IMG/VR virus record: IMGVR_UViG_3300007512_002205
Span: 57,144 to 121,143 of that record
Source: a virus
Direction: 5' to 3' (one strand)
DNA length: 64,000 bases
Made by a program: the position numbers and the translations under genes. The notes under the pieces are model-generated. The model did no database searches. It had not been told where the DNA came from and worked only from the letters and a program-made list of their open reading frames with translations. Positions 1-64,000 of the stretch are shown one piece after another (position 1 is the first letter of the stretch; each line of letters begins with the position of its first letter).

Positions 1-652
1 CATTTTCAAAACGAAGTTCCTCTGTGAACAAGTTTTTGAGTATCGCAATGTCATTTGTTTTTGACTCTTTAAAAACCTCGATTCTCGCCTTTATATTATG
101 AAAAAGTTTATCAAGATTAAATGTTTCATCTCCGGGATAAACAACGTTATATAACTCAAAAGCAAAATCCTGCATATCTGGTGAAAAGAAATCCTTGTCT
201 ACAAAATTTTGAACTGCTATATCGTATGTCACATCTCGATAATAAACCCTTGCCTGTAGATTGAAATCCTTAAGCTTTCTAGCATCAGTGTATTTTGCCC
301 CACCACTAATCTTCAAAAAAGGGTGGTCTTCGTTGACAAACAAAGTGTTTTCTTGTGTGTTCTCGACGATAACCGTTTCATCCTTTGAGACAAGCTCCGT
401 CTTTATTGAAAAAATTGCATCTGATAATAGTTCGTCACCTACTCCTTCAAGATCCAGCATCTCTGGAAACCTGCTTTTGTCCAAAAACAACTGGCGAGTG
501 TCCACATAAAAATAGAAAGCAAAGTTCCCTTCACCATCAAATGTATGGTGCAGTCTTGAAAAATAAGGCTTATCGTATAAGAGAAAAAGGTTTTTATTTG
601 CCCTAGAGTTTCTGTCTAAATCACCTGAAAACGGGGCAATCGTCAAAGTCAT
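1..652 (-). CDS. Hypothetical virion protein, 3' end cut by window edge
   Basis: An open frame starts with ATG at 652 and runs without a stop to the left edge, giving 217 visible codons. The protein begins MTLTIAPFSGDLDRNSRANK. It is acidic and rich in Phe, Tyr and Asp, with no signal peptide or membrane segment and no family that I recognise. A GAGGA Shine-Dalgarno sequence lies just upstream and only three bases separate it from the previous stop. It is the last gene seen of the tail module, so a structural role is inferred from position only. Confidence 0.75.
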   Translation of the reverse strand, partial: MTLTIAPFSGDLDRNSRANKNLFLLYDKPYFSRLHHTFDGEGNFAFYFYVDTRQLFLDKSRFPEMLDLEGVGDELLSDAIFSIKTELVSKDETVIVENTQENTLFVNEDHPFLKISGGAKYTDARKLKDFNLQARVYYRDVTYDIAVQNFVDKDFFSPDMQDFAFELYNVVYPGDETFNLDKLFHNIKARIEVFKESKTNDIAILKNLFTEELRFEN

Positions 653-655
653 AAG

Positions 656-1438
656 TTATTCCTCACAGAAATCATCTTCTTTCAGAGTTTCTGTACCATA
701 AATATTCTTGATTTTGAAAAGGTGTTTTTGTGTTGCAACGTCATCTTCCAAAATATTAAGGTAGTGTCCGACAAATTCGCTTGAAAACTCTTTATCTGAC
801 ATTTCCAGTGGCACCAACGAAGCGGTGTTGTTCGAATCATAATTGATCTTGTAGACCTCGTAATACAACTCCTGCTCTTCTCCCAAATCAAAAGCGTTGT
901 TCTCCTCAAATGTAAAGAGCAAATCGTTTGAATCCTTTTCCAATGTAACCCTTTTCATATTCTTGTCAGCGTTGTTCTTGTAATTCTCAGAATATATGTC
1001 GTATTTAACTTCAAGATTCAATTGCGGGATTCTTTCAAGGTGAGCTTTCATCTCATCAGAGGTATTTCCCTTGACCCCTGTTGGGAACGAAATATAACTT
1101 CCTGTATCGACAAACCCTTCTTGCATGATCACTTTCCACGAAGGCGCGCTTTGGGTTAGCGTTGTGACATGTCCAAGCTCGTTGTAAAGCTTCACTGTCG
1201 GAACCTCTGTCTTCGCAATGTTTGAACCAACAACTGATGTGATCGCCTTAACTTTAAGGTCCTTCTTGATTCTTTTAGCTATTTCATTCTGAAGCTCGCC
1301 TGAAGCGTTGTCGTAAACAACTTCATCATCAAAAAAGCGATATCCGTAAGGAGCCAATTTTCCCTTGGCATACAGTTCTCGCCCTTTCTTTGTCAAAACA
1401 AAATCGAGCACCTCTTCTTTTTTGTTGAAGAATTCCAT
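656..1438 (-). CDS. Hypothetical tail/virion structural protein, 260 aa
   Basis: Starts MEFFNKKEEVLDFVLTKKGR with ATG overlapping the upstream stop (TAATG) and an AAGGA ribosome site. The N-terminal segment with LTKKGRELYAKGKLAPYGYR followed by FFDDEVVYD resembles short N-terminal motifs that I associate with conserved proteins next to tail genes in T4-like marine phages. This is a recollection, not a search. No enzyme motif is visible. Location directly after three giant structural genes suggests a virion role; the function is unknown. Confidence 0.7.
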   Translation of the reverse strand: MEFFNKKEEVLDFVLTKKGRELYAKGKLAPYGYRFFDDEVVYDNASGELQNEIAKRIKKDLKVKAITSVVGSNIAKTEVPTVKLYNELGHVTTLTQSAPSWKVIMQEGFVDTGSYISFPTGVKGNTSDEMKAHLERIPQLNLEVKYDIYSENYKNNADKNMKRVTLEKDSNDLLFTFEENNAFDLGEEQELYYEVYKINYDSNNTASLVPLEMSDKEFSSEFVGHYLNILEDDVATQKHLFKIKNIYGTETLKEDDFCEE

Positions 1439-4400
1439 TATTCCTTAAACCCCAGCCCAAGCTTTATCCGAGCCATTTCCACCAACGAGAAGAAATCATA
1501 TGGCCAGTTATAATTGTACTTATACTCTGTTTTATCACTATCCCCGACAAGATCGTTCATAAACTTACTGTATTTCTTGACCGCCAATTTTTTGGACTTG
1601 AAAACTTTAAACCTTAAATTCTTCGGCAAAACCCCTCCAAAACTTTCCAACATTTTTGGGGAAATTATTTCACCCTTCTTTATGGGGTGTTTAAGTTTAA
1701 CGGTCTGTTCTTCAGAAACCAAGCCGATCTGCGGCAAGACCCCCTGCCACCACTTACCCAAATCATCTTGAGAAAGATTGTGTTTGAAGTCTATGAGGTA
1801 CATAGCATATGGTGACAAAACCGGATTATATTCAACAGGGTTATCAATTTGGACACTGGATTCGTCCCGCCTCTTCACAAAGTCAAATTTTGGTGGCAAA
1901 ACGATCTGCCTTGTTCGCCTGATCATGTCGACAAGGGAGCTGCTCACAATGCTGCCAGAACCCTCACTTAAGTAAGCCTCTTCGAACTCTACCAAATCCA
2001 ACTTAAGAAACGACTCTTCGTTATTGTCATCTAAGTAATACGGAATAACAACAACCGTTTCCCCAATCTCTTTTGTTTTCGCGACTTCTCCAATTCTTCT
2101 GTCTTCTTCTGTTATACCAACAGCTTTAAACAGAGATCCTGTTGATCTAATAAGGTTGGGTCCGACACCAGCCTCATTATCTACCGTTTGTAAAAACAAA
2201 CCTTCCGTCCTGTTTGTGGGAACTTTCCCATACTGATGCCACAAACCCTTTACAGCCATGGTCGGCTCGCTTCCTGTAGTAAGAGGATTCGAATCTATCA
2301 TATTGATTGCAGGGGATTCCCACTTAGTATGGATATTCCACTTATCGCTTTCAACAGAGCGCCCAAACAAATTGACACTCGCACTTATCGGCATGAAATT
2401 GAAAACGTTATTTGTTTCCATCAAATCATTCGTGAAAAGCAGAGATGAGTGGTTGATTATGTCATCAAGTGTAAATTTGCCCTGTATAAATCTATCAGGA
2501 TCTTGCTGAAACACTCCTGCGGGATCAAAAAGAATCCTAACATAAGCTGTGTTTGAAGCCTGCCCATTTGCTGTATCATACGGACCAAAGATTCCATAAT
2601 ATGGTGGAACGTGATGAACGTTCGATGATGTAAAATCAGATTGATGCCCAAAATAGTTTGCAGCATCATGGACTGTCATGTTTTCTGTCTTTCTTATTTT
2701 TACATGCCCAATGTATTTTGCGATACCAAAAGATCCTGTTACACTTTCAAATTTCCATTCGCTCTCTGGCCTTGACTCAAAGCTAATTGGCTTCCCACCC
2801 TCAATAAAAGTATCGACCACAGAAGGATACCAGTTATCTGCCATACGAGTGTATACGCTATCATTGTCAAGGCCAAACGTCCCTGTTGAATCAACCCGAA
2901 TTTCAGAATCTGTGTCCGCTATCTCAAGAAGTGAAGATATCTTAAAGAATTCTTTAACCGGATCTATTATTGCCTCAAATGGCATCGCTTGACTATCCTT
3001 TCTGTATGGGTTGTCAGCGGATATTTCTTTAAGAGCCTCGTGGTCAGCAAAGGTCGTCGAATCCAATATTGGATAATCAACAGCAAGACCTGATTTGATT
3101 GAATTGTAACAGATTCCTGGTGAATAAAACGGTGTTAAAATTGTTCTAAAGTTTGCATCGTTACCAGCCAAAGTCGACTTTGCGCTATAAGTGTTCTGAA
3201 ACTGCTTCGCCAATTGCAGTGTTCTCTGTTGTGGGTAAAACCCATAATACGGTAACAGTTTTAATAGGCCATCGATTTCAATCTCAACGTGTGCCAATTT
3301 AGCATTGTGAGTGTTTATTACATCTTGTGCCCCAATCAAATAATCACTATGTGCATATGTTTCCAAAAACGACGATGTTGAAGAAAGCGCAAGTGTGCCT
3401 GTGAGTTCAAGTTGGTGAAGATCATCAATGAATTCATCACTACCAGATTTGGCATACGCTTCAATGACATTGGAAATATTGTATTCTGGTAAAATTGAAT
3501 AGCCTTGCCCTTTCAAACGCAGCTCTTCCGAAAAACTCTTATATGTATCAAAAAACGGTCCAGTGTTCGCGTCACTATGAACGGTATTCTTTGGCAACTC
3601 CTCTCCATAAAAACGACCATATCTTGCAGAAATATACAAGGAATCTGGTGTTGGTTCGAAAGTTCCTGTTATGTCCTGTTGTGAATAGAAAGTGTCATTA
3701 TCGCCCTGAACAAGCTCGCCGTTTCTACCATCAGATGTTGCGTCCATTGGCCAAACACTAAAACCAAGAGGTCCATCCGATTCAAATGGTGATATCCCAA
3801 AGGAGTTCGTAATATTTGTAAGCCTGTTGCCTTCGGTCGTTCTCCATGGGAAAAAGAATTGCTCACGCTCTCTCGTATTTTTTATAAAAGCCTTTGACTC
3901 TCGTGGCCAAATTGTTTCATTGTGCTGTAGAGTCACAAACTTCACAGAGCCGGTGTATGATAATGCAATGTTGTTCAGCACAGAATCATCTTTGTTGGAC
4001 GTTCGCGCGTTCTTTTTCCTAGAAATGTTTATCATCCTATTGGCTGAAGGGTCGTAATAGTCTCCAAAAAAATCATAGTTGTTTGTGTGGGTGTATTTTA
4101 TCGTAACGTTTTCCTTATCAACCTCGATTGTGTGATTTATAGGAAGGAACTTCTTACTCACAGGTGGATGAGTCACATCGCAAAGGGCTCCAGATGTCAA
4201 ACCAGCCTTATTTTGGAACTCTTCAATGTGTTGGTATCTGTTTGTTCTTCTTAGGTTTCTTGTCGTTGGGTGTTCATATCCACGAATCTGCTTAAACATT
4301 GGATGCTGATAGGGGCCATTGAGAGTCAAAAGGTAAGCGTTCAACTTCTCATATTCCTCAAGTGTTCCAAGAATATCAACACTTCTTGACTGAACAGTAT

Positions 4401-6090
4401 TTGAACTTGAAAGATCCAATTGCATGATGGTTGTCATTCCGACAAATGGAGTTGAAAATCCATCAGCATTTAATTCACTTTCGCTAACAACGGTCAATGC
4501 TGGTGTTTCACCATCAGAACTTGTTGTCATCCCATCAAACTGTGCTCTACCATACAAAAGAGGGTGTGATTTCTCAATCAAAGCTGACGCGGTGATCCAA
4601 GCATAACGAATATCGCTCTTCGGAATGGCGTATTGGACAAAATAATTGTCATATTTTGAGCCTGACAAGTAGGTTGTGTTGGTTAGTGGGCGCAGTTCCT
4701 GTACAGGATTGCTGTTGATTTTGTGGAAAGATGCCGTTATCTCTGGGCCTCTGCCAATTGCGGCAGAACCAGATCTTAGGCCACCAAACCGATTCGGCAA
4801 AGATAAAAGAGTTACAAGTGGTTGTCTTACGGTTAAATTTCTATAGGGCAAAGCACTATAAACCGTATATTGGCCAGAAGCGACATCAAGGAATCCACCG
4901 TGAGTTTCCGGCGATCCTGGGGCGTCGAACCTTGTCACGATGACGGTCTTGTTGAATGAGCTGCTGTGTTCTGCCAAATGTCTTCTTGGCATATCGAAAT
5001 CCAAAACGCCAGATACAGTCGTCGATTCTCCCTCTTGGATATTGAACCCATTATTGTCAATAAATGCCAAATTATTGTTGGTGGCTTGAACCACTTGATA
5101 GTTTTTATCAAAGTTTCCAATAAAATCAGATGCTGTATGGTATTCAACATTCTTTATATTCACAGCTCTGCGGACGAACTCCTCACTTGAATACTTTGAG
5201 AATGGACGATCAACATCTCTTTCGTCAACCCCTGTCGTCCTTCCTTCTCGCACATAAACAATTCCGCCTGAAGAGTCGACTCTGAACATTTCCGGTCTTG
5301 TCTCTGCTGTGTCTGAACCATCGGAAAGCTTTTGCCTTCTATGAAGGAACCCACCAACATGCGTTCTTGTGAACGGGCCTTGAAGTGGTTTTGAATAATC
5401 ACCATAATAAACGTCGTCGTGGTGCCCTAGCATCTGGACAGGGTGAGACAGGGTGAGTGCCGTCTGATATCCTTTATTTATGGAACTGCTATATAAAACA
5501 AAAGGTAAGATGTTATACCCATGAACCTCTGCATTGTTCAGAACATCGTTGGGAACAACGCTAACGACAGTTTTTTCCACATCTTTTGAAGGATAATCTT
5601 TTGAGGTGTAAATCTGATCCGAGTCCAAAGTTACATTGTAATAGTCTCCCGTGTCAACCGAGAAATACCCTCTGAAATGGTCAGGTGTGTGCCCTTTGTT
5701 TTTGTTGAGGCCTCCGACGAAACAACGACTTTTCTTAAGAGAAAGTGTGTAAGGTTTTCTGTTTAGAAAAGAATAGTCTCTGTTGTAAATCGCATGGATA
5801 TTAATTCTGCTTTTTACTTCACCAGAGCTGTTTGTCGGAAAACTATTGGCGTTTCTTTCTGCTCTCAGGTTCCACCAAACATTTGTTCCGGTAGATTCTT
5901 TTGATGCGTCATATCGGCGATTTTCATATTTCTTTTCTTCTTCAGAGACAAAAGGCTTCCCTTCCTCTGTTACATTGTATTTCTTCTCAACGTACTCAGG
6001 TGTCTCATGGACAACACCAATCACAGACGGAACGTCATCTACGTTTGTCTGTGGGTGATGTTCACTTGAAGGTCTTCCTTTACCTATCAC
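1438..6090 (-). CDS. Giant virion structural protein, about 1550 aa
   Basis: A very long frame. The longest version begins with TTG at 6111, which has no ribosome site. A GTG at 6090 has GGAGG eight bases upstream, overlaps the previous gene by 11 bases and is preferred. The sequence is rich in Ser, Thr, Asn, Tyr and Gly with no hydrophobic segment, as in beta-rich tail or fibre proteins. It has no recognisable catalytic motif. It follows two other large virion genes and gp6, the position of large baseplate or tail proteins in T4-like phages. The exact role is not recognised. Confidence 0.75.
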   Translation of the reverse strand: MIGKGRPSSEHHPQTNVDDVPSVIGVVHETPEYVEKKYNVTEEGKPFVSEEEKKYENRRYDASKESTGTNVWWNLRAERNANSFPTNSSGEVKSRINIHAIYNRDYSFLNRKPYTLSLKKSRCFVGGLNKNKGHTPDHFRGYFSVDTGDYYNVTLDSDQIYTSKDYPSKDVEKTVVSVVPNDVLNNAEVHGYNILPFVLYSSSINKGYQTALTLSHPVQMLGHHDDVYYGDYSKPLQGPFTRTHVGGFLHRRQKLSDGSDTAETRPEMFRVDSSGGIVYVREGRTTGVDERDVDRPFSKYSSEEFVRRAVNIKNVEYHTASDFIGNFDKNYQVVQATNNNLAFIDNNGFNIQEGESTTVSGVLDFDMPRRHLAEHSSSFNKTVIVTRFDAPGSPETHGGFLDVASGQYTVYSALPYRNLTVRQPLVTLLSLPNRFGGLRSGSAAIGRGPEITASFHKINSNPVQELRPLTNTTYLSGSKYDNYFVQYAIPKSDIRYAWITASALIEKSHPLLYGRAQFDGMTTSSDGETPALTVVSESELNADGFSTPFVGMTTIMQLDLSSSNTVQSRSVDILGTLEEYEKLNAYLLTLNGPYQHPMFKQIRGYEHPTTRNLRRTNRYQHIEEFQNKAGLTSGALCDVTHPPVSKKFLPINHTIEVDKENVTIKYTHTNNYDFFGDYYDPSANRMINISRKKNARTSNKDDSVLNNIALSYTGSVKFVTLQHNETIWPRESKAFIKNTREREQFFFPWRTTEGNRLTNITNSFGISPFESDGPLGFSVWPMDATSDGRNGELVQGDNDTFYSQQDITGTFEPTPDSLYISARYGRFYGEELPKNTVHSDANTGPFFDTYKSFSEELRLKGQGYSILPEYNISNVIEAYAKSGSDEFIDDLHQLELTGTLALSSTSSFLETYAHSDYLIGAQDVINTHNAKLAHVEIEIDGLLKLLPYYGFYPQQRTLQLAKQFQNTYSAKSTLAGNDANFRTILTPFYSPGICYNSIKSGLAVDYPILDSTTFADHEALKEISADNPYRKDSQAMPFEAIIDPVKEFFKISSLLEIADTDSEIRVDSTGTFGLDNDSVYTRMADNWYPSVVDTFIEGGKPISFESRPESEWKFESVTGSFGIAKYIGHVKIRKTENMTVHDAANYFGHQSDFTSSNVHHVPPYYGIFGPYDTANGQASNTAYVRILFDPAGVFQQDPDRFIQGKFTLDDIINHSSLLFTNDLMETNNVFNFMPISASVNLFGRSVESDKWNIHTKWESPAINMIDSNPLTTGSEPTMAVKGLWHQYGKVPTNRTEGLFLQTVDNEAGVGPNLIRSTGSLFKAVGITEEDRRIGEVAKTKEIGETVVVIPYYLDDNNEESFLKLDLVEFEEAYLSEGSGSIVSSSLVDMIRRTRQIVLPPKFDFVKRRDESSVQIDNPVEYNPVLSPYAMYLIDFKHNLSQDDLGKWWQGVLPQIGLVSEEQTVKLKHPIKKGEIISPKMLESFGGVLPKNLRFKVFKSKKLAVKKYSKFMNDLVGDSDKTEYKYNYNWPYDFFSLVEMARIKLGLGFKE

Positions 6091-9000
6091 TTCCGCCGCC
6101 TCCTCGACCAAATGCTATGTCGATATAAAACTTGTTATTGTAATACAAAACCCTGTTGCGATCCAACGAAGCCACTCTCTTGTTTGGTTTGTCAACAATT
6201 GCCCCTTCTTTTTCTTGTGGTCTGTTCGAAGCTTTCCCAACCTTGTTTGTTTTTGTGAAACCTGCCGATGTTTCTTTTGTTCTGTCTGTATATAATAGTT
6301 TTTGCCTATATTTATTTCTCTCAAGAATGTGGTTTTCAATTACAGTGTTGACCTCTTCCGACGAATCAGCCGATGCGGGGACAAGATTCAACACAACCAC
6401 ATCAAGTGCCGCATCCAACCATTTGTACAATGAAACATACTTGTCTAAATCAGGATCGTTTTCAATCTTATCAAAAAATAATTGTCTTAAATACTTAAGG
6501 CCCTTGTATTCTGTTTCAAAACTGTTGACTGGCTCACCAACAAGGTTGTTAAAATCAACAACCGTTGCAAAAAAGTCAAGCATGTTTCTTGAAATGATAT
6601 CGTACATACTTGATTCAAACGCAAAGTAATATTTGATCGGGCGAGCTTCTCTTATGAAAACGTCATCTCTTTCAAGGATTTGAATCATGTCAGATGAGTT
6701 TAAGTTCTCTGGCATTTGTTGTTTTGAAGTTGGAACAAACTCCACCTTTTTGACATTTCCGCTTGATGTGAAAAACTTTCCTTGCCCATAATGTTGGATA
6801 TCTACAAGATCTGAATAATCAATGTATCTCGATGCCAACGCAAGTGAACCAGACGAAACATCTGCAACAAAAATCTCTCCCTGCGTGTTCGATGCCGTTA
6901 CCTTTGAAAAATCCCAGTGAAGAGCGAGTGTGTCTTTCTTTGGAATTGAACTTGCAGTAAGACCAATCTCCCAAACAAAAGCACTTTGCCCAGGATTTGT
7001 TCGTCCAAAATTGAAAATATCACGGGCATGAGCCTTCAACTCATCTTCTGACAAATAGTCCTGCCAAACTCTGGTTGAAAGGTTTCTATATTCTGAGGGG
7101 AATGATAACGCGCCTGTCACATCTGCACGTTCCGCTCCAATATAAACCCTCTTTGCTGTAGTTGCAAAGGATTCTCCCCTGGACACTGAAAAACTCGCCG
7201 ATGCTGAAAATTGCTGTTGTAAATTCCCAAGTTCGTATCTATACCCATTGAACTTCATCTCATAATATGAGGCTGTTACGATCCCATCTGTAAACGGATA
7301 CTCAAGAGGTTTAACTCTAAAAGATAAATTCCAAACAGAATCATCATAGACATCATAAAAATTGTCTGTCTCAAGGTTCACCCCAACAGACGATGTTAAT
7401 ATGAATTTTGTCAAGTTATCACGACGAACCGCATAAACACTTACCTGTGTATTTCCACTTCCATCAAAGCCGGTGTCTTGTGGGTCATCTTCATTTGCGT
7501 CTCTGCAACCAAACAACGATTTAGTTGTAAAGGTGTTTGGTGGCTCAAACAGCTCACCCTGTTTTCTTGACTCTCTTGGGAAAAAGGCGTTGACCTCTGC
7601 TGTGAACGGAGTTAAATTATTTGTCGCCCCAGATACAAAAGCGGCACTGTTATCGTTTTCAGACTCTTTGAATTGATAAACAACTGCTCCAACGTTCTCT
7701 TTGTCAAACCATCTTGTAAAGTCTATCGCATCTTTCTTCCCTGATGTGTTGACAAAATCATTCTCAAACCTATATTCAACATTGTCCGCATAAATATTTA
7801 AATTGAAAAGCTCATCGTCGACACCATAACACCGAATAAGATTCCTTATCGCCTTGTCCGTTCCCTTTGATTTATAAATGTGAGATAAATTGTTGTAAAT
7901 GTTCTTATAAATCTTATTCTTAAGGTTGTGTACGCTATCTGAATAGACCTCTTCTTCGTTCTGGTCAAGCAGTGCCTCTAAAACATCTGAATCTACAAAA
8001 AGCTCTGGTACATCAAAACCAAGACTTGTCAACAAACGGTTATTATGTGAAAACTCCTTGACATCATTGTTGGTGTACTCAATATCTTTAACTCTGTTTA
8101 TGTTCTGCGCCTGAAGGTGGAGTGTGTCGAAGTAACTCGCAAGCACCTGCAAAAATTTTGTCAACTGCAAGCCTGTTTGTGAATCCTCATCTCTAATCCA
8201 CAACGGCATTGAATTCACTAAGCTTGAGTTGTTTGTCGCATCATGTTGTCTTCCTAAAGCAACCTTTTCTGCCTCGTATGCAACGACTTTCGGGTGTTTA
8301 CTATAAACAACGAGATCCTGCTCTTCTGTTGAAATTCCCGAATCTGTTACAGCAGAACCTGTGCTTCTTGAAGAACCAGACACATAGCCTTGCCACGAAC
8401 CATTCGAAAGCCTTCCAGAATAATCTAAAACGGCTGAGTCTATGCTGTTTACTCCGGTGAACCCCTCGTTGAATTTGAAATAAATGCCAAGGTCTGTGTT
8501 CGCATCGTCTGTATTTGTTCCACCACCGACATGTGTGAAATAGTTTCTTCCGATTTCACGGCCTGTCCTTTCTTTTCTCCAAAACCTAAACTCATCAATC
8601 GAACCTGTAAGTTTGCCAGAGCCTTCTGCCGATGCTGTTATTGCAGTTCCGCCAAGCGCACCGATGGTTCCTTTCAAAGACCCTGTGATACTTGGAGGCA
8701 AGTCGTCAAAAGATGTTGTTGTCTTTTCATCTTTATACTCGCCATCAATGTAGAGACGAACCTTGAAACCAAGTGACGATGAGGATTGCACAATTGCATA
8801 GTGCCTCCATGTATCATCAGCAGAACTTGTTAGACTTGTATTTAATTGGAGTGTCCCAACTTCAAAATAATGACTCGATGTTGTTCCAAGCCCCGTTGCT
8901 AGTGTGTATGAAATGAGATCATTCGTGCCATCACTCTCTTGATAGATATAAAGTTGTCGATACAACTCTTTATCCATAAGATAAAATATGCATTGTTTTG

Positions 9001-9565
9001 CTGTTTCGGTTGACGAATTGGGCCAAGCCTTTTGCTTCAACCAAAACTCGACAGTCGAACCGCTTGCAAAATCAATTCTCAGATTGTTATCGCGACCCTT
9101 TGTCTCCTTAAGGATGTTTCCCTCGGTTGCACCATAAAATGTTATATATTCTGGTGAACTTGATGAACCAAAACCATCCTGCTGATCATTCGTATATGTC
9201 GGATTAGCACCAAATATAGCGTAACCTGTGCTTCTCGGGTAATCTTGGTCAACAAGGTGTTTCTCAAAAGGTGTTATGTTGTTATAAAATTCAAGCTTCT
9301 CTGCCTTTGAGCCATCATATGGATATTGTTTATAAATTCGTTGAACACCATCCTCATAATACCTCTCTGCTGAACCGTAACGGGCAAAATTGCTTGCCGT
9401 TGTATAGTCAACATTCGGGATATACCCTTTCGTCCTCTTTTTGTATTGTGTTATGTAATCAGCAGACTCAACATCAGAAGAAAACTCACCTAATGTTTTT
9501 CTTATAGAACCTTTATAGTTCTGCTGTTGGACTTTTTGTTTCTCAAAAAGCTTTTTGGCGCTCAT
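6080..9565 (-). CDS. Large virion protein with LamG/concanavalin-like domain
   Basis: A 1161-residue protein. Residues about 165-345 look like a laminin G/concanavalin A-like jellyroll: STVEFWLKQKAWP, DDTWRHYAIVQ, KVRLYIDGEYKDE and GSIDEFRFWRKER occur in the usual order. Such domains bind carbohydrate in many phage tail proteins. A middle segment, with IYKSKGTDKAIRNLIRCYGV, resembles a motif I recall from tail proteins of marine T4-like phages. Residues 228-237 (TTSSHYFEVG) are encoded by a 31-base stretch repeated exactly in the next gene. ATG overlaps the upstream stop. It is likely a baseplate or fibre component that may touch glycans; the assignment is by domain and context. Confidence 0.8.
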   Translation of the reverse strand: MSAKKLFEKQKVQQQNYKGSIRKTLGEFSSDVESADYITQYKKRTKGYIPNVDYTTASNFARYGSAERYYEDGVQRIYKQYPYDGSKAEKLEFYNNITPFEKHLVDQDYPRSTGYAIFGANPTYTNDQQDGFGSSSSPEYITFYGATEGNILKETKGRDNNLRIDFASGSTVEFWLKQKAWPNSSTETAKQCIFYLMDKELYRQLYIYQESDGTNDLISYTLATGLGTTSSHYFEVGTLQLNTSLTSSADDTWRHYAIVQSSSSLGFKVRLYIDGEYKDEKTTTSFDDLPPSITGSLKGTIGALGGTAITASAEGSGKLTGSIDEFRFWRKERTGREIGRNYFTHVGGGTNTDDANTDLGIYFKFNEGFTGVNSIDSAVLDYSGRLSNGSWQGYVSGSSRSTGSAVTDSGISTEEQDLVVYSKHPKVVAYEAEKVALGRQHDATNNSSLVNSMPLWIRDEDSQTGLQLTKFLQVLASYFDTLHLQAQNINRVKDIEYTNNDVKEFSHNNRLLTSLGFDVPELFVDSDVLEALLDQNEEEVYSDSVHNLKNKIYKNIYNNLSHIYKSKGTDKAIRNLIRCYGVDDELFNLNIYADNVEYRFENDFVNTSGKKDAIDFTRWFDKENVGAVVYQFKESENDNSAAFVSGATNNLTPFTAEVNAFFPRESRKQGELFEPPNTFTTKSLFGCRDANEDDPQDTGFDGSGNTQVSVYAVRRDNLTKFILTSSVGVNLETDNFYDVYDDSVWNLSFRVKPLEYPFTDGIVTASYYEMKFNGYRYELGNLQQQFSASASFSVSRGESFATTAKRVYIGAERADVTGALSFPSEYRNLSTRVWQDYLSEDELKAHARDIFNFGRTNPGQSAFVWEIGLTASSIPKKDTLALHWDFSKVTASNTQGEIFVADVSSGSLALASRYIDYSDLVDIQHYGQGKFFTSSGNVKKVEFVPTSKQQMPENLNSSDMIQILERDDVFIREARPIKYYFAFESSMYDIISRNMLDFFATVVDFNNLVGEPVNSFETEYKGLKYLRQLFFDKIENDPDLDKYVSLYKWLDAALDVVVLNLVPASADSSEEVNTVIENHILERNKYRQKLLYTDRTKETSAGFTKTNKVGKASNRPQEKEGAIVDKPNKRVASLDRNRVLYYNNKFYIDIAFGRGGGGSDR
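8854..8884 (-). repeat. 31-bp exact direct repeat, copy 1
   Basis: This stretch inside the LamG-protein gene is identical over 31 bases to 10539-10569 in the adjacent gene. Both copies are read in the same frame and encode TTSSHYFEVG, while flanking bases differ. Identical codons over ten residues point to recent copying or recombination between neighbouring tail genes and not to protein-level convergence. Confidence 0.9.
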
Positions 9566-11037
9566 TATTCAACCCTAAATTTGAATTCTTCCTTTGGTTC
9601 AACCAAGTCACCATATATATCATAGAGGAATTTAAGCTTGTATTGGAATCCTGGTTCTAGCATTGACATGTCCAAATCGAAATAACTTCCATTCTTATCA
9701 TATGATAATAATGTGTGTTGGGTGCTCCCCGTTCCATAATTGAAAATGGTAAAATCATCAGCCGCACGAGACAGTTTATAATATACCTTTTCAATCACAC
9801 TATTAGAGGCGCTTGCGTTTGCCTCCGTATAAATAGTTGGGCACCAATCTTTCTCACGAATGAACAAGCGAAACCTTGCCCTTTCATCTTTAGAATAATT
9901 CGCCTTTAAATTAACAATCTTTGTCGCATATCTTTTTGTGTTGTACTCTTCACCGGCTTCAAAGGTCTTTACGGAAATCGAAGAGCCGGTATGATACTCT
10001 GTGCTTCCCGTATGCCACACAGGAAAGATTGTCTTTGCAGAGCCTGTATACGCAAATGAGGCCGAATACACTCCTGTTTCAACCCATCCACCTGTAGCAT
10101 TCACATCGTTGTTGCTAACGACCCCTCCCCCGATGGGTAAGGTTATTTTATTGGGGCTTGGATCCACGCTGCCAGTATCTGAAACATAAACACTTATGAG
10201 GATTTTGTTTGTCCTGTCCAAGCCGGGAATGTTCTTCTTTTGCCCCCTTACAAAATTGTAGAGATAAAGGGTGTTAAGGTTATCTTCTCCGGGAACAAGA
10301 GAGCTGCTTAAATAGAAATTCTTAAAATCATCTTGTTTTGCTGAATTCCATCGAGCCTCAAGAACTGGGCGGCGCATATAGTATTCGCTATTTCGACCAA
10401 AGAACTTCTTTGTATGGTATGATTGTGCAGCACTTTCATGGCTTGAAGACAAAAACACCCCAAAACCACCCGTGTTCGCCATCGTACCAGCAATCCAGCT
10501 TTCAACAATTGAAGTTACATCAGCCTCAAGATCTTCATTCCCAACTTCAAAATAATGACTCGATGTTGTATACGCCGACGATGAAAGGAAATCCCCTCCC
10601 GCATCTCGCCAGCCAGAACCCGATCCAAGACTCGCAGATGTCCAATTGCAAACATCAAGGTCCTTATATTCATCCATATCAAGACCTTCACCTTCTGTCC
10701 ACGAACGTGAAACTGCTGCGATACTCAATGTAAACTTTCTTGGAAGACTGTTGCTGTGCTCTGCGTTGAACATCTTCAAATAGAACCTAAGATTATCACT
10801 ACCACTTAAAGGAATATCCTCAGCCGCCCTTGAAGAGGAGATCTCTGTCATAACAGGAAAGTCGATCAGAACTCTTGCCAATTCTGATGAAGACGTTGAA
10901 GCTTGAGCATAAACACTGAATACTTCTAGTATATCAGAAGCGCCCATGTTTGAACCCGTCGCCCTCGTAGACAAATCTGATTTATAGGCGTTTGTTATCG
11001 TTGTATCTTTTGTGGCGTAGAATCTCTTGATACCCAT
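9565..11037 (-). CDS. Virion protein with CBM96/DNRLRE-like fold
   Basis: A 490-residue protein starting MGIKRFYATKDTTITNAYKS. The N-terminal pattern (KDTTITNAY, GASDILEVF, ARVLIDFPV, then WTEGEGLD and VTSIVESWIAGT) matches the layout of DNRLRE/CBM96-like beta-sandwich domains found in cell-surface and viral fibre proteins. TTSSHYFEVG at residues 157-166 is shared, codon for codon, with the neighbouring LamG protein. ATG overlaps the upstream gp6 stop (TAATG). I infer a tail or baseplate appendage. The rest of the protein has no motif that I recognise. Confidence 0.72.
   Translation of the reverse strand: MGIKRFYATKDTTITNAYKSDLSTRATGSNMGASDILEVFSVYAQASTSSSELARVLIDFPVMTEISSSRAAEDIPLSGSDNLRFYLKMFNAEHSNSLPRKFTLSIAAVSRSWTEGEGLDMDEYKDLDVCNWTSASLGSGSGWRDAGGDFLSSSAYTTSSHYFEVGNEDLEADVTSIVESWIAGTMANTGGFGVFLSSSHESAAQSYHTKKFFGRNSEYYMRRPVLEARWNSAKQDDFKNFYLSSSLVPGEDNLNTLYLYNFVRGQKKNIPGLDRTNKILISVYVSDTGSVDPSPNKITLPIGGGVVSNNDVNATGGWVETGVYSASFAYTGSAKTIFPVWHTGSTEYHTGSSISVKTFEAGEEYNTKRYATKIVNLKANYSKDERARFRLFIREKDWCPTIYTEANASASNSVIEKVYYKLSRAADDFTIFNYGTGSTQHTLLSYDKNGSYFDLDMSMLEPGFQYKLKFLYDIYGDLVEPKEEFKFRVE
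10539..10569 (-). repeat. 31-bp exact direct repeat, copy 2
   Basis: Second copy of the repeat at 8854-8884, lying in the DNRLRE-like protein gene and encoding residues TTSSHYFEVG in the same frame. Identity stops abruptly at both ends. Confidence 0.9.
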
Positions 11038-12827
11038 TATTTAATGATTCCTGTTATATCGTTATCCAAATCTCTGATTTCTAATATCATATCCTCTGGG
11101 ACAATAAGCACACGCCCATTCTTCTTCAAGTTGTCAGAGACATCAAATTGTGCGCTACTGTAATTAGTTCCCGTCTTTCTATTAATGACAACTTTTATCG
11201 TGTCAACAACGTCATCAACGTCATTCAAGGCTTTGTATATATCTCCAAGGTAAAGAGGTTCTCCGATCCTAAATTTCGTTTTGTAAAGCTCTTTCAACTC
11301 TTGAAGGCACTCATTCAAAGCCGTTGTTTTATCTGCATCAAATTCACTTACCACCTCAAAGGTTATTGAAATGTTTGCTATCGTTGCATCCAAAATATCA
11401 ACAGTATCGTTGATCATCTTAAATCTATTAAGCCACGTTTTCAAATTCTTCTTCAGAGATGTTGTCGCCCTAATAAGATTGCCATCGACATCTTCAGAGA
11501 TGACATAGAGATTCAAATTTCTTTTAAAGGAATCTTTGTCTTGAACGATATTAACCCTCTTCACCGCACCAAACCTTGCTGGCATTCTATAACAAAGGCT
11601 GATGTAGTCCTGTCTCGTAACTGCCCTGTTTTGCGAAGCATAGGAGTCAATCGCTCTCATTTTGATTTCGTCAACAGACGGCAATGAAACAGAACCAACA
11701 ATAGGATTTTCGTTATCAACTTCAAAATTTGAAATCGATGCAAGCGCCGAAGCTCTTGTTGTCACACTCTCTCTAAATTCGACATTGGTTGAGACAACAG
11801 AGTCGATTGAACCCACAGGGGCATTAACATTATCAGTTGTGTTGACGCGATATCGAACAGTTAAAATTGTATTGGCGGGGGCTATGCCCATCTTTTCTGT
11901 TTTACTTATCTTGTTTGGATCAAACGAAGTTCCAATGAAATAATCCTTACCATGCATCTTTAAGACTGCTGACGTTGGATCGGGGAACACTTTGTCAATC
12001 AACTCTTGCTCCGTTCCAGACCCAAACTGTATTGCCGTTTCTTCATCCAAATCATGAATCACGACAAACCTTCTCGGTGTTTGAAGCTCTTTCAAGATAT
12101 AAGGGGTTGTTTCAAAATCTGATTGAAGGTTTCTAACCCCTTTGAATACTGTATCTTGTGAAAGGTAATCCACCTCATAATACTCACGACCCTCTGTATC
12201 AACAACAGACAAAATTTCTGTAACGTTGTCATCTGGCAGGGTTAGCTTCAAAAATTTCTGTTCACTGCCGACCTCAAATGTTGTTTCTCTAACCTCGCCA
12301 GATACAATTTCTCCATAGGCTTTCATCGCATACGAAATAACCGTCCCGTCTGAATCAACATTTGCGACTTTAATTAAGGTGTCAGAGCGCCCAAAATCGA
12401 CATCTTCGTTCAAAATAAATTGTGCCCCGCTATCTGAGCTGACGAGGGTTCCGGCTTTAAGAATTGGAATTAAGTCAGGGTTGGGGGAACCGCCGTTTGA
12501 TGTAGCGGGCACTGTAACAAAAAAGGCCGCCACACCTGTTGATGATGGTGAGCCGGGTACTTTGTACCCCATTTGACGAGCAAGTTTTAAAACGTTTTTT
12601 GTCTCAATCGATGTTTCAAGAAAACTTTCATTGGCTTGATAATCAACATAAAAAGAAAGAATATCTCCAACATAAGAGACGAGATCGATCATCAAAGAAC
12701 CAAACGAAGCCTCGTTAAAATCCTTATATGTATCAGGGTAATAAATCTTTGCATAATTTATGAGGTCATTTCGAATTGATTCGAAATCTCTACTCGTATA
12801 TGAAATCGGTGGTCTTGTTTTTGCCAT
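11037..12827 (-). CDS. Baseplate wedge protein, gp6-like (baseplate J family)
   Basis: A 596-residue protein starting MAKTRPPISYTSRDFESIRN. The N-terminus with FGSLMIDLVSYVGDILSFYV and ANESFLETS is the hallmark of gp6-type wedge proteins, and the middle ILKAGTLVSSDSGAQFILNE fits the baseplate J family. T4 gp6 has about 660 residues, so the length fits. In T4 it forms the continuous ring of the wedge that joins the hub to the outer baseplate. The gene follows gp25, as expected for neighbouring wedge genes. ATG overlaps the upstream stop. Confident family call. Confidence 0.92.
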   Translation of the reverse strand: MAKTRPPISYTSRDFESIRNDLINYAKIYYPDTYKDFNEASFGSLMIDLVSYVGDILSFYVDYQANESFLETSIETKNVLKLARQMGYKVPGSPSSTGVAAFFVTVPATSNGGSPNPDLIPILKAGTLVSSDSGAQFILNEDVDFGRSDTLIKVANVDSDGTVISYAMKAYGEIVSGEVRETTFEVGSEQKFLKLTLPDDNVTEILSVVDTEGREYYEVDYLSQDTVFKGVRNLQSDFETTPYILKELQTPRRFVVIHDLDEETAIQFGSGTEQELIDKVFPDPTSAVLKMHGKDYFIGTSFDPNKISKTEKMGIAPANTILTVRYRVNTTDNVNAPVGSIDSVVSTNVEFRESVTTRASALASISNFEVDNENPIVGSVSLPSVDEIKMRAIDSYASQNRAVTRQDYISLCYRMPARFGAVKRVNIVQDKDSFKRNLNLYVISEDVDGNLIRATTSLKKNLKTWLNRFKMINDTVDILDATIANISITFEVVSEFDADKTTALNECLQELKELYKTKFRIGEPLYLGDIYKALNDVDDVVDTIKVVINRKTGTNYSSAQFDVSDNLKKNGRVLIVPEDMILEIRDLDNDITGIIK

Positions 12828-13219
12828 TATTCTATTCCCTTATCACTTATATTGAGGGTTAATGTATCATCAGCGTTGAGTGGAATGATATAATAGTTAA
12901 TTCCCACATAAAGTTTGTTTGGTTCTTCCTCTGGTGTTTGAATGTTTACGTCTTCAATTTTAACAAAAGGCATATAAATTTCAGTTTGAGTTATGATTCG
13001 CTCTTCAATCACCTCAATAAAGGCGGAATCTATGTTCTCAAAAAGAAGTTGGTGAAGGCCCACACCAAAATCGGGGTCCATTATCCTCTCCCCTTTGACG
13101 GTTAAGACCATATTCTTGAAATTCTGCTTGATCGTCTCTTGAAAGGTCTTCGTCAGAGCAAATGGCCCATCGATCTTGCTATACACCAAGGGCAATTTTA
13201 CAGAAATTCCACTAGCCAT
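12827..13219 (-). CDS. Baseplate wedge protein, gp25-like
   Basis: A 130-residue protein with the GPW/gp25 family pattern: LTKTFQETIKQNFKNMVLTV, GERIMDPDFGVGLHQLLFEN and IEERIITQTEIYMPF. Length and motif spacing match the family. In T4, gp25 joins gp6 and gp53 in the wedge core and helps nucleate the sheath. GAGG lies eight bases before ATG. It sits immediately before the gp6-like gene, so the two wedge core genes are co-transcribed. Confidence 0.93.
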   Translation of the reverse strand: MASGISVKLPLVYSKIDGPFALTKTFQETIKQNFKNMVLTVKGERIMDPDFGVGLHQLLFENIDSAFIEVIEERIITQTEIYMPFVKIEDVNIQTPEEEPNKLYVGINYYIIPLNADDTLTLNISDKGIE

Positions 13220-13221
13220 AA

Positions 13222-14889
13222 TTATACCTCGTCAAACTTTGACAAATTCCTCAACATCGCATCGATTGATTTCTTATACTTGTTCAATTCAAACCTATCC
13301 TCTTCTCTGATAATGTCTCTCATCGATTTGTTATCTTTCCCAACTTTGCGATCCACCAAAGAACTATAATAAATAGGATAGATTGCATTAAGTAAGTCAT
13401 ACGGAAGGGTTTTATTGATAAAATCTTTTGTCTTCTGATCTTTTTCAAGAGCAAGAACCGGCTTTGAAAGAATAGAAAAGAACGTCGCCCCTGTTCCCTG
13501 TCCAGCAAGTTGCAAAGCTGGCGCTTGAGAAATAAGTTCAAACTCAAAAGGGTTTATTGGAGTTACCGCCTCTGAAATGACAACGGGGAACGTTAATGTG
13601 AAGATTCTATCTTTCTTTGCTAACTTAAAACCGGGAAACTTTTGTCCGTCAGCGAATTTCTTTCCAATGGTTCCTTGGGGAACTTCGTTGACAAAGCCAA
13701 CTCTTATTCCTGCTTTTTCCATCATCATTTTTTCCGTATCAATTTTCTTTTCCGGCAACTTACCCGACAATATTTGCGATAAAATACCTTTTGTGCCCTC
13801 TCTGAAATGGAGTCTTAGGGTGTCAACAGAGCGCCATCCACTTAAAGTGGATCCCTGAAATATACCGCTATCCAAAATTGTCGAAACTTTCCCAAGTTCC
13901 GGGTGCATGTTCCACCCGAATGTTGGCTTTGGGCTTTCTATTTCATTTGTGCTGTTTAATAGTGAGTATATGGAGCCCGCCCTCAAAGCTTCAACGTAAG
14001 ATAAGTTCATGACCAATCTCACACCAATCTCATCTGGCACAAGAGGCGGGAAGTTTTGAAGATGCTGTTTACTCGTAACTGACTTCAGTTCTTTAAGCCT
14101 CACCATTGCCTTTCCAGCTTCGGATAAAGACATATATTTAAATTGCTCTCTTCCAAATCCAACCAGTTTTGAATTTCTGAAAAAGATCTCCAAAAAGAAC
14201 TTTGGCCTTGTCTTCAAAAAATTCCAATCGGCTGTTGTTTCTAAATCAAATCTCTCTGTTTTATTTTCTGGCTTTATTGAAGAATCAAACTTCCTAATAT
14301 CTCCAAAGCTTATCAAATCATTTGATGCGTAATGCTCTCCAAATAAAAGATCGTCGCCTTCTCCGGTTAAAAACTCTGGAAATATCTTATCGTTCCCTTG
14401 GACTACCTTTCCGACCTCACTAATATAGCTCCCGATGTTCCACAAATTATACATGTTTGTTGGGATATATCCCCAAGTGCTATCTGTATTGAAAAGTTGC
14501 CCAATGAACCCATCAGAAACAAGCTTCTTTTTCTTTGTTGAGAACCTCTTTCCAAGCTCTTCTAACATCTCATAAAGAACACTCATGAACACATCAAAGA
14601 GGGCTTTTTTAGATGCTTCTACAATTTCCGTCTCCCCTTTCCCTTCGAACAAAAAATCTTTGTCTTCGAACAAAGCTGCAAGTCTATAGGCCACTAATAA
14701 ATCGCCAACGTCGTTCTCAAATCTCTCCATGAAAAAAGAAACCAATGGTTTAAGTTTGTCGGAAGTAAGCCCTGGTATCTCTGCATACGCCGGATATGTA
14801 AACAACAAGTAGTCAGTAAGAAAGGCTCTTATCCTCTCTCTTGCAGAGGCTCCTTGTAAAACAGAATTAATAGAATCGTAACCAAGCAT
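13222..14889 (-). CDS. Hypothetical baseplate-module protein, 555 aa
   Basis: Starts MLGYDSINSVLQGASARERI with GGAG six bases before ATG. The protein is mixed alpha/beta with many Lys, Phe and Leu, a basic stretch FSTKKKKLVSDGF, and no signal peptide, membrane helix or catalytic motif. It lies between the 1260-residue protein and gp25, a place where other wedge proteins (such as gp53 or gp7-8 in T4) would be expected, but I see no clear match to these. Function unassigned; virion role inferred from context. Confidence 0.7.
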   Translation of the reverse strand: MLGYDSINSVLQGASARERIRAFLTDYLLFTYPAYAEIPGLTSDKLKPLVSFFMERFENDVGDLLVAYRLAALFEDKDFLFEGKGETEIVEASKKALFDVFMSVLYEMLEELGKRFSTKKKKLVSDGFIGQLFNTDSTWGYIPTNMYNLWNIGSYISEVGKVVQGNDKIFPEFLTGEGDDLLFGEHYASNDLISFGDIRKFDSSIKPENKTERFDLETTADWNFLKTRPKFFLEIFFRNSKLVGFGREQFKYMSLSEAGKAMVRLKELKSVTSKQHLQNFPPLVPDEIGVRLVMNLSYVEALRAGSIYSLLNSTNEIESPKPTFGWNMHPELGKVSTILDSGIFQGSTLSGWRSVDTLRLHFREGTKGILSQILSGKLPEKKIDTEKMMMEKAGIRVGFVNEVPQGTIGKKFADGQKFPGFKLAKKDRIFTLTFPVVISEAVTPINPFEFELISQAPALQLAGQGTGATFFSILSKPVLALEKDQKTKDFINKTLPYDLLNAIYPIYYSSLVDRKVGKDNKSMRDIIREEDRFELNKYKKSIDAMLRNLSKFDEV

Positions 14890-17800
14890 TTAACTCTCCA
14901 ACCTTTTCAAGACTTCTTTATATAACAAAACGTTTTCAACGCCTTTTGAAGCATCTCCGGATTTATTTAACGAGTCTTGGAAAGTTTTTTTGTACGTCAC
15001 CACATCATCCCCCTCTCCAAACCTACGCAAATCAAACAAAGTCTTGACAAATTCCTTTCCCTTTTCAAGATCCTGTAACAAAGGGAATGTGGTGATATTT
15101 GTGTTAAACAGCGCTTTCACAAGACCCACTCTTGTCGCATCTTCATCAATTAAGCGAATCGTTTTCTTACTGAATTCGTTGGAGTCTTTCAGTTCGTAAT
15201 CAGAAATGAACCCTCTTGCCGTATTAACCACTCCGTCTTTTATATAGTCCGCCTCTTTTGCACTTTTTTTCGCCGTGACAACTATTTGGCCGTTGTAGAG
15301 AACCTCTCCCTTTTCATTAATCGCAACCCCTTTATCGCCACCTATTTTCAGAACCACCTGTCCACTTTTTCCGTCCACAGAAAACTCTTGTGACCCTTTC
15401 AACTCACTTCCTACCTGTTCTGCTTTCCCAATTAAATCAAAAAGAATAGAGCCATCTTCTGGTTTTTCGCTTTCATCAATTGGGTTGTTCCAATACAGAG
15501 ATTCAAGAGAGAGTTTTATAGGTCCAGACTCCACCTTTTGCTTTGAACCCAATGACTTTATCTTTGTTCCAATCAAATCAGTCGTTTGTTCCAAAGAAGA
15601 TTTCGTTTGCCCTTCCAAAGCTTTGAAGGGTGCATCAACTGCCGCCTGCAACGCCTTCCTCCCTTGTTGACCAATAAGGTTTGGAATAGATTTTGAAAGA
15701 TCATAAACCGTATCATTGATTTTTTTGCACAATTCTTCAATGTTTGAAAGAGCATCCTCGACGAGTTGATCTTTGTAGTTTTCCGGTAAGCCTTTTTGGG
15801 CAAGCAAGACTTTTATATCTTGTGGGGGACAAGGATTCGCCGCTCTCTTTGCGTCTTCAAGGATTCCTGTTATACACAGCTCAGAATTAACCAGTGTTCC
15901 AAGATGCTTATAGAAGTCTCTCACACCTTCTTTGAATGAAAGTTGTGAAATTGAACCAAGATCAGCAACGATTTCCAACAGGCCATCGTTCGCAAACCCT
16001 CTCAAAAGTGAGACAAGCTCTGTTGAATCAATGTTTTCAGAAACTATATCGAAATAACCCCTCAACTCCTGCTCGCTTAACCCACTAAGGAGTGGAAACT
16101 GTTCTTGTAAAAGGAACAAGACCTCTTTCAATGAAAACTGTGAGCCTCTTTGAATCAAAACATTTATATCACACGAAACAAAATCAAGTTTTGAGCCATC
16201 ACCAACCGAAGCAAAGTTCGAATAAGGATCCCCACCACCACCTGACTGACTTGCCAACCTATTGATATCCTCATCGCTTAAATTGCACATATTAAGAAGA
16301 TCTCTTATCGCAAACCCCAACAAGGATTCAAGCGCAAGAAGAAGGGCTTCTATTATGAGTTCGATTATCTTTGCCTTGATGAATGCCCAAAAATCAACCA
16401 ATGGGATATACGGAATTTGGGGAATCTCTGGAATCTGAGGGATAACGCTCAAAAGCCACTGTGGGTTTAAAATGAGGTTCTTAAAATTAATATATGCCGC
16501 GAACAATTGATTTACATTCAATTGGTTTAAGCACGCATAGAAGCTTGAATCTTCTCCGAGTCTTTCAAGCTTGTCTCTGTTCGCAGCAAGAATTCTGGTT
16601 AAAAGCTCATACCACGGAAACTTATGAAAAAGAAATTCGAATATTGTACCAAGATCCCTTTTTCTAAAGACGGTGACAATATCTTCGAAGCAATTATACT
16701 TTGAAGCGACAGCGGCCCCAAGTGGAATCGAAAGGCTGAATGAACTCTCCATGTCCTCTTTGGTCGGCTTTTGTTTTCTTTCGTTTGGGTCCTTACCTTT
16801 CTCTTTTTTCTTCTTGTCTTTTTTCGCTGATGGCTTGAGATCGATTTTTGGATAATGAACGTTTTGAACAAAATTGCCCCAAAGAACAGACTTGTTCGGA
16901 CCAATAATGTTCTTGTTTGATAAAAACAGGTTGTTTGCTGTTTTCATTTGAATAATCGGATAAGGTGTTTTTTCAAGCAACTCTGGGTTGTCACGCTCTG
17001 ATGGTGGCACCGGAACATCAATGGCCTCTATCATTTTTTGTCTTGTGATTGTCCTCACAAAAATTGGTTTAAATTTTATTGTTTCCTCAATTTTTATAAA
17101 GAGGTTTTTCTTGCTCGCCCCTTTAAGTTTGGTTTCGCCGAGAGCGTTGGCTGTTTTACCGACAACCTCAAAGTTCTTATAAAATTTTTCTGCAAAGGTG
17201 TCTGTAACAATAGCAATGTCACCAACAACAGCCCCAAAACCCTTTCCAAGCGCATTGATGCGCGGAACGAAGGTCAACCCTTCGGGTTTTGGATTTAATT
17301 CATAATCTTGGTTGTCTTCATCGAAAGGTATGTTTTCCGCATCCTTGTCCGGCTTACCGAGGGTTTTCGCTGTATTCCCGGTATTACCTAAAGAAATTGG
17401 AGGTCTAATAGATGATATTGCCAAAAGATTCATAGAATCATCGTAATGATAGGTTATCGATTCATTGCTTACTGCTTTGTTGTAATTCGCAAAGACCGGA
17501 TTCCCCCCTTTCTCCAAAAGATATTCATTCCGTAGAAGTTCTTGTCCCTCTATCAAAATAGATGTAACTGTTTTTGGGGGAAATTTGTATTCTTTACCAA
17601 GAACCTCGGCAGCTTTTTGTTTGTTGTCAAATTTAAAAGATTCAATCTCAGCGGCTAACTTATCGACCTCTTGATAAAAAAGAGATTGTTTGGAATTTGC
17701 TGGCATATTTTGCAAAGGGTTCAAAACATCTCTCACTATATTCAAATTGGTGAAAAATATAGAAGACAACGTATCCTCCGACCCTAAATTTGGAAATGTA

Positions 17801-18672
17801 ATAGAATATTTGGACAAAGAATCAAGGCCGATTTTGATTGTATCAAGGTAATGCTCTTGTTGTTCAAATTCCTCGGACAAAACCACTTCTGCAAAATTGA
17901 AAGTAACACACGTTTTAACAAGGTTGACGCCCTTTCTGGTTACGGCTCTGAAAAACACCTCTGTCTTCGCTTTTGAACTTACGTCTCTTCTGAACGATCC
18001 TTTGACGACTTCCAATGCCTCTTTTTTAAGAGCTTCTATGTTCTCTGCCTTCTTAAGATTGGTTACTGTATCCTTTTTCTTTGAAACAACACAAACTGTT
18101 GGAGTTGTAAACCTTAATACTTTTCTTTTCGGTGGCTTTGCTTCCGGGTTTTTGATTTCTTTTATCGGGCCGCCCCCATTATCAACAAACAAAACAGTGT
18201 CATTTACACCAACAATCGCTTCGTGCCACCCGCCAACTGAACCGTCAGCAAAATTTGCCCGTTTTATTATCTCTTCTTTACCCGTTCCAAGAATATATTT
18301 CTTTCTAAACCAATCGTAAAAGGCGTGCTGAACAACAGATTCATAAGTTCTTCTTGACAGTTTACCAAGATTATTCTCTTCATATGGTTTAAGAATCTGC
18401 CCAATTGGCAAATCAAGTTCTCCAAGTTGGATCTTTGTTATCGTGTTTTTTAAAGCTTCACTCTCTTCAAACGAAACAAGGCCAAGAGCTGAAGTCTCCT
18501 CGGTTATTTCAAGGTCTGAGTTGTCTGTGCCGAAAATATATCGCAAACAACTTATAAATAAAAAATAATGCTCCGAGTGGTCTTCGGGATTAAGAATAGG
18601 AGTTTTTGTAAAAAGGGCTTGTTGTCCTTTTTTTGCAAATGCTCTGATTTCTTGTAATGTTGGCTTTGACAT
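14890..18672 (-). CDS. Giant baseplate-module protein, 1260 aa
   Basis: Starts MSKPTLQEIRAFAKKGQQAL. A long Lys-rich protein with a charged low-complexity linker (KPSAKKDKKKKEKGKDP, near residue 600), then a leucine-rich helical stretch containing FIKAKIIELIIEALLLALES. The latter could be a buried helix bundle or a membrane-contacting segment. A second half with repeated short helices follows. No known catalytic motif is visible. It lies between the spike-like protein and the 555-residue protein in the baseplate module. It may be a wedge or hub scaffold or a tape-like protein. I do not recognise its family. Confidence 0.7.
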   Translation of the reverse strand: MSKPTLQEIRAFAKKGQQALFTKTPILNPEDHSEHYFLFISCLRYIFGTDNSDLEITEETSALGLVSFEESEALKNTITKIQLGELDLPIGQILKPYEENNLGKLSRRTYESVVQHAFYDWFRKKYILGTGKEEIIKRANFADGSVGGWHEAIVGVNDTVLFVDNGGGPIKEIKNPEAKPPKRKVLRFTTPTVCVVSKKKDTVTNLKKAENIEALKKEALEVVKGSFRRDVSSKAKTEVFFRAVTRKGVNLVKTCVTFNFAEVVLSEEFEQQEHYLDTIKIGLDSLSKYSITFPNLGSEDTLSSIFFTNLNIVRDVLNPLQNMPANSKQSLFYQEVDKLAAEIESFKFDNKQKAAEVLGKEYKFPPKTVTSILIEGQELLRNEYLLEKGGNPVFANYNKAVSNESITYHYDDSMNLLAISSIRPPISLGNTGNTAKTLGKPDKDAENIPFDEDNQDYELNPKPEGLTFVPRINALGKGFGAVVGDIAIVTDTFAEKFYKNFEVVGKTANALGETKLKGASKKNLFIKIEETIKFKPIFVRTITRQKMIEAIDVPVPPSERDNPELLEKTPYPIIQMKTANNLFLSNKNIIGPNKSVLWGNFVQNVHYPKIDLKPSAKKDKKKKEKGKDPNERKQKPTKEDMESSFSLSIPLGAAVASKYNCFEDIVTVFRKRDLGTIFEFLFHKFPWYELLTRILAANRDKLERLGEDSSFYACLNQLNVNQLFAAYINFKNLILNPQWLLSVIPQIPEIPQIPYIPLVDFWAFIKAKIIELIIEALLLALESLLGFAIRDLLNMCNLSDEDINRLASQSGGGGDPYSNFASVGDGSKLDFVSCDINVLIQRGSQFSLKEVLFLLQEQFPLLSGLSEQELRGYFDIVSENIDSTELVSLLRGFANDGLLEIVADLGSISQLSFKEGVRDFYKHLGTLVNSELCITGILEDAKRAANPCPPQDIKVLLAQKGLPENYKDQLVEDALSNIEELCKKINDTVYDLSKSIPNLIGQQGRKALQAAVDAPFKALEGQTKSSLEQTTDLIGTKIKSLGSKQKVESGPIKLSLESLYWNNPIDESEKPEDGSILFDLIGKAEQVGSELKGSQEFSVDGKSGQVVLKIGGDKGVAINEKGEVLYNGQIVVTAKKSAKEADYIKDGVVNTARGFISDYELKDSNEFSKKTIRLIDEDATRVGLVKALFNTNITTFPLLQDLEKGKEFVKTLFDLRRFGEGDDVVTYKKTFQDSLNKSGDASKGVENVLLYKEVLKRLES

Positions 18673-18675
18673 TTC

Positions 18676-19566
18676 TTAATTCGCCTTGTTGTATCTGCTC
18701 AAAATCCATTTCTTTGCAAACGGCATCAAATAATTAACCTTTGTTAGTTCAATGTTCGCAATCATACCCATAAGGTTTGCAGTGGTTGTAAAATCTCCAG
18801 CCACCATGCTTATTATACCAGCGCACAAATCTAGCGACGGTGCGACCGGACCTGTTGCACCTATGTGAAAATGAAGAGCAAGGGACGCCTTTAATATCAT
18901 TATCTCCGTGTGCATCTTTTGCATTGTTGACGCGAGATCTCCAATGTTTTTCATGACATCATCAAGGAAGTCTTTCAGGTTATATCCTTTAACAAGTGGT
19001 TGAACCGGAAATCTATCTGCCTCGCCCGCAACAATATGCACACCACCAAGCACATCAATCCGAGCACCTCTTGAATTATAACGACGACCACCTGTTTGAA
19101 TCTGAACAAACTCAGAACCCTTCAAATCAATAACATCTGCTCTTGCTATGATCGCAGACCTTGCTTTGAAATCTCCAGGTATCGAGGGTGTCTTGATGTC
19201 CGTCATTGATGACACCTCAAATCTTGAAGCGAACGCAAGGGTCTCTCTATTTCTCAAGTCAATTGTTTCGTTCGTATCTGTTTTTTCGCTTATGTTGTAC
19301 ATAAGAACAGATGGTGCCGGCAACCCACTTTTATCTCGGTATCTCGCATCGTTTATAAGCGCAATCCCTGATGGGCAATCGGGATGCTTCTTTATATATT
19401 GATTTTCAAGTTTGAGGGTTTTTGGGTTATTATAGATTGAAAGACTGCCTCCCAAACCAGAACCACCTTGCTCTGGGGAATTGTCCAATCTCCTCTTTAC
19501 CTCATCAATACTTTCTTTTTGCGAGGGATCTAAATCTTTTGGTGATCGCGGTTTCACTCTTGTCAT
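18676..19566 (-). CDS. Putative central spike/baseplate protein, 296 aa
   Basis: Starts MTRVKPRSPKDLDPSQKESI; the ATGA start overlaps the hub gene stop. The middle (DLKGSEFVQIQTGG, GARIDVLGGVHIVAG) has the short repeated beta pattern of a beta-helix. A later ALHFHIGATGPVAPS resembles the His-Gly-Pro segment near the end of gp5/VgrG-type spikes. Directly upstream is a hub protein with a peptidase. I infer that this pair may do what T4 gp5 does in one chain: wall digestion in one protein and membrane-piercing spike in the other. The spike call is moderate only. Confidence 0.6.
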   Translation of the reverse strand: MTRVKPRSPKDLDPSQKESIDEVKRRLDNSPEQGGSGLGGSLSIYNNPKTLKLENQYIKKHPDCPSGIALINDARYRDKSGLPAPSVLMYNISEKTDTNETIDLRNRETLAFASRFEVSSMTDIKTPSIPGDFKARSAIIARADVIDLKGSEFVQIQTGGRRYNSRGARIDVLGGVHIVAGEADRFPVQPLVKGYNLKDFLDDVMKNIGDLASTMQKMHTEIMILKASLALHFHIGATGPVAPSLDLCAGIISMVAGDFTTTANLMGMIANIELTKVNYLMPFAKKWILSRYNKAN

Positions 19567-21527
19567 AATACTAAAAACCTTATTTTTGGAGGTAATTTCT
19601 TGCCTACACTATATGTAGACACAACGTATCTTAATATTTCGTTATCTTTTCCCTCATCTCCAAGCGGTCTTAATCGAGTCTCAAGCTCATCTTTTCCAGT
19701 TAAACTTGTCCATCTCGTTGGCGTCCCGCTCACATCCACCCCGGCGTGCGATTCATAATGATTATACATTGTGTTACCACTTCGAAATAGCGCAGCGCCA
19801 CCAACAAACTCCTTATCCATCGACATCAGCTTTAGAACATAGAGGTGAACAATCTCTGGTGGAATCTGATATATCTTTTCCTCTAGTTTAATGTAAACGA
19901 CAAAATCAATGGCTCTGCCGTAAAAATGTTGGCTATTTTTATCCACCCCAACTTTGAAAGAGGACACGGGTGGGGGTGCTCTAAAAACAGATAGGTGTTT
20001 TATGAATATATCATCCGGCTTTTCGGTTTCTTTTATCAGGTTTCTTAACTGATCAATAAAAGTGCGTAATTTGGCAATATTCTTTTTCACCTTCTTTACA
20101 GAGATTCCTCTTTTCAAAACAGACTTATCGTAAGTGTTAATTTCTTGTTCTAAGCCATATTCAATCTCTACATCGTTTTGAATCGGAAAGACCTGCCCAT
20201 CCTCAACTGAAACAAGTGATAAAGAGGTTTGATTCACCGCACCATCCTTAAAGAACAATTGGACATCAACTCTATCCTGTTGTCTCTTCCACTCTTTACC
20301 GTTGATGTCGAAGTATTTTTCTGTTGCTTGTCGGTCAAGTTTTCGTAAGCACTCCTCAAACTCCGTCTTCCCTTTTATTGTGCTTGGTGGTGCAAAGTTT
20401 TGTTCAATCTGGCTTTGAGAGGTTGATTCATGCGAGGCAAACTCTTGATAGCTTGCATATCTTGCATTGCTATAATTGACATATTCCACTACTCCACCAT
20501 CCAAATCAAGATCGATCAAGACGATATCTCCTTTAACGCTAACTTTGACATCGAACTGTTTCTCAATTCTCTTCAAAATATACTGTGAAAAAATCTTCGC
20601 CAAATCAGAATCTGGCTTTATAACCTCATCTTCATGTCTCAACTCAATTCTTGTTCCAAGCAATTTTTCATCTTCTTCAAAATCCACAATTTTTATAGAA
20701 GTCGGCCTCGTCGAAAAGAAAGTTTTCACTTGCCCCTTTGCAAATACAACCGGATTCCCAATTATCTCCTTCGCAACTTTACCACCCAGTGCGGACTTAA
20801 GACTTTGGGGGCCAACACTGAGGATAGCGTTTTTCATGAAATCTGAATCGTATATGTTCCTTCTCAAGAACTCATAGATGTCATAAAAGCCACCCTTCGT
20901 CTTGTCATTAAGAGCCCATTGGGATTTTATGGTTTCCCCTTGACCATCTTTAAACTTAGAAAGCCTGCAAAACGCAACATCTGCCGCCACAGCTTTTGTG
21001 CTTAACTCATTTTCTGACTTGTCACCAAAAACCATTAGGTCCATAAAGCTCAAAACATTTTGAATTTTCGGCGATACCAAAGTTTCCTTGTTCAAGTATG
21101 TAATAGAAACAATGCTTCCAACACTCAACGCCTCATCGCCATTATACTCAATGGCCTCTGTGAAATGTCGTTCAACGCCAATCGATTTAAAATCAGGTTT
21201 CAAAGTATAAGAGCCGTAAATGTGAACATAAACTGTTTTAAAGGATGTTTTTGTCTTGTTGGTTGAAGCATTTTCAATTCTTTGAGCGTTATCATTCTGG
21301 TGTTTTACGACATCAAAAATGGCCTCGTTTTTTGAATCTTCATCAACAACATCAACAACAATCCCTATCTTTCTGTTGTCTTCGCCACCTTTCGTCCTAC
21401 TTGCAGCTTCTCTGGCCATATAGTCGAGAAGGTTTTCACCATCAAAACTATGTCTTCCGATGGAATCAAGAAGTTGTGTGTTCTTAAATTCTATTTTTAA
21501 ATTAGCTAAAGAGGTTTTCGTAGGCAT
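19563..21527 (-). CDS. Baseplate hub protein with C-terminal M15 peptidase
   Basis: A 654-residue protein. At residues 532-541, SQHFYGRAID matches the SxHxxGxAxD zinc-binding signature of M15 (VanY/endolysin-type) peptidases, giving His534 and Asp541. Residues 593-599 (SHAGVDV, His594) and the following GTPTRW match the third ligand region and the arginine-tryptophan end of the Peptidase_M15_3 layout. M15 enzymes cut peptide bonds in peptidoglycan. The first 200 residues, with KIGIVVDVVDED and VYVHIYGSYTL, could be an OB-like hub domain. It lies at the start of the baseplate block next to a spike-like protein, so a tail-tip wall-digesting hub is the best reading. AGGG precedes ATG. Confidence 0.8.
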   Translation of the reverse strand: MPTKTSLANLKIEFKNTQLLDSIGRHSFDGENLLDYMAREAASRTKGGEDNRKIGIVVDVVDEDSKNEAIFDVVKHQNDNAQRIENASTNKTKTSFKTVYVHIYGSYTLKPDFKSIGVERHFTEAIEYNGDEALSVGSIVSITYLNKETLVSPKIQNVLSFMDLMVFGDKSENELSTKAVAADVAFCRLSKFKDGQGETIKSQWALNDKTKGGFYDIYEFLRRNIYDSDFMKNAILSVGPQSLKSALGGKVAKEIIGNPVVFAKGQVKTFFSTRPTSIKIVDFEEDEKLLGTRIELRHEDEVIKPDSDLAKIFSQYILKRIEKQFDVKVSVKGDIVLIDLDLDGGVVEYVNYSNARYASYQEFASHESTSQSQIEQNFAPPSTIKGKTEFEECLRKLDRQATEKYFDINGKEWKRQQDRVDVQLFFKDGAVNQTSLSLVSVEDGQVFPIQNDVEIEYGLEQEINTYDKSVLKRGISVKKVKKNIAKLRTFIDQLRNLIKETEKPDDIFIKHLSVFRAPPPVSSFKVGVDKNSQHFYGRAIDFVVYIKLEEKIYQIPPEIVHLYVLKLMSMDKEFVGGAALFRSGNTMYNHYESHAGVDVSGTPTRWTSLTGKDELETRLRPLGDEGKDNEILRYVVSTYSVGKKLPPKIRFLVL

Positions 21528-21533
21528 TCATTT

Positions 21534-21839
21534 TTACCCTTTCGATTCTTTCGACTCTTTGATCTCTTCGAACATAGATCTACGCTCTTCAGGGGTCATG
21601 CCTTCAGATTCTGGCGCGGCTTTCTTAGCCTTCAGAGAGGTTAATTTCACAAGTTGTTCATTGGAACGCTGCAAAGTCTCAAGGTACTTTGCCACAATGA
21701 AGCCGAGCTTGGTATGATCAGCACCTTCTTCTTCGGCAAGTTTCTTGACTTTGGCCATAAAGTGGCTTGTCAAAATCCTGTCTGCACGAATATTGTCTAA
21801 AGCTTCCTCAAGCAGAGCTTCGTATTTATTGTTTGACAT
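21534..21839 (-). CDS. Small helical phage protein, 101 aa
   Basis: The frame can open at 21860, but ATG at 21839 overlaps the sigma-factor stop (TAATG) and has GGGGGAG seven bases upstream, so it is preferred. The product starts MSNNKYEALLEEALDNIRAD and is almost all charged helix, with KYLETLQRSNEQLVKLTSL suggesting a short coiled coil and a charged tail. Helical proteins of this size include small terminase subunits and assembly chaperones in T4-like phages, but no match is strong enough to name it. Confidence 0.75.
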   Translation of the reverse strand: MSNNKYEALLEEALDNIRADRILTSHFMAKVKKLAEEEGADHTKLGFIVAKYLETLQRSNEQLVKLTSLKAKKAAPESEGMTPEERRSMFEEIKESKESKG

Positions 21840-22543
21840 TAGTACTCCCCCATTTCCCAATCACTTTTGAACTTTCGATATTGCTTTCGTATCTTTGAAA
21901 GACACGAAACAATCTGTTTTGTTGAAAGACCAGTGATCTCTCTCATGTATAGGTAAATAGCTTTTTTGTTAAAAATTTCTATTTCATCTATGTTTTCCAT
22001 CAAATGTTCAATAGCCAAAAGAACCTCAAGTTCGTTTGTCTTTAGGGGAAGCTTCTTCCAGTATTCAATTTCTTCAAGAAGATACTCCCAGTACTCTCTC
22101 TTTTCCCTATTCTCTTCACTTGGGTTCATCGTAACAAGGTTAGGATGCAAAGATTCTTTTATCTTTTCTTCAGAGCCGACCTCTGTTTGCATTCTCTTCT
22201 TGGTCTTTTTTGCTTTTTGTATAAACCAGTTTTTTGTCACAACAGAAAAATACGCAAACGCAGTTGAACCACGATTCGGATCATATTTATCCAAAATCAT
22301 TATCAAATGAAGTTTACATTCATCCTTTAAATCGTCAATATTTGGCAGCGAAACGAATTTATAAGTATAAACAATCTTATCTACCATTTCATCAAAAGCT
22401 GGTTGTAGTAGATTTTCGTAAAGCTTTGTTTTCTCTTCCCGAGTTACCGCTTCAACATAATCAACGACAGCCTTTTCATGCTTTTTATCAAAGTAATAAT
22501 TCTTCTTCGTCTTCGTCGCTTTCTTCGTCTTCGTCTTTTTCAT
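21839..22543 (-). CDS. Late-transcription sigma factor, gp55-like
   Basis: About 234 residues. DECKLHLIMILDKYDPNRGS followed by AFAYFSVVTKNWFIQKAKK matches sigma region 2 (core binding and -10 recognition) as seen in T4 gp55 relatives. The C-terminus has helices but no full region 4, as in gp55, which relies on a sliding-clamp partner for activation. The longest frame begins at a TTG (22552); ATG at 22543 is a better start and gives MKKTKTKKATKTKKNYYFDK. Its first 56 bases overlap the preceding gene. The gene sits directly before the tail module that it would be expected to switch on. Confidence 0.87.
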   Translation of the reverse strand: MKKTKTKKATKTKKNYYFDKKHEKAVVDYVEAVTREEKTKLYENLLQPAFDEMVDKIVYTYKFVSLPNIDDLKDECKLHLIMILDKYDPNRGSTAFAYFSVVTKNWFIQKAKKTKKRMQTEVGSEEKIKESLHPNLVTMNPSEENREKREYWEYLLEEIEYWKKLPLKTNELEVLLAIEHLMENIDEIEIFNKKAIYLYMREITGLSTKQIVSCLSKIRKQYRKFKSDWEMGEY

Positions 22544-22811
22544 AATCTTCAATCACAATAGCTTCAAGAAAATCTTCAACCTTAACCGACAAAACATCCA
22601 GGTGTTTTATCAGCGATCTCAAGGTTTCATCCCCATAATAGAGATCCATCTTATAAACCTTCTTCAATCTGAAATGAAAAGAAAATAACTCTTCTCTCAA
22701 CTCCAAAAATTCATCAATTATAGAACTATACATTTTTAAAAAATTCTTTATATAGACTATAAGAACACCAACAACACAAGCCAACACAACTGTTGAAATT
22801 GTCCAAAACAT
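22488..22811 (-). CDS. Small membrane-anchored protein with acidic tail
   Basis: A 107-residue protein: residues 1-25 (FWTISTVVLACVVGVLIVYI) form one membrane helix or anchor, followed by a helical middle and a very acidic end with EDYEKDEDEESDEDEEELLL. The acidic tail is encoded by the same bases, in another frame, as the very basic first residues of the sigma factor. GGAG lies eight bases before ATG, which overlaps the previous stop. Function unknown. Confidence 0.75.
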   Translation of the reverse strand: MFWTISTVVLACVVGVLIVYIKNFLKMYSSIIDEFLELREELFSFHFRLKKVYKMDLYYGDETLRSLIKHLDVLSVKVEDFLEAIVIEDYEKDEDEESDEDEEELLL

Positions 22812-23065
22812 TATTCTTCTCCGTATTCTTTACTTTGGTAATCTTGTTGTTGTTGTCCCAAATCTTCCGTTGCTTCTTTCAAAAATTCTTTTACCACATC
22901 ACCAACAAGCTGCCTCTTCTCAATTTTAGATTCTATTCGAACGAAAGAGGGTACTCGTTCTATATCCTCAGAACTGCATTCACAAGGTTCCGGCTTTTCA
23001 GAGAACAGGTGTCTCTGTTCCCAAACATTCTCACAAACATGACATTTGTATTTATAAGTCGGCAT
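22811..23065 (-). CDS. FmdB-type zinc ribbon protein, 84 aa
   Basis: Begins MPTYKYKCHVCENVWEQRHL, the classic FmdB/zinc-ribbon opening (MPTYxYxCxxC), and has a second cysteine pair in EPCECSSEDIERVPS. It should bind one zinc ion. Family members are small and of unclear role, sometimes regulatory. The longest frame starts at a TTG (23077); ATG at 23065 restores the conserved N-terminus and overlaps the previous gene by 14 bases. It lies two genes upstream of the sigma factor, so a role in late transcription is possible but not shown. Confidence 0.82.
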   Translation of the reverse strand: MPTYKYKCHVCENVWEQRHLFSEKPEPCECSSEDIERVPSFVRIESKIEKRQLVGDVVKEFLKEATEDLGQQQQDYQSKEYGEE

Positions 23066-23243
23066 CTTCTTTGTCAACTTTGACGATTGGCGGATTCAAA
23101 ACGATCAACTCTGTTTCGTTTTTCTTCTCATGAAGAGCAAACTGGAATCCTTTGAGAACCGGAACAATATCCGATTGATCCATCAAACTCTTTTGTAGTG
23201 CCATCATCACGGCCCCAAGAGCCTGATCACTTAAAATTACCAT
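23052..23243 (-). CDS. Small conserved-looking phage protein, 63 aa
   Basis: Starts MVILSDQALGAVMMALQKSL, followed by MDQSDIVPVLKGFQF and VLNPPIVKV. I recall similar short proteins beside late genes in T4-like marine phages, with no known function. GGAG lies before ATG. It is placed between the glycan block and the regulatory genes. Confidence 0.7.
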   Translation of the reverse strand: MVILSDQALGAVMMALQKSLMDQSDIVPVLKGFQFALHEKKNETELIVLNPPIVKVDKEDADL

Positions 23244-23244
23244 T

Positions 23245-24129
23245 TTATTTCTCCTCGTCGGTTATTGCCCGACCTTTTAATTTTTCCCAATCTCTTTCTG
23301 GTCTTGAGAGCAAATTTGATTCCCAAACCCCGTTTAACATTGGTGCTGTAAGACCATGAAGATTTAATAGCTCCAACAATGCACAAAGATCTTTCGGAAA
23401 ACAACTTCCTGAAAATCCAAAACCTCCGTCTGGGCCTGGAACTTCAAAGTGGGAGTTGTTTATTCTTCTATCGTGTGTCGCAATATGAACCACCTCTCCA
23501 TAGTCAACACCAACTGTTTCACAAAGATTGTGCATCTCGTTGGCAAACGTTACCTTTGTCGCCAAAAAACAATTAGCAAAATATTTAACCATTTCTGCTG
23601 TTGTTGAATCTGTTAACAGATACTTTGTTCCCACCCTACCAGTAATAGAAGCACCTTCTTGCCAACCTTTTTGGAAAAAGTCTTTCACCGCATGTTTTGC
23701 ACTCCAACTTCCCCCAAGGACAATACGGTCCTGATTTAGAAAGTCGTTAAGGAAATTGGCTTCTGTTAAGAATTCTGGGCTGAACACTATCGAGCAGTTG
23801 GTACACAACTTTTGAATTAATTTTGTCGTTCCCGGCGGGACTGTTGATTTTATAACAACAATGTGATTCTTTTTGTATGAATCTATTTCAAGAATCGTAT
23901 CCCGAACATAACTTACGTTTGCTCCACCGTCTGCCGTCTTCATCGGCGTTGGCACACAAACGAAAATTAATTCTGTTTGTTTGCAAAGCTCTTTGAGTGA
24001 CTCACACGAAGAATTTTTATATTTATCATAAGTGTGAATTGCATTAAAATACTCTTTCTTCTTTAGGCCCTTAATCAGAGCCGAACCTACAAAACCTAAA
24101 CCAACAACACCTACTTTTGCATTTCTCAT
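23245..24129 (-). CDS. Nucleotide-sugar dehydrogenase (UGDH family), short form
   Basis: 294 residues from an ATG at 24129 with GAGG upstream; the longer frame begins at a TTG. GLGFVG at residues 10-15 is the NAD-binding loop, FVCVPTPM and STVPPGTT are typical, and GFGFSGSCFPKDL holds the catalytic cysteine. UDP-glucose/GDP-mannose dehydrogenases oxidise the sugar C6 to an acid. Usual enzymes have about 430 residues with a C-terminal UDP-binding domain; here the chain ends shortly after the central domain, so that domain is missing. I recall short phage versions of this kind. It may act on a different substrate or need a partner. Confidence 0.85.
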   Translation of the reverse strand: MRNAKVGVVGLGFVGSALIKGLKKKEYFNAIHTYDKYKNSSCESLKELCKQTELIFVCVPTPMKTADGGANVSYVRDTILEIDSYKKNHIVVIKSTVPPGTTKLIQKLCTNCSIVFSPEFLTEANFLNDFLNQDRIVLGGSWSAKHAVKDFFQKGWQEGASITGRVGTKYLLTDSTTAEMVKYFANCFLATKVTFANEMHNLCETVGVDYGEVVHIATHDRRINNSHFEVPGPDGGFGFSGSCFPKDLCALLELLNLHGLTAPMLNGVWESNLLSRPERDWEKLKGRAITDEEK

Positions 24130-24131
24130 CT

Positions 24132-24989
24132 TTACCTCACCAACCAATTTGTAATGTATCCCTCAAGTTTGACCTTGGACTCCCAACCTGTTGCTTTGAA
24201 CATCTCAGAAAAATCTGCCAATGTGTCTCTTGCTTCGCCAGGTCGTTTTGGAATATAAACTTTCTCTCCACCGAACATATCTGCAAGCTCGTTTATAGAA
24301 TAGTTTTTTCCACAACCAAGGTCAAATACTTGAGCTTGCCAAATCCCTTCTCCAAGCGATATAAACCCTGCCACAATATCTGAAATATGTGTGAAATCCC
24401 TTCTTTGCTCGCCATCACCTGTTACTGTAAGCGGTTTTCCTGCTGATGTTAAGCCTTCGAAAATTCCAACAACTGTTGCATAGGCACCTTTCGTTGGTTG
24501 CCTCTTACCATAAACATTAAAAAACCGCGCTGTAACGGTACTCATGCCGTACACGCGGTGATATAACTCACAAACTTGTTCTCCGGTGTGTTTTGCGAAA
24601 GCATAAGGGTTTAACATTGGCCCCGCATATGCTGATGATGATCCTGCATAAACAAGCTTCGCAAAACACCGACGCGCATATTCACAAACACACGCTGTTC
24701 CAAGAACATCTGTTGAAAGGTATGTTAACGGATCTTTAAAACTTGGTTGGATTCTCGCCAACGCTGCAAGATGATAAATCACATCAAATTTATGGCCATC
24801 GTATTTGTATGTGTTTAAGTTCCTAACGTCGTCAATCCAATAAGTCACATCGTTTCTCATATAGTTTCTTGAAGAAGAATCCGAACAAAGGTTATCTATG
24901 ACAAAAACCTCGCAACCCTCTTTGCTCATAAGTTCATCAACAAGATTAGAACCAACAAATCCAAGCCCACCTGTTACTAATATTTTCAC
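24132..24989 (-). CDS. NAD-dependent nucleotide-sugar epimerase/dehydratase
   Basis: An extended short-chain dehydrogenase: KILVTGGLGFVGSNLVDEL at the N-terminus (NAD loop), AGSSSAYAG and PYAFAKHTGEQ (YxxxK catalytic pair), then ARFFNVYGKRQ. The family covers UDP-sugar 4-epimerases, dehydratases and decarboxylases; the sequence does not settle which. The long frame starts at GTG 25004; GTG at 24989 overlaps the previous stop as GTGA, has GGAG nine bases upstream and begins at the conserved MKILVTGG position, so I chose it (285 aa). It neighbours the sugar dehydrogenase. Confidence 0.87.
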   Translation of the reverse strand: MKILVTGGLGFVGSNLVDELMSKEGCEVFVIDNLCSDSSSRNYMRNDVTYWIDDVRNLNTYKYDGHKFDVIYHLAALARIQPSFKDPLTYLSTDVLGTACVCEYARRCFAKLVYAGSSSAYAGPMLNPYAFAKHTGEQVCELYHRVYGMSTVTARFFNVYGKRQPTKGAYATVVGIFEGLTSAGKPLTVTGDGEQRRDFTHISDIVAGFISLGEGIWQAQVFDLGCGKNYSINELADMFGGEKVYIPKRPGEARDTLADFSEMFKATGWESKVKLEGYITNWLVR

Positions 24990-25507
24990 TTCCAGTTTCT
25001 CCACTTATAATCTTCTCTTAACATTCCAAGAACATGAGCATCAAGATATTTACCATCTTTGTAAACATGTTGTCTCAGAGTCCCTTCGTCTTTGAAGCCG
25101 ATTTTTCTATACAAACCAATAGCTTCATTGTTGTCATACACCTCACACCAAATTCTGTTAAGGTTTAAACTCTCAAAGCCGTGTTTTATTATTGTCTTTA
25201 ACATATCAGAACCATAACCATTGCCACGATATCGTTCCCCAACGGTTATAGCAAACTCTGCTGTCTGATAAATCGGGTGAATATATGTTAAGCCAACAGC
25301 CCCAACAACAGTAGCTTGGTCGCACGCTACAAAGTACTGCCATGAATCATCATTAAGAATTTTGTCTCTCCACCAACGACGCTGATCCTCGATTCCCATG
25401 ACCCTATACTCACGGAAATAAGGCAAATACATATTTCGCCACAACAACAACTTACTAAGGTGCTCTTCTTCAACCGCTCTCAATATTATCCTTTTGCCTT
25501 TTATCAT
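24986..25507 (-). CDS. GNAT acetyltransferase (RimJ/PseH-like)
   Basis: A 173-residue GNAT protein: RIILRAVEEEHLSKLLLWRN at the start, EFAITVGERYRGNGYGSDML for acetyl-CoA binding (RGNGYG) and NEAIGLYRKIGFKDEGTLRQ near the end. This is the RimJ/RimL-like layout also seen in PseH, which acetylates the 4-amino sugar in pseudaminic acid synthesis. Among NeuB, PseB-like and CMP-transferase genes a sugar N-acetylation role is likely. ATG overlaps the previous stop (ATGA). Confidence 0.85.
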   Translation of the reverse strand: MIKGKRIILRAVEEEHLSKLLLWRNMYLPYFREYRVMGIEDQRRWWRDKILNDDSWQYFVACDQATVVGAVGLTYIHPIYQTAEFAITVGERYRGNGYGSDMLKTIIKHGFESLNLNRIWCEVYDNNEAIGLYRKIGFKDEGTLRQHVYKDGKYLDAHVLGMLREDYKWRNWK

Positions 25508-26157
25508 TTCACCACCTGTCGTAACAATTGAAACTTTTCAGCATATTCAAGGCCGACTTCTGCTCCCCAAACTCTCATAAGGTTTTCTAAATTTTCACGA
25601 GATCTTGAATGAGGGTGCTCTCTCAACTCTCCACCATAATATTGTTCAATATTGTCGAGTTTAACCTTTTGATGATCCTCAACATCAAAATATACGTTTC
25701 CTTGAAAAGTGTTAAGCGGGTTATAATCCGTTGAAGACGGTACAAAATAAGCATAAATCGCCATTTCGCTTCCATGTTGCGGCCTAAAAGCTGTCAAAGT
25801 TGCCCTAGTGACTGTCGCATGATCAATGTTTAAGCAACTCGGGTGATGTGTAAAAATGATATCCGGCTCAAAGTTCACGTTCTTTTCAATAAACTTACAG
25901 ACATTAAGCAATGGAACAGAATCCATCTTGTTATCTGGGAAGTTGCCCGCCTTACAGCTCTTGACTCCCATAAAGTTTGCCAATGTCATGAGTTCCGGTA
26001 TTCTTGTGTACCCTTCGTACTCATTATCCCTTGCCCCACTACCATCTGCAAAGACAAGAATGTGAACTTCATGACCCTCTTCAATAAGTTTCGCCATGGT
26101 CCCTCCACAGCCAAGAAGCTCATCGTCGGGGTGCGCTGCCATTACTAAAACTTTCAT
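25504..26157 (-). CDS. PIG-L family N-acetyl sugar deacetylase
   Basis: A 217-residue protein with MAAHPDDELLGCGGT near the start, the AHPDDE zinc motif of PIG-L/LmbE deacetylases, and LNIDHATVTRATLTAFRP carrying the distal histidine. FTHHPSCLN fits the family. These enzymes remove N-acetyl groups from GlcNAc-type or related amino sugars. GGAGG precedes ATG. It is next to a GNAT and a formyltransferase-like gene, which suggests swapping of acyl groups on an amino sugar. Confidence 0.88.
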   Translation of the reverse strand: MKVLVMAAHPDDELLGCGGTMAKLIEEGHEVHILVFADGSGARDNEYEGYTRIPELMTLANFMGVKSCKAGNFPDNKMDSVPLLNVCKFIEKNVNFEPDIIFTHHPSCLNIDHATVTRATLTAFRPQHGSEMAIYAYFVPSSTDYNPLNTFQGNVYFDVEDHQKVKLDNIEQYYGGELREHPHSRSRENLENLMRVWGAEVGLEYAEKFQLLRQVVK

Positions 26158-26858
26158 TATTCATCCTCCACGAACTCAACGTTCGCTGTTAACTTGCCAT
26201 TTTCCAAGCGTGCCCCTGTAAATTCCAAACGATAATTGTTGTATTCAACAAAAGCTTTTGGATAATCAGGCGCATCTAACATTCTGATGTGATCATAAAG
26301 CTCTGTCAAGCCACATTCGGTAACAATCTCACTTTGCGCCGGCTTTCGGCGTTTAAATTTTGTCACAGTTCCAATTTGTGGCTTTGGAACAATGTTCATT
26401 TTTGCGATTCTCCACATCATATCTTCAATAATAAGACCTGCTCTCTTGTAAATTTCTTCTGCTGTCCCATCGAGGGATAACATCTCTTTAAGGTAAACGT
26501 CTCCTGCGTCTAAATTGTCAGTACATTGTAATGCTGCTATTTTTGTCAAGCTATGGCCTCTTTTTATAAGATTTTGAAGAGGTGAGCCTCCTCGGCCATA
26601 AGGAACATCCGTCATGTGAAAAATTATCACCTCGTACTTTTCATAAATTTCTTTTGGAATCTTCTTTGAGTAAAATGGAACAAAGATTTTCCTATCCGAG
26701 GACGAAGTAAAGTGCTCGATGACAGTGTGTACATTTGCCCACATAGGATCCGGGTTCAATAGATCTTCTTCCTGGATAACAAACCACTGGGTGGCACTTC
26801 GTTGCCTCAGTCTCTCAACATCAATATATTTTAAATCTTTACAAAGAATATATGCCAT
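26157..26858 (-). CDS. Formyltransferase-like sugar-modifying enzyme
   Basis: 233 residues from ATG at 26858, which overlaps the NeuB stop (TAATG); the longer frame lacks this coupling. FHMTDVPYGRGGSPLQNLI resembles the substrate loop of methionyl-tRNA or sugar formyltransferases (LHPSLLPxxRGGxPxxxAI), and CTDNLDAGDVY matches the EDxxDxGxI segment. Relatives transfer formyl from formyl-tetrahydrofolate to amino sugars. The start is unusual (MAYILCKDLKYID) and some catalytic residues (N, H, D) are not obvious, so the enzyme may be diverged. Confidence 0.7.
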   Translation of the reverse strand: MAYILCKDLKYIDVERLRQRSATQWFVIQEEDLLNPDPMWANVHTVIEHFTSSSDRKIFVPFYSKKIPKEIYEKYEVIIFHMTDVPYGRGGSPLQNLIKRGHSLTKIAALQCTDNLDAGDVYLKEMLSLDGTAEEIYKRAGLIIEDMMWRIAKMNIVPKPQIGTVTKFKRRKPAQSEIVTECGLTELYDHIRMLDAPDYPKAFVEYNNYRLEFTGARLENGKLTANVEFVEDE

Positions 26859-27877
26859 TATTTTTTTCCCCACTTTGTTAAAGCCTCGCCCTCCAACAAC
26901 TCCTCCTTGCACTCTTTACCAAGAATATTATAAAACTCTTCAGCCGGAATATTATGTTCAAAACACGGTCTTATCGTTGTTATGTTGTCTTTCGTAAAAA
27001 TCTCACCGGGATTAATACGCTTTTTCGCCACGATTGACCTTTTCGCATGAGCAAATTTTTGTTCGCTTATCGTTAATGTTGATCCGTGCCTTTCTCCCAT
27101 TGCTATTTCAACTTTGCGAATATTTTCAATCATCTGTTTTAACTCATTAGGTTCAATAGCAAAACTATGGTCAGGTCCACGACCTTCTCTATCCATCGTG
27201 AAATGTTTTTCTATCACTGACGCCCCTAATGCAACAGCAACTGGTGGGATCAAGATCCCCTTTGTGTGATCAGAGAGGCCGCGCTTTGGGCATATCTCTT
27301 TACTAAATTGTTTCCTATAAACTGTTTGATATCGAATGGTTCCAAGCCTAATATCTTCAAGCGGCGTCGGGTATGCACTATTACAATGAAGGAATGTTAT
27401 GTCGGGATCTTTATTTTCTTCCAAGACCCAATCAATGATATCGCTTGGGTTTGCCCCACAGCCAAGTGATATAACCAATGGTAAACCTGTTGAGGCAACA
27501 AGCCTGACGAATCTCGGGTCACTCGCCTCAAAACTTCCAATTTTAAATCTTTTCATTCCAAGCTCATAAAGCTCTTCAACCGCTCTTTCATCAAACGGTG
27601 TCGACAAGAACTCAACGTCAAAACTCTCACAAATTTCTTTTAAATCCTTTTGCCAATGTCTTGGAATTTCAATTCTTTTGATAAGCTTATTGATGTTTTT
27701 GTACCCAGCAAAATCAGGGGTGTTTTTTGAATATAAAGTTTCCGCTGAATATGTCTGAAACTTGACGGCATTAGCTCCCGCTTCGGCAGCAACCTCTATC
27801 ATCTTCCAAGCTTTGCCGAACTCACGATCGTGGTTGGCTCCAACTTCCGCGATTACATATGTCTTTTTAGAATTCAT
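26858..27877 (-). CDS. Nonulosonic acid synthase (NeuB/PseI family), full length
   Basis: 339 residues: VIAEVGANHDREFGKAWKMI at the start, AVKFQTYSAETLY, FLSTPFDERAVEEL, the metal-binding histidines in GLSDHTKG and VIEKHFTMDREGRGPDHSF, and a C-terminal SAF (antifreeze-like) domain at about 285-339 (AKKRINPGEIFTKDNITTIR). NeuB enzymes condense phosphoenolpyruvate with a six-carbon amino sugar to make a nine-carbon sialic, legionaminic or pseudaminic acid. The sugar cannot be told from sequence. It is flanked by activation, reduction and modification genes. Confidence 0.92.
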   Translation of the reverse strand: MNSKKTYVIAEVGANHDREFGKAWKMIEVAAEAGANAVKFQTYSAETLYSKNTPDFAGYKNINKLIKRIEIPRHWQKDLKEICESFDVEFLSTPFDERAVEELYELGMKRFKIGSFEASDPRFVRLVASTGLPLVISLGCGANPSDIIDWVLEENKDPDITFLHCNSAYPTPLEDIRLGTIRYQTVYRKQFSKEICPKRGLSDHTKGILIPPVAVALGASVIEKHFTMDREGRGPDHSFAIEPNELKQMIENIRKVEIAMGERHGSTLTISEQKFAHAKRSIVAKKRINPGEIFTKDNITTIRPCFEHNIPAEEFYNILGKECKEELLEGEALTKWGKK

Positions 27878-28736
27878 ATTTTAGTCCTTCGTTTATTTTG
27901 TCAATCAGGTGTATTGCTTCATCAAAAGAATTGATACACCCTTCTACATCATATATCAGGTTTCCTACAAAGTACCTCATCTCAAATTCATACATCTCAT
28001 TACTTGGTACAATATTAATGGGTTTGTCGTAGTAATAACAGCTTGGTGAATAAGGAAACATAAAAAACCTTGTATACTCTGGTGCTAAATAATCCAAATG
28101 GATATAAGCAACCTGTCCGTTTCTGAAATAAATCTTCCCATCGCATACATCCTCTGTGTCAACTGTTACGTCTGACACTTTCTTTGCAACAACATCGATC
28201 TTATCAATTTCTCCATACCAATGATAAAGATAGTCGAACTCATGTATGGCATCAAATGTTATGCCGCCACCCATACTTTTGTTTGCACTATATAATTCAA
28301 GATGTTTCCCGTCATTATGCCATTTTTTCAAATCATAACCAAAATGAGCATATGCAACATCTGGTTTCTTAAAAAAGCCATGGTTTGCCACCTGGGCTAT
28401 CTCTTCATGAAATCTCAAATTGCAACCGACCATATTTGGAAGGTTTTTGTGTTTCACACAACGCCTTATTTTCGTCAAAAGCTCTTTATCTTTTTCTCGA
28501 TAAAACGGTTTTTCACAAAACGTTGGAATGCCCCTCCTAACAAGTTCATATGTGTGTTGAAGATGAAGGTTCGTCGGGCTGCACACAAGGCCAAAATCCC
28601 AAACACGACTGTTTAATATCGCATTAAGGTTGTGAGCCTCGTCGACATCAACTGTTCGAACATCAATGCCCATCTCCTTCAAATTCCTCTTATGGCGCTT
28701 TCCGATTGAACCATTCCCAATTATAACTGCTTTCAC
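27867..28736 (-). CDS. Gfo/Idh/MocA family sugar oxidoreductase
   Basis: 289 residues starting with GTG that overlaps the upstream stop (GTGA), with GAGG five bases before. IIGNGSIGKRHKRNLKEMG is the NAD(P) loop, PTFCEKPFYREK has the EKP motif and SMGGGITFDAIHEFDYLYHW carries the GGGxxxDxxxH catalytic pattern. Such enzymes oxidise or reduce sugar nucleotides or free sugars, and are frequent in nonulosonic acid loci. The product here is unknown. Confidence 0.87.
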   Translation of the reverse strand: MKAVIIGNGSIGKRHKRNLKEMGIDVRTVDVDEAHNLNAILNSRVWDFGLVCSPTNLHLQHTYELVRRGIPTFCEKPFYREKDKELLTKIRRCVKHKNLPNMVGCNLRFHEEIAQVANHGFFKKPDVAYAHFGYDLKKWHNDGKHLELYSANKSMGGGITFDAIHEFDYLYHWYGEIDKIDVVAKKVSDVTVDTEDVCDGKIYFRNGQVAYIHLDYLAPEYTRFFMFPYSPSCYYYDKPINIVPSNEMYEFEMRYFVGNLIYDVEGCINSFDEAIHLIDKINEGLKYEF

Positions 28737-29425
28737 TTGTTCCTCAAAATATACATCTGTTCTGCCAAATCAAATTGCCATGGATAATCAATATCAAAGA
28801 CTTCTTCTTCTTTCATGCTATAAAAGGCGACTTCGTAATTTTCAAAATTACCCATATAAATTCCTTTTTCAATATCTTCAATTTGTCCGGCATACAATGT
28901 ATGTGCCGCTTCATAGGTTGTTCCAACCAATTTTGTTTCCAGGGTAACAAGGTGCTCTTTTTTTCCATGAAAGAGATTTATCATCTTCCCTTGGCTGTTA
29001 TAAAAGAAGTTTCTTCTTGGAACCACCGCGAACATTCCCGTCCGCTCTTCAGGCATTGCAAGAAACTCTTCAATAAAATTGTCGATTGTTTCTGTGGTCA
29101 CAAGCGGATTGCAGGCACCCAAATTCACATAATGTTTAAAGGGTAATAGTCTCCACTCAAATATCTTTTGAAGTGTTATTGGTTCTTCCAAGGTCCCCTT
29201 GCCCCTCATAAACATATTCACTTTGTATTTGAGGGCAATCTCTTCAAGCTCTTTGTCCAATATCGACACATAAAAATTCTCCTTTGGAATCTTAGAGGAG
29301 AGCACTTTCTTTATTGCTATTTCAAACAGGCACGAATCAGCAAAAGGTCGAATCATCTTCCGCTCAATGCGAGATGAATCGACCCTTGCTTGAATTATGA
29401 AAAGAGTATCTTCAATCTTCCTCAT
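28733..29425 (-). CDS. CMP-sugar synthetase-like cytidylyltransferase (SpsF-like)
   Basis: 230 residues: LFIIQARVDSSRIERKMIRP corresponds to the nucleotide-binding start of SpsF/KdsB/NeuA-type cytidylyltransferases (ARxxSxRxxxK), and VNLGACNPLVTTETIDNF matches their catalytic stretch. DIDYPWQFDLAE near the end is the DIDxxxDL-type ending. The family activates acidic sugars as CMP derivatives. It lies between the aminotransferase and the Gfo/Idh gene and upstream of NeuB, so it may activate the NeuB product. Confidence 0.83.
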   Translation of the reverse strand: MRKIEDTLFIIQARVDSSRIERKMIRPFADSCLFEIAIKKVLSSKIPKENFYVSILDKELEEIALKYKVNMFMRGKGTLEEPITLQKIFEWRLLPFKHYVNLGACNPLVTTETIDNFIEEFLAMPEERTGMFAVVPRRNFFYNSQGKMINLFHGKKEHLVTLETKLVGTTYEAAHTLYAGQIEDIEKGIYMGNFENYEVAFYSMKEEEVFDIDYPWQFDLAEQMYILRNK

Positions 29426-30689
29426 CTTTGTCTCTCTTTAGAAAAACAGAAACGCTTCTTTTTCCGTTCAAAGCCCCATCGATATCATTCATGTTCGCTT
29501 TCACAAAGGCGAATGATTGTTCTGCCGCAGCTACTGCATCTTCAATATCACTTTCTGTATGTGAGAACTGAAGGTATAGGACGTTTGAGAAAAAGACGTT
29601 AAAATCGATCATCCTCTGATAAAACAAATCTCTCATCCCGGAGGGGTCCTTATACGATTTATCAAAAGTAAGGTTATGTCTTAAGCCAGTCCCTGCAAAA
29701 TTAATGAGGAGTTTGTGTTTGGTTGCGGCATTATTGATTCCTTGTATAAACTTTCGGTTTAGTTCCCACAGTGCTCCGTAATCTTTTTTCTTCAATTCTT
29801 CAATCGTTGCAACTGCTGCCGCCATCGAAAGACATTCCCCTCCAAAAGTCATTGAAAAGAAAACATGATTCAATTCTTCCATGTATTTCTTCTTTCCACA
29901 AATAACACTTAGTGGAAGTCCATTTGCAATCGATTTCCCAAGTGTTGTCAAATCTGGAATGACATCAAACATTTCTTGTGCGCCACCAAGGCCCCAACGA
30001 TATCCTGTCACGACCTCATCAAAGATAAGCAAAGCCTCATACTTTGTTGCAAGTTCGCGCACACCATCTAAATAACCCGGTTTCGGCGCTTCCAAAGCCT
30101 CAGCTTCCATGATGATGCAGGCAACTTCATATTTTTTCAAAAGACTCTCAAGGTCGTCCAAGTCGTTGTATTTGAACTCGCTGATTATCTTTTTCATGCT
30201 CTTCGGAATGCCGTGTTCACGGCCTGTTGTAATACCATGCCAATCAGACCACCCATGATAGCCGCACTTCAAAACATGTTCTTTCCCAGTGTATGACCTT
30301 GCGATACGAACTGCTGCTGTGCAGACATCTGTTCCGTTCTTTGCAAACCGAACCATTTCTGCACTTGGAACAGTTTCAACAATAAGTTTCGCAAGTTTGG
30401 TTTCCAATAGTGTTGGTAACGGAAAAATTGTTCCCTTCTCCAACTGCTTTTTAATCGCCTCGTTCACAACAGGATCCCCGTATCCAAGAACAATTGGGCC
30501 AAGCCCGCACATAAAATCAAGGTATTCCCGGCCATCTATACCAACAATCGTTGCGCCGTAAGCTCTATCTGCAAATATAGGATAAACCCCCTCAACAAAC
30601 TGATCTGGGCATTTACTAAGTGTCATCGTCCCTCTTGGGATATAACGACAAGCATTCTCCCACAATCTCACCTCCTTCGTCCTCATCAT
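29412..30689 (-). CDS. Class III PLP aminotransferase (GSA-aminomutase-like)
   Basis: 425 residues. FCG-like GLGPIVLGYGD and VRFAKNGTDVCTAAVRIAR, CGYHGWSDWHG, then LLIFDEVVTGYRW and LTTLGKSIANGLP (PLP lysine) match glutamate-1-semialdehyde aminomutase-type enzymes. In glycan loci these act on keto-sugars instead. It follows the PseB-like dehydratase directly (ATGA overlap), as a PseC-type transaminase would, though PseC itself is of another fold type family. GGAG lies before ATG. Confidence 0.85.
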   Translation of the reverse strand: MMRTKEVRLWENACRYIPRGTMTLSKCPDQFVEGVYPIFADRAYGATIVGIDGREYLDFMCGLGPIVLGYGDPVVNEAIKKQLEKGTIFPLPTLLETKLAKLIVETVPSAEMVRFAKNGTDVCTAAVRIARSYTGKEHVLKCGYHGWSDWHGITTGREHGIPKSMKKIISEFKYNDLDDLESLLKKYEVACIIMEAEALEAPKPGYLDGVRELATKYEALLIFDEVVTGYRWGLGGAQEMFDVIPDLTTLGKSIANGLPLSVICGKKKYMEELNHVFFSMTFGGECLSMAAAVATIEELKKKDYGALWELNRKFIQGINNAATKHKLLINFAGTGLRHNLTFDKSYKDPSGMRDLFYQRMIDFNVFFSNVLYLQFSHTESDIEDAVAAAEQSFAFVKANMNDIDGALNGKRSVSVFLKRDKDEED

Positions 30690-31654
30690 TTTGACTCCTC
30701 AACTCCACGAATTATAAGTTTTGCAAGCTCTTCGTTATCTTTGGAAGCACACAAATCAGAATTCAAAAGAGCCCCTTTGTATGGTATCGTCCCAAAATGC
30801 GCTCTATTAGAATACTGCGGCAATATCGCCAACAATTTCCCATTGACTTCAAACGTTCGCTCTAATTCCAGTTCAGATAACATATCTTCATGAATCTTTT
30901 CTCCGGGCCGCAAACCAATTACATCATATGATATATCTTTCACATCAAGACATTTTTTCAAAGCTTCCAGCACACTCGTCATCCTATAAGATTTTAACTT
31001 AGGAACAAACACTTCCCCGCCGCTCATATAATGAAGTGCAGAAATGACAGCCTTGGCTGCATCGTGAAGTGTGAACAAGAATCGACTGCACTCAAGCGAA
31101 GTGACTCCAATCATTTCGCCATTCTTTATGGCGTTCATCCACATTGGGATAAAAGACCCACGACTTGCAATGACATTTCCATATCGTATTGAAGCAAGCC
31201 TTGTTGAAGAGTAGCTGTAATCAAAGTTTGTAAAAAGTCGTTCAGCTAAGAACTTGCTTGCACCATATGTATTCACTGGCAAACAAGCTTTGTCTGTCGA
31301 CACAAGAACACATCTCTGCACACCGTTCTCAATAGCGGCATTTGCCACGTTTTTTGACCCCTCAACGTTCGTAGCGATACACTCTGTTGGGTGTATTTCC
31401 ATATCATCAATTCTTTTCAATGCCGCAGCATGAATTACATGAGTTGGTTGAAACATCTTCATGACACTATTAAGTCTTTTATAATCTCTAACATCACCAA
31501 TGAAACATTTGACGCTGGGTTCTCTACCAAAATACTTCGCCAACTTAGCCTCATTACGACTATAAACGGCAATGGTGTGCCGACCCTCTTCTTTCAATAT
31601 CGCGACCAAAGCTCTTCCAAGAGATCCAGATCCTCCTGTTATCAATATTTTCAT
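30686..31654 (-). CDS. UDP-GlcNAc dehydratase (PseB/FlaA1-like)
   Basis: 322 residues from the ATG at 31654, which overlaps the upstream stop as ATGA; the frame opens earlier at 31672. MKILITGGSGSLGRALVAIL is the NAD loop. VLVSTDKACLPVNTYGASKF is the hallmark of PseB/CapD enzymes (STDKAxxPxNxYGxSK), followed by SIRYGNVIASRGS. They make the 4-keto-6-deoxy sugar that begins pseudaminic or legionaminic acid synthesis. The next gene encodes an aminotransferase, matching the order of these pathways. Confidence 0.87.
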   Translation of the reverse strand: MKILITGGSGSLGRALVAILKEEGRHTIAVYSRNEAKLAKYFGREPSVKCFIGDVRDYKRLNSVMKMFQPTHVIHAAALKRIDDMEIHPTECIATNVEGSKNVANAAIENGVQRCVLVSTDKACLPVNTYGASKFLAERLFTNFDYSYSSTRLASIRYGNVIASRGSFIPMWMNAIKNGEMIGVTSLECSRFLFTLHDAAKAVISALHYMSGGEVFVPKLKSYRMTSVLEALKKCLDVKDISYDVIGLRPGEKIHEDMLSELELERTFEVNGKLLAILPQYSNRAHFGTIPYKGALLNSDLCASKDNEELAKLIIRGVEESK

Positions 31655-32778
31655 TCGTATACCCGCTTCCAAAATTCATTTACGTCCGTATTGTACCATT
31701 CTTGAATGAAGTCTTCAACCCCTTTCTTGTACTCGGACTCACTCCACCCTTCTATCGAATCAAAAATCAAACCCCTTTCAAACAGATCTTTGTATCTCGG
31801 GCTCATAAACTTCAACTTTTCTTCGACAAGAGAACCTTCTCTCGGTAAAAACACAGGGGTTCTACAGATTGCAGCTTCGATGTCAGCGATAGATGACACA
31901 TCTGAAAGGTACAGCATGTTTGAAATGTGCATGGCTTTCCAGATCACTTCTGGGAAATGGCCAAAACCACTCAACTCCTTGTCAATCAGGTCAGAGAATT
32001 CATCGTACTTCTTAACCTCAGCGGAATCTTTTCTTCTGGCTATATCGTATTCACTCAATCTTCTACGACAAATCACATAATAACCAAGTTCTTTCAGCTT
32101 CTTCAAGTTCTCTTTGCAGCTCTCATAATATTCAGACTCGCTTCCATGAACTGTTAGTTGTTTGTCAGCTCTCCTAAAGGAAAACAAAACGACCTTTTTG
32201 TCCTTTGGGACCCCAAATTCTTCCTTTATTTCATCTTTTTTGTGCTGGGACAAGATGCTCTTGTAGTGTCCCAAAATATCAACCGCCTCAAAGGAGTTTG
32301 AATATAAATCAAGATAGCCATAATTAAAAGGTCCCATCTCATAAAGCCCACAAATGTCTTCTTCAAGCCAAGCCTCGCTATGCAAAAAGATTTTCAGGTT
32401 GCCTTTGTACGCCGGTAAGACCTGAATCAACCTATGGAAATAACAACGCTCCATGCTCAGGGCAACATACTTCACACGCTCGATTGGTTTAAACACAAAA
32501 AATTCTCTTCCAACAGACAAACAGATATCACATGTTGATATAAGTTCCATCATTTCTTCCTTGTCGCGACAAACACACATATCACTTAAAACCAAGTTGG
32601 CTTCTTCAATCTGGTTTGAGTCAAAACATTTTTCAAGAGCTTTCCTCTTGCCAAGGTTAAATTCTGTTTCGTGTGAAAAATCTGTAATCGCAAACTTTAC
32701 AGCATCTGGTGATGTTCTGTCGATAAGAGCGGCTAAGGGGATATCTCTCGGTTGATTCAAAAGCATTAACATTCTCAT
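31651..32778 (-). CDS. Putative GT-B fold glycosyl/glycerophosphotransferase
   Basis: 375 residues starting MRMLMLLNQPRDIPLAALID with GGAG upstream. The second half (KKVVLFSFRRADKQLTVHGS, ELGYYVICRRRL, SNMLYLSDVSSIADIEAAIC, then RTPVFLPREGS) looks like the donor domain of CDP-glycerol glycerophosphotransferase-like GT-B proteins, where the SDVSSI-type loop is typical. The first half is diverged. It may transfer a sugar or phospho-alditol onto the glycan. Family call is moderate. Confidence 0.65.
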   Translation of the reverse strand: MRMLMLLNQPRDIPLAALIDRTSPDAVKFAITDFSHETEFNLGKRKALEKCFDSNQIEEANLVLSDMCVCRDKEEMMELISTCDICLSVGREFFVFKPIERVKYVALSMERCYFHRLIQVLPAYKGNLKIFLHSEAWLEEDICGLYEMGPFNYGYLDLYSNSFEAVDILGHYKSILSQHKKDEIKEEFGVPKDKKVVLFSFRRADKQLTVHGSESEYYESCKENLKKLKELGYYVICRRRLSEYDIARRKDSAEVKKYDEFSDLIDKELSGFGHFPEVIWKAMHISNMLYLSDVSSIADIEAAICRTPVFLPREGSLVEEKLKFMSPRYKDLFERGLIFDSIEGWSESEYKKGVEDFIQEWYNTDVNEFWKRVYE

Positions 32779-33398
32779 ACTTCAAACTCCTCGTATTCTT
32801 TTGTTTTTGTTTTGTTATTGTTATGCATTCGATAACGATAGAATGGTATGCGAAGATGGTGAATTTTATAATAACTGTCAAGTCGCTTTCTTAACTCTTC
32901 CTCTTCTCGATGACGAATGCCTTTCTTATAACCCCCTAATTGAAGGAGGAGATCTTTCCTGTACATAATTCCACAAGACACGTTTTCTTGCTCTGCATAT
33001 TTGCGTTCTAATATTTCTTCATGATCATCAACCATTAGATAATCGCACGAAACACAAAAAGCATCGTGATTGGCCTCAAGATATGTTTTCATAAAGTGAC
33101 ACATGTCGGCACTTATGAAATCATCTGCATCTACACGAACAACATATTGCCCCAAAGCCGCCTTAAAACCTTTGTTGGCTGTTTCTCCTACACCAAGGTT
33201 TTTCCTATTCTGTTTGAGTCTTACGCGGGATATATATGGTTGCAGTTGTTCTATGGAATCATCACTCGAACAATCATCAACAACGATAACCTCGTGGTTA
33301 ACATTGCGCTGTGACAAACAACTCCGTAGACATCTTCCGATATACTTACCGTAGTTGAAGTTTGTTACGATAATTGAAACGTCAGGAAAGTTCTCCAT
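32775..33398 (-). CDS. Family 2 glycosyltransferase
   Basis: 207 residues with a GT-A start: VSIIVTNFNYGKYIGRCLRS, EVIVVDDCSSDDSIEQL and VVRVDADDFISADMC, where DADD is the metal-binding DxD. The chain is short for GT2 enzymes but complete, ending with a basic tail. It overlaps the second NeuB-like gene by 17 bases and the next gene by ATGA. Inverting sugar transfer is expected; donor and acceptor are unknown. Confidence 0.87.
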   Translation of the reverse strand: MENFPDVSIIVTNFNYGKYIGRCLRSCLSQRNVNHEVIVVDDCSSDDSIEQLQPYISRVRLKQNRKNLGVGETANKGFKAALGQYVVRVDADDFISADMCHFMKTYLEANHDAFCVSCDYLMVDDHEEILERKYAEQENVSCGIMYRKDLLLQLGGYKKGIRHREEEELRKRLDSYYKIHHLRIPFYRYRMHNNNKTKTKEYEEFEV

Positions 33399-34092
33399 TT
33401 TCCCTCAATATGGCCAGTTCTTTTATCTGCTCTCTAAGAGAGAATAAAGTCTGGTGTGTAAGAGAGCAAGAATGTGCTTTTTCGAACTCTCTTTTTATCT
33501 TTGTATCGATTGTATAGTGTTTTTCAAGGTATTGAGCCCCTCTGGTGTACGCCAAAATGGCTGCTGAGTTACCTATGACATGATCACTAAAGCCGTAGTA
33601 ACCTTTCTCATCGAATTTGGCCGGCATTTTAACTTCGTGAAGCTGTGTTGGGTATTTGGCAATGCAAAACAAATACCTAATATTTGGATCGTGACCAAAA
33701 GGAAACTCTCCAAATGGGAATTTGCCGAGTGAAATGTACGTCAATTTGTTCATGTTTAAAATCTTCTCACACAACCCCTTTTCCTTGAGTGCTGTTATGC
33801 TGGCGATCTTATACGAGTCGACCCCCATATCATTTATAAGTTCCAAGCCTCTCTCATCAAAGACAGTGGCTTGGAATGGTATGCCTTGGTTGTCACAATA
33901 CTTTTTGAAATCCAAAACCTCGTCGTCTGTCATCTCAAGGTATTTTCGTGAGTCGTCTCCCCAAATCCTTTGACTGTTCAGAATCTGAATCTTTACAGCA
34001 TCAGCTCCAAAAACTTTTGCAGCACCTGCCATATTTTTCAACCTTTGGAGATCTCCAGAGTGTTGATTAAAAAGGTCAACAACAATTTTCAT
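33382..34092 (-). CDS. Second NeuB-like synthase, short form without SAF domain
   Basis: 236 residues. VFGADAVKIQILNSQRIWGD, PFQATVFDERGLELI, YKIASITAL, YPTQLHEVKMP, GFSDHVIGNSAAILAY and QYLEKHYTID keep the barrel layout and both metal-binding histidines of NeuB. The usual opening (IAEIGxNHxG) is replaced by KIVVDLFNQHSGDLQRLKN and the chain stops before the C-terminal SAF domain, whose loop covers the active site in usual synthases. GGGG precedes ATG. It may be a diverged second synthase or a sugar lyase/isomerase-like relative. Confidence 0.8.
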   Translation of the reverse strand: MKIVVDLFNQHSGDLQRLKNMAGAAKVFGADAVKIQILNSQRIWGDDSRKYLEMTDDEVLDFKKYCDNQGIPFQATVFDERGLELINDMGVDSYKIASITALKEKGLCEKILNMNKLTYISLGKFPFGEFPFGHDPNIRYLFCIAKYPTQLHEVKMPAKFDEKGYYGFSDHVIGNSAAILAYTRGAQYLEKHYTIDTKIKREFEKAHSCSLTHQTLFSLREQIKELAILRENGELS

Positions 34093-34147
34093 TATAGCCC
34101 CACTTTACTTTCGTAATAACATCTTCCGCTTGTTCTTTTTCGGTCAT
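34076..34147 (-). CDS. Possible 23-residue minigene between two glycan genes
   Basis: This short frame fills the 51-base gap between the FkbM-like gene and the second NeuB gene. It starts with ATG overlapping the FkbM stop (ATGA) and reads MTEKEQAEDVITKVKWGYNE plus NCC before TGA, ending 17 bases into the NeuB gene in another frame. Coupling at both ends fits translational relay, in which ribosomes are handed on to the next gene. It could equally be chance spacing. No function is proposed. Confidence 0.3.
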   Translation of the reverse strand: MTEKEQAEDVITKVKWGYNENCC

Positions 34148-34773
34148 AGTTCCTTCCACATGGTTGATTCTTCAAGGGGCGTGTACTCAAGGTGGTTCCC
34201 TTGCGTTTGTACTTTATACAGACCGCCCTTATCCTTTTTCTTTATCTCAGTTAAAACACGCTCTCTGTCGGATTCAAGTCCTGCAACTTTGCCAACGTGA
34301 TCTTCGAAGAGAATACTGCCAAATTCAAAATCTGTTAAATTTGTGTTTATGTCTTCAAGAATATCGTACTCGCTTCCTTCGGTATCAATTTTCAAAATAT
34401 CAATTTTTTCAATTTCAGGATATACCTCAAGAAATTTGCTTAAAGTAATTACGCGAACTTCCGTTTTAAAATGAGAACTGACATTGTACTTCCCCTTCTT
34501 CAATGAAGAACCAGCATTGCCAACATAATCTGAGCCTGACTGGGAATCTGTTCTCGGATCAAATTTCTTATAAAATGTAGCAAGGCCACCTTTTGCACCA
34601 ACAGCAAGGCTGTAAATTGTGACCTTTGGGTTATCTTTGTATTTTTCACAAAGAAAATCGTTGTTAACAAAAAGAGGTTCAAATGCATAAATCATTTCAA
34701 TATCACCCCCATACTTTGCCAAGCAGTCATCAATAAAAATTCCAATGCACGCACCAATATCAAATATTATCAT
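34144..34773 (-). CDS. FkbM family methyltransferase
   Basis: 209 residues starting MIIFDIGACIGIFIDDCLAK: FDIGACIG is the SAM-binding motif I, and DILKIDTEGSEYDILEDI is the FkbM signature (KIDTEGSE). FkbM enzymes O-methylate sugars and are frequent in glycan loci. GGAG lies upstream; the start overlaps the preceding gene by 14 bases. It sits between NeuA-like and NeuB-like genes, so it may methylate a nonulosonic acid or another residue of the same chain. Confidence 0.86.
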   Translation of the reverse strand: MIIFDIGACIGIFIDDCLAKYGGDIEMIYAFEPLFVNNDFLCEKYKDNPKVTIYSLAVGAKGGLATFYKKFDPRTDSQSGSDYVGNAGSSLKKGKYNVSSHFKTEVRVITLSKFLEVYPEIEKIDILKIDTEGSEYDILEDINTNLTDFEFGSILFEDHVGKVAGLESDRERVLTEIKKKDKGGLYKVQTQGNHLEYTPLEESTMWKEL

Positions 34774-35344
34774 CCATTTTCTCCTTAACTTTATCCATGT
34801 CGTGTTCTGTGTGAACGTCTATTATATCAGCGACCACAACACCACAATAAGTACTCAAGTCTCTTTGGAACACATACTCATTACGCATTATTCTAAAGGC
34901 TCCATTTTGAATAAGGTTGCTATCGACACTAAACACTTCCTGTAGATTATATTCAAGCAATTTTTCAATACCAGCATCAAGATGTCTTCCTTCAATTTGA
35001 GGAGAGTTTGCTTGTAAAGAAATCACCAGTTCTGGATGATAATTGAACTCCCTCGCCATTTTGTCTGTCGCGTGTCGTATAACTTCTTGTTTAAAAACTT
35101 TGTCTCTGGCCAGTTCTGCTGGGCGAAAAAAAGACACATCGGCTCCATATTCTGTAGCGATTTCTTGAATTTCTCTGTCATCTGTGCTCACCCACACCAT
35201 CAAATTATATTTTGAGTTTTTACATGCATCAATAGCGAACGCAATCATCGGTATTCCACAAAGCTCTCTTATGTTTTTTCGTTTCAATCGTTTGCTGCCA
35301 CCTCTTGCAGGGATTACCACAGCAATTTCACATGACTGTTTCAA
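34760..35344 (-). CDS. CMP-N-acylneuraminate synthetase-like (NeuA/PseF-type)
   Basis: 194 residues if started at TTG 35344, which has AAGGAG five bases upstream and overlaps the previous gene by 17 bases; a longer frame reaches 35407. VVIPARGGSKRLKRKNIREL is the CTP-binding loop of NeuA enzymes, VWVSTDDREIQEIATEYGAD and ISLQANSPQIEGRHLD follow in order. The C-terminus is shorter than usual (about 220-230 residues). It activates a nonulosonic acid as CMP-sugar. Its neighbours include the short NeuB-like gene, so the two may act on the same sugar. Confidence 0.85.
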   Translation of the reverse strand: MKQSCEIAVVIPARGGSKRLKRKNIRELCGIPMIAFAIDACKNSKYNLMVWVSTDDREIQEIATEYGADVSFFRPAELARDKVFKQEVIRHATDKMAREFNYHPELVISLQANSPQIEGRHLDAGIEKLLEYNLQEVFSVDSNLIQNGAFRIMRNEYVFQRDLSTYCGVVVADIIDVHTEHDMDKVKEKMDDNI

Positions 35345-36287
35345 GTATTCTCCTTGACGCTCCCTTCTCAAACAAACACTCTTTTCTTGCTTTTTTGAAC
35401 TCTTCACCCGACCATGTTAAATTTTTAAGAGCTTCGTTGAAATCCGCAAACTGCACGTCCGTTGGGAGTTCAATACAATAATCATAATCATAAAGAAAGT
35501 CAAGCCTCTTAAATGGTTTAATATCAAAATTTATCAATGGCGTGTCGAGCATGACACATTCTTTTATGACGGTTGAATTAAAATTCACAACAATATCAGA
35601 TTCTCTTATAAGCTCCAATGTTGTATGTGGATACCACTGTTCATCAGAAAGGTGTAAGTCTCCCCCATGTGATTCTTTCACAAGTGGATCTTTTCCTCTT
35701 GTCTTCGTAATGACCCAAAAACCCGCCCTTCCCAAATAATCACACAACAAATCCACATCAATTTTATTTACATCGCGTTGTTTTGGATAGATCATCAAAG
35801 CACGCCCGGCAGTCTCAGGAAGTTTGTGTTTCACTTCTGTTGCGTAATCATCAAAAAAGCAGTCATACTTTGGTGAACCAAGATACAAATTCTTATCAGA
35901 AATACAGCTATAATGTTCGGCAAACTTTTTACTAGGGAAAACAACATGGTCGACTTTATCGATGTATGTATTGTACGACGATACAAAGTCTGTCATGTAA
36001 GTCAACGATACACGTTTTTGTTGCCTCTTGTGTCTTAAATCAACACCAACACCCTCAATGAAAAAAGTCAGGCCCTCACAGTTTTCTTCAAAATCAGACA
36101 ATGGTCTAATCTCTATTCGAAAAATACTGCAAAGATTCATGAGTGTTCTTTCGTGTTTTATGGGGCAATTATATTTTCCAAACGTTCCGACATAAAAACA
36201 CGAACGAATATCACGCTTGCCAGCCTCATCCACAAGCGGAATAAAATAACGCAGGGCTGTCATTTCCTTTACAACGAAATTTATCAT
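35328..36287 (-). CDS. Putative GT-B glycosyltransferase
   Basis: 319 residues starting MINFVVKEMTALRYFIPLVD. YNTYIDKVDHVVFPSKKFAE, then GSPKYDCFFDD, ALMIYPKQRDVNKIDV and VNFNSTVIKECVMLDTPLIN fit the two-lobed GT-B or CDP-glycerol transferase-like layout, in which the NSTVIKECVMLDTP segment binds the donor. The ATGA overlap couples it to the methyltransferase-like gene. Substrate unknown and family only moderately supported. Confidence 0.65.
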   Translation of the reverse strand: MINFVVKEMTALRYFIPLVDEAGKRDIRSCFYVGTFGKYNCPIKHERTLMNLCSIFRIEIRPLSDFEENCEGLTFFIEGVGVDLRHKRQQKRVSLTYMTDFVSSYNTYIDKVDHVVFPSKKFAEHYSCISDKNLYLGSPKYDCFFDDYATEVKHKLPETAGRALMIYPKQRDVNKIDVDLLCDYLGRAGFWVITKTRGKDPLVKESHGGDLHLSDEQWYPHTTLELIRESDIVVNFNSTVIKECVMLDTPLINFDIKPFKRLDFLYDYDYCIELPTDVQFADFNEALKNLTWSGEEFKKARKECLFEKGASRRILETVM

Positions 36288-36886
36288 TTTTTTCTACAGC
36301 TCATCAAAATATAAAGCTGTGGTTGATCTTCCCACAAAGCAAGCAAATCATAGTTTATTTCAAAACATGACAACCACGACTCGGGCCACAGTATATAAGG
36401 AGTCTCTTTTAAGATTGCTTTCTTTACGTCGTCATATCCAAATTTTTTAACTCTTTCACAGAATAACTTGTATTGGTCATCTTCTAAAAATTTGTCGTTC
36501 CAAATACCAGACCATAATTTATTGTCTTTGTGGTAATGCCATTCCTGCTCTTCGTTTTTAAGCCACCCAATCTTATAACTCTCAAATCTCCAGTGATCAC
36601 CATATCCCCAGTCAACATAAAGATAGCCACCGAAATTCAAATGAGCATAGCATCTCGACATGAAGTAATATGGTGAATCACAAAAATAAGCGCATCGTGT
36701 GCATATAATCGTATCGTAATTCTTTGGAAGCTCCCAATTGGAATTTATCTCCCAATTACCAAGAGCCTGATCATAAAGATCTCCCTGAAATAGTCTATTG
36801 TCCGTGAAGCCGAGCAAAGCGACATCACCAACGGGTTTTATTTTTGCCCCATAAAATGGGTATAAAAACTGATCAGACCTTCCCAT
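36284..36886 (-). CDS. SAM methyltransferase-like protein, diverged
   Basis: 200 residues. NYDTIICTRCAYFCDSPYYF followed by LNFGGYLYVDWGYGDHW resembles the post-motif II/III part of class I methyltransferases, where a 'leader' strand ends in GGxLYVD. The motif I glycine loop (GVALLGFTDNRLF in this chain) is weak, so activity is uncertain. It lies between a deacetylase and a GT-B protein, with overlaps on both sides and a GAAGGG ribosome site. Confidence 0.55.
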   Translation of the reverse strand: MGRSDQFLYPFYGAKIKPVGDVALLGFTDNRLFQGDLYDQALGNWEINSNWELPKNYDTIICTRCAYFCDSPYYFMSRCYAHLNFGGYLYVDWGYGDHWRFESYKIGWLKNEEQEWHYHKDNKLWSGIWNDKFLEDDQYKLFCERVKKFGYDDVKKAILKETPYILWPESWLSCFEINYDLLALWEDQPQLYILMSCRKK

Positions 36887-37601
36887 ATTCGTTTATCCCT
36901 TCGATGAATGTAAATTCATATTGACCTTTGTTCTCTTTTAAAAACTCAACAAGTTCTTTTGTTAACCCTTTTCCAAGATAGTTCTTGTCCCACTCGCACG
37001 CATGATAAACAAGCCCTGTTCTATCCATCAGTTGAAGTGCATCATTCGGTGGTGCGATGTCAGAATAGGAAACTTTTCCGAATGTCTTGTCCGCTCCTTT
37101 ATAGGCTGCAAGGGCATATCCCGCTCTTGTCAAACAAAGCATATCAAGTCCTGCCATCTTGCACGCACTTATGGCTTCAGAGGACATTCTCCACGCTGGC
37201 GGTCTAAATATCGGTTTGATTGTTCCCAACAGCCCTGCTTTTTCTGCAATTTCTTGCATAGCATCCAGCGTCGTCAAAGTCTGCAACACACCAAGTTTAT
37301 CAAACTCGTCATTATCGGTTACTTCCGGCACCCCATGAAACAAGCCATGGTATCCAATCTCATAAACGTCTTTTGGTAATTTACGCAACTGTTCACAAAA
37401 CTCTGGATACCAATGAAGGCACAAAGGGTCTTCTGTCGCGACTTCCTTTTTTTGGGTTCTCCAGTATGCCATTGGGACAAACAGCGTGAACTTGGCATCT
37501 GGGAATTCATTTAAAATATCATTGCACTGCTCCAGCACCTTCAAAGAAGACTTCGGATGTGGTGAAATATCATCAATGCTTATGTTTATTTTGCTTCGCA
37601 T
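36873..37601 (-). CDS. Polysaccharide deacetylase-like protein
   Basis: 242 residues: INISIDDISPHPKSSLKVLE contains the DD start of the NodB/CE4-type fold, EIGYHGLFHGVPEV carries the metal-binding histidines (HxxxH) and IFRPPAWRMSSEAISAC matches the RPPxW motif 3. CE4 enzymes remove N-acetyl groups from polysaccharide chains. It could trim the phage-made or host glycan. GGAG precedes ATG and it overlaps the glycosyltransferase gene by 16 bases. Confidence 0.8.
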   Translation of the reverse strand: MRSKINISIDDISPHPKSSLKVLEQCNDILNEFPDAKFTLFVPMAYWRTQKKEVATEDPLCLHWYPEFCEQLRKLPKDVYEIGYHGLFHGVPEVTDNDEFDKLGVLQTLTTLDAMQEIAEKAGLLGTIKPIFRPPAWRMSSEAISACKMAGLDMLCLTRAGYALAAYKGADKTFGKVSYSDIAPPNDALQLMDRTGLVYHACEWDKNYLGKGLTKELVEFLKENKGQYEFTFIEGINEYGKV

Positions 37602-38497
37602 ATAATCTCCATGTATTCTTTTATCGTGTCATCTATGGTGTCTGTGTAAGAAGCCAAATTAAGGTCATAAGACTCATAATCGTTCATAATCTTTTGAACC
37701 AATTTTAAAATCTGGTCAGGGGACGAATACATTTCCCCGTGCTCTTTGCAGTATTCTAATATGCTTCCACCGCTAATAGGATAAATAACAGGCAGTCCTG
37801 CTGCCATTGCTTCTAAAACGTGATTTGCGCCAGCCTCTTCTTGTGAGGCTGTCAAATAAATGTGGTGTTTTGAAAGTTCAACGGCAAGATTGGTTTCTGT
37901 CATTGGCGGCAAATAAGTCGCCCCTGAAAAACGAAAGCCTTCTGGCAATCTGCCAATGTATGTGAATTCTATTCCAGGGATAATCTTTGAAAAATAATCA
38001 ATTCCCTTATATATCTCAAAACCCTTTTTTACATTTGTTGACCAGTGGTGGGTGACAATTTTCACAACCCCATTGGTGGGTGTTGCCGTTCTTTTGTGTT
38101 CGTGAAAAACCTTCAGTGGCCGATTTGGAATAACAACACAGTTCGCGTTTTCATACCCCAACCAATCTTTTGCCCAATAACTCGGAAAGATAAGAAAATC
38201 TGATGTGTTGACAGAACGCCTCACCATATCGGTCAACTCTGGTTTCCCATGCGTACCCAGGTCACTCACCCTTTGGATGAGAGGGATTTCCGATTCTCTG
38301 CAATATGAAAGAAGCCTATCATACCCATCTCCAGAGCCATGTCTCGGATCAAAACAAAATACAACATCAATACCTGGTTGTAGATCATAAACGACCTGAT
38401 GGCCTTCCTCAACCAAGGCTTTCGACAAGGCTTTAACGAATCTATTTCCACCACCCCATGGTCCATCAACTGGTTTTCTATTTAAATATGTTTTCAT
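37586..38497 (-). CDS. Family 4 glycosyltransferase
   Basis: 303 residues: GPWGGGNRFVKALSKALVEE at the N-terminus is the acceptor-lobe start, and TASQEEAGANHVLEAMAAGL followed by PVIYPISGGSILEYC has the E-x7-E donor motif of GT4. HHWSTNVKKGFEIYKGIDYF fits the central strand. The preceding frame overlaps by 20 bases. It is a retaining transferase of unknown sugar specificity. Confidence 0.85.
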   Translation of the reverse strand: MKTYLNRKPVDGPWGGGNRFVKALSKALVEEGHQVVYDLQPGIDVVFCFDPRHGSGDGYDRLLSYCRESEIPLIQRVSDLGTHGKPELTDMVRRSVNTSDFLIFPSYWAKDWLGYENANCVVIPNRPLKVFHEHKRTATPTNGVVKIVTHHWSTNVKKGFEIYKGIDYFSKIIPGIEFTYIGRLPEGFRFSGATYLPPMTETNLAVELSKHHIYLTASQEEAGANHVLEAMAAGLPVIYPISGGSILEYCKEHGEMYSSPDQILKLVQKIMNDYESYDLNLASYTDTIDDTIKEYMEIICEAK

Positions 38498-39107
38498 CTT
38501 TTTGCAAAATCACATAATCCGAAGGCACATAGGTTCCTCCAGCGTTAACGCTGACCGTCCTTCCTTTCCACTCTGGAAATTCAATTATAAATTCACCTAT
38601 CGCCTCAGCAACTCCCTGCTTTTTCGTTATTTGTCTTTTTGTGGCAACCTTTACGTCTTCATACTCAGGCAGTTCTGAATAATAGAGATCTTTTTTGGCC
38701 CATCTTCCTCGAAAATCATCACAAATAATCATTGTTTTGTCGTGTGCGATCTTCGACAGCAAAAGTAATTCCTGCTTGACCGTAAAATAATTGTGATCTC
38801 CATCCACCAAAATAAGATCCATTTTTCCATAATCACCTAAGAAGCTAGGCAATATTGATAAACTGTTATCGTTTATCAAAGTGATAGCTTGTCCCTTTAA
38901 AAGATTCATAAACCTTAATGGAATACCGATTTCTTGCCTTATCTTTACGTCAATCCCATAATAAGAATACGGCTTTCTTCGTAGGGTGAAAAAGTGCAAC
39001 AAAGGATACATCGTTTGCCCTTTATCAACACCAATCTCTAAAATCTTTGGGTTTTCAAACGAAGCCAAAAACTCAAACATCTTTGGTATATAAGAGTGAT
39101 ACGCCAT
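38478..39107 (-). CDS. Class I SAM-dependent methyltransferase
   Basis: 209 residues with ILEIGVDKGQTMYPLL (motif I, GxDxG), YSYYGIDVKIRQEIG and LILVDGDHNYFTVKQELLLL (motif like Methyltransf_24). These enzymes methylate sugars or small molecules. GAGAGG precedes ATG, which overlaps the previous stop (TAATG). Methylation of a sugar in the glycan chain is the likely role, inferred from its neighbours. Confidence 0.82.
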   Translation of the reverse strand: MAYHSYIPKMFEFLASFENPKILEIGVDKGQTMYPLLHFFTLRRKPYSYYGIDVKIRQEIGIPLRFMNLLKGQAITLINDNSLSILPSFLGDYGKMDLILVDGDHNYFTVKQELLLLSKIAHDKTMIICDDFRGRWAKKDLYYSELPEYEDVKVATKRQITKKQGVAEAIGEFIIEFPEWKGRTVSVNAGGTYVPSDYVILQKDENIFK

Positions 39108-40072
39108 TAATACAGCCTCTCGTAATCGCTTTCTGCTGCCTGTTCCGGGTCAATTGGGCACTTTTTCCATTCACCATTTTGTGTCAAAAGTGGTGCAGTG
39201 TCCCAACCATCTCCAACGACAAGCTCTTCAATCGAAACAGGCATATATCTTTGACCATGCTTTCTCAACAAATTTTCATATTCATGAATTTTGTAATAAA
39301 AATTGCCATTTGGCGGCTTCCAATAGTTGCCATAACGTTTATCACCGCGAACTCTTGCATTTGTTCCTCTGAGGTCTGTGTGAATCGCACATGAAACAGG
39401 AATTATCGGCCTCAAACATAAGGGTGAAAAATTTTCGTCCTCTTCCAAAAGACCCGAAATCTTTGTTAGCATCTCCGTCTCAGAATCTTTGCCGCCTTCA
39501 TGACTCTCGTTGTCCACATGCCATGGTTTAATCTTGTCCATGATAAACTTTGTATACATTACATCAGCAGCTCCAACAATTGGATACCGTGACAAGTCAT
39601 AAGCAAACTTCGCATCGGATTCTTCAAGCTCAAGGTCGTCACTAAAGTTAAACATGCTCTTTGAATCTCTCACTGCTCTTTGTGCATCGACAAGGACATA
39701 TCCGACCTTCTCAAGGTTCTCAGAGCAGACCTCAACAAAGTCTTGAAGCCATCCACCTCTAACAACAAACTGCGTGTCTGCTTGTAGTGGCAAGATGAAT
39801 TCTCCTGTTGCATGTTCAGCAATGAGATTCAAAGCTCTCGCAAATTCATTCGACGGATCTCTTTGTTCCTGCCGAAACACAAGGGCTCCCTGTTCTTCCT
39901 TTTCTCTCAAATATTTTTCTGTTCCGTCCTCAACGGAAGCGTTGTCAACGATTATGATTTCCTTGTTTGGGTAATCGTCCGTACAATAAAGCAGTGACTC
40001 AAGACACGCTTTAAGATAATGCAGCCTGTTACAATTAACAAACGCAAATGTTACTTTCGGTAATTCACTCAT
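39107..40072 (-). CDS. Family 2 glycosyltransferase
   Basis: 321 residues from the ATG at 40072, which overlaps the carbamoyltransferase stop (ATGA) and has GGAGAG upstream; the frame opens earlier at 40138 inside the previous gene. VTFAFVNCNRLHYLKACLES and EIIIVDNASVEDGTEKYL are GT2-type, and PLQADTQFVVRGGWLQDFV carries a QADT in place of the usual DxD. That substitution makes metal binding uncertain. The C-terminal part is unusual and has several tryptophans. Confidence 0.8.
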   Translation of the reverse strand: MSELPKVTFAFVNCNRLHYLKACLESLLYCTDDYPNKEIIIVDNASVEDGTEKYLREKEEQGALVFRQEQRDPSNEFARALNLIAEHATGEFILPLQADTQFVVRGGWLQDFVEVCSENLEKVGYVLVDAQRAVRDSKSMFNFSDDLELEESDAKFAYDLSRYPIVGAADVMYTKFIMDKIKPWHVDNESHEGGKDSETEMLTKISGLLEEDENFSPLCLRPIIPVSCAIHTDLRGTNARVRGDKRYGNYWKPPNGNFYYKIHEYENLLRKHGQRYMPVSIEELVVGDGWDTAPLLTQNGEWKKCPIDPEQAAESDYERLY

Positions 40073-41697
40073 TTTCTCTCCATTAAGATTCCATAATCCA
40101 CAAAATAAAGATAATCGATCTCTGTTCCGAGGAAGCATCTTATCGCATGTTCAGGAGTCTCGCAGATCGGTTCACGATCGTTAAAGCTTGTGTTCAAAAT
40201 GATTGGAACACCTGACTTTTCTTCCCACAGTTTTAAGAAATTGTAATACCAACCGTTATCTTTTTCCGTGACCGTTTGAAGTCTGGCTGTGCCATTCACA
40301 TGAACAACTGCTGGGACTTTATCACGGACCTCTTCCTTGAACTCAAGGACGTCACTCATATAAGGGCTTTCGCACGGATTCTCAAACCAATCACCCACGG
40401 TGTCACGAAGGATACTTGGTGCAAATGGTCGATACCACTGGCGATGCTTAACCTTTGAATTGATTTTGTCCTTCATCTCAGAATCTCTCGGATCTGCAAG
40501 AATGCTTCTATTTCCAAGAGCACGGCGTCCAGATTCAGATCCGCCTCCAAAGACAGCAACGATTTTCTGCTTATCCAAGAGATCAACCACTTCAGAATCA
40601 TTAACTTTCGATACAGATACTTTGTCATCAAACTGTTTCAAATCCTCGAAAATTCTCTTCTTGTCGTATTCAACTCCAAGATAGGGTGTGTAATTGTCTT
40701 CCCAAATAATTCTTGGGTGATCTAACACCTCATGCCACATATATTGTGCTGCACCAATTGTCAACCCTCCATCGTGAGGGGTGGGTGTAATATAAACTCC
40801 ATCAATTACAGGAAACCATTGCCGCAACTTACCGACCATAACGGAATTAAGGGCAACACCACCCGCAAGACAAAGATTATATCTTCCACCCTCTGAAAGA
40901 TATGCAAATTCTGCAAGAAGCTGTCTGAACAAATATTCTGTCGCCGCCTGCAAACCCGCTGCAAGATCGAACTTGTCCTGTTCGCCTCTCTTTGCGATCT
41001 CCTGATACTTATGAAGATAAGGGTGTTGTGGGTCATTTCCCTTTACAAGAGCGCCTCTCGGTTGCGTGGACGGCTTTGCTGATGCTTGTTGTAGGTCCAC
41101 GGTCAGCATTGTATAAAAATCGTTGAAAAATCTCTTTGGATCTCCAAATGCAGCCATTGCCATAACGGAACCCGCTTGGTGGCCATGCGGCCATCCAGAC
41201 TGCAACTCAAAAATGTATCTCGTTGCTCTCGTCCAAACACCGCCAATATTTACTTGGTGAATCGGGAAAGAACGAATTGGGTATATTCGGTTCCCAATCC
41301 CCTTCCACGTCGTCAATGCTGTGACGCCACCACGATCAACACCGCCGCCATCAACAGTCAGGATATATGCCTCTTCAAAGTTGCTTGAAAAGAAAGTGTT
41401 TGCGGCATGTGCTTGGTGGTGTCCAATATAGGATACAGAGCCGCCGTTTTTATCGGCAACTTCACAAATCTTCTTATAAGACTCTTCATGCTCTTGAAGC
41501 TTGTTTGTTGGATAGGTTGACACAAAATGCTTAATAGACTGCCAGTCGGCATATTGCTCTATCAAGAACTTCGCGCTATCACCAGCCGGCTCTTTCTCTC
41601 TTATGTATCTTTCATACTCTGCGTGAACGATAGGCTTCCCTCTATTTGACACATAGAACGAACAGTCGTGCCCAGACCATAATCCTGCAATTTTCAT
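40069..41697 (-). CDS. Carbamoyltransferase (NodU/CmcH family)
   Basis: 542 residues, typical family length. SYIGHHQAHAANTFFSSNFE gives the HxxxH metal motif, ILTVDGGGVDRGG the Kae1-like phosphate loop, and ESGRRALGNRSILADPRDS and LNTSFNDREPICETPEHAIR are the C-terminal signatures. Relatives (NodU, CmcH, TobZ) move carbamoyl from carbamoyl phosphate via an adenylate to a sugar or other hydroxyl. An AGGTG ribosome site precedes ATG. A carbamoylated sugar is the likely product; the target is unknown. Confidence 0.92.
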   Translation of the reverse strand: MKIAGLWSGHDCSFYVSNRGKPIVHAEYERYIREKEPAGDSAKFLIEQYADWQSIKHFVSTYPTNKLQEHEESYKKICEVADKNGGSVSYIGHHQAHAANTFFSSNFEEAYILTVDGGGVDRGGVTALTTWKGIGNRIYPIRSFPIHQVNIGGVWTRATRYIFELQSGWPHGHQAGSVMAMAAFGDPKRFFNDFYTMLTVDLQQASAKPSTQPRGALVKGNDPQHPYLHKYQEIAKRGEQDKFDLAAGLQAATEYLFRQLLAEFAYLSEGGRYNLCLAGGVALNSVMVGKLRQWFPVIDGVYITPTPHDGGLTIGAAQYMWHEVLDHPRIIWEDNYTPYLGVEYDKKRIFEDLKQFDDKVSVSKVNDSEVVDLLDKQKIVAVFGGGSESGRRALGNRSILADPRDSEMKDKINSKVKHRQWYRPFAPSILRDTVGDWFENPCESPYMSDVLEFKEEVRDKVPAVVHVNGTARLQTVTEKDNGWYYNFLKLWEEKSGVPIILNTSFNDREPICETPEHAIRCFLGTEIDYLYFVDYGILMERK

Positions 41698-41703
41698 AAC
41701 ACC

Positions 41704-42774
41704 TCAGTAAATTTTTCTTAAATCGTGTAAATTTTTCTTTGCCCAACCAAGACAAGAGGTAAGCCCCCATGCAAGGGGGACCTTTGGTTTCCAATCAAAC
41801 TCGTTGCAAACCCGCCCAATATCAGAAATGTAAATTCTCTGATCAGCTCGTCTTTCTGGTCCTGTGCCAATAGGCGACTCAATCTTCATCAGTTGAATCA
41901 ATAAGTCGTCAAGTTCTCTTAAAGAAATTGTATTCTCGATTCCACCACCAACATTATAATACGAACCGCGATGTCCGTCTATAGCCTTTGATTGCTTCAA
42001 AATGAGGTCGCCCAAGTCCTGTACATGTAAATAATCACGAACTTGCTTACCGTTGAAGCCGTAAAATGCCAAAGGTTCTCCAAGTAACTTGGCGATAACA
42101 AACCAAACCATCCAACCTTGAGCAACCTTGCCAAATTGACGCGGACCATAAAGACAACTAAACCTGTTAATGATCACCGGAATATCAAATGAGTCTGACC
42201 ATTCCTGGCAAATAACATCCGAGGCCAACTTCGACACCCCATAAATTGAATGATCACCGCCATTAACATCAAGAGCTTCGTTGAAGCCGTTCATCGACCA
42301 ACCAGGAAGAACTGTTGTTGCGCTTATTGAGTTGCCTGGATCTTTCCACCGCAAGCGCGTTTTGTCTTCCCAGAACGGAACGGAATTGCAAAGCTTCCCG
42401 CTGTACACCTTGTTCGTGCTCCAAAAGATGAGTCCTGCATCAACCTTACGGCAATATTCAAGAACGTTAACAAGGCCATAGGTATTGTTTGTTATGTCAT
42501 ACATTGGATTTGCATAGCCGTCAATAGCTGACGGCTGGGCAGCACACTCAAGAACCACATCTGGTTTAAATTGTTCAACAGGAACCAAGTCTTCAGGGTT
42601 TCTGATATCTCCATGAATCATCTTTATCCCCTTTTCTTTCAACTCGCTTATGTTAAACTCGCTACCTCTCCGAACAAGGTTATCAAGGCAAACAACTTCG
42701 TGCCCTTCCTCTGAAAGGTGAAATGCAAGATTGCTTCCAACAAACCCCGCTCCTCCTGTTATTAAAAACTTCAT
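41704..42774 (-). CDS. Nucleotide-sugar epimerase (CDP-paratose 2-epimerase-like)
   Basis: 356 residues from ATG at 42774, which has GGAGG upstream; the long frame starts at 42816. FLITGGAGFVGSNLAFHLSE is the NAD loop and GLIFWSTNKVYSGKLCNSVP, then HSIYGVSKLASDVICQEW (YxxxK), match RfbE/TyvE-type epimerases, which act on CDP-3,6-dideoxyhexoses. VINRFSCLYGPRQFGKVAQG is also typical. The real substrate may be another NDP-sugar. Next to a carbamoyltransferase and glycosyltransferase genes. Confidence 0.83.
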   Translation of the reverse strand: MKFLITGGAGFVGSNLAFHLSEEGHEVVCLDNLVRRGSEFNISELKEKGIKMIHGDIRNPEDLVPVEQFKPDVVLECAAQPSAIDGYANPMYDITNNTYGLVNVLEYCRKVDAGLIFWSTNKVYSGKLCNSVPFWEDKTRLRWKDPGNSISATTVLPGWSMNGFNEALDVNGGDHSIYGVSKLASDVICQEWSDSFDIPVIINRFSCLYGPRQFGKVAQGWMVWFVIAKLLGEPLAFYGFNGKQVRDYLHVQDLGDLILKQSKAIDGHRGSYYNVGGGIENTISLRELDDLLIQLMKIESPIGTGPERRADQRIYISDIGRVCNEFDWKPKVPLAWGLTSCLGWAKKNLHDLRKIY

Positions 42775-42775
42775 C

Positions 42776-43690
42776 TTATACCTCCAAGACCTCTTTGAAC
42801 ATTTTTGTGTACTCATCCATGTGAGTTTTTATATCATATTTTTGAACGTTTTTATAAGCCTCATTGACATCTTCTTCTGTTGGATAATAAATTTCATTTT
42901 CAACATCGACAATGCAAGATTCCGGCAGAACACTTGATGCCATGCCAACGTCCGTTGAAATAATTGGAACTTTCATCGCTGGGGCTTCCAACACTGCTTG
43001 TGGGCCGCCCTCAACTCTTGCTGCGACAACATATAGATCACACATATTATACATGTGTCGAACAACATTAATAGGAGGGAGTTCTCGATACATAAATCTC
43101 ATGCCCGCTTTTTTTAATCGTGTTTGAACATATTGTCGTCTCCAGCCATTTAAAAGTACGAGCACCTCTTTTTCTTCATTCAAACGCTCGACATAATCAC
43201 AAAACAAATCGGGACCTTTTTCAAGCTTTGGACTCTTTAAATCGTGACCTTCTGTATCTCTTTGAAAAGAGCCAACAACGTACTTGTCATCTGGTATCGC
43301 ATAAACCCTTCTTAGTTCTTTTTTATCCTCTGCAAACCAAAGATGAGAATTGATCCAATAACCCACCACTTTAACGGGTTTATCTGTGTGTTTCGAAACA
43401 AAAGATTTTGTTTTTTCACAAGGCACATGGTACAGGTTTGTGTAGTGATCTCTCGCAGCAAATTCTTTCTCGTTAAATTTCTCAGGAACGATATGGTGGA
43501 TGGTCGTCACAACCTTCTTTTGGAGAAGAAGCATTGGTGGGATTTGATTCCACAGCCAAGGAGAGACAACCCATATAACGTCTGCTTCAAAAAGATTTTT
43601 TGTTGAACCCTTTTTGTTGTTAACAATCCACTCGTTTGCAAAGCGATCGCAAAACCATCCTTCTCTTGCGTAGACAGGACATATTAACAT
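42776..43690 (-). CDS. Family 4 glycosyltransferase
   Basis: 304 residues. YVVAARVEGGPQAVLEAPAM followed by KVPIISTDVGMASSVLPESC has the E-x7-E donor signature, and VVTTIHHIVPEKFNEKEF fits the linker region of GT4 enzymes. GGAG lies eight bases before ATG, which overlaps the previous gene by seven bases. Sugar specificity unknown. Confidence 0.83.
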   Translation of the reverse strand: MLICPVYAREGWFCDRFANEWIVNNKKGSTKNLFEADVIWVVSPWLWNQIPPMLLLQKKVVTTIHHIVPEKFNEKEFAARDHYTNLYHVPCEKTKSFVSKHTDKPVKVVGYWINSHLWFAEDKKELRRVYAIPDDKYVVGSFQRDTEGHDLKSPKLEKGPDLFCDYVERLNEEKEVLVLLNGWRRQYVQTRLKKAGMRFMYRELPPINVVRHMYNMCDLYVVAARVEGGPQAVLEAPAMKVPIISTDVGMASSVLPESCIVDVENEIYYPTEEDVNEAYKNVQKYDIKTHMDEYTKMFKEVLEV

Positions 43691-44577
43691 TTAATCTTCT
43701 CCAAGAACGCAATGTATTCTTTTGCTGCATCGTTTACGCTCAAAACCGAATCAAATTCATTCACCCTACGCTTTGAGAAATCAAGAACGGGCGGATCATA
43801 AAGGTACAATGGCTGGAAGTCCCATTCGTCTTCCTCGATTAAAATGGCACCCTTTCCAGCAATCTCCTTTGTCCCACCACTATCTGAGCAAATTATTTGA
43901 CAACCACACGCCCTTGCGTCAATCACAACATTTGGGCAGTGGTCAAGCCACGATAGGTGAATAAAATATTTGCTACGAAGATATAAACTAAGTATTTGAT
44001 CTGTATTGAGGCTCCCTGCATAAAAAATATCGTTGCTTCTAATTTTGTTTTCGACTTCGCCTGCCACAACAAGGCAATCTTTTGGTCCTTTGTGTTCAAG
44101 AAAATACCTCACATTAGCATCAAACCTTTTATGTGGCCTCCACACTGATGCACAGCACCACACATTTTCATACGAATCCAATATCGGGTTGTCAGATGGC
44201 TTAAGGCTTGCTATTAAATCTGTGTCTGCGCCGTTTCTAATAACAACACTATCTTTTGGTTCCCCAAAAACTCTAGTTATCAGCTCTTTGTTGAATTCCG
44301 TTTGAAACACAACCCCGTCTGATTCCTTGTATGTTCGTGAAATATTACCGTTCAAAGAGTTGAAGTCTTGTGATAAATTGAAATAAATGCCATCAAGGCG
44401 TTGAACCATTTTTAACCACGGAAATCTCCTACCAGCCTCAATGAAACAAAGAACAATCTCTCCTTCTGTTTGAGAAGTTGAATGACCAAGTTTCGAAAAG
44501 GCTGTGGATAGCTTTGAAGCGAAGCTGTTCGGACCAGAACGGTTCGTAAAGTCTGTATTCTCAAACAAAACCTTCAT
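43684..44577 (-). CDS. Family 4 glycosyltransferase
   Basis: 297 residues: FTNRSGPNSFASKLSTAFSK is a GT4 acceptor-lobe start, and SWLDHCPNVVIDARACGCQI followed by ICSDSGGTKEI has a donor-binding pattern in which CPNVVIDA replaces the usual EGFGxxxxEA. That change may alter specificity. TAATG couples it to the preceding GT gene and GGAG lies upstream. Confidence 0.8.
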   Translation of the reverse strand: MKVLFENTDFTNRSGPNSFASKLSTAFSKLGHSTSQTEGEIVLCFIEAGRRFPWLKMVQRLDGIYFNLSQDFNSLNGNISRTYKESDGVVFQTEFNKELITRVFGEPKDSVVIRNGADTDLIASLKPSDNPILDSYENVWCCASVWRPHKRFDANVRYFLEHKGPKDCLVVAGEVENKIRSNDIFYAGSLNTDQILSLYLRSKYFIHLSWLDHCPNVVIDARACGCQIICSDSGGTKEIAGKGAILIEEDEWDFQPLYLYDPPVLDFSKRRVNEFDSVLSVNDAAKEYIAFLEKIKC

Positions 44578-46202
44578 TAAAATCTCCTTTCATACGGCTC
44601 TTTAGAGCGAATTCTCAACATTGTTTCATATTGTTGTTTGCCGCTCACTTTGTCAACATTAATCGAAGTCTCGCGATTATAAACATGCAAGATTTCTGGG
44701 ATGAACCGTGAAAGCTCACCCGCCATCTCAAGCATCGGTAGCATCATCGCCTGATCATAAGACATCTTATAATACTGGCCGTCTAAATCTTTTAAGTCTT
44801 CCTTGTTTATTTCTCTCCAAAGTTTGTACTTAAAGGTTCTTAAATGTGATGCTCTCCAAATATCTCGCCTGAACAGATTGTTTTTGATAACCTCTTCCGG
44901 GTATTCAGAAGGCTCGACTCCTCTGCGGCCACTTGGATGTTCAACGTAACTTCCGTATGTTAAAACACACCCTTCGTTTTCATATGTGTCTGCAAGGTGA
45001 TCGAGAACCCCAAACCCTGGTAGCCAATCATCTCCGTCCACAACCACAATAACGTCCTCCTCTTTCGGCTTAAGATTCTCTATGGCTGTAATGATGTTTA
45101 AAAGGGCGTACTTCTTTTCCGTGTTCTTTATAAAATTGAACCTGCGATACTGAAAATACGGCTTTAGCTTCTCCTCCATATTGTCTGTCGATACGTCATC
45201 GATAACAGTGACGGTGTGGTTTTTATAACGCTGCATTAAAATGCTATCGACCGTCTTGGTTATCCAATTTCTTGCGTTATAAGCAGGAACAACAAAATGA
45301 AATCTTATATTTGATTTTGATTCAATCTTTGTCGTTTCATCAAGGCATCTATCAAAAAATTTCCATCTCATAATTGACACATATTCCAAAATTGGATCGA
45401 GATTATAGAGTCCCTCCTTGGGTTCGTCATTAAACCACCACTCATCTCGATGCTGTACATTTTCATTCGTTATAACATCACACCCAAGAAGCTTCGCTTC
45501 AATTGTTATTCTCGGACAAGTATCAAGCCCCTTTGGCAAAAAGATAAGCCCCTTTGAACTAGCCATTTTGTTAAGCATCTCTTTGTGTGAGACGCGAAAG
45601 ACTTTTTCATATTCAAGGCCATTATCGTTGGCGTATTTTACACAATCGTCAACCCCTTTAATCCACGAACCAGAATCCAGAATAAGATATTTATTGTTCT
45701 TTTTTGAAGTGTCCAAACCTTTAATGTATTGGAGTGTTTCATCCGAAAAGGATGAAGATATCACAACATTATTTGCTTTCTTTAAAATCGGAAATAGCCG
45801 ATGGTATTCGTCTCGTTGCCCTTCAGACATCCAAAAAAGGGCCTTTGCTTTGTAAAAGAAAACGGCAACAAGCTTCCCATGTGGTGATTTTTCACACTCA
45901 CAAAAGCCTGTTGCCGCTATGTGTTTGTGGGAGCATCTTAACTCACAATACTTATAATCAAATTCAAGAATATGATAATTTGTAAGTGTTTTCGCAATTT
46001 TAATCAGAAGAGGGTCTGCGATCAGTGTAAAATTACCAAAGATCCAGGTTTCATCTTTATGCTCGTTGATGAAGTCTTCTGTTAATAAATGGGATTGAAC
46101 CCTTTTGATTGGGGTGAGAGCACTCGATAAAAAGGACTCAAGAGTAAGTTCAGCTCCCCCGATTGATTGTGGGTAAAAGAAATCTGCCACACATATAATC
46201 AT
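44577..46202 (-). CDS. Fused GT-B and GT2 glycosyltransferase, 541 aa
   Basis: Two domains. Residues about 1-280 are GT-B like (GGAELTLESFLSSA at the start, GLDTCPRITIEAKLLGCDV as the donor motif). Residues about 300-541 are a GT2 catalytic domain (FHFVVPAYNARNWITKTVDS, VTVIDDVSTDNMEE, DVIVVVDGDDWLPGFGVLDH with the DGDD). A fusion could add two sugars in succession to one acceptor. ATGA couples it to the neighbouring glycosyltransferase. Confidence 0.82.
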   Translation of the reverse strand: MIICVADFFYPQSIGGAELTLESFLSSALTPIKRVQSHLLTEDFINEHKDETWIFGNFTLIADPLLIKIAKTLTNYHILEFDYKYCELRCSHKHIAATGFCECEKSPHGKLVAVFFYKAKALFWMSEGQRDEYHRLFPILKKANNVVISSSFSDETLQYIKGLDTSKKNNKYLILDSGSWIKGVDDCVKYANDNGLEYEKVFRVSHKEMLNKMASSKGLIFLPKGLDTCPRITIEAKLLGCDVITNENVQHRDEWWFNDEPKEGLYNLDPILEYVSIMRWKFFDRCLDETTKIESKSNIRFHFVVPAYNARNWITKTVDSILMQRYKNHTVTVIDDVSTDNMEEKLKPYFQYRRFNFIKNTEKKYALLNIITAIENLKPKEEDVIVVVDGDDWLPGFGVLDHLADTYENEGCVLTYGSYVEHPSGRRGVEPSEYPEEVIKNNLFRRDIWRASHLRTFKYKLWREINKEDLKDLDGQYYKMSYDQAMMLPMLEMAGELSRFIPEILHVYNRETSINVDKVSGKQQYETMLRIRSKEPYERRF

Positions 46203-47455
46203 AACGATATTTCATTGAACATTGAATCGATCTCATCTTCATACTCAATGAACTCCTTTAAATGTTGATAAAAGTTATCATAGATTTTCTCTTCGGAGAA
46301 GTTCTCATCAAGATGCTTCTTTAGCTTCTTCGCTTGACTTTCAAAGCGACCAAAATCTTTGTAAACCTCTCTCATCTTTTCCTTCGCACTTCTTTCTTTT
46401 GGGTAAGCCCACATTGATTCCTTGACAAGAATTGTATCCCACACAGCTTCTTTCTGAATTGGTTTGATGTCGTAATCGACCTTTGCAAAATGTGGTCGAT
46501 TCTTTATCTTGCCTTTAACTTTTTTTGGAGCGTACAAAAAGTCTTTCTGCCCACTCCAATCAGTTGTAACGACAGGCTTCCCAACGTAGGCAGACTCAAA
46601 CACAGGCAAGCCGTACCCTTCGCCGTGGCTAAGAGAGATAAGCGCCTTAATCTTTGGGTGTGCGTAAAGTGAATGAACCTCATCATGGGACATAAACCCA
46701 TGAACAAGATACAGCTTGCACTTTCTATCAGGATAAACAGCCGCAATTGATTTTAAATTGCTCTCAATTTGCATCCTATCACGGACACTGTTTCTGGCGA
46801 TGTTGGCCTTCATGACGAGGCCAACGTCTTCATTGTCATGAAACTCTTCCAAGAACCATTGAATTGTGTTAACAACGTTCTTCCTCGAACTCCATTGTAG
46901 AACTGCAAGGAAATTAAACTCTGTTTCGAGGTCGAGGTCAAGATCGACAGTTTCAAATTGTCTCACAGGATAATTGCAGTACTCAACGGCCTTCTCAAGC
47001 TTGAGTTCCATCATGTGTCCATATTCATTCTTTTTTTGATAGAATGAGTTCTCAAACACGGCTTTCGAATGCCTTGAAACCACAACAACTTTATCCGCAA
47101 CCTGATTCACTTTTTCAATCCACTCGGGGGAAACCTTTGTGGTTTCAATTCCGGCTGTATAAAGTATATTAACAGGGGCAAGCTTCTCAAGTTCATTTGG
47201 GATTGTCACCTGTAAAGTGATATCGAATTGCTTCTTCTCGTGAAAAGCTTTGATCGTCTCGGAGATTCTTTCATCCATCCACTTTCGCTCATCATCATCG
47301 ATAAAAATCCACCCTGTCTTTCCCCAAGGAATATTGGCAATGTATATATCAAGCAAATCTTCTTTGCGGCGCAAAGCTCTCAAGGCGAATCGAGCTTGTT
47401 CACCATATCCTGATTGTGATAAAACCGGACCTTTGACTAAGATACTTTTTTTCAT
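46199..47455 (-). CDS. Family 4 glycosyltransferase, phage type
   Basis: 418 residues: LVKGPVLSQSGYGEQARFAL at the start and ISLSHGEGYGLPVFESAYVG with PVVTTDWSGQKDFL (E-x7-E). I recall similar SGYGEQARFA-type transferases in T4-like marine phages. ATGA overlap with the previous gene and AAGGA seven bases before the start. Sugar and acceptor are unknown. Confidence 0.85.
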   Translation of the reverse strand: MKKSILVKGPVLSQSGYGEQARFALRALRRKEDLLDIYIANIPWGKTGWIFIDDDERKWMDERISETIKAFHEKKQFDITLQVTIPNELEKLAPVNILYTAGIETTKVSPEWIEKVNQVADKVVVVSRHSKAVFENSFYQKKNEYGHMMELKLEKAVEYCNYPVRQFETVDLDLDLETEFNFLAVLQWSSRKNVVNTIQWFLEEFHDNEDVGLVMKANIARNSVRDRMQIESNLKSIAAVYPDRKCKLYLVHGFMSHDEVHSLYAHPKIKALISLSHGEGYGLPVFESAYVGKPVVTTDWSGQKDFLYAPKKVKGKIKNRPHFAKVDYDIKPIQKEAVWDTILVKESMWAYPKERSAKEKMREVYKDFGRFESQAKKLKKHLDENFSEEKIYDNFYQHLKEFIEYEDEIDSMFNEISL

Positions 47456-48708
47456 TTTATTTCCTTAAACGCCCAGGGGTTGTAATTTTTTCGTGTACCC
47501 CAAGAACCGTATTCGTTGTAAACATTGGTTAAAATCTCTTCCCAACCAGTTATAAATTTATTGAAATTATAATTCTTTACAACATGTTCGCGGCCCTTAC
47601 GACCAAGTGCTTTGCGATCCTCTTCTGAGAGGTTGAACACTTCTTCCATTGCAGAGACAACAGATTCCTCGCTCACCCTATCCTCATAAATGTATGGAAC
47701 GTTCTGTGAACCAACAACGGCTTTTGACGCCGGCTCAATGCCGATGCCATACAGTTCTCCGCCCTTCTTCACTTGCTCTTGTAAGCCACCTGTCAGCGTG
47801 GCAATAATCGGTGTTGCACACGCAAGGGATTCAAGAGTCGCAAGTCCAAACCCTTCAGCGTCTGCAATATTGATTGTGCAATCCGCCATGTTGTACATGG
47901 CTGCCAAATTTTCAGGCGAAACCGACGTTGCTGAAAATCTTATTTGATGTTCTGTCAGGCCAAGCTTCTTAACAACTGCTTCAAGATCTGGACCGTTAAC
48001 ATCTTTGGGGTTGGTGTGCATAAGCAACAACGCCTTGTCATGACCGACACGATCAAGGAACGTTTTATACCACCAAATAAGAGAAGAACTCATCTTTCGA
48101 CGAGCATTTCTATTGTTCCAGAAGAACAGAAAACGCTCACTATCTTCTCCAAAGTTGCCCTTTCTTATGTTGGATATCTTATGCTCACTTTGTGGGAAAA
48201 AGACATCTCCATTCACGGCGTGAGGGTGATAAATGCAGGTAACATTTGGCGAAACTTCACGAACAACGTCATGAGTTAGCTTTGAGATAGCCACAATGAC
48301 ATCTGTTGAGTCGTAATGTTTTCTATTGAAATCAGGGGCTGGGAAGTTGTCCCAAACGTGGTAATAGACCATGGGACATAATGGACGAATTTCATCTTCA
48401 ATCTCCCACAACCACTCAAAATATCTTGGATCTGTCATAAACCAAAGAATATCGGGTTTTTCTGCTCTCAACACAGACCTGATTATATTGTGATCTCCGA
48501 AACCATTAACAGGGATGATTGTCCAGTCCTCCCCGTATTCTTCAAAACGAATTGGGGTATAGTCCTTGTGCTTCATTGCCCCTCCAAGAGAAACGACGCT
48601 AAACTTACCCGTCTTTAGAAGACCTTCAATAATATACCTTGTCTGTGTGCCAACACCAGATGTTGCCAAAGGCATATCCGATAGGGTCAGTATCTTTATC
48701 TTTTTCAT
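47452..48708 (-). CDS. Family 4 glycosyltransferase, phage type
   Basis: 418 residues: LTLSDMPLATSGVGTQTRYI opens the acceptor lobe, and INIADAEGFGLATLESLACA followed by TPIIATLTGGLQEQV has the E-x7-E donor motif. It is the first glycosyltransferase gene of the block in transcription order and has an AAAGG site upstream, four bases after the stop of a short zinc-binding gene. Same length as its neighbour but only distantly similar by eye. Confidence 0.86.
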   Translation of the reverse strand: MKKIKILTLSDMPLATSGVGTQTRYIIEGLLKTGKFSVVSLGGAMKHKDYTPIRFEEYGEDWTIIPVNGFGDHNIIRSVLRAEKPDILWFMTDPRYFEWLWEIEDEIRPLCPMVYYHVWDNFPAPDFNRKHYDSTDVIVAISKLTHDVVREVSPNVTCIYHPHAVNGDVFFPQSEHKISNIRKGNFGEDSERFLFFWNNRNARRKMSSSLIWWYKTFLDRVGHDKALLLMHTNPKDVNGPDLEAVVKKLGLTEHQIRFSATSVSPENLAAMYNMADCTINIADAEGFGLATLESLACATPIIATLTGGLQEQVKKGGELYGIGIEPASKAVVGSQNVPYIYEDRVSEESVVSAMEEVFNLSEEDRKALGRKGREHVVKNYNFNKFITGWEEILTNVYNEYGSWGTRKNYNPWAFKEIK

Positions 48709-48711
48709 TTT

Positions 48712-48888
48712 TTAACCTTTCTTCAAGTTTTCCACTAAAAAATCCACCCTCTTTCTAAGAGCTGAGATTTCTTCAGCTAACTTGTTCTGACGAGCCTTCT
48801 TTTCACAAGAAGCGCAAATGACCTTTTTCCACTTTACCACACCACAATCACGACAAACCTCTAACTCATCAAACGAAATAACACTCAT
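48712..48888 (-). CDS. Small zinc-finger-like protein, 58 aa
   Basis: A short frame of 58 residues. Two CxxC pairs (CRDCG, CASCE) with a 16-residue gap would bind one zinc ion, and the second half (NKLAEEISALRKRVDFLVEN) is a short coiled coil. The start overlaps the nuclease stop as ATGA with AGGTG upstream. A regulatory or adaptor role is possible; nothing shows which. Confidence 0.72.
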   Translation of the reverse strand: MSVISFDELEVCRDCGVVKWKKVICASCEKKARQNKLAEEISALRKRVDFLVENLKKG

Positions 48889-49664
48889 TGTTTACACCTT
48901 TCTGTCCTATAGAAGACGCACGGACCAAATTTACCGATACAGGACAGCCTGTTTTTTATGTGAGTACCGGCTTGTATGTTTTTTATTGCCTTTTCAAGTA
49001 AAAGTGTGGCGTTTTGAGTTTTCTTAGCGCCGCTTGTTACTCGAAAGATTTCCACCTTCTTGCCAGCTTTTGCTGTTCTTTTAAGAAGTCCGAAGTAGGT
49101 TTCTACCATTCCGGCGTCTAGCTTATGTTTCTTTATAAAGAAATTTTTGTACAGTGTTAACTGGTATGTTGTAAGTTTTTCAGATTTTCTCCTAGCATCC
49201 CATCCCCATGAACATGTTTTCCAGTCAATAATGTGATATTTTCCGTCAGGAGTCTTCAGTGCGAGGTCTACGAACCCCTTAAAAGAAAAATCATCAAACC
49301 CCTCAATCGGCTCATATAATTTCTCTTCCGCTTTAACAATTTCATAATCAGGGAACTTTTCTTTAATTGCTGGGATGATCTCCGGGATGATCTCCACACC
49401 TTGAGAAAGAAAAAGTGCAACGTCTTCTTCTGACACCTCGACCTTGTTTTCCAAGATCTCTTTCAAGAAGTTCTCTTCCAAATGTTCATCATAATTAAGA
49501 TCTTTTCCACAAACAAGGTTTTCACAGACTGAATGCATAGCTGTTCCAAACGTCGTGTGAATGGAATCGGAAAATGGATTCAGTTTGTCTTCATATGTTA
49601 ATTTTCTAAAATACGGGCATGTGCTCCAAGCTTTCAACTCAGAGAATGATATGTGCTTCTTCAC
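48885..49664 (-). CDS. PD-(D/E)XK nuclease, Cas4/RecB-like
   Basis: 259 residues with a GTG start and GGAG upstream. TFGTAMHSVCENLV holds the GxxxH motif, FSFKGFVDLALKTPDGKYHI with IDWKT is the D...DxK active site, and QLTLYKNFFIKKH fits motif QxxxY. Cysteines at residue 17 (STCPYF) and at the end (CIGKFGPC, then RC) are spaced like the iron-sulfur cluster ligands of Cas4/AddB-type nucleases. DNA processing is likely; marine T4-like phages commonly carry such nucleases. Confidence 0.85.
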   Translation of the reverse strand: MKKHISFSELKAWSTCPYFRKLTYEDKLNPFSDSIHTTFGTAMHSVCENLVCGKDLNYDEHLEENFLKEILENKVEVSEEDVALFLSQGVEIIPEIIPAIKEKFPDYEIVKAEEKLYEPIEGFDDFSFKGFVDLALKTPDGKYHIIDWKTCSWGWDARRKSEKLTTYQLTLYKNFFIKKHKLDAGMVETYFGLLKRTAKAGKKVEIFRVTSGAKKTQNATLLLEKAIKNIQAGTHIKNRLSCIGKFGPCVFYRTERCKQ

Positions 49665-49672
49665 TTAGTCTC

Positions 49673-50362
49673 CTAAATTGTTCTCAATAATTCAAATATC
49701 TTCTTGTATAGCATTGGGCACAAGGTTGCAAGATCTTCTCTCTTGCCAAGGAAGTAGTGCTCAAATCCATCTGCGAAATATTCATTCAACGAAACGGGGG
49801 CATATGATGTTAAGAAAATCCCACTGATAAACTTCTTCATTCTTCCGTTTCCAACCTTTTCTGTGAAAAATACGTCGAGTTTTTTATCATATTCGTGGTT
49901 CTTGAACGCCTCTTTTGCCCATCGATCTTCTGTAAAGTAAGGGCTCATCCTTTCGAACAGCAGGTTTCTCTTGTGAAGGAACTCTTCTTTCAAGATTTCA
50001 TCTTCGTAGATACCTTCACCATACTGCTCTTCAACCAAGTGAGCAACCTCGTGAACTATATCGTCCAAAAGGTCCATTGACCCATCTTGCTCTTTGCTAA
50101 CAAGATAAAGAGCGCCCTCCCAATATTTGGCATTCGCACCTTCCTCTTCGATTTCAGGAAAGCTGCCAATATATACCGCATTCAACCCCTTAAATAACGG
50201 CTCTGGCATCTCATCGTTGAGAAAGTTTAAAACACTTCGTATTGAAACGTTTTCAGGGACCTTCTCTGTTATATAAACAGGAACAGTGTCATGGATAAAA
50301 AGATCCATTTTCTCCAACAACACAGGGCTGTTCTTCTTTATATATTCTTTCAAGAGGTTCAT
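49673..50362 (-). CDS. Zincin metallopeptidase, 229 aa
   Basis: DIVHEVAHLVEEQYG gives the HExxH zinc motif at residues 104-108 and SLNEYFADGFEHYFLG supplies a possible third ligand at Glu194, as in gluzincin-type proteins and some phage minor proteins. No signal peptide. ATG overlaps the next-upstream gene as ATGA. It may cut a phage assembly protein or a host target. A ClpP-like gene lies two genes upstream. Confidence 0.78.
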   Translation of the reverse strand: MNLLKEYIKKNSPVLLEKMDLFIHDTVPVYITEKVPENVSIRSVLNFLNDEMPEPLFKGLNAVYIGSFPEIEEEGANAKYWEGALYLVSKEQDGSMDLLDDIVHEVAHLVEEQYGEGIYEDEILKEEFLHKRNLLFERMSPYFTEDRWAKEAFKNHEYDKKLDVFFTEKVGNGRMKKFISGIFLTSYAPVSLNEYFADGFEHYFLGKREDLATLCPMLYKKIFELLRTI

Positions 50363-50535
50363 CCTAGCAAGACCTGTTTTCCTGTTTCTTTGTTCTCATT
50401 CTTCTTGCTTTGAAGTTCATCAAACAACTCTTTCTTTTGAAGCTCCTCAAGATGAGGGTATTTTTCAAATACCTGACTCAGCGACAAGTTCTCCTTTAGT
50501 TGAATGTCTTTAATCATTTCAAATACTTTTCCCAT
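50359..50535 (-). CDS. Small helical protein, 58 aa
   Basis: A 58-residue frame, MGKVFEMIKDIQLKENLSLS and so on, with AGGAG eight bases before ATG and an ATGA overlap with the metallopeptidase. It is charged and helical with a lysine-rich end (LQSKKNENKETGKQ). No family recognised. Coupling to its neighbours supports that it is real. Confidence 0.68.
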   Translation of the reverse strand: MGKVFEMIKDIQLKENLSLSQVFEKYPHLEELQKKELFDELQSKKNENKETGKQVLLG

Positions 50536-50546
50536 AACGTGTTCTC

Positions 50547-51194
50547 CTATATTACTTTATCAACAAGGCCGTATTCAAGGCATTGTTCCGAATCGAACCA
50601 AAGGTCGTGTTTCAAGATTTCCTTAAGTTTCTTATCCGGGATTTTTGTATATGTCTTATAAATCTCTTTCATTTTGTCCATGATAAGATCGTGGTTTTGC
50701 ATCTGCTCTTTCATCTCTTCATAGTTACCCCAAACACCAGATGAAAGCTGATGGATAAGCATGAACGAATTTGGCGACATAATCCGTTTATCGCCGGCAA
50801 CAGTAATGAGAGTCGCTGCACTTGCAGCACAACCATCAACATGTGTGTGAACCGGAGTTTTGCACTCTCTTATGCAATCAACAACGGCCAAGGCTGCAAA
50901 GATGCTTCCGCCATAGCTATTGATGTGAATATGAATCGGAGGTGAATCCATTTCATATTTTACCTTAAAAATCTGAAGTTCTTTGTCGAGCCTTGAAATC
51001 GCCTTATTCAAGTGCAACATCTCTTGCTCTTCAATGGGGCCATAATAATAAATTCTATTATCTTGGATTTCAAGAGGGTTCTTTGAATCTTCTGACGAAG
51101 GTCCCCCCATGAAGATAACAGAAGGCATCGCAGGCTCCTCCTCTTCTTTCTTTTCTTTTTTTTTCGTTGTTTTCTTATCAGCCCAATAGATCAT
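50547..51194 (-). CDS. ClpP-family serine protease
   Basis: 215 residues. A charged N-terminal extension (KKKEKKEEEE) is followed by a ClpP core: INSYGGSIFAALAVVD, VDGCAASAATLITVAG with the catalytic serine at 125, SFMLIHQLSSGVWG with histidine 148, and HDLWFDSEQCLEYGLVDKVI at the end. Phage ClpP proteins in T4-like marine phages may process virion proteins or recruit host Clp machinery; the exact target is not known. ATGA coupling to the previous gene. Confidence 0.92.
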   Translation of the reverse strand: MIYWADKKTTKKKEKKEEEEPAMPSVIFMGGPSSEDSKNPLEIQDNRIYYYGPIEEQEMLHLNKAISRLDKELQIFKVKYEMDSPPIHIHINSYGGSIFAALAVVDCIRECKTPVHTHVDGCAASAATLITVAGDKRIMSPNSFMLIHQLSSGVWGNYEEMKEQMQNHDLIMDKMKEIYKTYTKIPDKKLKEILKHDLWFDSEQCLEYGLVDKVI

Positions 51195-51565
51195 TTTTTC
51201 TCCTTATTTAATTCTTCGACTTCTTCTTCTGCACCCGTGATCAGACCCTCAATTGCAATCACCATAGATAAGTCTTCAGCGGTTTCTCTTGAAGGGTAGT
51301 TCATATAGAACCTAAGATAGTTAAACTTATCTTTTATTTGCACACAGTACGGTAAGTTGTCAATGTTAAAAAGATTAACGTGACTTTCGATGATTTTTTC
51401 GATATCTTCACACAGTTTCAACACTATCGCTTCCCATTCACAAGGGACCGATGACGATATCATCATCGGTCCTTTAAGTAGGAATGGGAAGCGATTTTTG
51501 TACCTAAGCATATCAACATAGGCACGGTGAGGATTCTCATTCTTTAATGTTGTATAATATTTCAT
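51191..51565 (-). CDS. Hypothetical phage protein, 124 aa
   Basis: Starts MKYYTTLKNENPHRAYVDML. Residues RFPFLLKGPMMISSSVPCEW are encoded across a 28-base near-perfect palindrome (51445-51472). It ends in an acidic and lysine-rich tail (EEEVEELNKEKK). It overlaps the ClpP start (ATGA) and the previous gene by 29 bases. No family recognised. Confidence 0.72.
   Translation of the reverse strand: MKYYTTLKNENPHRAYVDMLRYKNRFPFLLKGPMMISSSVPCEWEAIVLKLCEDIEKIIESHVNLFNIDNLPYCVQIKDKFNYLRFYMNYPSRETAEDLSMVIAIEGLITGAEEEVEELNKEKK
51445..51472. repeat. 28-bp near-perfect palindrome inside a coding region
   Basis: The two 14-base halves are reverse complements except at one position, so 13 of 14 pairs match and there is no forced loop. 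The plus strand reads ggaccgatgacgat then atcatcatcggtcc. It lies in the middle of the gene at 51191-51565. It could be a protein-binding site, a cruciform or an RNA hairpin. It has no U-run after it, so a terminator is unlikely. Confidence 0.9.
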
Positions 51566-51722
51566 AAACGCCTATAATCCTATAAGAATTTTTCCCTTTG
51601 CTCATTATTGCAGAGGTTTCCTTTGCGTATTTATAAGCATCCTCAAAAAAACTGAACTCTATGTTCTTCTCAATATGCTTTTTTGTTATATCACATTTTA
51701 AATGGATTTTATACTTATTCAT
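51537..51722 (-). CDS. Hypothetical small protein, 61 aa
   Basis: The long frame begins at TTG 51725; ATG at 51722 overlaps the upstream stop as TGATG and is preferred. The product starts MNKYKIHLKCDITKKHIEKN and is rich in Lys, Tyr and Ile. It overlaps the next gene by 29 bases. Function not recognised. Confidence 0.65.
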   Translation of the reverse strand: MNKYKIHLKCDITKKHIEKNIEFSFFEDAYKYAKETSAIMSKGKNSYRIIGVYEILYNIKE

Positions 51723-51988
51723 CAATCAACCGCTCCCTTTGAGAATTCTTTCTTGTAGTCTCTTTTGTGAGTTCGTCGCTTCTTACGAGACTTAATCTTC
51801 TTCTCTTTGATTTCGTCAAGAAACTCCTCTTCAACAACACGGGTTTTTACGACAAAAATTTTGCCACCGGGACCATATTTCTTGACTTTTACTTGCAACG
51901 TTTTATCTTTAATCAGTTCTTTCCTCTTCTCATTCGCTCTATCATAGCTGTCAAACTTGCCAACTATTTTCCAAGGTTTTCCAAACAT
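51722..51988 (-). CDS. Small basic phage protein, 88 aa
   Basis: Starts MFGKPWKIVGKFDSYDRANE with GGAGG before ATG, and continues VKVKKYGPGGKIFVVKTRVV before a very basic end (EKKIKSRKKRRTHKRDYKKE). I recall short proteins with a similar beginning (KPWKIxGKFDSYxxA) in T4-like marine phages. A nucleic-acid-binding role is possible from the charge only. Confidence 0.72.
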   Translation of the reverse strand: MFGKPWKIVGKFDSYDRANEKRKELIKDKTLQVKVKKYGPGGKIFVVKTRVVEEEFLDEIKEKKIKSRKKRRTHKRDYKKEFSKGAVD

Positions 51989-52284
51989 ACTTCCTCCATT
52001 TTTTGTATGGTGTAATGCCGCATATACACGATATCATCCGGCAAATAAAACTTGTGAAATTTTCTCATTTTATTGTTTTTGGGTATCATCTTTTTTTCAA
52101 TTCCAAGATATAAGAAGATCTCATCGTCAAGGATTCTTTCGTTTTTAGTCAAGAACGGCTTCTTTGCCCAGACATCAAAAACAATCGTGAACTTAAACCC
52201 CTTTTTTTTCATCATCAGAAGGTGTCTGTGCCTACCCAACACACAACGATAATAACGACCTTTCTTCAGATCTCTAATTTTCAT
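51964..52284 (-). CDS. Hypothetical basic phage protein, 106 aa
   Basis: Starts MKIRDLKKGRYYRCVLGRHR and is basic and hydrophobic-aromatic throughout. It is the first gene after the promoter at 52343-52371. No clear Shine-Dalgarno sequence is visible in front of ATG, unlike nearly all its neighbours, so translation may be weak or use another signal. Family not recognised. Confidence 0.68.
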   Translation of the reverse strand: MKIRDLKKGRYYRCVLGRHRHLLMMKKKGFKFTIVFDVWAKKPFLTKNERILDDEIFLYLGIEKKMIPKNNKMRKFHKFYLPDDIVYMRHYTIQKMEEVCLENLGK

Positions 52285-52342
52285 ATAAGAAGTTTAAACG
52301 AAACAAAGGTTTTGTTAACCCTGTCTCGATCAGAGATGAATC

Positions 52343-52371
52343 ATAGTAACATTACTGAAATTTGTTGTCAA
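52343..52371 (-). promoter_or_regulatory. Sigma70-like promoter with extended -10
   Basis: On the minus strand TTGACA (52371-52366) is separated by 17 bases from TACTAT (52348-52343), with TG one base before it as an extended -10. It lies in the 92-base gap between the CUB-like gene and the gene at 51964, so it would start transcription near 52336 and read into the small-gene, ClpP, nuclease and glycan block. The perfect -35 and exact spacing make it likely to be used by host RNA polymerase. Confidence 0.7.
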
Positions 52372-52376
52372 CCCTT

Positions 52377-53135
52377 TTAACTAGAACCCTTGCCAACTTC
52401 ACGGGATTTTGTTCCTCCGAGGGAACATGAGTATGCTGAATTTCTAAGCCTCAAGTTTGCAGGACCTAAAATCCCCATACGAAATGGGACCTGATCAAGA
52501 CCAACCCTATTATATTGTTCTGAAGCGTTCTTGAAACTGTTTATAGCATGATCCGCTGTAAATGCAACAGACGTTGTTACAACGTTTCCGGCTGCTGCTT
52601 CTTCCGCTTCGGGAAGGCTTGAAGTCCAGTCAAGCTGGAATCCTGCATCTGGAAAGCCCGACTCTGCAAGAAATGAAATATAAGCTAGGTTTCCAGACTG
52701 GAATGTTCCAGATGAAGTGCCATCTATAAATCCCCAAGTTGGTTGAGTCCAGTCTTCATGAATTGATGGGTTTAGTGCTGAGCTTATGTTCTCGACAATA
52801 GCTTCGTCTGTCCAGACGTTTACGGCAAGGTTATCTGCGGAATCAACATAGACTTGGAAGAAGTTTCCTGTAACAAAGTTTTCATATGATGGGGTAATAT
52901 ATAATGAATCAAGGATTTCACCGCCATTTCCAACATTGTATGGAGAATCTGAGGGTGATAAAAGAAAACTTGGAAGTGACATTGTTAAACTGGTCACGGC
53001 ACCAGTTGGTTCTAAAAGAAAATCGGCATCATCAAGATCGCTATAGTTACCTGCTGGACCTCCAGTATCATACAGTGATCCAAATGGATCTGAGGCTGTC
53101 TGAGGTGTGTTGTTTGCTAAGTTATAGGAAGGCAT
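52377..53135 (-). CDS. Virion protein with CUB-like N-terminal domain
   Basis: 252 residues. DPFGSLYDTGGPAGNYSDLD and DADFLLEPTGAVTSLTMSLP resemble the start of CUB beta-sandwich domains, and the following part is Ser/Thr-rich with few charges. The end (LGGTKSREVGKGSS) is flexible. AGGAG lies upstream of ATG. It is next to nucleotidyltransferase and cell-wall genes, and a virion or fibre role is inferred. CUB-like domains bind sugar or protein surfaces. Confidence 0.66.
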   Translation of the reverse strand: MPSYNLANNTPQTASDPFGSLYDTGGPAGNYSDLDDADFLLEPTGAVTSLTMSLPSFLLSPSDSPYNVGNGGEILDSLYITPSYENFVTGNFFQVYVDSADNLAVNVWTDEAIVENISSALNPSIHEDWTQPTWGFIDGTSSGTFQSGNLAYISFLAESGFPDAGFQLDWTSSLPEAEEAAAGNVVTTSVAFTADHAINSFKNASEQYNRVGLDQVPFRMGILGPANLRLRNSAYSCSLGGTKSREVGKGSS

Positions 53136-53136
53136 A

Positions 53137-53448
53137 TTATAGCACTCCTATCTTATATTTTTTTAATAGTCTCACATAGACATTCTTATGAATACCTAGA
53201 CTCCTGGCTGCTACACTATAATTCGGATAATGCTGAACAGCAAATCTTATGAGAGCTTCTTTTATTATTTCTGGAAATTTACGATATAGATTATATCCAT
53301 ACAATTTACCATTCATTACTTTCGAAGCGTTCTCTAACTTCAGTCCGATGACTTCTTCCAGAGTCAGATTGTTGAGCATGAACTCAAACTTCTCGTCTAT
53401 AAGTTTGCTCTCTTTTAATTGATTTGTCAAGCTGACGTAGGTCTTCAT
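53137..53448 (-). CDS. Fis-like helix-turn-helix protein
   Basis: 103 residues. The C-terminus EALIRFAVQHYPNYSVAARS followed by LGIHKNVYVRLLKKYKIG is a Fis-type helix-turn-helix (AARxLGIxxxxxxxLLKKY), which binds DNA. The N-terminus MKTYVSLTNQLKESKLIDEK resembles short proteins I recall in cyanophages. It may regulate late genes or help DNA bending or packaging. No strong ribosome site is visible in front of ATG. Confidence 0.78.
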   Translation of the reverse strand: MKTYVSLTNQLKESKLIDEKFEFMLNNLTLEEVIGLKLENASKVMNGKLYGYNLYRKFPEIIKEALIRFAVQHYPNYSVAARSLGIHKNVYVRLLKKYKIGVL

Positions 53449-53453
53449 AAATA

Positions 53454-54395
53454 TTAGCCAGTTAGGGTCTTATAAATCTTGCTGAAGATCAAATTCTCTT
53501 GGATTTGACCTCCAAGGCGATCTGCCTTTTGTTTAATTTGGTCATAGGCTGCCGATTCAGGTTCTGGAATGTTAGGCTGCATTTCCTGATCGAACTGATC
53601 AAAATACAATTTCAGGTTGGCAACCAAATAATCGGCAAACTCTTCCTTATCCTGAACGTTTGAAAGCATCGCATATGAGTCACCAAGCTGCTTTTGAATT
53701 TTTGGGAAGGTTCTTTGAGCCATCTCCATTCCTGTGCGATCAAGTCCTTGAATCTGAACGAATTCACTATCTTTCCCAGCGGCAGCCTTGGCTGGTTTCA
53801 CTTTTTCCTGATGGGCTTGAGCTGCTTTATCATCGATTGGGATGAATTTTTCATCACTTTTCCCACCAACAGGTTTGCCAGGGGGCTGATCTTCCACATC
53901 AACTTCCAAATCGGCTTCTTGAAGTTGTTCCGGCTCTTCCATAGCTGGCTCTTCCATGGCCGGTTCTTCTACAGCAAGTTCCCCTGCACTTCCACCTTCT
54001 TCTGGTCCGAGTGTCGGCATCTCAGGTTTTTCAGGAGGCTCTTGACCTTCTGTTTCCTTGGAAGATGTCGTAATGTCGACTCTCATAAGAGTGTTAATCG
54101 CGTTTTGAATGACGTGGGATCTAAATGATGTCTTTTGCTCTTCATTTGTCGTCAAAAGTTCATAAGATTGCTTAATGATCGGAATGATTTGTTTAAGAGT
54201 GTTGGCTAAAACGTTAATACCTGTTGATCTTGTAGGAATATTGGCACTAACATCGGTGTCTTCCTTAAGAAGATTAACCTTTCTTCTTATTGCGTTTTCC
54301 AACCTTAATTGTTGTCCTCTTTCTTGACTTCTTTTGACGATTGATTCGAGAATTCTTGCTCTTATCGCCTTTTTTATGATTTTTTCGTTTGTCAT
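53454..54395 (-). CDS. Hypothetical Glu/Pro-rich protein, 313 aa
   Basis: Starts MTNEKIIKKAIRARILESIV with a GAGAG site eight bases before ATG. It has a low-complexity middle (residues about 115-175) rich in Glu and Pro, including the repeat AMEEPAMEEPE, and a helical C-terminus ending ENLIFSKIYKTLTG. The first 122 bases are shared in another frame with the end of the nucleotidyltransferase gene, whose own end is very basic. Function unknown. Confidence 0.7.
   Translation of the reverse strand: MTNEKIIKKAIRARILESIVKRSQERGQQLRLENAIRRKVNLLKEDTDVSANIPTRSTGINVLANTLKQIIPIIKQSYELLTTNEEQKTSFRSHVIQNAINTLMRVDITTSSKETEGQEPPEKPEMPTLGPEEGGSAGELAVEEPAMEEPAMEEPEQLQEADLEVDVEDQPPGKPVGGKSDEKFIPIDDKAAQAHQEKVKPAKAAAGKDSEFVQIQGLDRTGMEMAQRTFPKIQKQLGDSYAMLSNVQDKEEFADYLVANLKLYFDQFDQEMQPNIPEPESAAYDQIKQKADRLGGQIQENLIFSKIYKTLTG
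53930..53974. repeat. Three 15-bp tandem units encoding Glu/Pro repeats
   Basis: Three imperfect 15-base units (ccggctcttccatag, ctggctcttccatgg, ccggttcttctacag) encode the repeated (AM)EEP stretch of the gene at 53454-54395. This is a typical slippage-prone tract. Confidence 0.85.
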
Positions 54396-56589
54396 TGCTT
54401 TCTCTCACTCCAAGTCCGTGTGTTGTGGCAACAGCGTTTCCAATGGTCTGTTCGCTATTATAATTAGTATCTCTCATGTCTTTAGTGATTGGCTCCGCTG
54501 AATACTGATCATATTCGAAATCCTCTTCCAGATTTTCCTCATCTTCATCTAAGTTTTCCCAAGGGCCTTTGGTTGCGGCCCCTTGAACAGCCCCTGCTGA
54601 TGCTGCTGACATCTCTTCCAGTTCTTTTTGCTCTCTTAGGATAAGAAGGTCAAGGAAATTGGTAAGTTTTTTATCCGAAGTAGATTCCGAAGGGGGCCTT
54701 TTCGCTTTTTTTTTATCTTCAAGCTCTTCTTTTATCATTTTATACCCAAAAAGTATACGCATGACGTTCTTTATGTCCTTCATTGACTTCTTTGGGATGT
54801 AATGAACCATTTCTTGCTTATCACCCCTTGCAATGGCTGAACGAAGCTCTGTTCCTGACAAGGGAGTGGCGTTGCCGCGATAGGTTATAGGCTTTGCGAC
54901 CTCTCCAACATCAACATTGACACCTGCTGGTGTATTGATTTGCAAGTTCTTAAAGCGGTGTCTGTCTTTACCAGAAACACCCAAGACGAGCGAATCGCCC
55001 GATTGAGCTTGATTTTTAACATATTCATAGGTATCAGCGACTGGTCCTTTAGGAGAAGACTTCACAATAGACACTTTTTGACGAATATTTTCGTTTGCAA
55101 GATACATTCCAAAGAGCTTTTGTGACAATTCATAGCTTACATGTCCTAAAACCTGCTTTGTTTTGGGGTGTTTGATCTCACGAGGCTTTCTACTGATGAT
55201 TAGCATGACCTTTTCAACGTTATCAAGGGAAAGGTAGTGCTTTATCATCTCAATATGCCCTCGATGTGGTGGTTTAAAGGAACCTGGGATGATAGCGAGT
55301 CTTCCTTGTATCTTTTTTAGCTCAACATCGAACTCACCCTTCTCAAACTGGTCATCTGTGTCCTTATATTTGTAATATCCAAGGATCTGGTTGACAGGGG
55401 CAAAGTTGCCTGTTAGTTTGTATATGTGACCATCATATGGGAATACAATGCCTTCAATGTTCAAAGAAAGCTTGTCAATGTCCCCGATCTTGTCGAAATG
55501 GCCTTGAAGCCTGCCCTGTTCTTCCCGATCTTGCAAATTTGACGAAATATTGGTCAAACGCGCCCTTAATCCATCATTAAACTTGTCTGGTTCGGTAAAT
55601 ATAGCACTATTCAAGAGGTTTAGCAAATCAACAGAGAAGTTGTGCAATAGTATCTCCATAGGATACATGGTTTTTTTAAACATTTCTTTGGGTTTTTCAC
55701 TCTCAAGGAAGGTTCGAACCTGTTGCGCTTTGTCAATATCAAGGAATTTAAGGACTTCTTTCATCTTTGGAGCCTTAATAAGCTGTCCATGGTTGGCATC
55801 TGCAATGATTTTCTTGATTAAATTGACGTGATTTTCGGCTGAAAGGGTGAAAATAAGGGCTATTTCGGGGTCTAAAGAGGCTATCATATACTCTAAAATG
55901 GTCGTTTTTGGGCCTAAATCGTACTTTTTTTGCAGGTTTTGAAGCCTTCTGAGGAAAGAATCAAGCAAATTTTTCGTTTTTTGGTGCTCAAAACGCATTT
56001 TTTCGTTGATTTTGAACTGTAAAGTGGGTTTAAACCCCTCGTTTGCAAGAATTAAGGCGAAAAACTGCTCAATTTGAGGCTCATCCATGAAAAATTCGAC
56101 TCTTTGGGTGAAATCATTGATTTTTCGATGCCCTGTACGGTGAAAAACCATGTATTTGCCGTTATATTCAAGCAAATTGGGTGTTTTTGGGTTAATTATG
56201 TCACAATTATAGAAAATTGTCGGCTCTCCCTTCTTATTTTGCCCAAAAAGCTTGATTTGTTGCTTAATTGACAGTGTTTGGGCGAACTGACCGAAGTTTT
56301 TGATGGCTTCTGTGATACAATTGACCACATTTTCGTTAAATTTGCTTCGATTTAGGAAATATTTCCTCATTTGGTCGGCAGTTAGGCCAAATTGTCGCAT
56401 TTGAGCGCCATTTCTGACCGCTCTGGCCTCTCCATCGCGCGTTGAGTACGATAATAGGAGGTTTATGCCATCAAATTTCTCTGTAAACTGTATTTCACCA
56501 TAGCAAAGCTTGGTAAACATCTCTTGAAGCTCTGAGAACTTGAGATAAGGGTTCTCATAGATGTGCATTATGTGTTTCTTTAGGCTCAT
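54274..56589 (-). CDS. Bifunctional protein: ligase-like adenylyltransferase fused to HxGH nucleotidyltransferase
   Basis: 771 residues. Residues 38-41 (KFDG, after YGEIQFTE) followed by a RNG at 59-61 and, later, NIEGIVFPYDGHIYKLTG (379-394) correspond to motifs I, the SRNG box, IV and V of covalent nucleotidyl transferases (DNA/RNA ligases, capping enzymes). Residues 431-590 contain AIIPGSFKPPHRGHIEMIK (HRGH at 442-445), IISRKPREIKH and NATPLSGTELRSAI (578-583), which match HxGH and SxTxxR motifs of NMNAT/cytidylyltransferase enzymes. The end is low-complexity and very basic. No Shine-Dalgarno is clear. It may adenylylate or cytidylylate RNA ends, NAD precursors or a protein. Confidence 0.82.
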   Translation of the reverse strand: MSLKKHIMHIYENPYLKFSELQEMFTKLCYGEIQFTEKFDGINLLLSYSTRDGEARAVRNGAQMRQFGLTADQMRKYFLNRSKFNENVVNCITEAIKNFGQFAQTLSIKQQIKLFGQNKKGEPTIFYNCDIINPKTPNLLEYNGKYMVFHRTGHRKINDFTQRVEFFMDEPQIEQFFALILANEGFKPTLQFKINEKMRFEHQKTKNLLDSFLRRLQNLQKKYDLGPKTTILEYMIASLDPEIALIFTLSAENHVNLIKKIIADANHGQLIKAPKMKEVLKFLDIDKAQQVRTFLESEKPKEMFKKTMYPMEILLHNFSVDLLNLLNSAIFTEPDKFNDGLRARLTNISSNLQDREEQGRLQGHFDKIGDIDKLSLNIEGIVFPYDGHIYKLTGNFAPVNQILGYYKYKDTDDQFEKGEFDVELKKIQGRLAIIPGSFKPPHRGHIEMIKHYLSLDNVEKVMLIISRKPREIKHPKTKQVLGHVSYELSQKLFGMYLANENIRQKVSIVKSSPKGPVADTYEYVKNQAQSGDSLVLGVSGKDRHRFKNLQINTPAGVNVDVGEVAKPITYRGNATPLSGTELRSAIARGDKQEMVHYIPKKSMKDIKNVMRILFGYKMIKEELEDKKKAKRPPSESTSDKKLTNFLDLLILREQKELEEMSAASAGAVQGAATKGPWENLDEDEENLEEDFEYDQYSAEPITKDMRDTNYNSEQTIGNAVATTHGLGVRESNDKRKNHKKGDKSKNSRINRQKKSRKRTTIKVGKRNKKKG

Positions 56590-56596
56590 AATGTAA

Positions 56597-57058
56597 TTAG
56601 TTGCCGAATTTGTTATGTGTTTCTTTCAGAACTTCGATGAGCCTTCGTTTTTTCAAGGAGGTATACTTCTTGATATTGTACTTTCGAGCCCATTTCTTAA
56701 GTTCTGTGTAGTTCATGGCATCAAAATCAAGTTTTTCTTCTTTTTTAGCCTTTTTTGACTGTTTTTCTTCTTTTTTAGCCTTCTTGTCCTCAAAAACCGG
56801 AAGTTCGACCTCTTTAAAGGGGATTTCTAGTCTTTTTGGGGGTTCTTCCTTCTTTTCAACCGGAATTTCAACAATTTCCTTGGCAATCGCTTCAATTTTG
56901 GGCTTTTTGAACTTTTTCTCTTTAATTTTCGGCTTTTTCTTGATTTCACCGCCTGTATCGACATAATGTCGGATATGTTCTTCGATATTGTCGTCATTTA
57001 AGTCAGAACCGAGTTCTGTGGCCAAAATTTTGACCAATTTTCGTAATTTTGCTCTCAT
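56597..57058 (-). CDS. SAP-domain protein with Lys-rich repeat
   Basis: 153 residues. The C-terminus MNYTELKKWARKYNIKKYTS followed by LKKRRLIEVLKE is a SAP/Rho-N-like helix-hairpin motif (LxxLKxxxxxxxxxxxxKxxLIxxL), which often binds nucleic acid. The middle is Lys/Glu rich and includes two copies of KKAKKEEK. It lies directly upstream of the nucleotidyltransferase gene. The N-terminal part, with residues 1-30, is probably a helix. Confidence 0.72.
   Translation of the reverse strand: MRAKLRKLVKILATELGSDLNDDNIEEHIRHYVDTGGEIKKKPKIKEKKFKKPKIEAIAKEIVEIPVEKKEEPPKRLEIPFKEVELPVFEDKKAKKEEKQSKKAKKEEKLDFDAMNYTELKKWARKYNIKKYTSLKKRRLIEVLKETHNKFGN
56731..56782. repeat. Two-copy 30-bp tandem repeat
   Basis: A 22-base stretch at 56731-56752 is repeated exactly at 56761-56782 with a 30-base period, encoding two KKAKKEEK copies in the SAP-domain protein. 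Confidence 0.88.
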
Positions 57059-57061
57059 TGT

Positions 57062-58762
57062 TCACCTTTTTGTGATGTTTTCCATCAAAACTTTGTTAAG
57101 TCTACTGTATCTTTCATATAATGGTAAATGATACTTGTAATTTTCTTTAACCTGCTGCATGGCCTGCTGCTGAGTGGGTTGTTGGGCACCACTAATTTCT
57201 TGTGCCAAAGCAACGAACACATCTTTATCAGCTTCGCCTGTTGTAATCATATTACGGGATTGTTGATAGGCTTTTAAAGCTCTTTTTGTTTGAATATCAA
57301 AATCCCCATTCACTTTGGTGTCAAAACCAAGTTTTTTCAAGGCCATTTGCACAAGTTTGACTCTTTTTCCTTTACAACCCAGTTGAACAAACGTTTCGGT
57401 GCAATGTACAGCCATTTCATCATCGTCCCACTTGACAGGACCCCCGGCAGCGCCACCGCCACCGCCTGTTCCGCTACTTCCACCTCCAGCTTCTTGTGAA
57501 AGACTCTTTTTCCACCAATCCTGAAAGCTTTGGTCAAGATTGTTAAAGAATCCTTTCTTTTCAAGCTGATAAGTTTCCCGTGAAACGAGAACCAACCTTG
57601 ATAACCCACGTTTACCAACAAGATTTGCAACACCACCAGAACCAAAAAACTTTTTGCCCGTTTTGGCTTCAATTTTTTTCCCGAGGGCCACAAGTTCCTT
57701 GTACTGATCGTCGGTAAGCTTTAACATTTTCTCTTTTCTTTTGACAAGCTTCACCATCTTGTCTTTAGCGGCACCCATTTTTCTTAAAACTTGATTTATT
57801 TTCTGAACATGGTTGCCATTCTTTGCGAGCACCTCCGCAACTTTGAGTTGTCTTTCATCAAGCGCCTTTTGAAGATTCTTGAGCATTAAAACATCTTTTG
57901 GATCGGTTGATTTTGACAACTTCGCCATACGATACTGGGTCTTCGCAAGTTCTTGTTCGAAATCAGCCAGTTTAGCGGCTCCTGATTCTAGTTTCTTGAG
58001 TTTGGTCGCCAAAGGAGCGATTACCTCTTTTTCAAAACTCTTTATCTTTTTGGCGTGCGCGACTGCTTTGGTTGCCGCCTCTGCAACATCTTCTGGTATC
58101 TTTTGAACCCTCTTGCCTACAATGGCGGCATAAGGGTTTCTAAAGAAGTCGTTTAAAGCGGCCATGGCTTTATCTTTCATGCCTTTGGGGGCTTTAGGGA
58201 GCCCCTCCATCTTAGAAAAAATTTCTTCAACACTTTTTATTGTATTTGGTTTTGACCAAACGTCTTTGGCTGTTTCAAAAATGGCCTTTGATACCATGCG
58301 GTTCTTCATCGCTTTAAAAAGAGCCGCAAATCCAATGCCAGCAACTGGTATAAGCGAAAGTGCTGAAAGTCCGCATTCAAGCCACTTCTCTCTACCCGCA
58401 TACCAAACTACATTTATTCCATCAGCAACAGCACCAAAACCTGGGAACATACCGGCAATACCCAACCCCCACTGAATAGGATCTTCCCAGGTCCAGTCAT
58501 CGCCTCTTGCTTCGTATTCTTCGTATTCTGCTTCTGTTGCCTTTCTGTCTTTTGCCGAAGATTGATCCAACAACAGTTTGACATATGCGACAGCGTTAGG
58601 GGAAGCGGACTGAGGACCGTATTTTTCATAACCAGCGACAAAGATTTCAAGTTCGACCCGATTCATCGGCTTTCCCCTAAAAGCTTTTAATGCAACCTTA
58701 CGATATCTTGAATCTGCTTCGACAGTAGCCTCAGTTATGATGTGTGGCCAATCAAAGTTCAT
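57062..58762 (-). CDS. Virion-type protein with pre-toxin-like segment and peptidoglycan-binding domain
   Basis: 566 residues. Residues about 94-145 (WGLGIAGMFPGFGAVADGIN and CGLSALSLIPVAGIGFAALF) resemble the short hydrophobic 'pre-toxin' segment of polymorphic toxins and could insert into or cross a membrane. Residues about 180-420 are Lys-rich helices and likely coiled coils. A Gly-rich linker precedes a PG_binding_1 domain near residues 455-530 (VKLVQMALKKLGFDTKVNGD, TKRALKAYQQSRN). A protein that binds the wall and carries such a segment could be a tail or ejected protein. There is no toxin domain that I can see. Confidence 0.72.
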   Translation of the reverse strand: MNFDWPHIITEATVEADSRYRKVALKAFRGKPMNRVELEIFVAGYEKYGPQSASPNAVAYVKLLLDQSSAKDRKATEAEYEEYEARGDDWTWEDPIQWGLGIAGMFPGFGAVADGINVVWYAGREKWLECGLSALSLIPVAGIGFAALFKAMKNRMVSKAIFETAKDVWSKPNTIKSVEEIFSKMEGLPKAPKGMKDKAMAALNDFFRNPYAAIVGKRVQKIPEDVAEAATKAVAHAKKIKSFEKEVIAPLATKLKKLESGAAKLADFEQELAKTQYRMAKLSKSTDPKDVLMLKNLQKALDERQLKVAEVLAKNGNHVQKINQVLRKMGAAKDKMVKLVKRKEKMLKLTDDQYKELVALGKKIEAKTGKKFFGSGGVANLVGKRGLSRLVLVSRETYQLEKKGFFNNLDQSFQDWWKKSLSQEAGGGSSGTGGGGGAAGGPVKWDDDEMAVHCTETFVQLGCKGKRVKLVQMALKKLGFDTKVNGDFDIQTKRALKAYQQSRNMITTGEADKDVFVALAQEISGAQQPTQQQAMQQVKENYKYHLPLYERYSRLNKVLMENITKR

Positions 58763-61464
58763 TTATTTTGCAACCTTCTCAGTCTTTTTTGGAAATCTCT
58801 TGTGGCATTTTTACCGCTCATCTTCTTCTGCCAATCCTTTTGCTTTTGAGCTTTATCAGGGGCGACTTTCTGAGTGGGTTTTTTCTTTTGTGCTTGCTGG
58901 TTCACAAAGCTTTGAGCATCTGTTTTATCTTGCTTGTGTTTTTTCCACATATCCGGCTCTTTCTTTCCCGCAGTATCAGGGGACGCTTTTTTGGGGCTCT
59001 CATATGCAGAATCATCACCTCCAACCGCAACATTCTCAGCTCCTGGGCCGCCTCGTGCGCCTCTTTGCTGCTGAAGCCAAGTCACAAAACCAGAGATGCT
59101 TCTCTTCCTTGGAGGCGGATTTTTAAGCTTGGCGGCCTTTCTTCTGATTAAGTTAATGGCTTTCGCTGTATTTCCGCCATAGATTCCATCAAATTCTTTT
59201 TCGGGTGGCAAAGAACCATCTGGGTTCATAGGGTTCTTCAAATGGTTTCTTTTCAACCAAATGTTTGCTTCTTGTTGGAGAATCTGAACATGAGGGCTTG
59301 GCTTTCGCTTCTTCTTTGAAGAAGGACTTCTTCTTTTTGCTGTATCTGGAGAAGCAGAGGCAAACTGTCCCTGTAATTTTGCAATTCTTTTGTCAACATC
59401 CCCTGCATACTTTGAAGAGGGGTCCATTTTCTTATATTGCTTGAATAATGTGATTGCTCGTTCTTCATCTCCTTTTTCTTCATAGGCCCGTCCAGCATTA
59501 CGAAGATACACTGGTTTATTGTTGTCTAGATCATAAGCATTTTGAAAAAATTCAGCGGCTTTGTCAAAATTTTTCTTGACGAAAAATTCGTGACCTTTAT
59601 TGGCAAGCTTTTTTGCTTTAGAAAACTTTGGGTCTTCTGCATAAACACCAAACGATTCATCTTCAGAAGAAGGGCTTTGTTCCACAACGTTTTTGAATTG
59701 TCTAACTGTGTTTTCCATATCCGCACTCATCGCCCCTTTCTCAAGACGACTAATATAACCTTTAAATGGTCTTAAAGCAGTTTCTTTTTCTTTTTCTGTC
59801 CAAGAGCCTTCTTTGCGAAGTTTATTTAGGGCTTTAAGTGCGAGCCACATTTCATTAGAATTGTCTTTTTTAATGGCGAAGTCGAAAGTTGATTGAATAT
59901 TCCTCATTAAATTAGAAATAGAGGCGCTTCCCAAAGCCTCATTGACAGTGGTCTTGCAACCAACTGGAGGTTTCTCATCTTCTTTCCGATCTGGAACTTT
60001 GGGATTTGTATACGGGTTCTTTTTCTTTTTCTTTTTTTTTGGAGGTTTTTCTTCCTCGTTTACCGACTCTTTTGGAATATACTTATCCGCTTTCTTTTTA
60101 AGGTGTTTTACAGCAGGGGGTGTCTTTTTGCCTTTGCTGCCCTTGGGAGCCTTTTGTTTGGTTGCCCATTTTCGATATTTATCAAACTTTTTGTTTGAGT
60201 CTTCGAGATCTTTTGTGATGTCAGATTCGCCATCATCACCGCTATCAGATGTGGTTATTTCTGTTGGGGGCTCATTTCTTTGAAAGGATTCAACTATTTT
60301 TTTTTTCACAGGAACGTCTGTCAAGACCTTTTGGGCAAAGTTGTACTTCGAAAAACGCTCTTTGAGGATTTCTGTTCCGCGCTTTTTGGACTCTTCCAAA
60401 CGATCGGGATCAGGAAGCTCTTCTCTTCCAAGATCTGGACCTCTATACGGTCTTGCGGAATCACCACCGCCCGTGAGATCAGGGGTTTTAACAGGTCGTT
60501 CTTGTCGACCACCCATATTCGCCAAACCCTTTAACCTGCCTGTCATATCCCCACCAGGACTTCCAACATCAGGTTCGCCAGCAATTGGTGGGGGTGGGGG
60601 CTGACTTTCCGCACCAGCAACAGACTGTTCATGACCGGGAATACCGGCTTTATTCAGAGCAATAAAGGTTCCGGCATCAGGCTTACCTGTCGCTGGCAAA
60701 CCCTGAGATGACTGATACGAAGCCAAGGCTTTGCTTGTTTTTGGACCCATTCTTCCATCAATTCGACCGGGATCAAAACCTGCCGCCTTGAGTTTTGTTT
60801 GAAGTTCAACAACAGAAGGATCTCTTCGTGAACCTCTTCGCGAAGGCTTTCTTGCTAAAATAGGCGCAGGCTCATCTCTGCCTTTGTAGTCTTTTTCTAT
60901 TGACCGAGGACTTGCAGAAACATCTGTTGTTCCAAGATCCTGCTCGTCTGTCCAAGACTCTGGATCATAAAAAGCCTCTTTGAGTTCTCTTCGAAGTTCC
61001 TGTTCGATTAACTTCTTCAAGTATTTCTTAGCTTCGTTTTTTTTACCATTTTTCATTTTTAATGTGTCCTCGTAGTCTCGTAAAAGTAGATTCCCTTCAA
61101 GATAGGCTTCCTTTTCCATTTCTCTTAGCGCACCGTCCTCAAGAGCGTATCCAACTTCTGTAGAGAATTCATCATCAAATTCCCCTCTACAGTTTTGTGT
61201 GTGATGGACAAGTTCATGTGACAATGACCTAAGAACATCTTTCGGGTGTCTCCCGCTAGTATAAATAGTTATAACTTTCTCATTTGGCTCATACTGTGCG
61301 GTTTTTCCAAAAAGCTCTTTAGCATTCTCCTGATCGGAAACGAAAGAGACTTCAACCGGCTCTGTGAACCCTAATGTTTCTTGTGCATATGGAAAGAATT
61401 TATCAAAGTTGTCCTTATGAACATCGTAATATCGTTCTTCGCTTTCATCTTTAACAGAGATCAT
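58759..61464 (-). CDS. Multidomain protein: zincin, peptidoglycan-binding and TPR
   Basis: 901 residues from an ATG at 61464 that follows the previous stop; the long frame reaches 61503. Near the start, RSLSHELVHHTQNCRGEFDD gives HELVH at 83-87 with an EKEAYLEGN that may supply the third ligand, so a metallopeptidase domain of about 130 residues. A PG_binding_1 domain follows (DPSVVELQTKLKAAGFDPGR, IDGRMGPKTSKALASYQ). Then come a Pro/Gly-rich linker, a TPR-like pair (KNFDKAAEFFQNAYDLDNNK, AGRAYEEKGDEERAITLFK) and a second wall-binding-like segment (EFDGIYGGNTAKAINLIRRK). Likely a large virion or lysis-related protein. Confidence 0.78.
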   Translation of the reverse strand: MISVKDESEERYYDVHKDNFDKFFPYAQETLGFTEPVEVSFVSDQENAKELFGKTAQYEPNEKVITIYTSGRHPKDVLRSLSHELVHHTQNCRGEFDDEFSTEVGYALEDGALREMEKEAYLEGNLLLRDYEDTLKMKNGKKNEAKKYLKKLIEQELRRELKEAFYDPESWTDEQDLGTTDVSASPRSIEKDYKGRDEPAPILARKPSRRGSRRDPSVVELQTKLKAAGFDPGRIDGRMGPKTSKALASYQSSQGLPATGKPDAGTFIALNKAGIPGHEQSVAGAESQPPPPPIAGEPDVGSPGGDMTGRLKGLANMGGRQERPVKTPDLTGGGDSARPYRGPDLGREELPDPDRLEESKKRGTEILKERFSKYNFAQKVLTDVPVKKKIVESFQRNEPPTEITTSDSGDDGESDITKDLEDSNKKFDKYRKWATKQKAPKGSKGKKTPPAVKHLKKKADKYIPKESVNEEEKPPKKKKKKKNPYTNPKVPDRKEDEKPPVGCKTTVNEALGSASISNLMRNIQSTFDFAIKKDNSNEMWLALKALNKLRKEGSWTEKEKETALRPFKGYISRLEKGAMSADMENTVRQFKNVVEQSPSSEDESFGVYAEDPKFSKAKKLANKGHEFFVKKNFDKAAEFFQNAYDLDNNKPVYLRNAGRAYEEKGDEERAITLFKQYKKMDPSSKYAGDVDKRIAKLQGQFASASPDTAKRRSPSSKKKRKPSPHVQILQQEANIWLKRNHLKNPMNPDGSLPPEKEFDGIYGGNTAKAINLIRRKAAKLKNPPPRKRSISGFVTWLQQQRGARGGPGAENVAVGGDDSAYESPKKASPDTAGKKEPDMWKKHKQDKTDAQSFVNQQAQKKKPTQKVAPDKAQKQKDWQKKMSGKNATRDFQKRLRRLQNK

Positions 61465-61465
61465 A

Positions 61466-61978
61466 TTATTGCTTAACCTTTGCCCGCTTCTGAATCTTGT
61501 CAAGCTCTATTATCACCAGCCCACGACCGATGTTGCCAGGATATTTGACAAGTAAAGCAGCGATTTTCTTTACTTTTTCTGGCGTCAATGCTCTCAAAGC
61601 CCATGGCTCTAAAATATTCTTTGCTTTGTTTTTCACATATTGTATGTGTTTTTCTGAAACGGCTGGGCTGGTGTCCGGTGAGGCTTTAGGGGTTTTAAGA
61701 TTTTTATTTATCAATTGCTTAAGTTTTCTACGGACACCATCAATGCCGACCGAGCCTTTCTTCTCAAAGTACTTGTAAATTGTTAAGGTTTTGTTGTCAA
61801 AGACCCCCGTGACCTTGACAGGTGCTGGTTTTTGACGTGATTGAAACCAAAGGATGATCGCTTTTTGAAGAGCCATTATTTGCCTCTTTGAAGCATTAGG
61901 GGGCTCTTCCGTTTGTTGTTGAAGGGTCGTGTCCAATTCGTTAAGAAGGCCGATTATTGTTTTGGTTATATTTCTCAT
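61466..61978 (-). CDS. Protein with diverged peptidoglycan-binding-like domain, 170 aa
   Basis: Starts MRNITKTIIGLLNELDTTLQ. LQKAIILWFQSRQKPAPVKV followed by TGVFDNKTLTIYKYF has the LQxxL...GxFDxxT rhythm of PG_binding_1 domains, in degenerate form. The rest is basic and helical and ends in KIQKRAKVKQ. It is followed at once by the multidomain zincin gene. Wall binding is inferred only from the pattern. Confidence 0.6.
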   Translation of the reverse strand: MRNITKTIIGLLNELDTTLQQQTEEPPNASKRQIMALQKAIILWFQSRQKPAPVKVTGVFDNKTLTIYKYFEKKGSVGIDGVRRKLKQLINKNLKTPKASPDTSPAVSEKHIQYVKNKAKNILEPWALRALTPEKVKKIAALLVKYPGNIGRGLVIIELDKIQKRAKVKQ

Positions 61979-61981
61979 ATA

Positions 61982-62515
61982 TTAAATAGTTCCCTTAATC
62001 GCAAGGTGACATTCCTTTTGAATAGCTGTTATCTCTCCAAGAATAACATGCATAAGGAATTCATACTGTTCATCGTTGAAATATTTCTCTTTATATTTTT
62101 GTGTGACAAATTGAAATATTGATTTTTCATAACGAAGCATTCTATTACATGAATCTTGGCCAAGAGAAAAACCTTTCACTTTGCTTTTGGTTATTCCAAG
62201 GTAGACCCTTGGAACTATAATATTGACTGTGATATATGCGATGAATCGATCCACGTTTGAATGAAGGGCTTTGTTCAGTTTGAGATTGGTTGAAACAAGC
62301 TCTTCGTTTTCTTTTGCGAGCTTCAATGAGATTTCTTCAAGTCTTGCAACTTTTACAATGTTTTCTGTATTGCTTGCCCTTAAAGCTTGAACTTCGTTTT
62401 CCATATCAAAATCATGTTTGACATGGCCGTCAACAAAGATTGCTGCCCCGATTAATGCCGCAATCAAAAAGAAAGACTTAATCTGATTGCGGGATATTTT
62501 ATTTAGAATTTTCAT
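61982..62515 (-). CDS. Membrane-anchored coiled-coil protein, 177 aa
   Basis: SFFLIAALIGAAIFVDGHVK forms one N-terminal anchor (residues 14-33), followed by a heptad-like helix (VARLEEISLKLAKENEELVS) and a hydrophobic domain with two cysteines (CNRMLRYEK, KECHLAIKG). The anchor plus periplasm-facing helix is like an inner-membrane spanin, but no partner lipoprotein is seen nearby. Other roles are equally open. Confidence 0.62.
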   Translation of the reverse strand: MKILNKISRNQIKSFFLIAALIGAAIFVDGHVKHDFDMENEVQALRASNTENIVKVARLEEISLKLAKENEELVSTNLKLNKALHSNVDRFIAYITVNIIVPRVYLGITKSKVKGFSLGQDSCNRMLRYEKSIFQFVTQKYKEKYFNDEQYEFLMHVILGEITAIQKECHLAIKGTI

Positions 62516-62530
62516 TTGCCCCTAAGATAA

Positions 62531-64000
62531 CTAGACAACAGCTCTCTTTTCTGACGTTGCGGATTGGGCAACAGACATACCTCTTGGCTTCACAGATTTC
62601 CACTTCTTTTCAAAGAAGTCCAAAAATCCTTGCGCTGGGTTACTTGGATTATTTTTCATAGCAGATTTTACGCGAGAGCCTTGTGTCCTCATATTTCTTA
62701 AAACGTTTTTATCTGGCATTTTTTGCCCGCCGCTTCTTGCAGAACGAACAATCTGCCTTAAACCCCCACGACCTTGATTGTGTGCAACGTATGCATAAAA
62801 TTCAGTTTCCGGTGTAACCGAACCACCGGAAACTTTGGCGGCGGCTTCTAAATTCTTCTTATACAATCGCGCACCAGCATCGGCATTTTTTCTTGCATCA
62901 TAAAAATCTTTTTCCGATCTTAACCCGTAAGCCCTTCCGGTGCTGCCAATAAATTGAAACAAACCTCTTGCTCCCGTTGGCGATTTTGCGTATGGATTAA
63001 AACCAGATTCCATTTGAACAACACCCATCAAAATATCCTCATCGACATCATGAGTTGAGGCCGCATCCTGAATAGCTCTCACTATCTCAGGAAGTTTTCC
63101 TCTTGGAATTCTTCCATGTCGTCTTGATATTTCGTCTACCTCTCTTATTTTTACTTTTGGAAGGGTAGAGCGGACATGGTGTTTTTCCTCACTGCTACCC
63201 GATGCGCTTGATGCTTTTCCAAGAGCGGCCCCGGCAACAGCTTGTGCCATTTTTTCAGCAACTTCACCATAGAGGTGAATCCCGTCTGACTTTTCTACAG
63301 ATGGGAAATTTGGCCAAGTTGCACCAAACACATCCCTGGGGTCAACATAGACAACATTTGAAGCATAATCTGAAAAAGTATTCTTGAAGTCGGAGTTTCT
63401 GCGTTCTCTCCCTTTTGCCATTGACTTACCGCGTTGTTCTGTTGGTTTTGTAAAATAGGTTGAGGCTTGTCCTTCCGGGGCTTTTTTAAGATACGGGAAC
63501 TTTCTAAATGCTCCATTTAAATCCCTAATCTCATGGGCTGGTGGTGGTCCTGCAATAACAATCTTTGTTGAACTTGGGAATTTTTTAATAATAGGTGTTG
63601 CATCAGATGCTGAAGATTTTTGATGCCCTCCCGTAAACAAAACAACAATATCGTAATCGACACCCGGAATCTGCCCAACCGCTTGAGCAGTATAGGTTCC
63701 ATAGGCTGAATTATTTGCAACTTTATAACCCGCTCTTCCAAGAAGCGATGAAAGGGGACCACCGGAAGAAGCTCTGCTTCCTTGACTGTCTCCAATGATT
63801 AGCGCCTTGCCGTGCTTCTTTCCAGTCTTTTGGGGTTGGTGAGAAACCGTTCCTTGCACCTCTGGTGTTTCCTCAACGGTAGTCAGTGTTTTTTCACCGA
63901 ACACCCCATCAGGTGTTTGGCCGAGTTTCTTTTGCAATTCAGTCACGGCAGCGGCAGTTCTCTTTCCATAAATCCCATCTGCGTTTGAATTACCCTTTTC
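62531..64000 (-). CDS. Wall-degrading protein: PG-binding, SGNH esterase and lytic transglycosylase domains
   Basis: Runs off the right edge. The frame continues through all 18 visible codons upstream of the internal GTG at 63946 and reads a peptidoglycan-binding repeat across that point, so the true start lies outside the window. Numbered from the GTG: TPDGVFGEKTLTTV completes the PG repeat; ALIIGDSQGSRASSGG (GDS at 52-54) and SDGIHLYGEVAEKM (DxxH) mark an SGNH/GDSL esterase; VVQMESGFNPYAKSPTGARG (Glu313) with LFQFIG is a lytic transglycosylase (SLT) active site. A fibre-tip or exolysin role is likely. Confidence 0.85.
   Translation of the reverse strand, partial: EKGNSNADGIYGKRTAAAVTELQKKLGQTPDGVFGEKTLTTVEETPEVQGTVSHQPQKTGKKHGKALIIGDSQGSRASSGGPLSSLLGRAGYKVANNSAYGTYTAQAVGQIPGVDYDIVVLFTGGHQKSSASDATPIIKKFPSSTKIVIAGPPPAHEIRDLNGAFRKFPYLKKAPEGQASTYFTKPTEQRGKSMAKGRERRNSDFKNTFSDYASNVVYVDPRDVFGATWPNFPSVEKSDGIHLYGEVAEKMAQAVAGAALGKASSASGSSEEKHHVRSTLPKVKIREVDEISRRHGRIPRGKLPEIVRAIQDAASTHDVDEDILMGVVQMESGFNPYAKSPTGARGLFQFIGSTGRAYGLRSEKDFYDARKNADAGARLYKKNLEAAAKVSGGSVTPETEFYAYVAHNQGRGGLRQIVRSARSGGQKMPDKNVLRNMRTQGSRVKSAMKNNPSNPAQGFLDFFEKKWKSVKPRGMSVAQSATSEKRAVV

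Follow-up and report, generated by a model that had tools for sequence, protein, structure and literature searches.

A virus-restricted protein family that pairs an RNA-ligase-superfamily domain with an HxGH adenylyltransferase domain

Which function is served by a phage protein that holds a ligase-like domain and an HxGH nucleotidyltransferase domain in one polypeptide? The question is raised by an ORF of the window, the stretch of 64,000 nucleotides analysed here, which forms the last 64 kb of an IMG/VR virus record of 121,143 bases. The same record encodes a T4-type portal, terminase, RecA, DnaB-type helicase and ATP-dependent DNA ligase, which identifies the virus as a T4-like tailed phage. 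The ORF was intact, with an ATG start and 771 aa. Its features, with the supporting evidence in brackets, were as follows.

54274..56589, minus strand: whole ORF, 771 aa, with ligase-like domain, HxGH domain and a low-complexity acidic/basic C-terminal tail
55363..56589, minus strand: predicted Rnl1-like covalent nucleotidyltransferase domain, aa 1-409 (AlphaFold2, Foldseek, hhalign)
56467..56481, minus strand: motif I, E37-K38-F-D40-G41, with predicted AMP-lysine K38 (K, D and G invariant in 23/23)
56407..56415, minus strand: R59-N60-G61 box (R59 and N60 in 23/23)
56164..56211, minus strand: motif III/IIIa, YNCD130IINP134KTPN138LLEY142 (E/D-x3-P-x7-Y spacing)
55480..55992, minus strand: mainly helical insertion of about 170 aa between motifs IIIa and IV, aa 200-370 (secondary structure of the model)
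55435..55455, minus strand: motif IV, E379-G-I-V-F-P-Y (E379, G380, V382 and F383 in 23/23)
55408..55422, minus strand: motif V, Y390-K391-L-T-G (Y390, K391, T393 and G394 in 23/23)
54745..55302, minus strand: NMNAT/PPAT-type HxGH nucleotidyltransferase domain, aa 430-615 (phrog_395, Foldseek, NCBIfam)
55255..55284, minus strand: HxGH motif, G436SFKPPHRGH445 (sequence, alignments)
54841..54858, minus strand: SxTxxR motif, S578GTELR583 (sequence)
54274..54396, minus strand: basic tail, aa 732-771, which overlaps with the next ORF and is read in a different frame
53454..54395, minus strand: next ORF, 313 aa

The ATP-dependent DNA ligase of the virus was encoded separately (L181:5653-6744, PF01068, 9.5e-22). 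The fusion protein is therefore unlikely to be the DNA ligase of the virus, and a replicative role of this kind was rejected. Searches for tRNA genes were negative for the window and for three further stretches of the record (L181-L183). A general look at the examined genome parts, not directed at NAD families, revealed neither NadV nor other NAD genes.

Motifs and folds of the two domains

A preliminary description based on the sequence had proposed the fusion of a domain of the ligase/capping superfamily with an HxGH nucleotidyltransferase and had named K38FDG, R59NG, E379GIVFPY, Y390KLTG, G436SFKPPHRGH and S578GTELR as its motifs. All six were present where it had placed them. Searches with the sequence of aa 1-409 alone against Pfam, PHROGs, NCBIfam and PDB gave no meaningful match, and none of the curated RNA-ligase models in Pfam, PHROGs and NCBIfam matched the window protein. 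Relatives in phage genomes were retrieved with tblastn from Microcystis phage Mel-JY01 and two huge uncultured phages, with 23-27% identity; no T4-type Rnl1 was among the matches. An alignment of these three sequences with the window protein served as the first scan query. In viral contigs of IMG/VR it yielded at least 565 sequences related to the ligase-like half, of which 80 were kept. A second query, built from window-type relatives, contributed 80 more loci.

Conservation was counted in relatives clustered at 85% identity (n = 23). K38, D40, G41, R59, N60, E379, G380, V382, F383, Y390, K391, T393 and G394 were identical in all of them, so the motifs are not a product of chance; this includes Lys38, on whose conservation the proposal of a fusion had been made to depend. 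In an alignment of 38 rows, K38, D40, G41, R59, E379, G380, K391, G436, F438 and P440 were invariant and N60 nearly so. The acidic residue of motif III was E in 22 of the 23 relatives and D130 in the window protein. As in the ligase/capping superfamily, a KxDG motif I was followed in order by motifs III, IV and V with E (D130 in the window protein), E and K. In this superfamily, the lysine of motif I is the residue that becomes adenylylated, which would here be Lys38.

An AlphaFold2 model of aa 1-640 from 38 sequences (pLDDT 86.7) contained both halves as confident domains. The fold search with this model was dominated by the HxGH half, and a ligase-only model was therefore needed. The model of aa 1-415 from 35 sequences (pLDDT 89.4, pTM 0.86) had a nucleotidyltransferase fold, as the proposal had required of the N-terminal half. 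Its nearest PDB folds were ligases, with E values above 0.001. Ranks 1-5 were all held by RNA ligases, namely T4 Rnl1 with three entries, the Palaeococcus RNA ligase and T4 Rnl2. The top match, T4 Rnl1, was weak (E = 0.012, probability 0.75), and no PDB match reached an E value below 0.001. Fungal tRNA ligase Trl1, the Naegleria RNA ligase and a viral DNA ligase followed further down, among unrelated weak matches.

Profile similarity fell from Rnl1 over Rnl2 to T4 DNA ligase. The alignment with eight Rnl1 sequences in hhalign had P = 1.8e-4 and brought motifs I and III into register. Its score of 40.5 compares with a maximum of 19.9 in 60 column shuffles and with a score of 14.9 for the reversed alignment. 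For Rnl2 (P = 0.0028), the score of 31.6 was barely above the shuffle maximum of 31.3. T4 DNA ligase, represented by a single sequence, was aligned out of register with a score of 17.7 (P = 0.22). As a yardstick, Rnl1 and Rnl2 matched each other with P = 0.052, more weakly than the window family matched Rnl1. The fold and profile matches to Rnl1, together with the shared spacing of motif III, suggest that the ligase-like half probably works like Rnl1 and is probably a distant Rnl1 relative, into which about 170 mainly helical residues are inserted.

The HxGH domain was matched by phrog_395 (E = 1e-6). In the fold search with the whole model, the top matches were NadM-type NMN adenylyltransferases (2r5w, E = 1.8e-5; archaeal NMNAT 1m8j, TMt 0.64). 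The coaD (PPAT) and NMNAT models of NCBIfam matched with E values of 2e-5 to 3e-5, but their scores fell far short of the cut-offs; the curated NMNAT model NF002243 gave 23.7 bits against a cut-off of 127. The HxGH (G436SFKPPHRGH) and SxTxxR (S578GTELR) motifs were canonical and placed in an HxGH-type fold. The window variant GSFKPPHRGH resembled PPAT as much as NadM, and most marine relatives with the HxGH domain first had GRFQPFGPHH, in which GxHH replaces HxGH. Candidate substrates include NMN, NaMN and phosphopantetheine, among others, with NMN the most likely by predicted fold. Tailoring of RNA ends, NAD synthesis and protein modification had been listed as possible roles of the fusion; fold and profile comparisons narrow these to a predicted Rnl1-like RNA ligase joined to an NMNAT-like domain.

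Residues 732-771, at the C-terminal end of the window protein, overlap ORF 53454-54395 in another frame. In four relatives (L008, L009, L010 and L025), a single ORF of 1,060-1,105 aa runs on beyond the HxGH domain, and its terminal region in L008 resembles the downstream window ORF. Accordingly, the two window genes are either separate and overlapping or connected through a +1 shift. The basic tail is probably out of frame with the conserved fusion and probably not part of the conserved protein.

Pairing, distribution and gene neighbourhood

The pairing of the two domains was nearly constant. Among 99 complete ORFs with the ligase domain, 92 were fused, 54 with the ligase first and 38 with the HxGH domain first; near-identical contigs are included, and the numbers are a tally rather than a count of independent events. 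For five of the seven unfused ORFs, the HxGH model matched a nearby gene. A sixth (L130) had a weaker, partial match and the last (L121) had none. Both orders and a split form recurred in distant phages, with the HxGH domain first in Mel-JY01 and adjacent genes in LR756500. The fold and the pairing of the two domains are well supported, and a partnership so constant, whichever domain comes first, points to a joint role.

When 84,980 genomes of bacteria and archaea were scanned, one partial match was obtained, in a MAG; plasmids gave no match. At that sensitivity and within the collections scanned, the family is restricted to viruses. Its size, its restriction to viruses, the occurrence of both domain orders and the position in a head-gene cluster go beyond the preliminary description.

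Marine relatives with the HxGH domain first reached 1,300-2,463 aa. One of them (L027) carried an AAA_33/zeta-type P-loop kinase, a CCA-adding enzyme (PolyA_pol, 5.5e-31, and PolyA_pol_RNAbd) and an HD domain before the ligase/HxGH pair. In a set of 36 relatives, CTP_transf_like was found in 30, the kinase in 12, and the CCA and HD modules in one. Polynucleotide kinases, CCA-adding enzymes and HD-like phosphatases belong to phage RNA repair (PMC7824862). The extra modules support RNA repair, though a complete repair set is not general, since the kinase was present in a third of one sample and CCA and HD in one protein. The kinase could alternatively be of the NadR type (nicotinamide riboside kinase).

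In most relatives the gene was located among virion genes. Most marine relatives had it upstream of the terminase, portal and prohead-protease genes, a Zn-ribbon-like protein was encoded next after it in 99 loci, and HEXXH metallopeptidase genes preceded it in 28 loci of window-type relatives. The SAP-domain gene upstream of the window ORF had been taken as a link to nucleic acids. It had a sub-threshold Rho_N/SAP match and was absent from the genes conserved beside relatives, and the link was dropped.

In the viral fold library BFVD, Foldseek matched the ligase model to a protein of Synechococcus phage S-PM2 (E = 3.5e-5). This protein of 591 aa has KWDG, QGD, EGFV and KIV motifs followed by an HxGH-type domain. 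Relatives of the S-PM2 fusion were found in 549 phage records; coverage was at least 80% in 201 of them, mostly cyanophages and usually across two adjacent genes such as PHM1_161/162 of P-HM1 and 141/140 of S-SZBM1. The cyanophage ligase-like part corresponds to PHROG 455, which is listed with unknown function. The neighbours of these versions were not the capsid genes but genes for mazG, 2OG oxygenase, primase and recombinase. The profile match between the window family and the cyanophage ligase-like family was weak (hhalign P = 0.013), so the case for homologous ligase halves depends mainly on their fold, the order of the motifs and the pairing of the genes.

The HxGH partner has already been reported in cyanophage virions, an observation beyond the scope of the preliminary description. 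Mass spectrometry detected cytidylyltransferase/NMNAT-like proteins in virions of S-SZBM1 (protein 140, 2 peptides; PMC9146016), S-SCSM1 (ORF91; PMC9602691) and S-CREM2 (ORF154, 3 peptides; PMC10665884), and S-CBWM1 is cited for such a virion protein in PMC10665884. The authors of the S-SCSM1 and S-CREM2 studies allowed for co-purification (PMC9602691, PMC10665884). In the virion table of S-SZBM1, the ligase-like neighbour SZBM1_141 is missing and SZBM1_139, on the other side, is listed (PMC9146016).

Proposed function and alternatives

The preferred reading, to which we give about an even chance, is a late, probably capsid-carried phage effector that combines an Rnl1-like RNA ligase with an NAD+-making NMNAT-like adenylyltransferase. 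ATP would adenylylate Lys38 in the ligase half, the AMP would be passed to a 5'-phosphate RNA end, and this end would then be sealed to a 3'-OH. Its most likely targets would be tRNAs of the host or the phage that host RNases have cut and that would thus be repaired. RNA, rather than DNA or protein, we infer as the acceptor from similarity and context. The HxGH half would transfer AMP from ATP to NMN (or NaMN) and form NAD+, offsetting NAD+ loss. As the product of a presumably late gene in the head cluster, the protein would probably be carried in the capsid and act early after injection.

Several other readings were weighed. The two domains may have unrelated targets and be joined only through shared packaging, as in the polyvalent effectors of Iyer et al. 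2017 (PMC5512222). The giant modular relatives with their changing extra domains and the metallopeptidase genes in 28 loci fit this picture. Other modules vary from relative to relative, but the ligase/HxGH pair is retained, which argues for a joint role; unrelated targets are unlikely. In another reading, the ligase-like domain adenylylates a protein or small molecule, or draws its AMP from NAD+, and the HxGH domain would then turn the released NMN back into NAD+, as a self-recycling NAD-dependent ligase. The near-obligate partnership with an NMNAT-like domain would suit this reading, as would LigA, which matched motif I of one relative weakly (L005, E = 0.055). However, only 37 residues precede K38, too few for a LigA-type Ia domain, and the nearest folds are RNA ligases, not LigA. 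These readings are quite improbable, and a LigA-type NAD ligase, which would need the Ia domain and was absent from the fold matches, was rejected.

The head-cluster position in most relatives could instead reflect a part in head or tail morphogenesis, with the enzyme activities secondary, and T4 Rnl1 (gp63) itself carries a double annotation, as an RNA ligase and as a catalyst of tail-fibre attachment. A scaffold would not require the invariant ligase residues or the largely kept HxGH residues, however; the cyanophage versions lie away from capsid genes, and the extra modules of the giant relatives are enzymes. A virion-assembly role is therefore decidedly improbable. Both domains might also work on one substrate. 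The HxGH domain would attach a nucleotide, or else NMN/NAD, to an RNA at its 5'-phosphate end, and the resulting AppRNA- or NAD-capped-like end would be used or sealed by the ligase-like domain. This is a long shot; if true, it would describe an injected RNA-capping-and-joining machine of an undescribed kind. A catalytically dead structural remnant could explain D130 in place of E in the window protein and the GxHH variant of marine relatives. It is hardly credible given that K, D and G of motif I, R and N of the RN box, E of motif IV and K of motif V are invariant in 23 divergent relatives.

If the ligase half is active and delivered with the DNA, an RNA-repair and NAD-support kit would be present before phage gene expression, as the preferred effector reading envisages. 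Hundreds of phage sequences, those of common ocean phages among them, hold the pair, yet its ligase-like half is without functional annotation. The fusion family may also bear on the recurrent NMNAT-like proteins in cyanophage virion proteomes, which have no clear role. S-PM2, P-HM1 and S-SZBM1 are available as culturable test systems.

Comparison with known systems

The protein is a real, conserved and virus-restricted protein of two predicted enzymes that combines the RNA-ligase superfamily with an HxGH adenylyltransferase in a polyvalent-like setting. No published description of this exact ligase-like/HxGH fusion was found, which is no proof that none exists. With the polyvalent proteins, whose theme is enzymes carried in virions, the family shares multi-enzyme polypeptides encoded near virion genes and HEXXH metallopeptidase neighbours. 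In contrast, the window protein has two enzyme domains only, and the ligase/HxGH pair is absent from the parts of that account on which this comparison draws (PMC5512222).

T4 RNA ligase 1 (Rnl1, gp63) shares the KxDG motif I, the EG of motif IV and the K of motif V. Its E159-x3-P163-x7-Y171 has the same spacing as D130-x3-P134-x7-Y142 of the window protein. It differs in that the window domain has the 170-aa mainly helical insertion before motif IV and is fused to HxGH, and the profile match between the two is restricted to motifs I-IIIa. NadM and archaeal NMNAT share the HxGH and SxTxxR motifs and the nucleotidyltransferase fold with the second half and were its top Foldseek matches. Unlike NadM, the window protein has no Nudix match; it also scores well under the curated NMNAT cut-offs, and its marine relatives carry GxHH. 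The cyanophage proteins PHROG 455 (T4-GC 71) and PHROG 395/3041 cytidyltransferase (T4-GC 190) differ from the window family in their weak sequence similarity to it, but repeat its arrangement, with ligase-like motifs (KxDG, QxD, EGFV, K) followed by HxGH, fused in S-PM2 and adjacent in P-HM1, S-SSM5, S-B64 and S-SZBM1.

Motif preceding the ligase-like domain

Relatives, the phage proteins pairing a ligase-like with an HxGH nucleotidyltransferase domain, were compared as 80 distinct sequences; 62 of them had [LIVM]xE[GA] N-terminal to the ligase-like domain, which starts at GHxxH. Some N-terminal versions of this domain carry MGG as their very first residues. [LI]xE[GAS] was found 47 times in the polyprotein N-parts against 22 expected from shuffling, an excess that does not equal a probability because the proteins are kin. 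The LxE-type motif resembles prohead-protease cleavage sites. Both motif forms may represent a candidate processing mark of the relatives.

ORF overlap and neighbouring genes

At its 3' end, the ligase ORF overlapped with another ORF.

54274-54396: overlap of the 771-aa ligase ORF with ORF 53454-54395, different frame

Relatives have a single fused ORF where the window has two, so the overlap could reflect a split gene or a frameshift, either programmed or erroneous. Neighbouring genes were the following:

58759-61503: window protein of 914 aa
L003:13184-13822: CxxC/Zn-ribbon-like protein in another viral locus; related genes in 109 other loci
L192:988-2361: S-SZBM1_139, cyanophage virion-detected protein without assigned function

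The 914-aa protein combined a HEXXH metallopeptidase-like stretch with a peptidoglycan-binding domain and TPR repeats. Related loci had comparable HEXXH genes on the upstream side of the ligase gene (motif in 28 loci). The CxxC/Zn-ribbon-like protein (~186 aa, function not assigned) directly followed the ligase gene in 99 loci, and S-SZBM1_139, detected in the virion, the cyanophage HxGH gene.

HxGH variants and multi-enzyme proteins

In most marine HxGH-first relatives (e.g. L040:5196-9209), HxGH was replaced by GxHH (GRFQPFGPHH) and SGTxxR was retained, an unusual active-site variant. Two long proteins contained further domains:

L006:5119-7842: Flavobacterium phage immuto protein, 907 aa
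L027:1818-9209: marine phage multi-enzyme protein, 2,463 aa

The immuto protein is a further multi-enzyme protein centred on HxGH, its HxGH domain being accompanied by a Pol-beta-like GS...DLD motif and a HEXXH metallopeptidase-like stretch. The 2,463-aa chain comprised P-loop kinase, CCA-adding enzyme, HD, HxGH and ligase-like domains, close to a complete tRNA-repair set.
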